From a virus, in IMG/VR virus record IMGVR_UViG_3300020194_001722, positions 1 through 30,498 of that record: a stretch of 30,498 bases of DNA, one strand, 5' to 3'. This document shows positions 1 to 30,498 of this stretch, one piece after another. The notes beneath the pieces are model-generated. The model had not been told where the DNA came from. It saw only the letters and a program-made list of their open reading frames with translations, and did not search any database. The position numbers and the translations under genes were made by a program. How positions within the stretch are numbered: the first letter of the stretch is position 1; the number at the start of each line of letters is the position of its first letter.

Positions 1-1
1 T

Positions 2-172
2 GGTGTATCCGATTGTACCCTGTACAATGACAGTGAACAACAGGTTTTCCCAGATCAGATCACTTGCGAACAGGCCGCTTCAGACAGATTCTATGAGATG
101 ATGGACGGCTTCATAAGATACAACATTCCATTTGAAACCATAGAAATTGGTTGCGTGAAATCCGAGGATTAG
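2..172 (+). CDS. 3' end of an unknown protein (partial)
   Basis: An open frame enters from the left edge and runs for 56 codons to a TAG at 170-172. The visible C-terminal part is acidic with mixed hydrophobic residues and two cysteines, and ends in VKSED. It has the composition of a real soluble protein. I do not recognise the family and the start is outside the window. It converges on the minus-strand FkbM methyltransferase, with the two stop codons overlapping by four bases, which is the tight packing seen elsewhere here. If real, it is one of the few plus-strand genes and marks a change of coding strand at the window edge. The alternative is a chance open frame, since 56 codons is short. 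Confidence 0.55.
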   Translation, partial: GVSDCTLYNDSEQQVFPDQITCEQAASDRFYEMMDGFIRYNIPFETIEIGCVKSED

Positions 173-807
173 TCTTTTTTTGGATGTATAAACATCTTGT
201 CCGACTTGCTGGCCATTCCTATATCTTTGTAGTTCCAGCTCTCCATCAGGTCTGCAAGTTTTTCCTGATTTTGAAACCATTCCAAGCATATCAAAGGTCT
301 GAATTGTTTAATGGTCTGCTCTGCTCCTAGCAAGGCGTCATACTCACCACCTTCTATGTCGAGGTGTATGAGATCACAGTTGTCGAGTCCTAGATGATCT
401 ATAGCCAGCACAGGTATTGCTCCTAGACCATCGTGTTTTTCAAACATTCCCGAGTTGGGTTCAGACTGCTTATCAGCAGGATTGCGTATGCCGGCTGTTT
501 TTTCTGTACCTTTACCCAAGAAGGATTGTATCTTGTAGACATTGTGGTGCTCAGATAAATTCTGTGTGAGACAATAGAAATTTAGGTTCTCTGGTTCAAA
601 CGTGTATAATGTTTCAAACTGGTCAGCATACTGTTTGGCATACACACCACAGTTGCCACCCGCCTGCACCGCCACCCTCCGGTTCTCAACGTGTTGAATT
701 ATGTCCTGCGGCATCTGTATGTGCCTCATGGTCGCTCTCCAACAACGTTTGTCCTCTATTGGCCAAAGCCATCCGTCTCTTATCTCTGTTTCTCTATGTC
801 TGTCCAT
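169..807 (-). CDS. FkbM-family SAM-dependent methyltransferase
   Basis: A 212-residue protein. It shows the FkbM pattern: a glycine-rich SAM-binding loop at about residues 46-55 (VQAGGNCGVYA), an acidic residue ending the next strand (TFEPE, about 69-73), and the family signature LDIEGGEYDALLGA at about 149-162. FkbM enzymes O-methylate sugars or other small molecules using S-adenosylmethionine; the acceptor cannot be told from sequence. The ATG at 807 overlaps the end of the upstream glycosyltransferase by 28 bases, so translation may be coupled. A later ATG at 729 is possible, but it would remove only residues before the SAM loop. In context it probably methylates a glycan made with the neighbouring glycosyltransferase. 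A second FkbM protein lies at 16463-17062 and is only distantly similar. Confidence 0.85.
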   Translation of the reverse strand: MDRHRETEIRDGWLWPIEDKRCWRATMRHIQMPQDIIQHVENRRVAVQAGGNCGVYAKQYADQFETLYTFEPENLNFYCLTQNLSEHHNVYKIQSFLGKGTEKTAGIRNPADKQSEPNSGMFEKHDGLGAIPVLAIDHLGLDNCDLIHLDIEGGEYDALLGAEQTIKQFRPLICLEWFQNQEKLADLMESWNYKDIGMASKSDKMFIHPKKD

Positions 808-1496
808 GTTGTCTCTACTGTTTTGATCTTGCCCCTCGTACCCTTCTCATGGTAGATCAGACATTGGTTGTGTTCTTGTAGATCTGCATCAGTTTTCACG
901 TCAAGATGACGTATCCACTCACCATGTTTTAGATTGTTGTAAGGCGATTGCTTGAATATTTGTTTAAGGACCAATTGGTCTACTCCTATCGTGTCTGTGT
1001 CCTCGATCAGTTGTTGCATCTTGAGTGCCGCTTCTTTGGCATCTTTTCTCCTACTGTGATGGAAGTTGCAGAAGGTCGCCATCAGTCTTCCGTTGTATTC
1101 TGTGAACGCCATGTCCGATTCTAGGGTTTGTCGTTGTGTTTGGGTTGGTCCACGTAATGCATAAGAATCCACGTCTGCAACGATAACTGATTGACCTTCT
1201 AGTAGATTGTGTCCTAGCAGTATGAATCTCTGTGCCTGGCAGTAGGTTACGTATGAGTATGGCCATTTTAACACAGCAGGATCAGTGGTGCAGTGTGTGT
1301 ATGTCACGTCCAGATTGTCCAGTCTTTGCATTGATGTGTCTGACGGATCTATGATGTGTACATGAATTGGAAACTGCCAGTGTTCTACATAAGTCTTATA
1401 GAATCTAGGAAAATAATCTTGAAAGTATTTGTCGTCACATGACGTCATTATGAATCTATCATGTGTGGGCCAGTCGCCTATGATGTCTTTGAACAT
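780..1496 (-). CDS. GT-A type glycosyltransferase-like protein
   Basis: A 238-residue protein. The N-terminal half reads like a nucleotide-sugar binding domain (FIMTSCDDKYF near 15-25, then HVHIIDPSD near 45-53), followed by a hydrophobic strand ending in an acidic triad, VIVADVDSYAL, where D108-V-D110 fits the metal-binding DxD motif of GT-A glycosyltransferases. A conserved-looking aromatic and histidine-rich region follows. The donor and acceptor are unknown. Its ATG shares one base with the TAA of the upstream helical protein gene (TAATG), and its 3' end overlaps the FkbM gene by 28 bases, so the three genes are probably read from one message. The family call rests on fold-level features rather than close recognition. 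Confidence 0.6.
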   Translation of the reverse strand: MFKDIIGDWPTHDRFIMTSCDDKYFQDYFPRFYKTYVEHWQFPIHVHIIDPSDTSMQRLDNLDVTYTHCTTDPAVLKWPYSYVTYCQAQRFILLGHNLLEGQSVIVADVDSYALRGPTQTQRQTLESDMAFTEYNGRLMATFCNFHHSRRKDAKEAALKMQQLIEDTDTIGVDQLVLKQIFKQSPYNNLKHGEWIRHLDVKTDADLQEHNQCLIYHEKGTRGKIKTVETTWTDIEKQR

Positions 1497-2737
1497 TAAC
1501 TTAGGGTGTTTGCTGATTCGTTGGAGTCTAGTTGTCTCGCTATCTCGTCACGATCGTGTTGGTTCATGTTACGCAACAGTGTGCCACTCAAAGCAGTGAT
1601 GGTCCTATTGGCGGTTGTGATGTTCAACTGTTCACAGCTCTTGGTGATCTGTTGTTCCACTGTGTACCTGTCGTAGTTGGCGGTGTCTATCCTGGTGTCA
1701 CGCTGTGCCTTGGCCGCCACAGCCGCCAGGTCAGTCGCATCCGTCACGTCAGGCAGTCCGCTGTCCGCCAGCACTTGGTCTATGACTGCACTCTTGTCTG
1801 AGTCCGTGTCAGTGGTGTATATTGGATTCAGGTTCTCCTTCTCGTTCTCGTAGTTCTCGAAGTAGGTCTGCCATTGCTTGTTCTGTGCCACTTTACTCAT
1901 CAACTGCCTCAGCGTTTCATCTTCAGCCAATGAGGTGAATGCCAGGTTGTTTGACAGTGACTCCACATAAGCCCGGAGGCCAGTGATGTTGCTGTTCTCC
2001 AAGGCCACCTGCACGTTGATCTTCTCCCGCTGTGCGATTAGATTGTTCCTGTGTGTGAGATATGGTTCACTTGCCAATGCATTATTAAAGTTGGTGTGTG
2101 CTGTTGCTACAGCAGTGGCGAAGTTATCCAATGTTTCCTGAAAGTCTGTACTGTCTGCAACGACACTATTAATAAAATTTTTTAGATTGTCATATGCCGT
2201 CTCCAACGCCGTCTCTGTGGCCAGGTCAGCGGTCACTATGAAGTTTATTGATTCCAACAGTGATGTGAACACGGGTGCTGAACTGTCTTCTGTCGTTGTG
2301 AAGATGTTGTTGAGAGTGCCAAGGTGATCATTCACACTTCTTGATTTGTCTGATGCTGACACACCGTACAGTTCGGGTATGGAATCCTGAATGGTTTGAA
2401 CGTTCTGTAGTATCTCTAGAAAACTGCCTTGTCCCTGGTCTCCTGTCAGTATATCTGGATCACCTGGTATAATGGAACCATCAATGATTGTAGCACTATG
2501 CCTGATCAGATCTCCCAACACCCTTCCTAGGTTAAGGTGTGTGACATTGTTGATGTCATCTTTGAGGTCATTCTTCTGTGATGTTGTCAGCACTCCATTA
2601 CTTGCTATAACAGAATCCAATTCAAAACTTTTTGTAACCCATCCAACTTTGAGTGTGTTGACTGCGTTCTCCAGTGCCTGGTTGGAGAAGTTTGGTTCAT
2701 TCTCCACTAGTGATAATAATCCTTTGTTGACTGTCAT
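1496..2737 (-). CDS. Long helical protein, probable virion structural protein
   Basis: A 413-residue protein rich in Asn, Asp, Thr, Ala and Leu, with long stretches predicted to be helical, no membrane segment and no signal peptide. I do not recognise a named family. A virion role is inferred from position: it starts three bases after the stop of the PAAR tail-tip gene and is of the size and composition of phage baseplate or tail accessory proteins. The start at 2737 follows an AGGA-containing stretch about seven bases upstream, a plausible ribosome site. It could instead be a chaperone or fibre-attachment protein. Confidence 0.7.
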   Translation of the reverse strand: MTVNKGLLSLVENEPNFSNQALENAVNTLKVGWVTKSFELDSVIASNGVLTTSQKNDLKDDINNVTHLNLGRVLGDLIRHSATIIDGSIIPGDPDILTGDQGQGSFLEILQNVQTIQDSIPELYGVSASDKSRSVNDHLGTLNNIFTTTEDSSAPVFTSLLESINFIVTADLATETALETAYDNLKNFINSVVADSTDFQETLDNFATAVATAHTNFNNALASEPYLTHRNNLIAQREKINVQVALENSNITGLRAYVESLSNNLAFTSLAEDETLRQLMSKVAQNKQWQTYFENYENEKENLNPIYTTDTDSDKSAVIDQVLADSGLPDVTDATDLAAVAAKAQRDTRIDTANYDRYTVEQQITKSCEQLNITTANRTITALSGTLLRNMNQHDRDEIARQLDSNESANTLS

Positions 2738-2740
2738 GTG

Positions 2741-3052
2741 CTATCCTGCGAAAACATTGGGTGACCCTCTCAACATGCTTCCCCTGTCTGCGGAGTCTCC
2801 TTTCCTCGCGACTGGCTTGCCCTCTGCGAATACTGTTCTTGATCCTCTGTTGATCTTCGCCTTGTGTTTAATACAGTAGCATCCATCTGCCGTGCAAAAT
2901 AAAATTGTGTGTGGTAGGAGCCTGTCGCCGGGTCTCAGCACTCTCCTGCCGTTGATGTACACAGTTTTTGCCGTGGCTATACAACCTATAGCTCTAGTGC
3001 AGGCATGTCCTGTCCTGGCTTTATCTATTATGTCTCTTGATATCGCTGGCAT
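2741..3052 (-). CDS. PAAR-domain tail spike tip protein
   Basis: A 103-residue protein with the typical PAAR-like make-up: short beta repeats rich in Gly, Arg, Cys and His (TGHACTRA near 14-21, INGRRVLRPGD near 33-43, FAEGKPVARKGD near 75-86). PAAR proteins cap the tip of the cell-puncturing spike of contractile phage tails and type VI secretion systems; T4 gp5.4 is the phage reference. Several Cys and His residues (C18, C24, C53, C58, C60) may bind a metal at the tip. The start is fixed by an ATG five bases after a CATAAATA late box, so this is probably a late gene. It heads the group running through the helical protein, glycosyltransferase and FkbM genes. Confidence 0.85.
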   Translation of the reverse strand: MPAISRDIIDKARTGHACTRAIGCIATAKTVYINGRRVLRPGDRLLPHTILFCTADGCYCIKHKAKINRGSRTVFAEGKPVARKGDSADRGSMLRGSPNVFAG

Positions 3053-3057
3053 GCCAG

Positions 3058-3065
3058 TATTTATG
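3058..3065 (-). promoter_or_regulatory. T4-type late promoter box CATAAATA
   Basis: Minus-strand CATAAATA is followed by five bases (CTGGC) and the PAAR gene ATG. T4-like late promoters have the consensus TATAAATA at -10, with initiation about six bases downstream, so the predicted transcript would begin at or next to the ATG. The match is visible in the sequence; its use is inferred. Confidence 0.65.
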
Positions 3066-3085
3066 GATGCTAAAAATTGCTTGGA

Positions 3086-4186
3086 TTATAACTTAAATTT
3101 GCTGAATTGGCCTTTTTTGACGTCTTGCTTGATGCCACCCGAGATATAAGATTCTACTTCGGTTTCTTGGGGAGCGACTTGCATGCCTTTAGAACTCAAC
3201 CAATGCTGTGTCCACGGCAGTGGATTCGCTGATGCCGATATGTCGTATATGGGATCATATCCCAGTGCCCTCAGTCTCTTGTTGGCTATCCACTCAACGT
3301 AGTTGCCCAACAGTTTCTCGTTCAAGCCTATGATTGAACCATCCTTGAACAGGTACTTGGCCCATGCCTTCTCTTCCTCAACACAGTCCTTGAACATCTG
3401 TATCACGGTTTTCTCCGTGCCTTTCATGGCCTTGGTCATCTCAGGATCATCACCCTTCTGCCATGCCTTGATCACATGCGTTGAAAGATTAAGGTGTGTG
3501 GCTTCGTCCCTAGCGATTAGTGAAAGTATCTTCGCTGAACCTTCCATCAGTTTGAGTTCACCGAATGCGAATGTACAAGCGAATGATATGTAGAATCTCA
3601 ATCCTTCAAGCAAGTTCACTGTGTTCATCGCCAGGTACAGTTGTCTCTTCAGTTCTAGCATGTCCACTTTCTTGCCTACCGCATGTTCCAATGCCATCTT
3701 GCCAAACTTGTCGTATTCGTGCGTCACGCTCTTTGCTCTCTTCAGGATCTCCTTGTCTTCCAGGATTGTGTCAAACACCTCCGCTGGATCTGAGTAAACG
3801 TTCTTCATGATGTGCGTGTATGATCTTGAGTGTATGGTTTCAAAGAAGTCCCAGGTCACTATGCAACCTTCCAGTTCAGGATTGCTAACGTATGGCAAGA
3901 ACATTAGACTCGGTCCTCTGCCCTGCACCGAATCCAACAGTGTTTGGTACTTCAAGTTACTTGTGAATATGTGTTTTTGTTCAGGTCTGAAGTTCATGAA
4001 GTCCGCCCTGTCCTTCTGTAGAGAGACCTCTTCTGGTCTCCAGAAGTAGCCCAACATGGTCTGGTTCAACTTGTCGAACTGTGGGTATCTGAAGTCGTCG
4101 TATCTCTGTATTCCACCGTCCTCGCCAAAGAACATAGGCTGTTTAGTGAAGTCAACTTTCCCCTGGTTAAAAACTGTTTTCGTCAT
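3086..4186 (-). CDS. nrdB: Ribonucleoside-diphosphate reductase class Ia, beta (radical) subunit
   Basis: A 366-residue protein that aligns by eye with E. coli NrdB along its length. The di-iron ligands are present (D85 in LLDS, E116 and H119 in ETIHSRSYTH, the Glu in LEGLRFY, and Glu and His in RDEATHL), together with the radical tyrosine Y123. It is therefore a tyrosyl-radical class Ia type. The C-terminal SKFKL resembles the tail that docks on NrdA. With NrdA it makes deoxyribonucleotides in the cytoplasm for phage DNA synthesis. I chose the ATG at 4186, which gives the family-typical MTKTVFNQ start; an in-frame ATG at 4222 would overlap nrdA by 22 bases and add 12 atypical residues. The gap to nrdA is 14 bases. 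Confidence 0.97.
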   Translation of the reverse strand: MTKTVFNQGKVDFTKQPMFFGEDGGIQRYDDFRYPQFDKLNQTMLGYFWRPEEVSLQKDRADFMNFRPEQKHIFTSNLKYQTLLDSVQGRGPSLMFLPYVSNPELEGCIVTWDFFETIHSRSYTHIMKNVYSDPAEVFDTILEDKEILKRAKSVTHEYDKFGKMALEHAVGKKVDMLELKRQLYLAMNTVNLLEGLRFYISFACTFAFGELKLMEGSAKILSLIARDEATHLNLSTHVIKAWQKGDDPEMTKAMKGTEKTVIQMFKDCVEEEKAWAKYLFKDGSIIGLNEKLLGNYVEWIANKRLRALGYDPIYDISASANPLPWTQHWLSSKGMQVAPQETEVESYISGGIKQDVKKGQFSKFKL

Positions 4187-4200
4187 AATAATTTTTGCTG

Positions 4201-6609
4201 TTAGATCATACAGGCGTCGCACTCTTCGCCGTCGATGTCTGTGGTTGTACTTATTTCCGGTGCTGGATTTTCAGGCTCTAGTATAACATCTTCGCCTTCG
4301 TCTTCTAACTGTGTTTCTATTCCCGCTGGTTGTACGTCTTCTTCCTCCCCTTTGAAGTCATATGTGTTCTGGTAGTATGATGTCTTCCATCCAAGTTTGT
4401 ATGCTGTCAGCATGTCCTGTGCCATCACTGACAGAGGTACTTCGTTGTTCTCGAACTGTAATGGATTGTAACTCCAGTTACCACTGATCGCTTGATCAAA
4501 ATATTTCTGCATCATTGCCACAACATTGATGTAACCCTCGTTGCTTGGCATGTCCCATAGCAGTGTGTAATCATTTTTCAGTTTAGGGAACCCTGGTGCT
4601 ATCTGCTTCAGAGGACCTTTCTTGCTTTTCTTTATGGCCATCAGTGCCCTCGGTGGCTCGATGCCGTTGGTCTCGTTTGAAACCACTGAACTGCTCTCAC
4701 TTGGCATCTGTGCCGACAATGTGCTGTGTCTCAATCCATACTTGGCTATGTCTTTCCTTAGGCTCTCCCACGCCATTCTCTGTTTGTGTGGTACAATATT
4801 ATCAACATCCTTCTTGTAGTGATCTATTGGTAGCAGGCCGTCTGCGTATTTGGTTCTCTCAAACCCTTCACACTTGCCCTTCTCCATTGCTATGTTGCAA
4901 CTAGCTCTCAATAAATGATATTGGAACGCCTCAGATAATCTGTCAACTAGATCCCACGCCTTTGGATCTGAATACTTGACGCCATGCTTGGCCAGGTAGT
5001 GTGCCAGTCCGATGTAACCGATACCCAGGCTTCTTCTTTTCTTTGTCGAAACCTCTGCGGCCCTCACTGGATAGTCTTGGTAGTCTATTATCTGTTCCAG
5101 TGCCCTAACACTTAGGTCACAGATGTTTTCCAGTTCACTTAAATCATTTAGTCCACCAACGTTTACCGCTGAAAGTATGCACAGTGCGATCTCTCCCTGC
5201 TCGTCGTGTATGTCTTGAATTGGCGTCGTTGGTAACGTGATCTCCTGACACAGGTTACTCATTGAAACTTTGTCTTTGAACGAACTGTGTGAGTTGCAGT
5301 GGTCAAGGTTCATTATGTATATTCTACCTGTCTCTGCTCTCTCTTTTAAAAGATCAAAGAACAAGTCCTGTGCTGGTACTGTTTTCTTTGGAATAGTTTT
5401 GTCTGCTTCATACTTCAGGTACAAGTCGTCAAAATCTTCTGTACCGAACGCTTCGTACAACCCTGGAGCCTGGTGTGGGGAAATAAGAGTGATGTCTTCC
5501 TCGTTCATGAATCTCTCATAGAACAATTTAGATATCTGTATTGAGTAGTCCATTCTTCTAACCCTGTTGTCTTCTGTGCCTTTGTTGTTCTTTAGTACAA
5601 GGATGTCTTCTATCTCTGGATGCCATATTGGGAAGTGTACAGTTGCGTTTCCGCCTCTGACTCCATTCTGTGTGCAACATCTCACAGTTGACTCGAATTT
5701 CTTTAGGAACGGAATGACTCCTGTGTGTTGGACCTCACCTCCTCGGATCTTACTGTTGATGCCTCTGATACGTCCTGCGTTGATCCCTATGCCTGCCCTT
5801 CTGGCAACGTATAAACCAATCGCCATATCGCTTGAAAAGATTGAAGGGAGTGTGTCGTCACTGTCGACAAGCACACAACTTGCGAACTGTCTGATAGGTG
5901 TCCTCACTCCTGCCATCACTGGTGTGGGTATGTTGATCTTGTGCAGTGAGATTGCATCGTAATATTTTTTCACATATGACATCCTTGTCTTTGCTGGATA
6001 CTCCGCAAACAGTGTGGCCGCGATCATCATGTACATGTCCTGTGGTGTCTCGTACAGTTGTCCTGTGCTTCTGTCCTGCACAAGGTACTTGTCACAGATC
6101 TGTCTAAGTCCTGCATAGGTGAATTTTAGATCTCTTTCCCTCTTGATCCATGTGTTGAATTTTTTAATCTCTGTCTTTGAATACTTGTCTAGTATGCCTT
6201 TGTCATACACACCTGATCTGATGTTTCTTAAAATTAGTTTCAACAGCGGAATGTACTCATACTGACCGTGTGCTTCCTTCCTCACATCATAGGAAAGTAA
6301 TCTCGCCGCGGCGTACTGGTAGTTTGGTGCCTCTAGACTTATGAGATCGTTCGCTGAACGCACTAGAACATTTTGTATGTCCTTGGTTGTCATGCCATCA
6401 TAGAACTGTATGTTGGCGTTCATCTCTATCTGTGACGACGACACTCCAGACAGACCTTCACAGGCCTCTTCAACGACGAAATGGATTTTGTTGATGTCAA
6501 GGTCCTCCAGCCTGCCATCTCTTTTTTGAACTTTGATCGTACTAGAGTTGGTGTTCGGCATTAAGGTTTTGTATTTTTTGGGTTTGATTTTTGTTTTTGT
6601 TGTATCCAT
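4201..6609 (-). CDS. nrdA: Ribonucleoside-diphosphate reductase class Ia, alpha (catalytic) subunit
   Basis: An 802-residue protein with an N-terminal ATP-cone (about 24-110; KRDGR near 29-33) and the catalytic barrel. Visible active-site residues are C245 (FASCVL), N452/C454/E456 (SNLCQE), C477 (ALCILSA), the radical-transfer tyrosine pair in SYYQNT near 740, and the C-terminal C797/C800 pair (CDAC) that is re-reduced by thioredoxin or glutaredoxin. All functional residues are intact and the length is full. It precedes nrdB by 14 bases. The ATG at 6609 lies within a GATAAATA string; a second ATG at 6561 gives MPNTNSS and would lose only a lysine-rich tip. No thioredoxin or glutaredoxin gene is in the window, so the host probably supplies the reductant. 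Confidence 0.97.
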   Translation of the reverse strand: MDTTKTKIKPKKYKTLMPNTNSSTIKVQKRDGRLEDLDINKIHFVVEEACEGLSGVSSSQIEMNANIQFYDGMTTKDIQNVLVRSANDLISLEAPNYQYAAARLLSYDVRKEAHGQYEYIPLLKLILRNIRSGVYDKGILDKYSKTEIKKFNTWIKRERDLKFTYAGLRQICDKYLVQDRSTGQLYETPQDMYMMIAATLFAEYPAKTRMSYVKKYYDAISLHKINIPTPVMAGVRTPIRQFASCVLVDSDDTLPSIFSSDMAIGLYVARRAGIGINAGRIRGINSKIRGGEVQHTGVIPFLKKFESTVRCCTQNGVRGGNATVHFPIWHPEIEDILVLKNNKGTEDNRVRRMDYSIQISKLFYERFMNEEDITLISPHQAPGLYEAFGTEDFDDLYLKYEADKTIPKKTVPAQDLFFDLLKERAETGRIYIMNLDHCNSHSSFKDKVSMSNLCQEITLPTTPIQDIHDEQGEIALCILSAVNVGGLNDLSELENICDLSVRALEQIIDYQDYPVRAAEVSTKKRRSLGIGYIGLAHYLAKHGVKYSDPKAWDLVDRLSEAFQYHLLRASCNIAMEKGKCEGFERTKYADGLLPIDHYKKDVDNIVPHKQRMAWESLRKDIAKYGLRHSTLSAQMPSESSSVVSNETNGIEPPRALMAIKKSKKGPLKQIAPGFPKLKNDYTLLWDMPSNEGYINVVAMMQKYFDQAISGNWSYNPLQFENNEVPLSVMAQDMLTAYKLGWKTSYYQNTYDFKGEEEDVQPAGIETQLEDEGEDVILEPENPAPEISTTTDIDGEECDACMI

Positions 6610-6750
6610 ATTTATCTAAATCCGTGTGTTTAACTTTTTTTGTCTTTGTTTGTCATCCGTCATACGAATAAAATCACAGCGTCGTTATGTAATTTTATAA
6701 TGTACTAATATTACGACAAAAAAAGTTTTCTGTCTATCTGTTTGTGAAGG
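6610..6750. promoter_or_regulatory. Non-coding gap between tail fibre and nrdA; putative nrdA control region
   Basis: This 141-base AT-rich gap lies upstream of nrdA and downstream of the tail fibre gene. It holds a perfect 13-bp inverted repeat (separate entry) and several T-tracts. On the minus strand there is a weak -10-like TATAAA in the middle, but no convincing -35, and a GATAAATA that runs into the nrdA ATG. A promoter for nrdAB is expected here; I cannot place it. Confidence 0.4.
6632..6727. repeat. Perfect 13-bp inverted repeat with 70-base spacing
   Basis: AACTTTTTTTGTC at 6632-6644 is the exact reverse complement of GACAAAAAAAGTT at 6715-6727. The arms are separated by 70 bases and occupy most of the gap upstream of nrdA. 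The long loop makes a simple terminator hairpin unlikely. Paired protein-binding sites, or a DNA-bending A-tract pair, fit better. Confidence 0.8.
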
Positions 6751-8349
6751 TTATGCCAAGATTGTGGTCTGGTAATCTATTGTTGCCGCGGTACCTGTGT
6801 TGGTAGTTGTGAATTTCAATGCGACAGTTTCTGATCCTGCGGTAGAATCTTTGTCGTCAAGTGCGGCAGTAAGTTCAACACCCACGTCACTTCCGCTTTC
6901 AGTGTATGTGTCGTCGTAACTGACACCGTTGGTAGAAGCACTTATAACAAGTTCTCCTGTCCTGTCCAGTGTACCCCTAACAATTTTGTAAACAACTTTC
7001 AATCCTTTACCTGCTAGTGCTGGGTATTCATTGATCGTAGTGGCCGACGATGTGTTGTCTGCAAGAGTTTGTGATTTTATTGCTTTGGCTTGTATTCCTA
7101 TACCTTGTAATTCTGGTGCGGCGTTTAAGTTTGAACTACCGTCTGATCTACGTAGGTCTGATCTTTCAAAGAAGTCCATCACAGACGAGCATTCGTCATT
7201 GTCGTACTGTATCACAGGAACTTCATTAAACGTGCCGGTGCCTTCAAAGTTGTTGGCCACAGTGCTGGCGTACCAGTTGCCTTGTGATATGATATTTCTT
7301 GGTCCAACACCGGCATCAGCACCTGCTGTGGGCTTGACATAGATTGCCTGTTGTCCAATGTCACTCCAACTCGAACTTGTGAAATGTACATCTCTTGGTC
7401 CATTTATTGAACCTGCTGTACTACCATCCATCTCTGCCCCTAACAATGCTCCGTAGTAGGCAGTTGAAAAGTCACAGTCGTGGAATCTGATGTGTGTTGA
7501 ATCATCACTGATGTCTACCAACCTAGCAAATTTTGTGAACTGACATTGATTGAATACCACATTGGTAGTAGAGTACACTGATGTTGACTCGGTTACTGTT
7601 ATACCCTTTGACGTGCTGGCATCTGAACCACCTGATGCGTAAGATCCTTGGAACTTGACATTGTTGAAATATGCTTTTGTAACTCTGTCCAATGATATCC
7701 CTCCATAAGCAACTGTGTTCCTTAAAGTCATGTTTGAAATCTGTATCTGTGTTGGTGTTGTGGCACTGGAGTTACCTATGTTTACTCCAACGTTGCCTTC
7801 ATCATCTTGTGTGACCATTACGGCGTTGTTGCCTGAATTCCTTATTATGGTCTTGTCCGGACCTTCACCTACCAAGTGTGCGTATGGTGGTATCTTCAGT
7901 GCGGCATTGATCCTGTAAGTGCCTGCCGGGAAGAAAAGCACCCTCCTTGCCCTTGTGTCGTCTTTATCTGTGTCCGTGTAAAGTTCGTCTATCGCATTTT
8001 GTATCGCTGTAATGTCCGCTGTTGAGTCATCGCCTGCGGCACCAAAGTCTTTGACTGACACGTAATCATCTAATCTCTGTTGAAGAGTTCTCTGTTGGCT
8101 TGTACCTACAGGTGTGCTGTCTCCTAGGTACCCTTGGTATGTGTGGTTAAGTGCTGTCGTGAATGCTGAACTTCCTGATGTGACTATCTCCGTGTTGCCC
8201 ACTGCTGGAGCACCGTCTGCCACTGTGCCGTTTCCAATGAACAATCGCTGTTCGTCTATGACCCAACCCAGTTCTCCCGCGGCCAGTTGCGGTAGATCTG
8301 TTCGTTTTCCACGTCTGTGCTGTATTCTTGATATCTGTACTATCGGCAT
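6751..8349 (-). CDS. Tail fibre or tailspike protein with pectin-lyase-type beta-helix
   Basis: A 532-residue protein. The first 45 or so residues (RIQHRRGKRTDLPQLAAGELGW) resemble the N-terminal attachment segment of many T4-like phage fibre and structural proteins. From about 95 comes the pectate-lyase/glycosyl-hydrolase-28-like opening (VSVKDFGAAGDDSTADITAIQNAI is the recognisable start), then FPAGTYRI and repeated short beta turns typical of a right-handed parallel beta-helix up to about 400. The C-terminal 130 residues are Ser/Thr-rich and beta-like. It probably sits at the tail tip and binds or cuts host surface glycan. No catalytic residues can be assigned. It is preceded by an AATAAATA late box. 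Confidence 0.85.
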   Translation of the reverse strand: MPIVQISRIQHRRGKRTDLPQLAAGELGWVIDEQRLFIGNGTVADGAPAVGNTEIVTSGSSAFTTALNHTYQGYLGDSTPVGTSQQRTLQQRLDDYVSVKDFGAAGDDSTADITAIQNAIDELYTDTDKDDTRARRVLFFPAGTYRINAALKIPPYAHLVGEGPDKTIIRNSGNNAVMVTQDDEGNVGVNIGNSSATTPTQIQISNMTLRNTVAYGGISLDRVTKAYFNNVKFQGSYASGGSDASTSKGITVTESTSVYSTTNVVFNQCQFTKFARLVDISDDSTHIRFHDCDFSTAYYGALLGAEMDGSTAGSINGPRDVHFTSSSWSDIGQQAIYVKPTAGADAGVGPRNIISQGNWYASTVANNFEGTGTFNEVPVIQYDNDECSSVMDFFERSDLRRSDGSSNLNAAPELQGIGIQAKAIKSQTLADNTSSATTINEYPALAGKGLKVVYKIVRGTLDRTGELVISASTNGVSYDDTYTESGSDVGVELTAALDDKDSTAGSETVALKFTTTNTGTAATIDYQTTILA

Positions 8350-8356
8350 ATACAGT

Positions 8357-8364
8357 TATTTATT
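8357..8364 (-). promoter_or_regulatory. T4-type late promoter box AATAAATA
   Basis: Minus-strand AATAAATA lies seven bases before the ATG of the tail fibre gene and overlaps the last two bases of the upstream nuclease gene. The position predicts a leaderless or nearly leaderless late transcript. Confidence 0.6.
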
Positions 8365-9067
8365 AAAGTATTTGCTTGTAGTATTGTTCCAACTTTGCAT
8401 ACCACTGTCCCACCCAGTGATCGTAGTTGTCTATGTCAAATGTCTGATATTCGTTGTTCTGTGTGCATATAAAGATACGTCCCGTCTTGATCTGGGTGTC
8501 GTACATCTTGTTGTGTGCTTCTGCATAGGCCACAAGTTGAAGATAGTAGTCTTCGACCCATTCTTTCTTCTTCAATCTACGTGCCTGTTTGAAATCCATT
8601 ATGGCTGGTTCACCCTTGTACACACCAACCAGGTCCGTGGTGCCCGCGTAGAGTTCTGGATAATAAAGACTAACCTCTGATCCCCAGACCTCTGTGACAT
8701 TGTTAAGTCCGTTGTCTATGATCACGTTGGCCATCTTGTGTGCCTTCTGCTGTATGAGATTGGATCCAGGCGTCCTGTCCTCCCCTTTCACGTGCTTCTC
8801 CAGGCTACGGTGCATGACCGTTCCTATGTTGGCACTCTCTGTGGTGATCTGTTGTGCCTTCTCCGCTCCAATCCTCTTACGCCATGCATGTAGGTGTGTC
8901 ATGTCCTTGGTGGCACTCAGAACCGTGGTCACACTGGGCACCTGTCTGCCGTCTGGGGTCTCGTAGTGTCGCTTGCGATCCTTTGTCACCCTCGCCAGTT
9001 CACCGTATGGATACTTCTGATTGTATGTGATGCCCTTGTCATCAAGAACATCTTTTGGTATTTTCAT
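8363..9067 (-). CDS. PD-(D/E)XK family exonuclease
   Basis: A 234-residue protein with features of RecB-like/MGME1-like nucleases: an early SVTTVLSATKD segment (about 45-55), the helix motif IGTVMHRSLEKH with H86, then E132, the active-site pair D145 (AGTTDLVGVY) and D158-F-K160 (AIMDFKQA), and a helical LQLVAYAEA segment. This is a metal-dependent DNA exonuclease fold, with a likely role in phage DNA processing, recombination or host DNA degradation. I chose the ATG at 9067; the longest open frame begins with TTG at 9106 and adds an unlikely aromatic-rich segment. A TATAAT lies six bases before this ATG. The next gene downstream is the tail fibre. Confidence 0.85.
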   Translation of the reverse strand: MKIPKDVLDDKGITYNQKYPYGELARVTKDRKRHYETPDGRQVPSVTTVLSATKDMTHLHAWRKRIGAEKAQQITTESANIGTVMHRSLEKHVKGEDRTPGSNLIQQKAHKMANVIIDNGLNNVTEVWGSEVSLYYPELYAGTTDLVGVYKGEPAIMDFKQARRLKKKEWVEDYYLQLVAYAEAHNKMYDTQIKTGRIFICTQNNEYQTFDIDNYDHWVGQWYAKLEQYYKQIL

Positions 9068-9104
9068 GTAGTAATTATACATGTACACAATGAAAACGTC
9101 AATC

Positions 9105-9122
9105 AATATAAAAAAAACTAAA
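9105..9122. repeat. 18-base repeat, copy 1 (upstream of the nuclease gene)
   Basis: AATATAAAAAAAACTAAA occurs here and again, identical, at 11597-11614. On the minus strand it reads TTTAGTTTTTTTTATATT. Both copies lie just upstream of minus-strand genes (38 and 9 bases before the chosen starts), so they may be promoter elements with a TATATT -10-like end. The simple composition makes chance or slippage a possible alternative. Confidence 0.5.
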
Positions 9123-9225
9123 ATTTATGTGTGCGGCATCCACAATACGACACATCCATTCTTGCTCATTTTTAAGATAGGTGTCCTCTACGTTGGCACC
9201 TATGTGAATTGTGGTTGTGATCATC

Positions 9226-10503
9226 TTATCTCTTTGTCAATGCACTTGCCAAGTCAGGTAATAACTCTCTCCAGGTTTTTCGTGCTCCACGGAACTGATC
9301 TTGTTTGTCATTATATCTTATAAATGCTTTTTGGAAGTGTATTTTATTTTCATCAGACATATTGTTATATCTTAAGTTTGTTATTTGGTTGTTGTAATAT
9401 TGCGTTATGTTTGAAAAGTTTTTAAATTGTTCACTAGATTTTTCTAATTTATCTGCTATCTTATCTTTATATTCTTTAGGTAATATATCGTAGTTACAGA
9501 TTGTTGGATAATGAACTTGTGCCATCCATGAAATGTTAAATTGTTTTCCAAGTTTGTTATCACAAAATTCTAACCACCATTTTATAAGGTCATCCAATTG
9601 GTCTATGTTTAATAATTGTATTGCTGGACTTAATGTAATATTACCGTTTGTTCCTAATAAGTTTTTATAAAACTCTAAGTTCTCACAAACTTTTTTAAAG
9701 TTGCTAGGATATCTTATGTACTCTGTTCGTTCACCAAGTCCATCAACACTTGCCCATACTGTCCATTGTTTCAATCTAGGCAACCATTTTGTTAATTTAG
9801 GATTTACATTTGTAAGATTTGTTGTAAGGGTAACAGATAAGTTTTTTAAGGTATTTTTTTGTTCTAAGTATTCAAATAGTTCCCAAAACTCTGGAATAAC
9901 AGTTGGTTCTCCTCCAATGACTACTATACTATTAATATTCTGAGAAATATATTCAAATAATTTATTTTTAATTTTTGTATTTTGAAACCATTTGTATTCT
10001 ACAGATAAATTGTTAGTCCATATATTGACATTACCGCTTTCTTTATAAACCCAATTTAGAAAATCTTTATCATTTTTTCCTATTTCAAGAAGTTCCTTTC
10101 CTATTTGGTTTGAGTATTGCTGTCCACACATTTTACATTTTAAGTTACAAAGATTGCCAAAGTGTAATTCCATTGTCGTGGGCATAATATCTATTGTGCC
10201 GTCGTCTTTGGTTAAAGCAAAGTTTTTTTCCATGTCATGTGTTTCACGCATAGACTTGTAGCCTCTAGTCTCTTGTTCAACACATTTAACACAGGCTGGT
10301 ATATCTTCGCCATTAATCATTTTCAGTCTTGTTTGTTTTACATCATCAGAGTTCCATACTTTTTCCAATGAGGTATTATTGATGTGTAATCGATTGTTGT
10401 TTTTATCTGCAATATTATGCATAGTAGCACAACAATATCTTAAACTGCCACTCATGTGGACGTACTGGTGATTCCAGAGTTTGGCACAGTACGAACCGGT
10501 CAT
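9226..10503 (-). CDS. Twitch/SPASM-like domain radical SAM protein
   Basis: A 425-residue protein with an N-terminal cysteine cluster of the SPASM/twitch type (C6 in YCAKLW, C24-C25, C71 and C74 in PACVKC), followed by the radical SAM motif CNLKCKMC with C119, C123 and C126, then a GGEPT motif typical of the family. It should bind a 4Fe-4S cluster and cleave S-adenosylmethionine to start radical chemistry on an unknown substrate. Related proteins with the same layout occur in marine phages. The gene is visibly more AT-rich than its neighbours (long A/T runs), suggesting separate origin. It overlaps the glycosyltransferase-like gene upstream by four bases (ATGA), so the pair is probably co-transcribed and may act on the same product. 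Confidence 0.85.
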   Translation of the reverse strand: MTGSYCAKLWNHQYVHMSGSLRYCCATMHNIADKNNNRLHINNTSLEKVWNSDDVKQTRLKMINGEDIPACVKCVEQETRGYKSMRETHDMEKNFALTKDDGTIDIMPTTMELHFGNLCNLKCKMCGQQYSNQIGKELLEIGKNDKDFLNWVYKESGNVNIWTNNLSVEYKWFQNTKIKNKLFEYISQNINSIVVIGGEPTVIPEFWELFEYLEQKNTLKNLSVTLTTNLTNVNPKLTKWLPRLKQWTVWASVDGLGERTEYIRYPSNFKKVCENLEFYKNLLGTNGNITLSPAIQLLNIDQLDDLIKWWLEFCDNKLGKQFNISWMAQVHYPTICNYDILPKEYKDKIADKLEKSSEQFKNFSNITQYYNNQITNLRYNNMSDENKIHFQKAFIRYNDKQDQFRGARKTWRELLPDLASALTKR

Positions 10504-11588
10504 TGTGATTTTGTCCTCAAACTATTCACTACCATTTTCTCAAGTTCGCCTGTTTGCATTCCACAAAGTTCAAGATATCTTTCCTTGTTGTGTTTCACTA
10601 TGTGCCTGAGACTGTCGTATAATTTTTTCAATCCAGGGAGGTCCAGGCAGGCCAGTCTGTCAATTACTTTTGATATTTCTATACATCTCAAAGCGTCTGA
10701 CGTATAGTCATAACTTTCGTCCCAGTGATCATGGAATGTTTTGAACCCCAGTGTGCGTAGATCGGATAAAAATCCTTTTGACGCCATGGCAACAAACGGG
10801 GTCTCAGTCATGAAACACCTTGCCACCTTTTCACTCAAAGTTATACAGGATCCAGTGAACATCGTCTCGCAAACCACGTCACAGAATATGCGATTGTATC
10901 TTTGCATGATATCGTCCGCCACAGCACTCATGATATCGTCATGATCGGTCCGTGTGCTGAAATGCATGTCCTCATCTGTTTCCAGCGGGATTTTGCTTGT
11001 GGTCAATGGTGATCTCCTGATCAGATTCCCGATGGCGGCAAGATCCACATTGTCCATGCGACCTATGGAAGAAAAATTAAAAAGCAAGGCATCAAGATCC
11101 AGATTCGCCATGTGCCCGGCATTTGTGGTGCTTCTCACAAAGGTTTGATCGGTTTTGTTTTGGTGGTGCTGTCCAAGATAAGCACTAAGCCAAAGACGAG
11201 GCCAACTGCTGTTATTGACATAGATCCCAAAATGTTTATCAATTGATTTTTTGACAGTTAGAACCTTGTTCGCCACATGAGTGAAATGGTGGCTATACCA
11301 TAACGTCTGCATGTATGGCCAGGTATCAGTTTCCTGCAGTGGGTTCCAAGATATTATGTGAAACTTCTCTCTGGGCCAGTTGTTTTGTTCGCACAGTGTA
11401 TGTAAGACGTCCAATAGTCTGGTTTTGCCTTTCCATGGTATCTGCTTCAGATCGACCGGTTCTGTACTGGTGTCAATTATTACTTGCTTATGTGTGTGTG
11501 CGGCATTGGTTATCTTCATCACATCGTCGACTATATCTATCGAATAATGATTGTAGAGGTGTATTGTTATTTTTATTGTGTCTTTCAC
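10500..11588 (-). CDS. Glycosyltransferase-like protein, paralogue 1 of 3
   Basis: A 362-residue protein. Its C-terminal third carries a block shared with the proteins at 17745-18782 and 26941-27999: V(C/S)ET near 239-242, then (T/S)EK at 252-254, PFVAMASKGFLSDLRTLGFKTF and an ESYDY segment. This resembles the nucleotide-sugar binding half of GT-B enzymes such as fucosyltransferase/exostosin-like proteins, with the Glu-Lys pair as candidate donor-binding residues. The N-terminal half is unrelated by eye to the other two, as expected for an acceptor-binding part. The reading frame begins with GTG at 11588; the next ATG is at residue 24. Its 3' end overlaps the radical SAM gene by four bases. 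Confidence 0.6.
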   Translation of the reverse strand: MKDTIKITIHLYNHYSIDIVDDVMKITNAAHTHKQVIIDTSTEPVDLKQIPWKGKTRLLDVLHTLCEQNNWPREKFHIISWNPLQETDTWPYMQTLWYSHHFTHVANKVLTVKKSIDKHFGIYVNNSSWPRLWLSAYLGQHHQNKTDQTFVRSTTNAGHMANLDLDALLFNFSSIGRMDNVDLAAIGNLIRRSPLTTSKIPLETDEDMHFSTRTDHDDIMSAVADDIMQRYNRIFCDVVCETMFTGSCITLSEKVARCFMTETPFVAMASKGFLSDLRTLGFKTFHDHWDESYDYTSDALRCIEISKVIDRLACLDLPGLKKLYDSLRHIVKHNKERYLELCGMQTGELEKMVVNSLRTKSQ

Positions 11589-11596
11589 GATTAAAA

Positions 11597-11614
11597 AATA
11601 TAAAAAAAACTAAA
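11597..11614. repeat. 18-base repeat, copy 2 (upstream of glycosyltransferase-like gene)
   Basis: This is identical to 9105-9122. It lies in the 31-base gap between the stop of the gene at 11620 and the GTG at 11588. On the minus strand it ends in TATATT, a possible -10 element. Confidence 0.5.
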
Positions 11615-11619
11615 TTATC

Positions 11620-11976
11620 TTATTTTCTACGATTCATCGCAGACTTGGCCATCTTCTTAACCACGTCAGTTGAGCCTTGGTCATCGTAATCCATCTCAGG
11701 ATCTTTCTCTGCTTCTTGGTCCGTCTTGACCACTATCTTCTCGTTGTCGAAATCTGCCACAACGTTCTTGAGGTCACCGTCCGCATCATAGATCCTCTTG
11801 AACACATCATAGTTGAATGCCGGGTAACCGGTGTTGCTCATGATCTGTTTGACTGCGTCCATGCTGACATCACTTGGCATATCCTTCTCGTCGGCGTCGC
11901 CCTTCATGTTCAACAGGATGTTGATCAATGCTGACTCTAGGTCTGTGTCGCTTTTGTTGAATTCGAAAAATCTCAC
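11620..11976 (-). CDS. Unknown acidic protein
   Basis: A 118-residue protein, not recognised. It is acidic in the middle (DADGDLKNVVADFDNEK) with a basic C-terminal tail (KKMAKSAMNRRK). There is no membrane segment or signal peptide. The only start consistent with its neighbours is a GTG at 11976, five bases after the stop of the upstream acidic helical protein. A GCAGGAAAG stretch just upstream of it is a good ribosome site, supporting the GTG. It is probably co-transcribed with the gene at 11981-12838 from the late box at 12847. Confidence 0.65.
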   Translation of the reverse strand: MRFFEFNKSDTDLESALINILLNMKGDADEKDMPSDVSMDAVKQIMSNTGYPAFNYDVFKRIYDADGDLKNVVADFDNEKIVVKTDQEAEKDPEMDYDDQGSTDVVKKMAKSAMNRRK

Positions 11977-11980
11977 AGGA

Positions 11981-12838
11981 CTACTTTCCTGCTAGTTTAC
12001 TGAACAATCTGTTTGATGCTTCAAACACTTCTTTGGATTCTCTTTGTTCTCTGCCTTCAGGTTCTGTTCCACCCGCTTCGGCATCAGAGGCTCCAAACTC
12101 ATCTGTCTCTTCTCCACCTTCTGAGTCCAGTGAGTCTAGATCTGTGTCCATGTCCATCGTGTCATCGGCGCCCATAGGGTCTGATGCTACTTCTTCTCCG
12201 GTCAAAATTCTTACACCGTTGTCCAGTTCTTGCCTGGTTGTCGTTAAAGTGGCTTCCGCCTGTTCAATCGCTGGTTGGATTTTTTGTAGGAATGCGTCTG
12301 ATTTCTCAGCACCCATCTCGTCTCTGATTCTGTCTGCCAGTTCTAACATGCCTTCTGTCTTCATTGATGCTAGATCTTCCAAGAATGATGTGACCTTGTC
12401 CATCATGTCTTTTGCGGCTAAAATTAATTCTGATTGCTCCTCAACACCTTCTTTGGTCATTATCTTGCTGACTATCTTCTTCTCGTCTTGGTCCAGTGCC
12501 TGTCCCTTGTCAAGTTTGCTTTTCGCTGACAGTGTCGTTGATGCTACCTTGGTCATTGGGTCTGATGAGCCACCGTACTCTGCAAGTTTCCTCTCTTGTA
12601 TCGCTTGGTTGATGATGTCCAGCATCATCTGGTTCTTCTGGTAACCGTCGTCCTTAAGTTCCTGTCCGAAATGTGTGTTCTGTGTGATCTCGTGTATCTT
12701 TGTCCTCACGTGATTGGCGTAGTCCTGTAGTTCTTCCTCGTTGAACTGTGAAAGATCCATGGTCATGTTGAATCTTGATTCGAATTCTTTCAGCAATGAT
12801 TCTGTAGTAATGGGTTTTGTAAGGTCTAAGCTCTTCAT
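11981..12838 (-). CDS. Acidic helical protein, scaffold-like
   Basis: A 285-residue protein, not recognised by name. It is almost entirely charged helix: coiled-coil-like segments at about 90-200, then a strongly acidic, low-complexity stretch (about 205-265, rich in Asp, Glu, Gly and Ser, including DDTMDMDTDLDSLDSE) and a short basic C-terminus. Phage prohead core and scaffold proteins often look like this, but so do other assembly factors, so the role is inference. The start ATG is eight bases after an AATAAATA late box, which fits a late assembly gene. Confidence 0.7.
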   Translation of the reverse strand: MKSLDLTKPITTESLLKEFESRFNMTMDLSQFNEEELQDYANHVRTKIHEITQNTHFGQELKDDGYQKNQMMLDIINQAIQERKLAEYGGSSDPMTKVASTTLSAKSKLDKGQALDQDEKKIVSKIMTKEGVEEQSELILAAKDMMDKVTSFLEDLASMKTEGMLELADRIRDEMGAEKSDAFLQKIQPAIEQAEATLTTTRQELDNGVRILTGEEVASDPMGADDTMDMDTDLDSLDSEGGEETDEFGASDAEAGGTEPEGREQRESKEVFEASNRLFSKLAGK

Positions 12839-12846
12839 ACTGTGTT

Positions 12847-12854
12847 TATTTATT
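12847..12854 (-). promoter_or_regulatory. T4-type late promoter box AATAAATA
   Basis: Minus-strand AATAAATA lies eight bases before the ATG at 12838, in the 18-base gap after the gene at 12857-13360. It predicts late expression of the scaffold-like gene with a leader of about two bases. Confidence 0.6.
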
Positions 12855-12856
12855 AT

Positions 12857-13360
12857 CTATGCTCCGAACGTGTCACTAAAGATCTGCTGTATGTTTGCCT
12901 TGCACTCGTCCGCTAGGCGGTTAGCGACGTCCAACCTGTCCCAGTAAACATCCTCCATCTGTTCGTCCTTGTTCTTCTGTGCCTCCCGGATCATGCGTTT
13001 GGCACTCTGTATGTCGAAAAGTTGCGATGCGTGTTTGGCGTCAACGTCCAATATGTTGTAGGGCACGTTCTTGCCGTCCGCCAGGTAGTGTGCCACCAGT
13101 ATGGCGGTCTGTTTGAGGTTGATATCATCGTGCAGTACCTGAGCCTCCAACATATCTGCTATCACGTACACGTATCTGGTGCCTGTGTGTTTCTTGGGTA
13201 CGATCGCTATGTTGCCTATCAGGATGCCTTTTGAGAACTGTTTTGGTAGGTGTCGGAACGGTTGACGTGCCTGTTCCCGTTGTGCTAGGTCCGCCAGTTT
13301 GCTCTTCAGCCCGTAGGCCTCGATCTGTTTTACCAGTTCTGATTTATTTTTTCCTGTCAT
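12857..13360 (-). CDS. Unknown conserved-looking phage protein
   Basis: A 167-residue soluble protein of mixed alpha and beta character, not recognised. It has a basic N-terminal helix (KSELVKQIEAYGLKSKLADLAQ), a beta region (TGTRYVYVIAD) and a charged C-terminal helix (EAQKNKDEQMEDVYWDRLD). I chose the ATG at 13360 (MTGKNK) over a TTG three codons upstream. It overlaps the end of the upstream gene by 17 bases. A TTTAAATA string lies 21 bases upstream, inside the previous gene, and could be a weak late box. Confidence 0.7.
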   Translation of the reverse strand: MTGKNKSELVKQIEAYGLKSKLADLAQREQARQPFRHLPKQFSKGILIGNIAIVPKKHTGTRYVYVIADMLEAQVLHDDINLKQTAILVAHYLADGKNVPYNILDVDAKHASQLFDIQSAKRMIREAQKNKDEQMEDVYWDRLDVANRLADECKANIQQIFSDTFGA

Positions 13361-13577
13361 TGGCAACAAACTTTATCTTCCTATTTAAAGCATATTGCAT
13401 GTGGGTGTCAAGTTTCTTTCGCACGAAGATGGCCTTGTCCGCCAACCTCTTGGCCCTGTCCGCATCCTCTGGAGACAGTTGGTCACTCCTGAATGATTCT
13501 GTTGCGTGTGCCCGGATGAATCCAACGTCCGTGTCTGTGACGTAGACCTTGACCCGCGGTGCTATCTGTATGAACAT
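13344..13577 (-). CDS. Small unknown protein
   Basis: A 77-residue protein, very basic overall, with a beta-rich N-terminus (RVKVYVTDTDVGFIRAH) and a helical, lysine- and arginine-rich C-terminus. I recognise no family. It starts 13 bases after the stop of the gene at 13591 and overlaps the next gene by 17 bases, so it sits in a run of minus-strand genes with no room for its own terminator. The charge suggests nucleic-acid or structural-protein binding, but this is only a hint. Confidence 0.6.
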   Translation of the reverse strand: MFIQIAPRVKVYVTDTDVGFIRAHATESFRSDQLSPEDADRAKRLADKAIFVRKKLDTHMQYALNRKIKFVANDRKK

Positions 13578-13590
13578 GTATTGGTAATTT

Positions 13591-13905
13591 TTAGCCTGGC
13601 ATCTTCATCAGGATCACCACCACCGTAGATAGTAAACCTGCGACCACTGTGCCCGCTGTTGCTATGATTGTCTTTGTCTGTGACTTGTGACCTTGGGTCA
13701 TCTCTTCGTTCATCTTGCCTAGACGAAGTTCGATCGCACTCAATCTATCGTGTAACCCTTTGTATCTCTCTGAACAAAGGTCCACGTGTGCTTCAAGGTT
13801 CTGTTTCTCTAATTCTGTTGTACTCATCAATATTATGTATTCTCTTAATTCCTGTTTGATCTCTCTGATCTCCGCCGTTATAGCCTGGAACTGTGCCTGT
13901 CGCAT
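13591..13905 (-). CDS. Coiled-coil protein with C-terminal membrane anchor
   Basis: A 104-residue protein. Residues 1-70 form an amphipathic, heptad-like helix (ITAEIREIKQELREYIILM and IELRLGKMNEEM), followed by a positively charged linker and one hydrophobic segment of about 22 residues at about 79-100 (the TIIATAGTVVAGLLSTVVVILM region), ending in KMPG. This layout is that of XhlA-type holin-associated proteins and some Rz-like or membrane-tethered phage proteins. A lysis role is possible but unproven. An internal ATG at 13827 could give a shorter form. A GATAAATA box lies 49 bases upstream inside the previous gene's end. Confidence 0.65.
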   Translation of the reverse strand: MRQAQFQAITAEIREIKQELREYIILMSTTELEKQNLEAHVDLCSERYKGLHDRLSAIELRLGKMNEEMTQGHKSQTKTIIATAGTVVAGLLSTVVVILMKMPG

Positions 13906-13953
13906 TGCCTAGATGAGCCTCTGTGTGTTTTTTGTTTGTGCCTAAATGTACTG

Positions 13954-14469
13954 TTATTTATCTATAGGACCGGCGTATGAAAAGTACGTGTTTATGACAC
14001 CGCCCGCCAGTGCACCGATGATCTTCTGCCTATCAGTGCCGGCCATCTCCTTGGTGACGAAGGTGTGTATGGGCAGGTGTGCTGTGTTTGTGCAGTCGGC
14101 CACGATGGGTATGAGGCTGAAGTCCTCCACCAGGTTCTCGGTGGGGTCTGTGAAGTCTCCGTACACTCCCGACTGTTCCGTGAAGAACTGGAAGTGCCAC
14201 GTGGAGTGTGCACCTTCGTAGTAGGATCCGAATGCGTGATTGCCCAGGTTGGGCAGTTCAACCTTCTGCGGCGGCTGTTCCCATGTGATGTTACCCCTCA
14301 TCTGTAGCAGTTGCAACATTGTACTGAAGTTGGAGTTCTGATCTCGTGCAATGGCCAGTGTGTGCTTGTCCTTTATGTCGTGGCCCGCGTCTGTCGTGAA
14401 CGGGAACTGCTTTTTTAGGTTACCGTTATCGGTTATGTCCACCAGTGTGTGTATTCTGTACTCATGCAT
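13954..14469 (-). CDS. Unknown phage protein
   Basis: A 171-residue protein, not recognised. It has a beta-rich, aromatic-rich core (AFGSYYEGAHSTWHFQFFTE near 82-101) that gives the impression of a jelly-roll-like or small binding domain, then a glycine-rich, weakly hydrophobic C-terminus (IIGALAGGVINTYFSYAG). There is no signal peptide. The ATG overlaps the upstream ParB-like gene by eight bases, suggesting coupled translation. Confidence 0.7.
   Translation of the reverse strand: MHEYRIHTLVDITDNGNLKKQFPFTTDAGHDIKDKHTLAIARDQNSNFSTMLQLLQMRGNITWEQPPQKVELPNLGNHAFGSYYEGAHSTWHFQFFTEQSGVYGDFTDPTENLVEDFSLIPIVADCTNTAHLPIHTFVTKEMAGTDRQKIIGALAGGVINTYFSYAGPIDK
13955..13962 (-). promoter_or_regulatory. 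T4-type late promoter box GATAAATA
   Basis: Minus-strand GATAAATA overlaps the stop region of the gene at 13954-14469 and lies 49 bases before the ATG of the coiled-coil membrane protein. Unlike most boxes here it would leave a conventional leader of about 43 bases. Confidence 0.5.
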
Positions 14470-14872
14470 CCTGTTTCATGTCCCTTTGGATCATGCTGAC
14501 AATCTTGTGCTGTTCCTTCTCGACCACGCAGTCTATGTGGGTGTATCCCATCTCCTTGGCCAACTGGTATCGCTGTCTGCCACGCCACACTATCAGCACC
14601 TCTCCGTCCCTCTCTGGTGCCTCTTCTGGCAGGTCCGGACTGCCTCTCTTGTAGAATTTTAGGTGTATGTTCCGCCAGTAGTCCTGTGTCACAGGCCAAA
14701 GCATCAAGGGATAGTCCATCTCACCACTGGCGATGCTGACCTCTAGTTCATCACGATCTGGTATCTCCTCGTAGATGCTGGCCGGTTGTATCTCGTGCAT
14801 AGCCATGGTCTTGATCTCATACTTTCTGGCATGGTCCAGCATGTAGGAATCTTTTGCCCTGAGGTGTTTCAT
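14462..14872 (-). CDS. ParB-like (ParB/sulfiredoxin fold) protein
   Basis: A 136-residue protein. The region DELEVSIASGEMDYPLMLWPV (residues 41-61) followed by VWRGRQRYQLAKEMGYTHI (about 96-114) matches the ParB N-terminal pattern, in which a variable 'preferred value' strand is followed by (H/R)GxxRxxAxxxxGxxxI. There is no helix-turn-helix after it, so this is the stand-alone nucleotide-binding or nuclease-like ParB domain common in phages rather than a partition protein. Target unknown. The ATG is five bases after an AGTAAATA late box and the gene overlaps the next by eight bases. Confidence 0.7.
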   Translation of the reverse strand: MKHLRAKDSYMLDHARKYEIKTMAMHEIQPASIYEEIPDRDELEVSIASGEMDYPLMLWPVTQDYWRNIHLKFYKRGSPDLPEEAPERDGEVLIVWRGRQRYQLAKEMGYTHIDCVVEKEQHKIVSMIQRDMKQDA

Positions 14873-14877
14873 ATGGA

Positions 14878-14885
14878 TATTTACT
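14878..14885 (-). promoter_or_regulatory. Late promoter box variant AGTAAATA
   Basis: Minus-strand AGTAAATA is followed by five bases (TCCAT) and the ATG of the ParB-like gene. It lies directly after a terminator, so it would restart transcription for the downstream genes. Confidence 0.6.
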
Positions 14886-14889
14886 CCAT

Positions 14890-14925
14890 AAAAAAAGGGC
14901 GAACCTAATTAAAGATCCGCCCTTT
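14890..14925 (-). terminator. Rho-independent terminator
   Basis: On the minus strand an 8-bp perfect stem, AAAGGGCG (14925-14918) with CGCCCTTT (14901-14894), encloses a 16-base loop and runs into seven T residues (14896-14890). It lies 18 bases beyond the stop of the gene at 14943 and so ends the transcript of the three small structural-type genes. Confidence 0.85.
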
Positions 14926-14942
14926 GGTAAAGTTTTAAATTA

Positions 14943-15467
14943 CTACGCCGCGCCTCTTTGATCTAAGATTCCAAAGACTGTCTGCGCACCTGATGAACCT
15001 TCACCTTCTGCAGGCAAGTGTCTCATCTTGACCTGCACGTTTCCAGCACTATCACCAACACTGATTGCCGCTAGGATGTCGGTTTCTAAATCGATTTCTG
15101 CATCTCTAATAAGATCCGCGTCAATTGATCTATCGTCATCGTTCACGTTAGTGGTATGATTGTACATGTCCGGGGCACCTTCAACAATAAATTGGAATGT
15201 GTCGATAGAATCGTCCGCATTTATTGCCGCCACCTCAGAAGCATCATCGTCTGTGGCTTTCCTTGCCGTGAAATAGTTTTGAGCAAGTAGTGTTCCTTTG
15301 ACATTAACAGTACTGGCAACCTTTTGGAAGGTACTGTCAAACGTTTCAGGGTTCGTAGCCGTACCAGTGATAGCATCATCAAATGTCACCTCAACGAATG
15401 TAAGTCCTTTTCCGTTGAATGCTTGTCTATTTGACATATTACCACTGTTGTTTCTTGTTATAGGCAT
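14943..15467 (-). CDS. Small probable virion protein, member 3 of a related trio
   Basis: A 174-residue acidic protein beginning MPITRNNSGN, with a beta-rich core (LTFVEVTFDDAITG near 25-38) and long Asp/Ala-rich stretches. The start motif M(P/A)I(T/S/N)xNN and a following V-x-Y/V-(L/F)TV-type strand are shared with the two genes upstream, suggesting duplication. The start is supported by AAGGAG seven bases before the ATG. Strong ribosome sites, late-type control and a dedicated terminator suggest an abundant product such as a capsid decoration or other surface protein. I cannot name the family. Confidence 0.7.
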   Translation of the reverse strand: MPITRNNSGNMSNRQAFNGKGLTFVEVTFDDAITGTATNPETFDSTFQKVASTVNVKGTLLAQNYFTARKATDDDASEVAAINADDSIDTFQFIVEGAPDMYNHTTNVNDDDRSIDADLIRDAEIDLETDILAAISVGDSAGNVQVKMRHLPAEGEGSSGAQTVFGILDQRGAA

Positions 15468-15493
15468 TTTTGTTCTCCTTCTATATCAAACTA

Positions 15494-15895
15494 TTACGCA
15501 TTTACACCAGTGTCTGACATACCTGCTGATTGCTCAGTTACTGTCGCACCGCTGATAGTAGCCGCGATCTTGGCATTTCCGTTTAATGCTTGGATAGCCG
15601 CTTGAATCGCCGCAACTGTTGTAGTTGAAGAGATAGAGTCTAAACTATCTTTTCTCACCGCGTAAGTCACCTCTGTGTTACTAACTGCTAAACCACCTTT
15701 ACCAATGATGTTCACACCTTGGTTGGCGATTGCTTGTTCGGCTAGTTCTAGACCGGCCTTTGTTGAGTCTTCGTTTGAAGCGTCTTCAGTTTCAGCCGCC
15801 ATAGAGTTAATGAAGTCAACTGTTAGGTAGGCTACGTCAACACCCTCGAACTCATTGTTCATGTTGATCGCGAAGTTATTTTTTGAAATTGGCAT
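15494..15895 (-). CDS. Small probable virion protein, member 2 of a related trio
   Basis: A 133-residue acidic protein beginning MPISKNNFAI, with DVAYLTVDFINSM near 19-31 and an Ala/Thr/Ser-rich remainder containing alternating strands (TTTVAAIQAAIQALNGNAK). The N-terminal pattern matches its two neighbours. A good ribosome site, AAGGAG, lies eight bases before the ATG. There are 26 bases to the next gene and no terminator between them, so the three genes form one transcript. Probable abundant structural protein; family unknown. Confidence 0.7.
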   Translation of the reverse strand: MPISKNNFAINMNNEFEGVDVAYLTVDFINSMAAETEDASNEDSTKAGLELAEQAIANQGVNIIGKGGLAVSNTEVTYAVRKDSLDSISSTTTVAAIQAAIQALNGNAKIAATISGATVTEQSAGMSDTGVNA

Positions 15896-15934
15896 TTTAA
15901 AGTCTCCTTATAATGTTAATACCGTTTGTTATTA

Positions 15935-16363
15935 TTAGATGTTAGACACAACTGCAACTGTAGTTCCACCCACATCGATAGTAGCATCGTCTGAAGTAGA
16001 AGTTGAACTCGCTCTACATCTCACTGATCCTAACGCTTGTAGGTAAGTCTGCATGTTTGCCGCCGCCGCTGTCTGTGGTGATGCTGGAGTACCAGTTCCT
16101 GTGTTTGCCCAAGAATCTGATCTCTCAACTGCCACAGTGATAACACCGTTGGTTGTTGTTACATTATAGTACTTCAAAGTACCTCTTGTTTGGATCGCTT
16201 GTAAAATTCTGTCCACGATTCCATCTTTGTGCGTGTTCCCATCGATGTCAACTGCTGTTGTTGAACTGTCTTTGACCGTTACTGTGAAGTACTCGATCGC
16301 AACGTCACCAAATGTAGTTGTATCTGCTACGAAAACCGCATTGTTGTTTGAGTTAATTGCCAT
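15935..16363 (-). CDS. Small probable virion protein, member 1 of a related trio
   Basis: A 142-residue protein beginning MAINSNNNAV, with DVAIEYFTVTVKDSS near 20-34, a helical ILQAIQTRGTLKYYN segment and an Ala/Ser/Thr-rich C-terminus. It is the first gene of the trio. Its AAGGAGG, seven bases before the ATG, is the strongest ribosome site in the window. Upstream come a 7-bp hairpin and an ACTAAATA late box, giving an unusually structured leader. It is probably a high-copy virion component, possibly head decoration; no catalytic or membrane features are seen. Confidence 0.7.
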   Translation of the reverse strand: MAINSNNNAVFVADTTTFGDVAIEYFTVTVKDSSTTAVDIDGNTHKDGIVDRILQAIQTRGTLKYYNVTTTNGVITVAVERSDSWANTGTGTPASPQTAAAANMQTYLQALGSVRCRASSTSTSDDATIDVGGTTVAVVSNI

Positions 16364-16398
16364 TTTTAATCCTCCTTTTTTTCTGATTCAAATGACTA

Positions 16399-16417
16399 TG
16401 ATCCCGCTCAGGGATCA
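16399..16417 (-). promoter_or_regulatory. Leader hairpin ahead of the structural trio
   Basis: TGATCCC at 16399-16405 and GGGATCA at 16411-16417 form a perfect 7-bp stem with a 5-base loop. It lies between the ACTAAATA box and the AAGGAGG site of the gene at 15935-16363. There is no T-tract directly after it, so it is not a terminator; a role in mRNA stability or 5' end protection is a reasonable guess. Confidence 0.6.
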
Positions 16418-16426
16418 AGTTGCAAG

Positions 16427-16434
16427 TATTTAGT
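16427..16434 (-). promoter_or_regulatory. Late promoter box variant ACTAAATA
   Basis: Minus-strand ACTAAATA lies 63 bases before the first gene of the structural trio. Initiation about six bases downstream would place the hairpin at the very 5' end of the transcript. Confidence 0.5.
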
Positions 16435-16462
16435 GGTAAGATTGGTAAATTATGCTGTAATA

Positions 16463-17062
16463 TTAAGATTTAAGCCACACTTCGTCACTCTTTGTTCGTT
16501 TTATGAACTTGTAACCTAGATCTTTCAGTATAGACTCACATTTCACAACAACATCAATCCTCTTGTCCCTTTTCATTTCGATGTTGATCACGGGATCGTT
16601 CTTGCTCAATGTTTCCCTCGCTCCGTTCAGTAATGGTATTTCAAAACCGTCAACGTCTATCTTCACGAAGTCAATGTTGGTCAATCCAAAACTGTCAAGT
16701 GTCCTGCAGTCTATGTCTCCGTCCTCTTCATGTAACACTGTTGAGTTAAAGTCTTGCTTGGCCTTGTGCTCTTTGTTGGACAGTCCATAAGGCCAGAGCA
16801 ATACATTTTTCTCTTGTATGTTCTTCTCGAAACATTCTCTGAAGTTGGGGTTTGGTTCAAAACACACCACACTCTGGAATCTTTTGGCCAGGGGCCTTGT
16901 CCACTGTCCGATGTTGCTACCTATGTCCAGGCACACACGCCATTGCTTGACGTATTTCAAACTGGCATCTCTCTGTGCCTGCTGTCCGTTGCCCGCGTCT
17001 TCTAGATATGTTGGTTCTGTGTGCTGACCGTAGAGTACCCAGTAACTATTTTCGTTTGGCAT
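16463..17062 (-). CDS. FkbM-family SAM-dependent methyltransferase (second copy)
   Basis: A 199-residue protein from the ATG at 17062. It has the SAM loop VCLDIGSNIGQW, the acidic strand end CFEPNPNF and the family signature FVKIDVDGFEIPLLNGA, with a C-terminal beta region. It should O-methylate a sugar or another small molecule. The same frame stays open to a GTG at 17146, but that extension coincides with the cysteine-rich gene in another frame and has no family-like content, so I prefer 17062. It overlaps the cysteine-rich gene by 17 bases. It is not closely similar to the FkbM protein at 169-807, so the two were probably acquired separately. Confidence 0.85.
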   Translation of the reverse strand: MPNENSYWVLYGQHTEPTYLEDAGNGQQAQRDASLKYVKQWRVCLDIGSNIGQWTRPLAKRFQSVVCFEPNPNFRECFEKNIQEKNVLLWPYGLSNKEHKAKQDFNSTVLHEEDGDIDCRTLDSFGLTNIDFVKIDVDGFEIPLLNGARETLSKNDPVINIEMKRDKRIDVVVKCESILKDLGYKFIKRTKSDEVWLKS

Positions 17063-17162
17063 CGCACTCTTTACATGCACAGTCTGGACAATCTCTGCAC
17101 TCGGTACAGGATTTTCTACAGTGCTGTTCACACCCACACTTCTCACAGATATATTTGATCAT
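17046..17162 (-). CDS. 38-residue cysteine-rich mini-protein
   Basis: A short open frame, MIKYICEKCGCEQHC onward, with ten cysteines in 38 residues at positions 6, 9, 11, 15, 19, 22, 25, 28, 30 and 33, most in CxxC or CxC spacing, and a basic C-terminus (DAKRK). This pattern indicates a metal-binding peptide (zinc, iron-sulfur or copper/metallothionein-like). It starts two bases after the TAA of the upstream gene, a classic coupled start, and overlaps the FkbM gene by 17 bases. The regular cysteine spacing would be unlikely by chance, and the FkbM frame over the same bases is uninformative. The function is unknown; I infer metal binding only. Confidence 0.7.
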   Translation of the reverse strand: MIKYICEKCGCEQHCRKSCTECRDCPDCACKECDAKRK

Positions 17163-17164
17163 TA

Positions 17165-17725
17165 TTATAGTTCCTTGAATTTCTTTAGTATGTCAGTGTT
17201 GGGAAGTTTGGCCTGTAATTGCTGTTGCAGTCTGTGTAGGGTCTGCATCTTCATCTTTGAATCCAACTTCGTATAGTTGGCCACTGCTCGCCTGATGTTC
17301 TTGAGGTTGGCGTCTGTTATGTTAAGTGCCCTCTCAAGATGTGTTAGATTCTTGTAATGATCCTCCCAGGTCCTCAGATACCTCCTCAGTGCCATCACCG
17401 GTAACGGCTGTCTCTGCCTCATGGCCTGTGCCTGGTCCTTGTTCTTGAGCTTCTTGGTTATCTCGGGATCACCCGACACGATGGCCAACATGTTTGATAG
17501 ATCATTGTTGATCATCCTGACTTGGTCGAAAGTTCCCTTGGCCATGGTCTGATCTGCGTATGACTTAGCAAAAACTATTGTGTCCTTGTGTTGGCTCATT
17601 AAGGCCAGTGCGAGGAAACTGAGATATATCCTCTCTGTGACCTCTGGGAAAGTAAATCTCTGCAAGTCACTATGCCGTCTTATTACCTTGCCCTCAGATA
17701 CATACTTTAAAAATGGTGTTAACAT
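17165..17725 (-). CDS. Unknown helical, basic protein
   Basis: A 186-residue, strongly helical and basic protein, not recognised. It opens MLTPFLKYVSEGK and has many Arg and Lys residues plus an end segment rich in Gln, Lys and Leu (MQTLHRLQQQLQAKL). No membrane segments or signal. The frame is open to a GTG at 17767, but a perfect TATAAATA box at 17731-17738 followed by five bases and ATG fixes the start at 17725. A structural or assembly role is suggested by the late box. It starts 19 bases from the divergent plus-strand glycosyltransferase-like gene. Confidence 0.75.
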   Translation of the reverse strand: MLTPFLKYVSEGKVIRRHSDLQRFTFPEVTERIYLSFLALALMSQHKDTIVFAKSYADQTMAKGTFDQVRMINNDLSNMLAIVSGDPEITKKLKNKDQAQAMRQRQPLPVMALRRYLRTWEDHYKNLTHLERALNITDANLKNIRRAVANYTKLDSKMKMQTLHRLQQQLQAKLPNTDILKKFKEL

Positions 17726-17730
17726 ACGGA

Positions 17731-17738
17731 TATTTATA
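17731..17738 (-). promoter_or_regulatory. Perfect T4 late promoter box TATAAATA
   Basis: This is an exact match to the T4 late consensus on the minus strand, five bases (TCCGT) before the ATG at 17725. On the plus strand the same bases read TATTTATA, six bases before the ATG of the divergent gene at 17745, so this 19-base gap may serve both directions. Confidence 0.75.
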
Positions 17739-17744
17739 GGCGAT

Positions 17745-18782
17745 ATGCAACGAAACTTTATTCTCACAGACGTGATGAAGACCGGTGATCACCTCAAACT
17801 GGAACAATTTATTAATTCACACAGTTTATCAGATCAGGCCTTTGATATGACTGGCGAGTATTATACCTTGCACAACTACAACCTAGACAGTTATGATCGC
17901 AAGTTTGCTGTCATAGACATGGGCAAACAGAATTTTCGAATCAAGGATAATAAAGATTTTGTCTTAGAATTACAAAGACGTTGTGAACTATTACACAGCC
18001 AAGGATTTGTGTTTATCAAGGCCAATCCGTGGGAATCACAGGAGAACTGCAAACAGATAGCACAGTTTCCAGAAATAGAAATAAAGCATATCAAGTGGAC
18101 CGGTGGGGTGAGTTGGTTTTGGTGTTTCATGTACAACAAACACAAGAATAATAGATTTAATTTTGATCACCTAAGCAAAAAGTATGACTTCCTGTATCTC
18201 AACAAGGAACCAAGAGCACACAGGCAAAAATTGTATAAGAAATTATTTGACAATGGTATATTAGAAAACAGTCTGCACACACGTTGGCCAGATAGGAAAC
18301 TGCCTGCGGAGTATGAACTGCCATGGGCACAGGACTATCCACGGTACGGCAAGGACCAAGACATGTTCGAGAAGCCATACAACGACACTGCTTGTAGTAT
18401 TATTTCAGAGACCAACGACAACGACTATGAAGTATTCATGACAGAGAAAATATGGAAACCAATCATAGCACAACAATTCTTCGTAGTTCATGGCAATTAC
18501 CTTTACCTACAAAGATTACGAGAAATGGGGTTTAAGACTTTCAACAATTACTTCGAAGAAGCATACGACTTAGACAGAGATCCAGATGTGAGAATTAACA
18601 CCATAGTTGATGTTTGTGACAGGTTACGTGATGCTCCGTGGCAAGACTTTTATCTGCAGAGCCAACTATTAAGACAACACAATTATGATAATTTTTTCAA
18701 TAAAGAGAAATTAAGTTTGGAAGTCAACAAGACCCTAGAACTATTTCTTGAATTTGCTGATACCGGTCAAGTTCCTACGTGA
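17745..18782 (+). CDS. Glycosyltransferase-like protein, paralogue 2 of 3
   Basis: A 345-residue protein from the ATG at 17745 (MQRNFILTD); the open frame extends upstream but lies antisense to the neighbouring gene there. The C-terminal block matches the proteins at 10500-11588 and 26941-27999: IISET near 219-223, TEK at 233-235, QFFVVHGNYLYLQRLREMGFKTF and an EEAYDL segment. The middle (YDFLYLNKEPRAHRQKLY) resembles the start of the second domain in exostosin/fucosyltransferase-like GT-B proteins. Probable sugar transferase with unknown donor. It is isolated on the plus strand, faces the gene at 17165-17725, and its 3' end overlaps the convergent gene at 18741 by 42 bases. Confidence 0.65.
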   Translation: MQRNFILTDVMKTGDHLKLEQFINSHSLSDQAFDMTGEYYTLHNYNLDSYDRKFAVIDMGKQNFRIKDNKDFVLELQRRCELLHSQGFVFIKANPWESQENCKQIAQFPEIEIKHIKWTGGVSWFWCFMYNKHKNNRFNFDHLSKKYDFLYLNKEPRAHRQKLYKKLFDNGILENSLHTRWPDRKLPAEYELPWAQDYPRYGKDQDMFEKPYNDTACSIISETNDNDYEVFMTEKIWKPIIAQQFFVVHGNYLYLQRLREMGFKTFNNYFEEAYDLDRDPDVRINTIVDVCDRLRDAPWQDFYLQSQLLRQHNYDNFFNKEKLSLEVNKTLELFLEFADTGQVPT

Positions 18783-19955
18783 GAATCCCAACCTATCTAC
18801 TAACTTGACAGCATTGCCTGACCTGTCCACAGCAACGAATCCCTCTGGCTCCGTGACAACCAATCCACCGTCGGTTTGTTGGAATGATCCTATGGCCTGT
18901 GCCTGGTTCATCTTCTTGAGAACGAATGCTTTCATGGTCTGCACTGCTTTGTAGAACATCAGCATGGCCTGTAGTGGTTTCTTTGCCCTGTTAAGGAAAA
19001 CGGGCATCTGTTTCATCTTGTCCTGTCTCAGTTGCAAGGCCTTCTGTGCCTTGAGTCCTGACATCTGCTGTTGCATTCTGTCTGCGTAGAACTTCTTGAA
19101 TCCTAGAAGGAACTTGTTGACATCACTTGGCAACTGGCCTTGTTTGACCATTGCGTTGATGTACATCTGGAACATGGGTATGAAGTCTTGGTTCTGTCCC
19201 AACACACTGGATAGGTTTTGTGGAACACCACTTAATAGTGTCTCTAATTTTTCTATTCCGTTATAGAATTGTTTTGTCTCTGCATCTGTGAACTTGGCCG
19301 ACCCTGACACATCTTTGTAAGTGGCATTGTCAAAGAACACATCATTGCTTTTGGCAAATGAACTTATATCTGCTCCGCCTTGTGCGTTCATGTCTGCCAG
19401 GGAGTCACCCACATAAGTTGTGTGGAATATTATGCCAACTTTGGCTCTGTCTATCTGTTTGCCCAATTCACTTGCTTCGGGAACCGCGTAGGTGATTGTG
19501 TTTGGAGTAAATGTTAAATTTGGTTTACCATCAACGTTTTTACGTGTAATGTCTTCGTCAGTGAATAAAAGATCACCTTGCACTACCCCTTGGATGTTTA
19601 GTTTTTTTAGATGGACCAAACACTTGAGCAGTTTCTGTCCCAGGTCGTCCGTTCCGTGATTGTTCGCTATGTCTCGTTTGGTGTAGTTGATTTTTGCGTT
19701 CTTGGCAAACACGGATTTCGTTCCAACAAAGAATTTACCATTGTCTGGATTAGTACCACACACCACAGCAGGGGCACCATCCCACTTGACAGACACACTC
19801 ATTGATTCTGAACTTGTGCCTTTAAGTGTCAATAGTAATCCTCTGAAGTACTCCAGCACTGCTTTACCACCCTCATAGCCGTCAGTGATAACAATGTCCT
19901 CGATGTGTTCCAGGTGCGTCCTTTTGAATTCGGTAAGGACATCTTCTATCAACAT
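18741..19955 (-). CDS. KxDG-motif nucleotidyltransferase/ligase-like protein (DUF6267-like)
   Basis: A 404-residue protein. The N-terminal half has SVKWDGAPAV with K57-W-D-G60, matching motif I (KxDG, the AMP-accepting lysine) of DNA and RNA ligases. VVQGDLLF (124-131) resembles motif III, and VGIIFHTTYVG (173-183) resembles the later strand motifs; GKFFVGTK (73-80) fits the strand after motif I. The C-terminal half is helical, basic and Gln-rich, without a known domain. I recall similar proteins in T4-like marine phages labelled DUF6267; this is from memory. A polynucleotide ligase or related nucleotidyltransferase activity is inferred. It starts two bases after the gene upstream and overlaps a convergent gene by 42 bases. 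Confidence 0.6.
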   Translation of the reverse strand: MLIEDVLTEFKRTHLEHIEDIVITDGYEGGKAVLEYFRGLLLTLKGTSSESMSVSVKWDGAPAVVCGTNPDNGKFFVGTKSVFAKNAKINYTKRDIANNHGTDDLGQKLLKCLVHLKKLNIQGVVQGDLLFTDEDITRKNVDGKPNLTFTPNTITYAVPEASELGKQIDRAKVGIIFHTTYVGDSLADMNAQGGADISSFAKSNDVFFDNATYKDVSGSAKFTDAETKQFYNGIEKLETLLSGVPQNLSSVLGQNQDFIPMFQMYINAMVKQGQLPSDVNKFLLGFKKFYADRMQQQMSGLKAQKALQLRQDKMKQMPVFLNRAKKPLQAMLMFYKAVQTMKAFVLKKMNQAQAIGSFQQTDGGLVVTEPEGFVAVDRSGNAVKLVDRLGFSRRNLTGISKFKK

Positions 19956-19957
19956 TG

Positions 19958-20257
19958 TTAGTCCTCTTGGTATTCGCCGTCTTTTATCTTAAGGATGTTT
20001 TCTTTAATGTCTTTGTTTTCTTTGATTCTTGCGACACCTTTTGTGAATTTAGATGCATCCATGTTTTTCAGTGCAGAGTTAAATTTTTTCTCTAGTTTGA
20101 ACGCTGTGTCTTGATCGAAGTTTTCCCTGATGTAGGTCATCAGCCTGATCGCACTTTCCAGGATGTGAGAGGCCCTGCTTTCCACGACCTCTTCCTTGTC
20201 TCTTCTGAGAGGCATTGAGCTCAGTTCTTCTAATAGACTTTTAGTGTGTTTTTGCAT
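19958..20257 (-). CDS. Small charged helical protein
   Basis: A 99-residue protein, not recognised, made of charged helices (LLEELSSMPLRRDKEEVVES and later KKFNSALKNMDASKF) with an acidic C-terminus (KDGEYQED). No membrane segment. Its stop is two bases before the ATG of the ligase-like gene, so the two are very likely co-translated and may act together. The start is six bases after an AGTAAATA late box. Confidence 0.7.
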   Translation of the reverse strand: MQKHTKSLLEELSSMPLRRDKEEVVESRASHILESAIRLMTYIRENFDQDTAFKLEKKFNSALKNMDASKFTKGVARIKENKDIKENILKIKDGEYQED

Positions 20258-20263
20258 TGTAGG

Positions 20264-20271
20264 TATTTACT
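20264..20271 (-). promoter_or_regulatory. Late promoter box variant AGTAAATA
   Basis: Minus-strand AGTAAATA lies six bases before the ATG at 20257. It would drive the small helical protein and the ligase-like gene as a near-leaderless late transcript. Confidence 0.6.
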
Positions 20272-20300
20272 TCTTATTGTAACACAATTTTAGTATAAGT

Positions 20301-20966
20301 CTACTGGGAGACCAGTTTTTTATACACGAAATACTTACGTTGGTTGGTGTCATCACGTATATCTAGCACTTTTAAGTTAAAAATTTCTGCCAGTTCTATG
20401 ATAAAAGGCACATTCCAAGCAAAGAACTCTATCCAGTCCGCCTCAGGCTTATCGTGTTGCACTCCTGGGTTTACCCTGAAGAACATGGTACCTCCCTCTG
20501 CCAACAGGTTCACACATCTTGATACCTCCTCAATTATTTTGTCCCTGTTACCAAAGTTAACCGAACCCAGACACATGATCACGTCAAACCGTTGATCCGT
20601 CTTGTAGTCCAGTGTGCTGACCTGTAGGTCCGCTCGATCGTTGTAGGGGTCAATGCCTATGAGATTATCTATCTTGCCCTTGAACTCGTTATAACCACAG
20701 CCTACATCAAGAACTGCCCTTGGTTTGAGACTGTTCACTTCGTCGATAAGTGCCACACCCGAGTACTTCCATTTCTTCATGTCGTTCTGCCAGTACTTGG
20801 AGAAGTACTTGTGCAGGCAGGCGTCGTCTATGGCCTCCACGTATTGCTCCAGTGTGTCGCAACGTTCCACTTCCACACCGAATGTTTCCAAGATGTATGG
20901 TTGTGTTATCTTCGTGAGATCGTTTTGGCTATGTGCCAATAATTGGGCAAATATTTTTTTGTTCAT
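20301..20966 (-). CDS. Class I SAM-dependent methyltransferase
   Basis: A 221-residue protein with the Rossmann-type motif I VLDVGCGYNEFKG (about 85-97), motif II IGIDPYNDRADL, a FDVIMCLGSVNFG strand (motif IV region) and LAEGGTMFFRVNPG (motif V/VI region). This is the methyltransferase-11/25 type acting on small molecules; the substrate is unknown. A TATAAT at 20974-20979 (minus strand) lies seven bases before the ATG. The gene is separated by 31 bases from the oxygenase upstream and may belong to the same tailoring cluster. Confidence 0.85.
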   Translation of the reverse strand: MNKKIFAQLLAHSQNDLTKITQPYILETFGVEVERCDTLEQYVEAIDDACLHKYFSKYWQNDMKKWKYSGVALIDEVNSLKPRAVLDVGCGYNEFKGKIDNLIGIDPYNDRADLQVSTLDYKTDQRFDVIMCLGSVNFGNRDKIIEEVSRCVNLLAEGGTMFFRVNPGVQHDKPEADWIEFFAWNVPFIIELAEIFNLKVLDIRDDTNQRKYFVYKKLVSQ

Positions 20967-20997
20967 ACACTATATTATATTATTGTAAACTTAAGGT

Positions 20998-21654
20998 CTA
21001 TATCTTTTTCTTGATGGGCTTCGACAGTATCTCTCTGGTCTGATCTGTCATGACCCCTGTGATTACCAACATGGGTCTGGGCTTGTTGCTGGCGTTTGCG
21101 GTTGCGTGTGGAATGTTCTGCCAATCGAATTTGTGTATGTCTCCTGTTCTCCATCTGTCGAACTGTTCATTTCCATACATCAGGAACTGTCCAGGTTCCC
21201 AGTCCTGTAGCATCACCATTATACGGACAACATTGTTTGGATCAGCATCCAAATCATACAGTTTGTCTATGTGCATGTTCAATACCTCACCTGTGAACTG
21301 CACGTGTAGTTTAGACTTGGTCGATGACAATTCAAAAAAATCTGTCATCTTCTGTAGTGTTGGACATCTTGTAAAATCTTTCAGTCCCCTGTATATGGTC
21401 ATCTTGGGATCAGCACCTGATGTCCTTAGATCATTCTCTTCTGCTTCTACATCGACATTGACGTCTTCCCTGCCTGTGCCTTCCCTACGGTTACCCCAGT
21501 TCAGGGGTTTGGCATCTTCTATAACTGCCTGTAGTTCGGTCTGCCAGCCACCCGTGAACTTGCCCAGATGTTGCACACAGTCTGTGTCCCGGTGCCACTT
21601 GTTGAAGTGATAGTTGCTTCTTGCTCTTGCGTCTTCCCAATTACTTGTAGACAT
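20998..21654 (-). CDS. 2-oxoglutarate/Fe(II)-dependent oxygenase
   Basis: A 218-residue protein. The double-stranded beta-helix core shows the iron triad H128-I-D130 (NMHIDK) and H183 (IPHATAN), with R193 (KPRPMLVITG) as the 2-oxoglutarate ligand, at the spacing usual for the family. It should hydroxylate or otherwise oxidise a substrate using oxygen and 2-oxoglutarate. I chose the ATG at 21654 (MSTSNW), which overlaps the end of the sulfotransferase-like gene by 14 bases; the frame is open to 21702 but that part lies within the previous gene. The same transcript carries tctA, tctC and the sulfotransferase-like gene. Confidence 0.85.
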   Translation of the reverse strand: MSTSNWEDARARSNYHFNKWHRDTDCVQHLGKFTGGWQTELQAVIEDAKPLNWGNRREGTGREDVNVDVEAEENDLRTSGADPKMTIYRGLKDFTRCPTLQKMTDFFELSSTKSKLHVQFTGEVLNMHIDKLYDLDADPNNVVRIMVMLQDWEPGQFLMYGNEQFDRWRTGDIHKFDWQNIPHATANASNKPRPMLVITGVMTDQTREILSKPIKKKI

Positions 21655-22234
21655 ATACTTCGATTCCTTTTGTTTGGTAATCGTGAAATTTTTGATGTTC
21701 ACCCTTTGGCGATTTTATATCAAGCATTTTACACAACTCGATATTGTTACTTACTCTATTAATTTTGTTACTATTGTCTTTTATGAACTGCATTGTGTCT
21801 CGGTTTTCTGCCTGTATGTGTTCCCACATGAGGTCGAGGTTCACAAAGTGTTGGTAGTTTGGATATGTGATTGTGAACTCGCCACACAGTTTCCACCATT
21901 CAAGGCATTCAAAATCGTTCCTGTACACCATGACAATGGGATGGCCTAGATCCTTGAGATGATCCAGCTCGTGTGCAAAGGTGTGTGATTTTATTATCCT
22001 CTTGCCTGTACCTGAGAAAGGCAGATCCCAGTTATCTGGTGTGGCCCTGAACTCCATTCCTGGATCAAAGTAGGCTCCAATGTGCATGAGATGTCTGCGT
22101 CCAGGGGTATCGGCATCGTGCCAGTAGGTTCTTTCTTCTGAATAGTCGGTGTGATCTATGTCCTCACTCCAGTAGATATTCTTGACGACACTACTCCACT
22201 TTGATCCCGGCGCCCCTGTGAACAGTATGTACAT
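21641..22234 (-). CDS. Sulfotransferase-like P-loop protein
   Basis: A 197-residue protein beginning MYILFTGAPGSKWSSV, a strand followed by a Gly/Ser/Lys loop like the 5'-phosphosulfate-binding loop of sulfotransferases. RIIKSHTFAHEL (about 79-90) and IVMVYRND (about 100-107) resemble the catalytic-His and 3'-phosphate-binding (Arg105) segments. If correct it transfers sulfate from PAPS to a sugar or small molecule; a kinase-like P-loop is the alternative. No PAPS synthesis gene is in the window. Its ATG shares one base with the stop of tctC (TAATG), so expression is coupled to the transporter genes. Confidence 0.6.
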   Translation of the reverse strand: MYILFTGAPGSKWSSVVKNIYWSEDIDHTDYSEERTYWHDADTPGRRHLMHIGAYFDPGMEFRATPDNWDLPFSGTGKRIIKSHTFAHELDHLKDLGHPIVMVYRNDFECLEWWKLCGEFTITYPNYQHFVNLDLMWEHIQAENRDTMQFIKDNSNKINRVSNNIELCKMLDIKSPKGEHQKFHDYQTKGIEVYVYK

Positions 22235-23280
22235 TATTTGGTCAGCTCTTCCTTGTAGATCGCATTGTAACCCAACTGATTCTTTCCAAAATCAGACAGT
22301 GTTTTCAATGCACCCGGTGTGATGAATGACTTCAGCGTCCTCACTGCGGCGTCACCCTCTGCACCCGTTCTCCATTCGTACTTGCCGACCTTCTTCTCGA
22401 TTGCGGCCACTGACTCTGGATCCTTGATCATCTTATCGAGTGCGGCCACAAGTTTGTCCTTGTTTGGATTGCCTGTGTTGACCCAGAATGCTTTCTGTAG
22501 TGCATCTCTCCAACTCTTGACAAGTTTGTATGCATCATAGAAGTCACCACTCGGTGCAACTCCATACGTGGATTCATAAAGTGCTTCGAATGTTGGCTCT
22601 GTGAAGTTGGGATCGGCGTCATGCTCGCCCGTTTTCACGTTCAGTAGTCCATGATGAAACCAAGTGTATGCGTCACCCTTGCCTATCACCGGCATCACGT
22701 GTTTCTTGTATGCGGCAGGGTTTTCCCTGGTTGCGTTCAAGTCACCCCTGATGAATGCAAGTCTTCTCTCAGACCCTTTCATTCCTTTGACCCAAACAAT
22801 CTTGTCTTCGAATGTTTTGATAGGATCACCGTCAGGTCCTGTGAGCAACATCACGATGGCCATGATCTCCGGGGTCATTCCAGATCCTGATGGAAACTTT
22901 ATTGGTCCGTTTGTCGTGTCCGCTTTGTTCCTAGCACCCACGATGATGTTGAGGTTCATGTGTCCAATAGATTCCCAATCGAAGTAGTTGTATTCCACAG
23001 GCTCCACAAGGTATGATATACCGTTACCACCATGTGATACCAGTATGGTCTTGTCATCGAACCTCAGTTTGTTTTGGAACTCGTTTGGTCCCAGTTGGTC
23101 TCTTGCTCCTGGCTTGTAGATGAGGTTGATCTTCTCACCTAGGTGTTTCTCCCATTCCGCTACAACTATCTGTGCCCACACAGAAGTTCCACCAGATGGT
23201 TTTTGTGGCACGATCAAGTTGTAATCTGCCAAGGCTGTTGTTGTCATCAACACCAACGCCATTATTGTTTTCTTAAGCAT
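22234..23280 (-). CDS. tctC: Periplasmic solute-binding protein of a tripartite tricarboxylate-type transporter
   Basis: A 348-residue protein with a clear signal peptide: MLKK, a hydrophobic core and an ALA-D cleavage site after about residue 18. The mature start YNLIVPQKPSGGTSVWA and the following YKPGARDQLG segment match the 'Bug'/TctC family opening (VPxxPGGxxD, then (R)PGAxG). It is somewhat longer and more divergent than bacterial TctC proteins (about 320 residues). It should bind a carboxylate-type solute in the periplasm and pass it to TctA; the ligand cannot be read from sequence. It overlaps tctA by eight bases, and GAGGAG 11 bases upstream is a good ribosome site. A bacterial transporter gene in a phage is an auxiliary metabolic gene. 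Confidence 0.85.
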   Translation of the reverse strand: MLKKTIMALVLMTTTALADYNLIVPQKPSGGTSVWAQIVVAEWEKHLGEKINLIYKPGARDQLGPNEFQNKLRFDDKTILVSHGGNGISYLVEPVEYNYFDWESIGHMNLNIIVGARNKADTTNGPIKFPSGSGMTPEIMAIVMLLTGPDGDPIKTFEDKIVWVKGMKGSERRLAFIRGDLNATRENPAAYKKHVMPVIGKGDAYTWFHHGLLNVKTGEHDADPNFTEPTFEALYESTYGVAPSGDFYDAYKLVKSWRDALQKAFWVNTGNPNKDKLVAALDKMIKDPESVAAIEKKVGKYEWRTGAEGDAAVRTLKSFITPGALKTLSDFGKNQLGYNAIYKEELTK

Positions 23281-24709
23281 AGTCTAATCGACTCCTCTTT
23301 GTTATTCCCCAATACAATAATGCAAATACACAAATCATTATGCCAATGAAGATCGGTCTAGTGATCAGATCGTCTACCGTATGCAAGGATGTTAGTTGAT
23401 AAGTGAGGTTGTAAATCCTGTCACTCAATATGAATCCAATCAACAGTGCTGGCCTGCTGACTTGGAATTTTTTACAAAGCACTCCGAATATAGAGAATGC
23501 CAATAGTACCGCTAGGTCTTCCCAACCACCTGTGTATTGCAGGCTCGCCCATACAATAAAGCCAAGTATGATAGGGAAATAGTAAACGTAAGGAATACGT
23601 GTAACCCAACCAGCGAAGTATGCCAGTCCATAACATAAGACAGCAGTTATTATAGTCCCAAGTAGGAACGCATAGGTCATGCTGTCAAATAATTTTTCGT
23701 CGTAGAAAGTGTCTGGAGATCCTAGGTCGATTCCAATGTAAAGCCATAATCCCATGAGGATGGCGGCGAAACTGGCACCAGGGATACCAAACAGCACAGT
23801 GGGAATGAATGAAGATGCCTTCTGTGCGTTGTTGGCCCCTTCTGCACCCACAACACCTTTGACATTGCCAACGCCAAACTTCTCCTTGGGATTGGCCGCC
23901 ACCGTGGCACCGTATGCCAACCAGTCTGCCATTGCTCCACCCAGTCCAGGAAGTAGTCCTATGAAAGAACCTATGAAGCCTCCCCTCACGCTGTCCTTCC
24001 AGCATCTGATAGTGTCCTTTACGCCTTGTTTGAGATCACGCCAACTGCCATGTTCTGCCCGGATCGTTGTTGTCTTCTTCCTGTTGAACCATCCGTCCCA
24101 AAGTTCTGGTATGGCGAAAAGTCCTGCCATGTAAGGTAATATCTGCACACCGTCTTCGAGGTATCGCCAACCCATTGTGAATCTCGGAACGTTGTTGACG
24201 TCAACACCAACCAGTCCAACGGTCACGCCTAAAACGATAGCAAGGAAACTCCTGACATATCGCCTAGTGGATACAAATCCCACGGTGACGAATGCCAACA
24301 GCACCAATGCCCACAGTTCGGGTATGCCCATGTAAATCACAACTTTGGTGTACCATGGCAAGAATAGAAATGTGAGTGATCCCCAGAACAGTCCATTGCA
24401 GGTCGATGAAGTGATTGCGGCACTCAGTGCCCTTGTGGCCTCTCCGTTCTTGGCCATGGGAAAACCATCAACCATCGTGGCGGCCGCGGAGTTGGCTCCT
24501 GGTATGCCTAACAGCACACCTGCAAATGAATCACCGGTTGTTGAGGATGCCACAACTGCCACACAGAATATCACGCCCAGGTAGGGATCTCCCACGAAGT
24601 AAGGCATGACTCCAAATAGTGTGATAAGACCTGTTGTTGCTCCCGCGGCTGGTATTAGGCCAATGATTAAGCCGTAAACAATACCCGCCATTAATATAGC
24701 AAGTTCCAT
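23273..24709 (-). CDS. tctA: Large membrane subunit of a tripartite tricarboxylate-type transporter
   Basis: A 478-residue, very hydrophobic protein with about 10-12 membrane segments and the TctA internal duplication: GLIPAAGATTG near 17-27 in the first half and GLLPGLGGAMADWLAYG in the second. The hallmark GIPGANSAAATMVDGFPMAKNGEATRAL region follows the first, and GAEGANNAQKASSFIPT with FGIPGASFAA follow the second. The length is near normal and no disruption is seen, so it should be functional. It forms the ion-driven channel that takes solute from TctC. The usual small subunit TctB is not recognisable nearby. The ATG at 24709 is 95 bases from a divergent plus-strand membrane protein gene. 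Confidence 0.93.
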   Translation of the reverse strand: MELAILMAGIVYGLIIGLIPAAGATTGLITLFGVMPYFVGDPYLGVIFCVAVVASSTTGDSFAGVLLGIPGANSAAATMVDGFPMAKNGEATRALSAAITSSTCNGLFWGSLTFLFLPWYTKVVIYMGIPELWALVLLAFVTVGFVSTRRYVRSFLAIVLGVTVGLVGVDVNNVPRFTMGWRYLEDGVQILPYMAGLFAIPELWDGWFNRKKTTTIRAEHGSWRDLKQGVKDTIRCWKDSVRGGFIGSFIGLLPGLGGAMADWLAYGATVAANPKEKFGVGNVKGVVGAEGANNAQKASSFIPTVLFGIPGASFAAILMGLWLYIGIDLGSPDTFYDEKLFDSMTYAFLLGTIITAVLCYGLAYFAGWVTRIPYVYYFPIILGFIVWASLQYTGGWEDLAVLLAFSIFGVLCKKFQVSRPALLIGFILSDRIYNLTYQLTSLHTVDDLITRPIFIGIMICVFALLYWGITKRSRLDYA

Positions 24710-24804
24710 ATACTATCGATTTTTGGGGTTGATGTTGTGAACTTCCTTGGGAGCGTTACAACAAATTATGTGTTTTTACTTATAACCTATACTATATACT
24801 TTAT

Positions 24805-25242
24805 ATGAGATTGAGTCAACAACAAAAGATCCGGATGTACTCACACCACGATCACGACATGGACTTTGAGGACGAGTTCTGGCCCATAATGGGCATACTG
24901 TTGGCCATACTGGGCGTGTGGACAGGCATAATACACTTAATAGATTGGCTCACCATAGATGCCATCCCATGGTGGCTGGAACCATTCACTATAACACCTG
25001 TCATATTCCTGATCATAATGAAGGAACACTACGACTCGCTGAACCCTCTGCACTGGTGGCCCATGTTCTGGGGTTACAATGCCAAGTTACCGGAAGAGGA
25101 CAGAATAACAATCAGGCCGTTGGACACGGAAAGGATAATGGACGAACACGGTGGTAGACTGAACGTGTACATCGTAGACTACGAACACATCAAGTTCCGT
25201 AGGCGGAAGGATGCCGTTATCTTTGGTCTGAGGTATTTCTAG
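24805..25242 (+). CDS. Small two-helix membrane protein of unknown function
   Basis: A 145-residue protein with a His/Asp-rich N-terminus (HHDHDMDFEDEF), two membrane segments (about 27-50, starting WPIMGILLAILGVW, and about 56-73, containing TITPVIFLIIM), and a charged cytoplasmic-type C-terminus (IKFRRRKDAVIFGLRYF). I do not recognise the family. It starts 95 bases from tctA in the opposite direction. TctB proteins are of similar length but have four membrane segments, so I do not call it TctB. The start could also be the ATG at 24835. The 3' end overlaps the convergent small coiled-coil gene by 26 bases. Confidence 0.7.
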   Translation: MRLSQQQKIRMYSHHDHDMDFEDEFWPIMGILLAILGVWTGIIHLIDWLTIDAIPWWLEPFTITPVIFLIIMKEHYDSLNPLHWWPMFWGYNAKLPEEDRITIRPLDTERIMDEHGGRLNVYIVDYEHIKFRRRKDAVIFGLRYF

Positions 25243-25396
25243 AAGACACAAAAACTGTGCCGTATTTCTTTTCGTAGACGCTGAGCTTGTCGGAGAGTTC
25301 TTTGACGATCTGCTGGTAGTCCGCAACCTGCACTTCAAGGTTGCCTATCTGAGCCCTCAGTAATCTGACTTCGTCCTTACTTGCCCTGTCCTGCAT
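25217..25396 (-). CDS. 59-residue coiled-coil protein
   Basis: A short open frame starting MQDRASKDEVRLLRAQIGNL, with a regular heptad pattern of Leu, Val and Ile through about residue 42 (the EVQVADYQQIVKELSDKL region), then YEKKYGTVFV and a Ser-rich tail. This is a convincing parallel coiled coil and unlikely to be chance. Function unknown. The ATG lies inside the end of the basic mini-protein gene (20-base overlap, other frame). The 3' end overlaps the plus-strand membrane protein gene by 26 bases. Confidence 0.65.
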   Translation of the reverse strand: MQDRASKDEVRLLRAQIGNLEVQVADYQQIVKELSDKLSVYEKKYGTVFVSSRNTSDQR

Positions 25397-25517
25397 ACGC
25401 CTTGTAACTTCTCTTCTTGGCCTTGTTCATAGAGCTCATCTTGATCCTGCTCTTGTTCTTGCCTTGGGAAGTCTTCTTGGGTTTGCCTTTTGTGTATCCT
25501 GAAACATTTATTGCCAT
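25377..25517 (-). CDS. 46-residue very basic protein
   Basis: A short open frame, MAINVSGYTKGKPKKTSQG onward, ending KAYAGQGK. About one third of its residues are Lys or Arg, with Gly and Ser and no hydrophobic core, as in small nucleic-acid or capsid-binding phage proteins. I have the impression of similar small proteins in T4-like marine phages, from memory only. TTGACT and TAATAT with 17-base spacing lie just upstream on the minus strand (25522-25550), with the -10 only six bases before the ATG, so a leaderless transcript is possible. The next gene overlaps it by 20 bases. Confidence 0.7.
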   Translation of the reverse strand: MAINVSGYTKGKPKKTSQGKNKSRIKMSSMNKAKKRSYKAYAGQGK

Positions 25518-25521
25518 GTTC

Positions 25522-25550
25522 TTATATTATAGTAGACAGTTCTTGAAGTC
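25522..25550 (-). promoter_or_regulatory. Sigma70-like promoter for the basic mini-protein
   Basis: Minus-strand TTGACT, a 17-base spacer and TAATAT lie upstream of the ATG at 25517, with six bases between the -10 and the ATG. The match to the bacterial consensus is good for the -35 and moderate for the -10. It shares a 56-base divergent gap with the DUF1178 gene. Confidence 0.5.
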
Positions 25551-25560
25551 AAGTATATAA

Positions 25561-25568
25561 TGTAAATA
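25561..25568 (+). promoter_or_regulatory. Late promoter box variant TGTAAATA
   Basis: Plus-strand TGTAAATA is followed by five bases (ATATT) and the ATG of the DUF1178 gene, the same spacing as four other genes in the window. A TATAAT just before it (25555-25560 region) may be a separate -10 element. Confidence 0.45.
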
Positions 25569-25573
25569 ATATT

Positions 25574-25987
25574 ATGATCAAATATCAACTAAGATGCAGA
25601 TGTGAACACGAGTTCGAAGGTTGGTTCCCAGACAGCAAAGAATACAAGAGACAGAAGAACAAAGGACTTATCAACTGTCCCATGTGCGACAGCACCGCGG
25701 TGGACAAGGCCATCATGGCACCCGCCGTAAAGACCTCCAAGAAGAAACAGATACCAGACGACTACTTCGTGATGGGGGAGACCGCAGAACAGATACTGCG
25801 TAAACTCAACAAGAAGATCAAGAAAGATTACCAGGACGTTGGTAAGAACTTCGCCAGGGAGGCCAGGAAGGCACACAAGGGCAAACGTGACCAGAAGTTC
25901 TACGGTAACCCCACAAAGGAAGAGACCAACAAACTGCTGGACGAAGGCATAGACCTGTTCGCGGTGCCGGACTACAAGGACAATTAG
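25574..25987 (+). CDS. DUF1178-like zinc-ribbon protein
   Basis: A 137-residue protein. The N-terminal half matches the DUF1178 pattern: IKYQLRCRCEHEFEGWFPDS, then KNKGLINCPMCDS and AVDKAIMAPAV. C8, C10, C35 and C38 make a probable zinc ribbon. The C-terminal half is basic and helical (about 70-137). DUF1178 proteins are typical of alphaproteobacteria and have no established function to my knowledge, so this gene hints at an alphaproteobacterial host or past host. It lies downstream of a divergent gap and upstream of the promoter at 26016. It ends 139 bases before the next coding start. Confidence 0.8.
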   Translation: MIKYQLRCRCEHEFEGWFPDSKEYKRQKNKGLINCPMCDSTAVDKAIMAPAVKTSKKKQIPDDYFVMGETAEQILRKLNKKIKKDYQDVGKNFAREARKAHKGKRDQKFYGNPTKEETNKLLDEGIDLFAVPDYKDN

Positions 25988-26015
25988 TCCCAATAACAAT
26001 AACTTTTCTAGCCGG

Positions 26016-26044
26016 TTGACCAAATACACTTTCTAGTATATAAT
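26016..26044 (+). promoter_or_regulatory. Strong sigma70-type promoter
   Basis: TTGACC (26016-26021), a 17-base spacer and TATAAT (26039-26044) form a near-consensus bacterial promoter, with initiation expected near 26051. It would drive the basic protein at 26127 and perhaps the cold-shock gene, without phage-encoded factors, as expected for early genes. It contrasts with the late boxes elsewhere. Confidence 0.8.
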
Positions 26045-26126
26045 TGTAACATGGAACGTAGGATAACAGAGATTGAAACTCCAAAGTTACGTAACCATAA
26101 CAATAACAATAGGAAAAGGAAACAAT

Positions 26127-26498
26127 ATGCTAACAAGTATGTTCAATACACTTTTTCCATCTACTAAGAAGGAAACAAAAACCATGGCAAACTCAACACA
26201 ATACGTTGTATACACAAGAAACTTCAAATCAAGAGCGAAGCAAATTGGTGTATTTGCGGAGCCGGCTTCAACTTACAAAGTAAATGGTGAAGTACACGGT
26301 GGTAAAATCAAGTTCAAAAACCTAGCAGTAAAAAACACTGCAAGAAAAACAGCGACTAACAAGTTGTTATCAAAAGGTTTGGACTTTACAGTAGAAGTAT
26401 TAGGTGTTGCACCTAAGAACTCTGCTTTGACTATGAAGTCAAACATCATTTCTTTATTAAAGAAATCAGGAAGAAAAGTAATTAATTACTCTGCTTAA
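26127..26498 (+). CDS. Unknown basic protein
   Basis: A 123-residue protein, not recognised. A hydrophobic N-terminal stretch (MLTSMFNTLF) is followed by a Thr/Lys linker and a basic beta-and-alpha domain (TQYVVYTRNFKSRAKQIGVF, then a C-terminal KSGRKVINYSA). It has no acidic clusters and may bind nucleic acid. The ATG at 26127 follows a purine-rich GGAAAAGGAAAC ribosome site; a shorter form from the ATG at 26184 (MANSTQ) is also possible. The sigma70-type promoter lies about 75 bases upstream. No terminator-like hairpin with a T-tract follows. Confidence 0.7.
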   Translation: MLTSMFNTLFPSTKKETKTMANSTQYVVYTRNFKSRAKQIGVFAEPASTYKVNGEVHGGKIKFKNLAVKNTARKTATNKLLSKGLDFTVEVLGVAPKNSALTMKSNIISLLKKSGRKVINYSA

Positions 26499-26523
26499 TT
26501 CCCAATAGTTAAGTTGTTAGAGT

Positions 26524-26560
26524 GGGCGACGAGAAATCTTCGCCCCTCTATATATAGAGG
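26524..26560 (+). promoter_or_regulatory. Two adjacent hairpins in the leader region of the cold-shock gene
   Basis: GGGCGA (26524-26529) pairs with TCGCCC (26540-26545), and directly after it CCTCTATATATAGAGG (26545-26560) is a perfect 16-base palindrome. Together they occupy the 177-base gap between the basic protein gene and the cold-shock gene. The absence of a T-tract argues against a terminator. Structured leaders control bacterial cold-shock genes, so a thermosensitive or processing role is possible. Confidence 0.55.
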
Positions 26561-26675
26561 CATAAGTAAAATTGAGACAAGAGTAACAAGACAAGACGCA
26601 GAAGAATTAACAACACTCCCGCCCTATTTTAGATACAAACTACCTCATAAAAGTAACAATAACGAAAGAACAAAC

Positions 26676-26876
26676 ATGAGCAATCAAGGAACAGTGAAAT
26701 GGTTCAACGCCTCTAAGGGTTTTGGATTCATAGCACATGAAGACAAGGATGTCTTCGTACACATCTCAGCAGTGGAGGCCGCAGGCCTTAACTCGTTGAA
26801 TGAAGGTGACACGGTTACGTTTGAAACACAGGATGGTCCTAAAGGACCTAGTGCTGTGAATCTATCAGTAGCGTAA
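26676..26876 (+). CDS. Cold-shock domain protein (CspA family)
   Basis: A 66-residue protein and a near-textbook CspA-type cold-shock domain: [15 protein letters not shown] (RNP1 KGFGFI at 14-19) and DVFVHIS (RNP2 VFVHI at 26-30), ending with the [14 protein letters not shown] beta-strands. It binds single-stranded RNA or DNA and melts structure, acting as an RNA chaperone. The start is the ATG at 26676; the open frame continues upstream without family-like sequence. It has a long leader with hairpins and a good terminator 12 bases after the stop. Its high similarity to cellular proteins indicates acquisition from a bacterium. Confidence 0.95.
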
Positions 26877-26887
26877 ATTTAGAGTAT

Positions 26888-26923
26888 AAAAGGGGCAATG
26901 CATAAATGTATCGCCCTTTTTTT
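26888..26923 (+). terminator. Rho-independent terminator after the cold-shock gene
   Basis: A GGGC/GCCC outer stem (26893-26896 with 26913-26916) and an inner AUGCA/UGUAU stem, with one A-C mismatch between them, form a hairpin followed by seven T residues (26917-26923). It ends the plus-strand transcript. Confidence 0.75.
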
Positions 26924-26927
26924 GTGA

Positions 26928-26935
26928 CTTAAATA
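26928..26935 (+). promoter_or_regulatory. Late promoter box variant CTTAAATA
   Basis: Plus-strand CTTAAATA lies between a terminator and the ATG at 26941, with five bases (TCTGC) in between, so the downstream gene needs its own promoter exactly here. Confidence 0.6.
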
Positions 26936-26940
26936 TCTGC

Positions 26941-27999
26941 ATGGAAAAAAGAACAGTTCTATGGTACTGGTATAAGATAGATGAAATAGAGATTGCCTCT
27001 GAATTAGGTTTTGATATATTACCAGGAACCGTGATCAAAAAACAATATTATGATAGAAAGAAAATAAACAGCAACGACTTCAATGTTGTACTGATAGATT
27101 TTTTCTTTCATGAAAGTCACGAGAGAATCAAGGAGGACTTATCGTGGGCCGATCTAGTGATACACTATACCACAGAAATTGTTTCAGGTCCGTGGCAGGA
27201 ATATGAAGATTTGATTTTTAGAACTTTTAATAACAAAAATTTTATCACAATATGTAACGGGCTTGCCAATATGCCAAGGCATCCTAGAGAAAGAGTATTT
27301 GCAGATGCCCAGACTTTCTTTACGAGGGTGGCGAAACACTTTCCTAGCACAGAGGTAAAAAGAGTAAAAAAACATAAAACTATTTTTTTTGATGCACTTC
27401 TTGGAAAACAAGGTACTAGACGAGACAAAATCTTCAAAATTTTTAAACAAAACGATCTACTAGAAAAAAACTTGGTCAACTATTATTGGGATATGGGTGA
27501 TACAATCTATAGATCTCCTTTATTGGACATGTACGACAGCAATCCAATAGTTGGCTCATCTAATACATCACAAACGGAAATTCCCTTGAGCCATGTAATA
27601 CCAAACGCAATTTATGACTGTTCGTGGTTTTCTGTTGTCTCGGAAACCTACTCAGGCACAACATTCATCACTGAGAAGACAGCAAAGTGTTTGCTTACTG
27701 GCAGATTATTTGTGATGTTTGGAGAAATGGGGCATCTAGCAAAACTTAGAAGTTATGGTTATAAAACTTTCGCACCATTCGTAGACGAAAGTTATGATCT
27801 AATACAGGATGAAGACGAGAGAATAAAACAAGCATTCACACAGGTACACAACTTATGCAGACGAGATGATATTAGTGAAGTTATAAATGAGCTGTACCCT
27901 ATTTTTTCACACAATCAAAAATTACTTTTAGATAACGAATCTAGATTAACAAATTTCAAAAAATTTTTATTACCTTATCTAGATCAAAAAAAACGTTAG
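26941..27999 (+). CDS. Glycosyltransferase-like protein, paralogue 3 of 3
   Basis: A 352-residue protein. The shared C-terminal block is clear: SVVSET at 231-236, FITEK at 242-246, then GRLFVMFGEMGHLAKLRSYGYKTFAPF and ESYDL (283-287). It is the same block as in the proteins at 10500-11588 and 17745-18782. The N-terminal half is different (acceptor side). It probably transfers a sugar with a GT-B fold; donor unknown. The gene is AT-rich compared with the cold-shock and DUF1178 genes before it, with long A-runs, which suggests separate origin. The stop overlaps the convergent gene at 27996 by four bases. Confidence 0.65.
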   Translation: MEKRTVLWYWYKIDEIEIASELGFDILPGTVIKKQYYDRKKINSNDFNVVLIDFFFHESHERIKEDLSWADLVIHYTTEIVSGPWQEYEDLIFRTFNNKNFITICNGLANMPRHPRERVFADAQTFFTRVAKHFPSTEVKRVKKHKTIFFDALLGKQGTRRDKIFKIFKQNDLLEKNLVNYYWDMGDTIYRSPLLDMYDSNPIVGSSNTSQTEIPLSHVIPNAIYDCSWFSVVSETYSGTTFITEKTAKCLLTGRLFVMFGEMGHLAKLRSYGYKTFAPFVDESYDLIQDEDERIKQAFTQVHNLCRRDDISEVINELYPIFSHNQKLLLDNESRLTNFKKFLLPYLDQKKR

Positions 28000-28466
28000 A
28001 AAATAACATTGTGTGTATAATGATCATAGTATGAACCAAAAACTTGGTGTTTGAACCCATGACCTATTGACTCGTTTTCACATATTTCATTAAATTTCTC
28101 AAAATCTTCTTTATTAACAAAATCCAGTTTGATTTTTAAACCTTTGTTGTTGTCCACTAGTTGGTAGGTTGTTTTGGAAATGAGCTGTTTGACCCGTTTG
28201 TGCCACACTATTGCAAATTGCTCTACAGCATCATCGAGGTTCGAGAAAGTTTTAAAATCAAATGCTCGCCTGAGGTCACAGTCAACACCGTCAAGAAAAC
28301 CAAGGAATGCTGGGTGACCTTCTATCAAGAAATTCTTTAAAGAATCAGTGACGATCTCCTGATTTTTAGAATTCACAAAATAGTACCTGCCGCTGGTGCT
28401 TTCTTTGTTGAAAGTTCCTTTGAAGGCTCCTAGGTCCACAAGATAAAATATTTTAGTTGTCTGCAT
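27996..28466 (-). CDS. Unknown AT-rich protein
   Basis: A 156-residue soluble protein of mixed alpha/beta character, not recognised. It has a beta-rich start (KIFYLVDLGAFKGTF) and a His/Tyr-rich end (FGSYYDHYTHNVIF). It overlaps the gene upstream by 14 bases and the plus-strand glycosyltransferase-like gene by four bases. The base composition is as AT-rich as that of the next gene upstream, so the pair may have moved together. No motif allows a function. Confidence 0.65.
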   Translation of the reverse strand: MQTTKIFYLVDLGAFKGTFNKESTSGRYYFVNSKNQEIVTDSLKNFLIEGHPAFLGFLDGVDCDLRRAFDFKTFSNLDDAVEQFAIVWHKRVKQLISKTTYQLVDNNKGLKIKLDFVNKEDFEKFNEICENESIGHGFKHQVFGSYYDHYTHNVIF

Positions 28467-29205
28467 GGATAATGTTGTATATGTCCATGGTGTTAGTTAA
28501 TTTTCCATTGTTGTATTTTCTCAAAAATCGAGAGGTTAGATCCCAGTTGCCTTGCACATAGGTAGATAGTATCAAAAGTTTTTCATAATCATGAAGTGAG
28601 TCTATATCTTTGGGTTGTTGTCTTCCAACACAATCAACGCTGTCTACTACTTTTTTATTGAAGTGCTCAAAGTGTTTAAGATTGTTCCTGCGTTTGTTTT
28701 TCAAGAAATCAGAAGTATTTGTTTTGATTCTCTGACCAAGAAAGTTTTCAAAGTTTTTGACAAAGAGATCAAAGTTATCAAAAAAATCATCCATTTTGAT
28801 GTCAAAACATTTTTGTGACTTGCTGTTGTCTGGAATATGCCAATATATATTACCAAGAAGTTCTTTATAAAAGTTTTCTCCTTTCGCGATATCATAATAC
28901 TTGTGCATCGTGCCACTATCGGGAAAATCGCCAAAAAATTTAATATAATGTAAGTACTTTGGAAAATATGACAGGTTTTTTGAAGCAAAGTATGGTTTGA
29001 GTACTTTCGTACCTTCTGGAACACGACTGTCATCGTGCGGGTGAAATGATTTTATTTTTTCATCAATTGTTTTACACTCGAGGTGAGAATTATCTTTATC
29101 GTTGAGATCAAATCCTACTTTGAACACCTGTGTGGCCACTGCACACATAAGCATGTGTCCCATGTTACCTGGATTCCAACTGACTCCCCACACATCATTT
29201 TCCAT
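28453..29205 (-). CDS. Unknown AT-rich protein, possibly P-loop/sulfotransferase-like
   Basis: A 250-residue protein starting MENDVWGVSWNPGNMGHMLMCAV. The early WNPGNMGHML loop is reminiscent of phosphate-binding loops in sulfotransferase-like proteins, and the remainder is Lys/Asn/Asp-rich and helical, with an end segment GNWDLTSRFLRKYN. This similarity is weak and I give no function. The gene starts 11 bases inside the end of the nucleotide-sugar dehydrogenase gene, so it belongs to that transcript and is likely to act in the same sugar pathway. Confidence 0.6.
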   Translation of the reverse strand: MENDVWGVSWNPGNMGHMLMCAVATQVFKVGFDLNDKDNSHLECKTIDEKIKSFHPHDDSRVPEGTKVLKPYFASKNLSYFPKYLHYIKFFGDFPDSGTMHKYYDIAKGENFYKELLGNIYWHIPDNSKSQKCFDIKMDDFFDNFDLFVKNFENFLGQRIKTNTSDFLKNKRRNNLKHFEHFNKKVVDSVDCVGRQQPKDIDSLHDYEKLLILSTYVQGNWDLTSRFLRKYNNGKLTNTMDIYNIIHADN

Positions 29206-30376
29206 AATAAATCACATTCTCCGCTTTTGGATATGATCTCCACGGATCAAATATTATTGTGTTTTCATCACATGAGAAATTGTCTAACTCATGCACCCTG
29301 ACCATCACTTCCACAGGGGTGTCAAATCCGTCTACGATCTGTCCTCCATGCTCTTTGACATAGTGTTGCAACAGTAAAGAACTTGATCCGTATGGCATGT
29401 TCACTCCTGACTTGTAACTGTCTGATGAGAAACATATATTTTTTCCGTGTTCTAGAATGGCCAGTGCCATGTTCTCTGCCTGTTTCTCCCTTGCTGTCAT
29501 TATGCTCTCGAACATGTCATATCCCAGGCCAAGATCTTTGGCTAGCCAACGCAGTGCGATGTTATCCCTGGGATGGCATGCGCCACCATCACCCATGCCC
29601 GCTTTCATGTAGGCAGTACTGACTATACGCTTGGTGCTCTTAGCCAGTGCTTGTGTGACCACATCAACATCCATGTTGCCTATTTTGTGTGCCACGTCCT
29701 GAATCATGTTGACCAATGCGACCTTGTTGCTGATGAACGTGTTGTAGAATATCTTCATTGACTCCACTTCCTCGAATGTTCCAAACTCTATCCTTGGGTA
29801 GTTGTCGCAAACTTGGTTGTAGAAACTTTCTAACAGCTCTGACCTGATCTTGCAGTTCTTTCCTTTCAGTCCGTTCTTTGATCCTATCATTATCATCTCC
29901 GGGTTGATCATGTCATCTGCCACTGTGCCCATCGCGATGAGATAAGGATTGTACATCAGTTTGGTGTTGGTCATTAATGGTTCTAACTCTCTCCTACAAG
30001 TGCCTGGCAACACTGTTGATATTAATACTAGGGTCTGCTCGGAGTTCATGTATTTGTTACACTTGCTCAATACTTGCTTGACGGCATCATAATTGAAATC
30101 CTTGACCGGGAGATGGCTTGTGGGTGCTCTTCCGTCATACCCGTCCTCGTGTGGTGTTGGGATGGCAACAAAGACTATGTCCCTGTCTCTGCATAGGTCC
30201 TCTATGGATTCTCTTATCTCCACAAGGTCACTCCTCTTGTCTTCTATGTCGTAACCCGCGACGTGGAAACCTTTCTTCCTTATGGCTTCCGCACAGGGCA
30301 TACCCAACTTGCCGAGGCCTATGAAGCCAATCCTCTCCCCGTATATGATTGGCCTACCAAAGAATGATTCAAACAT
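29195..30376 (-). CDS. UDP-glucose/GDP-mannose-type nucleotide-sugar 6-dehydrogenase
   Basis: A 393-residue protein of near-normal family length. It has an N-terminal NAD-binding motif GLGKLG with G20-x-G22-xx-G25 and FVAIPTP, then STVLPGT. The middle carries the family helix with K208, N212 and K218 (MKIFYNTFISNK), and the catalytic cysteine is C267 in GDGGACHPRD (family GxGGxCFPKD). The C-terminal domain begins about 290. It oxidises a nucleotide sugar at C6 to a uronic acid, using two NAD+. Which sugar cannot be told; the closest cellular relatives are UDP-glucose, UDP-N-acetylmannosamine or GDP-mannose dehydrogenases. The product would feed the glycosyltransferases in the window. Confidence 0.9.
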   Translation of the reverse strand: MFESFFGRPIIYGERIGFIGLGKLGMPCAEAIRKKGFHVAGYDIEDKRSDLVEIRESIEDLCRDRDIVFVAIPTPHEDGYDGRAPTSHLPVKDFNYDAVKQVLSKCNKYMNSEQTLVLISTVLPGTCRRELEPLMTNTKLMYNPYLIAMGTVADDMINPEMIMIGSKNGLKGKNCKIRSELLESFYNQVCDNYPRIEFGTFEEVESMKIFYNTFISNKVALVNMIQDVAHKIGNMDVDVVTQALAKSTKRIVSTAYMKAGMGDGGACHPRDNIALRWLAKDLGLGYDMFESIMTAREKQAENMALAILEHGKNICFSSDSYKSGVNMPYGSSSLLLQHYVKEHGGQIVDGFDTPVEVMVRVHELDNFSCDENTIIFDPWRSYPKAENVIYYGK

Positions 30377-30389
30377 ATATGCTAGTTAT

Positions 30390-30411
30390 GGCTCGCTATT
30401 GGCTCGCTATT
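30390..30411. repeat. Tandem 11-base direct repeat
   Basis: GGCTCGCTATT occurs twice in a row in the 54-base gap upstream of the dehydrogenase gene. It is either a small slippage duplication or a paired binding site. No conserved promoter element is clear in the gap. Confidence 0.8.
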
Positions 30412-30430
30412 AGGTCTTTGATTTTATAGA

Positions 30431-30498
30431 TTATTTTGAGTAGTCTGGCAGAGGTCCACCATACTTACGACCTTTGATACGTTTGCCGCTGACCTTCA
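30431..30498 (-). CDS. C-terminal end of an unknown protein (partial)
   Basis: A minus-strand frame entering from the right edge encodes 21 visible codons, ending GRKYGGPLPDYSK and TAA at 30431-30433. It is basic and then Gly/Pro-rich, like a flexible protein tail. The start and identity are outside the window. It is followed by a 54-base gap before the dehydrogenase gene. Confidence 0.5.
   Translation of the reverse strand, partial: KVSGKRIKGRKYGGPLPDYSK

Follow-up and report, generated by a model that had tools for sequence, protein, structure and literature searches.

The RNA ligase of Naegleria gruberi (NgrRnl), which carries an N-terminal OB domain, and the RNA ligases 1 and 2 of phage T4 are the described systems closest to the protein studied here, a 404-aa product of the window, that is the whole 30,498-nt stretch of viral DNA analysed. 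NgrRnl is the best structural match for a compact relative of this protein, shares with the family a K-x-D motif I, and presents the residues of motifs IV and V in the same order; the differences are a helical insert between motifs IIIa and IV, an Asp in place of the motif III Glu, and an identity of 13%. T4 RNA ligase 1 is also close in structure, and a phage Rnl1 of the same family (PF09511), that of Phosso, has the same 13-residue spacing between the Glu of motif IV and the Lys of motif V, but the window protein has no match to this Pfam family, reads KLVDR instead of K-x-K, and lacks a separate C-terminal tRNA domain. The likeness to T4 RNA ligase 2 (PF09414) is likewise structural, but there is no Pfam match and the overall hhalign score does not exceed background.

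A second described system concerns the N-terminus. In T4, according to the available text of PMC9026906, internal proteins reach the prohead by means of leaders of 10-19 residues, which are cleaved after L/I-x-E. Many relatives of the window protein resemble the T4 internal proteins (IPI-III and Alt) in having a short disordered leader that ends in L/I-x-E, whereas the window protein itself fails the stricter leader pattern.

The DUF6267 locus and its conservation

The 404-aa protein is encoded at positions 18741-19955 of the minus strand, and a 99-aa partner at 19958-20257 of the same strand, with 2 nt between the stop of the partner and the start of the larger gene; both ORFs are as a preliminary description of this DNA had reported. 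The larger protein is a full-length member of DUF6267 (PF19782; E 2e-106, 357 bits over residues 13-397, with a curated cut-off of 27 bits) and of phrog_455. Both families are annotated as of unknown function, and the ligase assignment is new here.

Relatives were found by tblastn in 465/50,697 phage records, mostly Synechococcus and Prochlorococcus phages, with 163 covering at least 80% of the query; none was at least 60% identical, in a search from which records very near the window may have been omitted. Six scans of viral contigs gave 454 loci, and the first five yielded 356 full-length ORFs, from which 67 representatives were taken. The resulting alignment (A1) has 67 members, namely the window protein, replacing an identical copy, and the 66 other representatives. 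One relative has a 527-aa form in which an extra N-terminal domain (HFMDRVNDARN) is fused to DUF6267 (L164:3356-4939), and three others (L138, L158, and L168) begin alike.

The invariant columns of A1 include L15, E19, and D20; K57, W58, D59, G60, and P62; F75, F76, and V77; G127 and D128; P151, N152, T153, and I154; H178, T179, and Y181; E371, G372, and V374; K384; and R388, while Q126 is conserved in at least 90% of the 67 members. The first three belong to an N-terminal signature, HLEHIED (residues 14-20, positions 19896-19916, minus strand), of which H14, E16, and H17 are kept in at least 90%. The landmarks on which the preliminary description had based its ligase reading, K57-W-D-G60, Q126-G-D128, and G174-IIFHTTY181, stand at the residues it gave, and a chance origin is excluded because they are conserved in the 67 aligned members. 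K57, on whose conservation that reading had been made to depend, does not vary. Coherently, dN/dS among the 71/80 close relatives with dS >0.05 had a median of 0.032 and a maximum of 0.051, indicating strong purifying selection.

The 3' end of the gene overlaps by 42 nt a 400-aa ORF of the plus strand (17580-18782) that is kept in 80/80 relatives and has no match in Pfam or PHROG; its true start is probably downstream, because the ORF also overlaps 17165-17767 of the minus strand. Elsewhere on the minus strand, the window carries a gene for a TctA tricarboxylate transporter, whose 348-aa neighbour is signal-peptide-like (21641-24709); the two are possibly a phage-borne uptake system, and TctA is present in 29/80 related loci. 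A further protein of this strand (6751-8349) combines an N-terminal domain of the major-tropism-determinant type with a domain resembling pectate lyase.

Predicted fold and ligase-like motifs

The AlphaFold2 model built on A1 (pLDDT 83.7, pTM 0.75) has a disordered start (residues 1-13, pLDDT <50), a strand core, helices at 224-350, and strands at 356-386. Foldseek found no match in the PDB at E 0.001 for this model or for that of a compact relative; thus, the fold assignment rests on the re-alignment of Foldseek candidates with VIA-align 2. For the window model, ligases filled 44 of the 50 listed rows, with a span of 8-404, the other six being helical bundles; the best row had Z 7.3 (rmsd 4.0, 179 aligned), and values below 8 may reflect a common arrangement. 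As a large helical insert can blur structural comparison, we also modelled a naturally compact 296-aa relative, L393 of the P-SSM2 type, from an alignment of 58 rows (A2), with pLDDT 90.5 and pTM 0.85. Here, ligases occupied 50 of 50 listed rows and 14 chains reached Z 8, the first being NgrRnl (Z 8.7, rmsd 3.7, 175 aligned) and T4 Rnl1 scoring 8.3. Under the Z of 8 to which the same caution applies came a fungal tRNA ligase (7.3), T4 Rnl2 (7.2), trypanosome REL1 (7.1), an archaeal RNA ligase (6.2), and human DNA ligase 1 (6.0), so that RNA ligases rank over DNA ligases among the rows listed. A nucleotidyltransferase fold, which the preliminary description had expected of a predicted structure, is present in both models. 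Its reading of the protein as a ligase or related covalent nucleotidyltransferase therefore gains support from the predicted fold and from the invariant K57.

In A1, motifs I, III, IIIa, IV, and V are invariant and follow in that order. Motif I is K57-W-D-G60 (19776-19787, minus strand, as are all the following), K57 being the predicted adenylylated lysine; in A2, the corresponding K35, D37, and G38 are invariant in the 58 rows. Motif III is Q126-G127-D128 (19572-19580), and H178-T-T-Y181 (19413-19424) stands at the position of motif IIIa. Two C-terminal signatures had been overlooked, E371-G-F-V374 (18834-18845) and K384-L-V-D-R388 (18792-18806), with the family forms E-G-F/Y-V and K-L/F-V-D-R. 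Judged by sequence, they correspond to motifs IV and V of ligases. Both lie beyond a basic helical insertion (residues 224-350, positions 18906-19286) that separates motif IIIa from motif IV and is shortened in compact relatives. The protein had been described as having a helical, basic C-terminal half: this holds for the helices at 224-350 (net charge +11 over 224-355) and fails for the last ~45 residues, which are predicted strands bearing the two additional motifs. The chain stops 16 residues past KLVDR, in one helix of the model.

Two motifs deviate from those of ligases. Where motif III usually has Glu, the family has Asp (D128), and the second Lys of motif V is absent, K384-x-x-x-R388 taking the place of K-x-K; these residues are themselves invariant in A1. 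The titles of PDB entries in the VIA-align rows name K170, D172, E227, E312, and K326 as mutated residues of NgrRnl, and these would correspond to K57, D59, D128, E371, and K384, a pairing drawn from order and spacing rather than from a residue-level structural alignment. Furthermore, hhalign of A2 against 22 phage Rnl1 sequences aligned exactly motifs IV-V (EGYV...KLV on EGYIV...KIK) with a probability of 8.0%, compared with 8.9% against a PA5oct/Phosso pair, 1.2% against Rnl2, and at most 0.6% against six control families; with A1, the probabilities were 3.8, 1.5, and 0.2%. The ranking of phage Rnl1 above all six controls is weak and suggestive only.

Against the ligase reading, none of the known ligase families gives a significant match by sequence (Pfam, PDB, Foldseek, and hhalign, the last below 10%). 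A Pfam hmmscan of the 404-aa protein up to E 1 returned DUF6267 alone, with no match to PF09414, PF09511, or PF01068; searches of genomes with the PF09414 and PF09511 profiles gave no match at DUF6267 genes; and PDB sequence and profile searches found no ligase. By profile, the family is thus outside the known ligase families, and by its predicted fold and motifs, it is a new branch of their superfamily. Indeed, because the motifs are invariant and the models re-align to ligases, RNA ligases first, DUF6267 most likely represents a new and distinct branch within the ligase/capping superfamily of covalent nucleotidyltransferases.

On these models, a ligase-type fold and active-site plan is highly probable, and it is likely, with somewhat less assurance, that DUF6267 is an adenylylating enzyme. 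In this reading, ATP (or NAD+) would donate AMP to K57 of KWDG, with D128, H178, E371, and K384 making up the rest of the pocket, and the AMP could then be passed to the 5'-phosphate of a polynucleotide, most likely RNA, for sealing. The basic helical domain between motifs IIIa and IV may stand in for the OB or C-terminal domain with which known ligases hold their substrate. For RNA sealing as the main job, we consider the case evenly balanced. As a whole, we lean toward an adenylylating enzyme of the ligase branch that most likely seals RNA and may be packaged in some phages. Such an assignment would give a testable enzyme class to a family of hitherto unknown function in Pfam and PHROGs, present in hundreds of phage records and many marine viral contigs.

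Gene neighbourhood and alternative functions

The 99-aa partner is a relative of phrog_11854 ("virion structural protein," E 2.5e-14). It precedes DUF6267 in 77/77 window-clade loci with room for it, immediately in 69, while in 8/77, the two genes are 0.66-2.5 kb apart. Of the two-component system proposed earlier, the conserved linkage of the genes holds, and the joint function goes no further than this linkage; translational coupling is suggested by the 2-nt gap in the window and not by the eight relatives with the long one. In some relatives, the gene of a probably amidinotransferase-like protein (L084:4285-5313 and L086:4303-5328) and a second ORF are inserted between the pair. The late-promoter-like box AGTAAATA (20264-20271, minus strand), to which the pair had been assigned, holds up as a conserved element: in the 77/77 relatives where the start of the partner was found, NNTAAATA lies at most 22 nt upstream of it, compared with 6/29 gene starts in the window. 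It differs from TATAAATA by more than one base. In the window clade, DUF6267 may therefore be made late, together with its partner. A module that is always late was not upheld, as TAAATA occurs within 30 nt of the DUF6267 start in 5/79, 14/79, 0/80, 17/50, and 9/79 loci of five groups.

By tblastn, relatives of the partner occur in 25 phage records, several annotated as "virion structural protein" and none from a Kyanoviridae isolate. They sit beside the helicase in jumbo phages: in the six records examined, the relative follows the replicative helicase, either immediately or with one gene in between. PA5oct has the helicase first, then the partner, then two proteins that carry a structural annotation (ESI-MS/MS), and lastly a 446-aa protein with EKIDG, EGYV, and KIVDK; a 446-aa PA5oct protein was also the BFVD match to the window model (E 2.4e-5), and judging by length, it is probably the same KxDG protein. 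The partner of Phosso is followed, two genes on, by a 411-aa protein that contains EKLDG and matches RNA_ligase below threshold (E 0.085). Together with the window clade, these layouts imply that a partner beside a KxDG protein recurs in three distant phage groups.

The best-surviving alternative, which we still consider unlikely, is that these T4-like phages use DUF6267 as their missing replicative or repair DNA ligase, to close nicks in the wake of the gp41 helicase. The available text of a review (PMC2984593) states that cyanomyoviruses lack a homologue of the T4 g30 DNA ligase, unless a distant one has escaped identification; of the two, it holds absence more probable, since the host ligase can substitute. 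In a census of 13 phage records, DUF6267 was found in 11, PF01068 in three (S-CRM01, DLP_6, and PA5oct), and PF09414, PF01653, and PF09511 each in one, Phosso; therefore, 9/11 genomes with DUF6267 have no other ligase in these four families. Moreover, gp43, uvsX, and gp41 lie near DUF6267 in several phages, with gp41 homologues in 200/257 loci outside the window clade that have at least 1 kb upstream. DUF6267 is thus a concrete candidate for the cyanomyovirus ligase, a question that the accessible part of that review leaves open. Against DNA sealing as its function, which seems improbable to us, the closest folds are RNA ligases, S-CRM01 and DLP_6 carry a PF01068 ligase in addition to DUF6267, no helicase gene was seen near the window-clade gene, which stands behind a late-type box, and in S-CREM2, DUF6267 (gp87) is placed just past the tail-fibre genes.

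Somewhat less probable again is that an enzyme of the same fold modifies something else, by protein AMPylation, RNA capping, or NAD-linked chemistry with an NMNAT-like neighbour. Indeed, among loci outside the window clade whose downstream sequence extends for 4 kb or more, 100/105 have an NMNAT/CTP_transf-like gene after DUF6267, and S-PM2 and 3/54 S-CRM01-type loci carry the two as a fusion; in the S-PM2 sequence AJ630128, a frame break splits the fusion (L002:5983-7762), which has a one-piece match in LN828717. In S-ShM2, the CTP_transf gene directly 3' of DUF6267 is T4-GC190, according to the available part of PMC3037559 a cyanophage core gene whose product was found in S-SM1 virions by mass spectrometry. 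A P-loop kinase (AAA_33/Zeta_toxin) is present in 14/22 and 16/23 loci of two groups (30/45), some of the matches probably being CTP_transf-kinase fusions because the same N-termini occur in both lists. The unusual motifs III and V would also suit another substrate. Conversely, the NMNAT/CTP_transf-like gene occurs in none of the window-clade loci whose downstream sequence reaches 4 kb or more (0/56), a search of the window record, itself a fragment, did not find it, and the rows listed by VIA-align for the compact relative are ligases, with neither capping enzymes nor folds of another kind among them.

A ligase fold that has lost catalysis and serves as a virion or scaffold protein, suggested by the virion structural annotation of the partner's relatives and neighbours, is very improbable, as the 67 diverse members all keep the catalytic-type residues unchanged and DUF6267 (gp87) went undetected in the S-CREM2 virion proteome, in its available form the sole proteome where the family could be placed.

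N-terminal leaders and possible packaging

The preferred reading, an RNA-sealing enzyme of the ligase branch, includes possible packaging in some phages. Residues 1-9 of the window protein (19929-19955, minus strand) form a predicted disordered leader ending in L7-T8-E9, which resembles a prohead-protease L/I-x-E site and is kept as L-x-E across relatives; the strict hydrophobic-spacing pattern failed. At least 9 residues precede HLEH in 46/67 representatives, and [LIVM]xE occurs in 46/46 of these (shuffles: mean 19.7, maximum 30, 2,000 trials), with the strict pattern fitting 20/46 (shuffles: 0.18, maximum 3), counts inflated by the shared ancestry of the representatives. In the Melnitz-2 genome, leader-like N-termini were found in 11/184 ORFs (longest start), compared with 7.2 +/- 2.6 in shuffles (maximum 16), a weak enrichment, and four consecutive genes of the module match the pattern.

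Then, we considered the virion proteome of S-CREM2, whose authors, in the available part of their report (PMC10665884), already propose that the virion may bring in enzymes of this kind and deliver them. In the protein list accessible there, the detected proteins with a strict-pattern start are an SAM hydrolase, an APH-like kinase, a cytidylyltransferase, and two hypothetical proteins. This amounts to 5/49 detected vs 2/156 undetected proteins (Fisher p 0.009, an optimistic value because the strict pattern was written after the N-termini had been inspected), 49 of the 52 detected proteins being covered and three lying outside the genome stretches compared. A looser pattern gave 6/49 vs 8/156 (p 0.086, above 0.05). 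The DUF6267 of S-CREM2, a compact form without leader, is absent from the virion protein list in this available form.

A resemblance in sequence to the T4 capsid-targeting peptides is thus seen at the N-termini of many DUF6267 proteins and of neighbours that mass spectrometry detected in virions. By analogy with T4, it is conceivable, though rather doubtful, that some phages at least package and inject DUF6267. In several heterotroph phages, a protein with such a leader may enter the capsid and become active as the next infection begins. Packaging is thus plausible for leader-bearing members; for the window protein, which has only the L-x-E part and fails the strict pattern, it is less likely still. 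If it occurs, a packed ligase could seal RNA breaks (or nicks at genome ends) ahead of any phage gene expression, and the capsid-targeting code may explain enzymes that recur in cyanophage virion proteomes, as far as the available parts of PMC3037559 and PMC10665884 describe them.

A broader scenario joins these elements: marine T4-like phages would use a T4-style peptide to pack a ligase, which would be injected alongside an NMNAT-like enzyme and kinases, the leaderless cyanophage form being the ligase that surveys missed. We regard it as unlikely; if true, DUF6267 would be both the long-missing ligase of these marine phages and an injected enzyme. Literature searches, mostly outside subscription journals, returned no earlier report of DUF6267 as a ligase or of capsid targeting in cyanophages.

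Finally, a Cas9-like nuclease among the virion proteins listed in the available S-CREM2 data (gp12, L474:4705-7314) has a leader-like RFASFMAE ~18 residues into the sequence, and its start may be mis-called.
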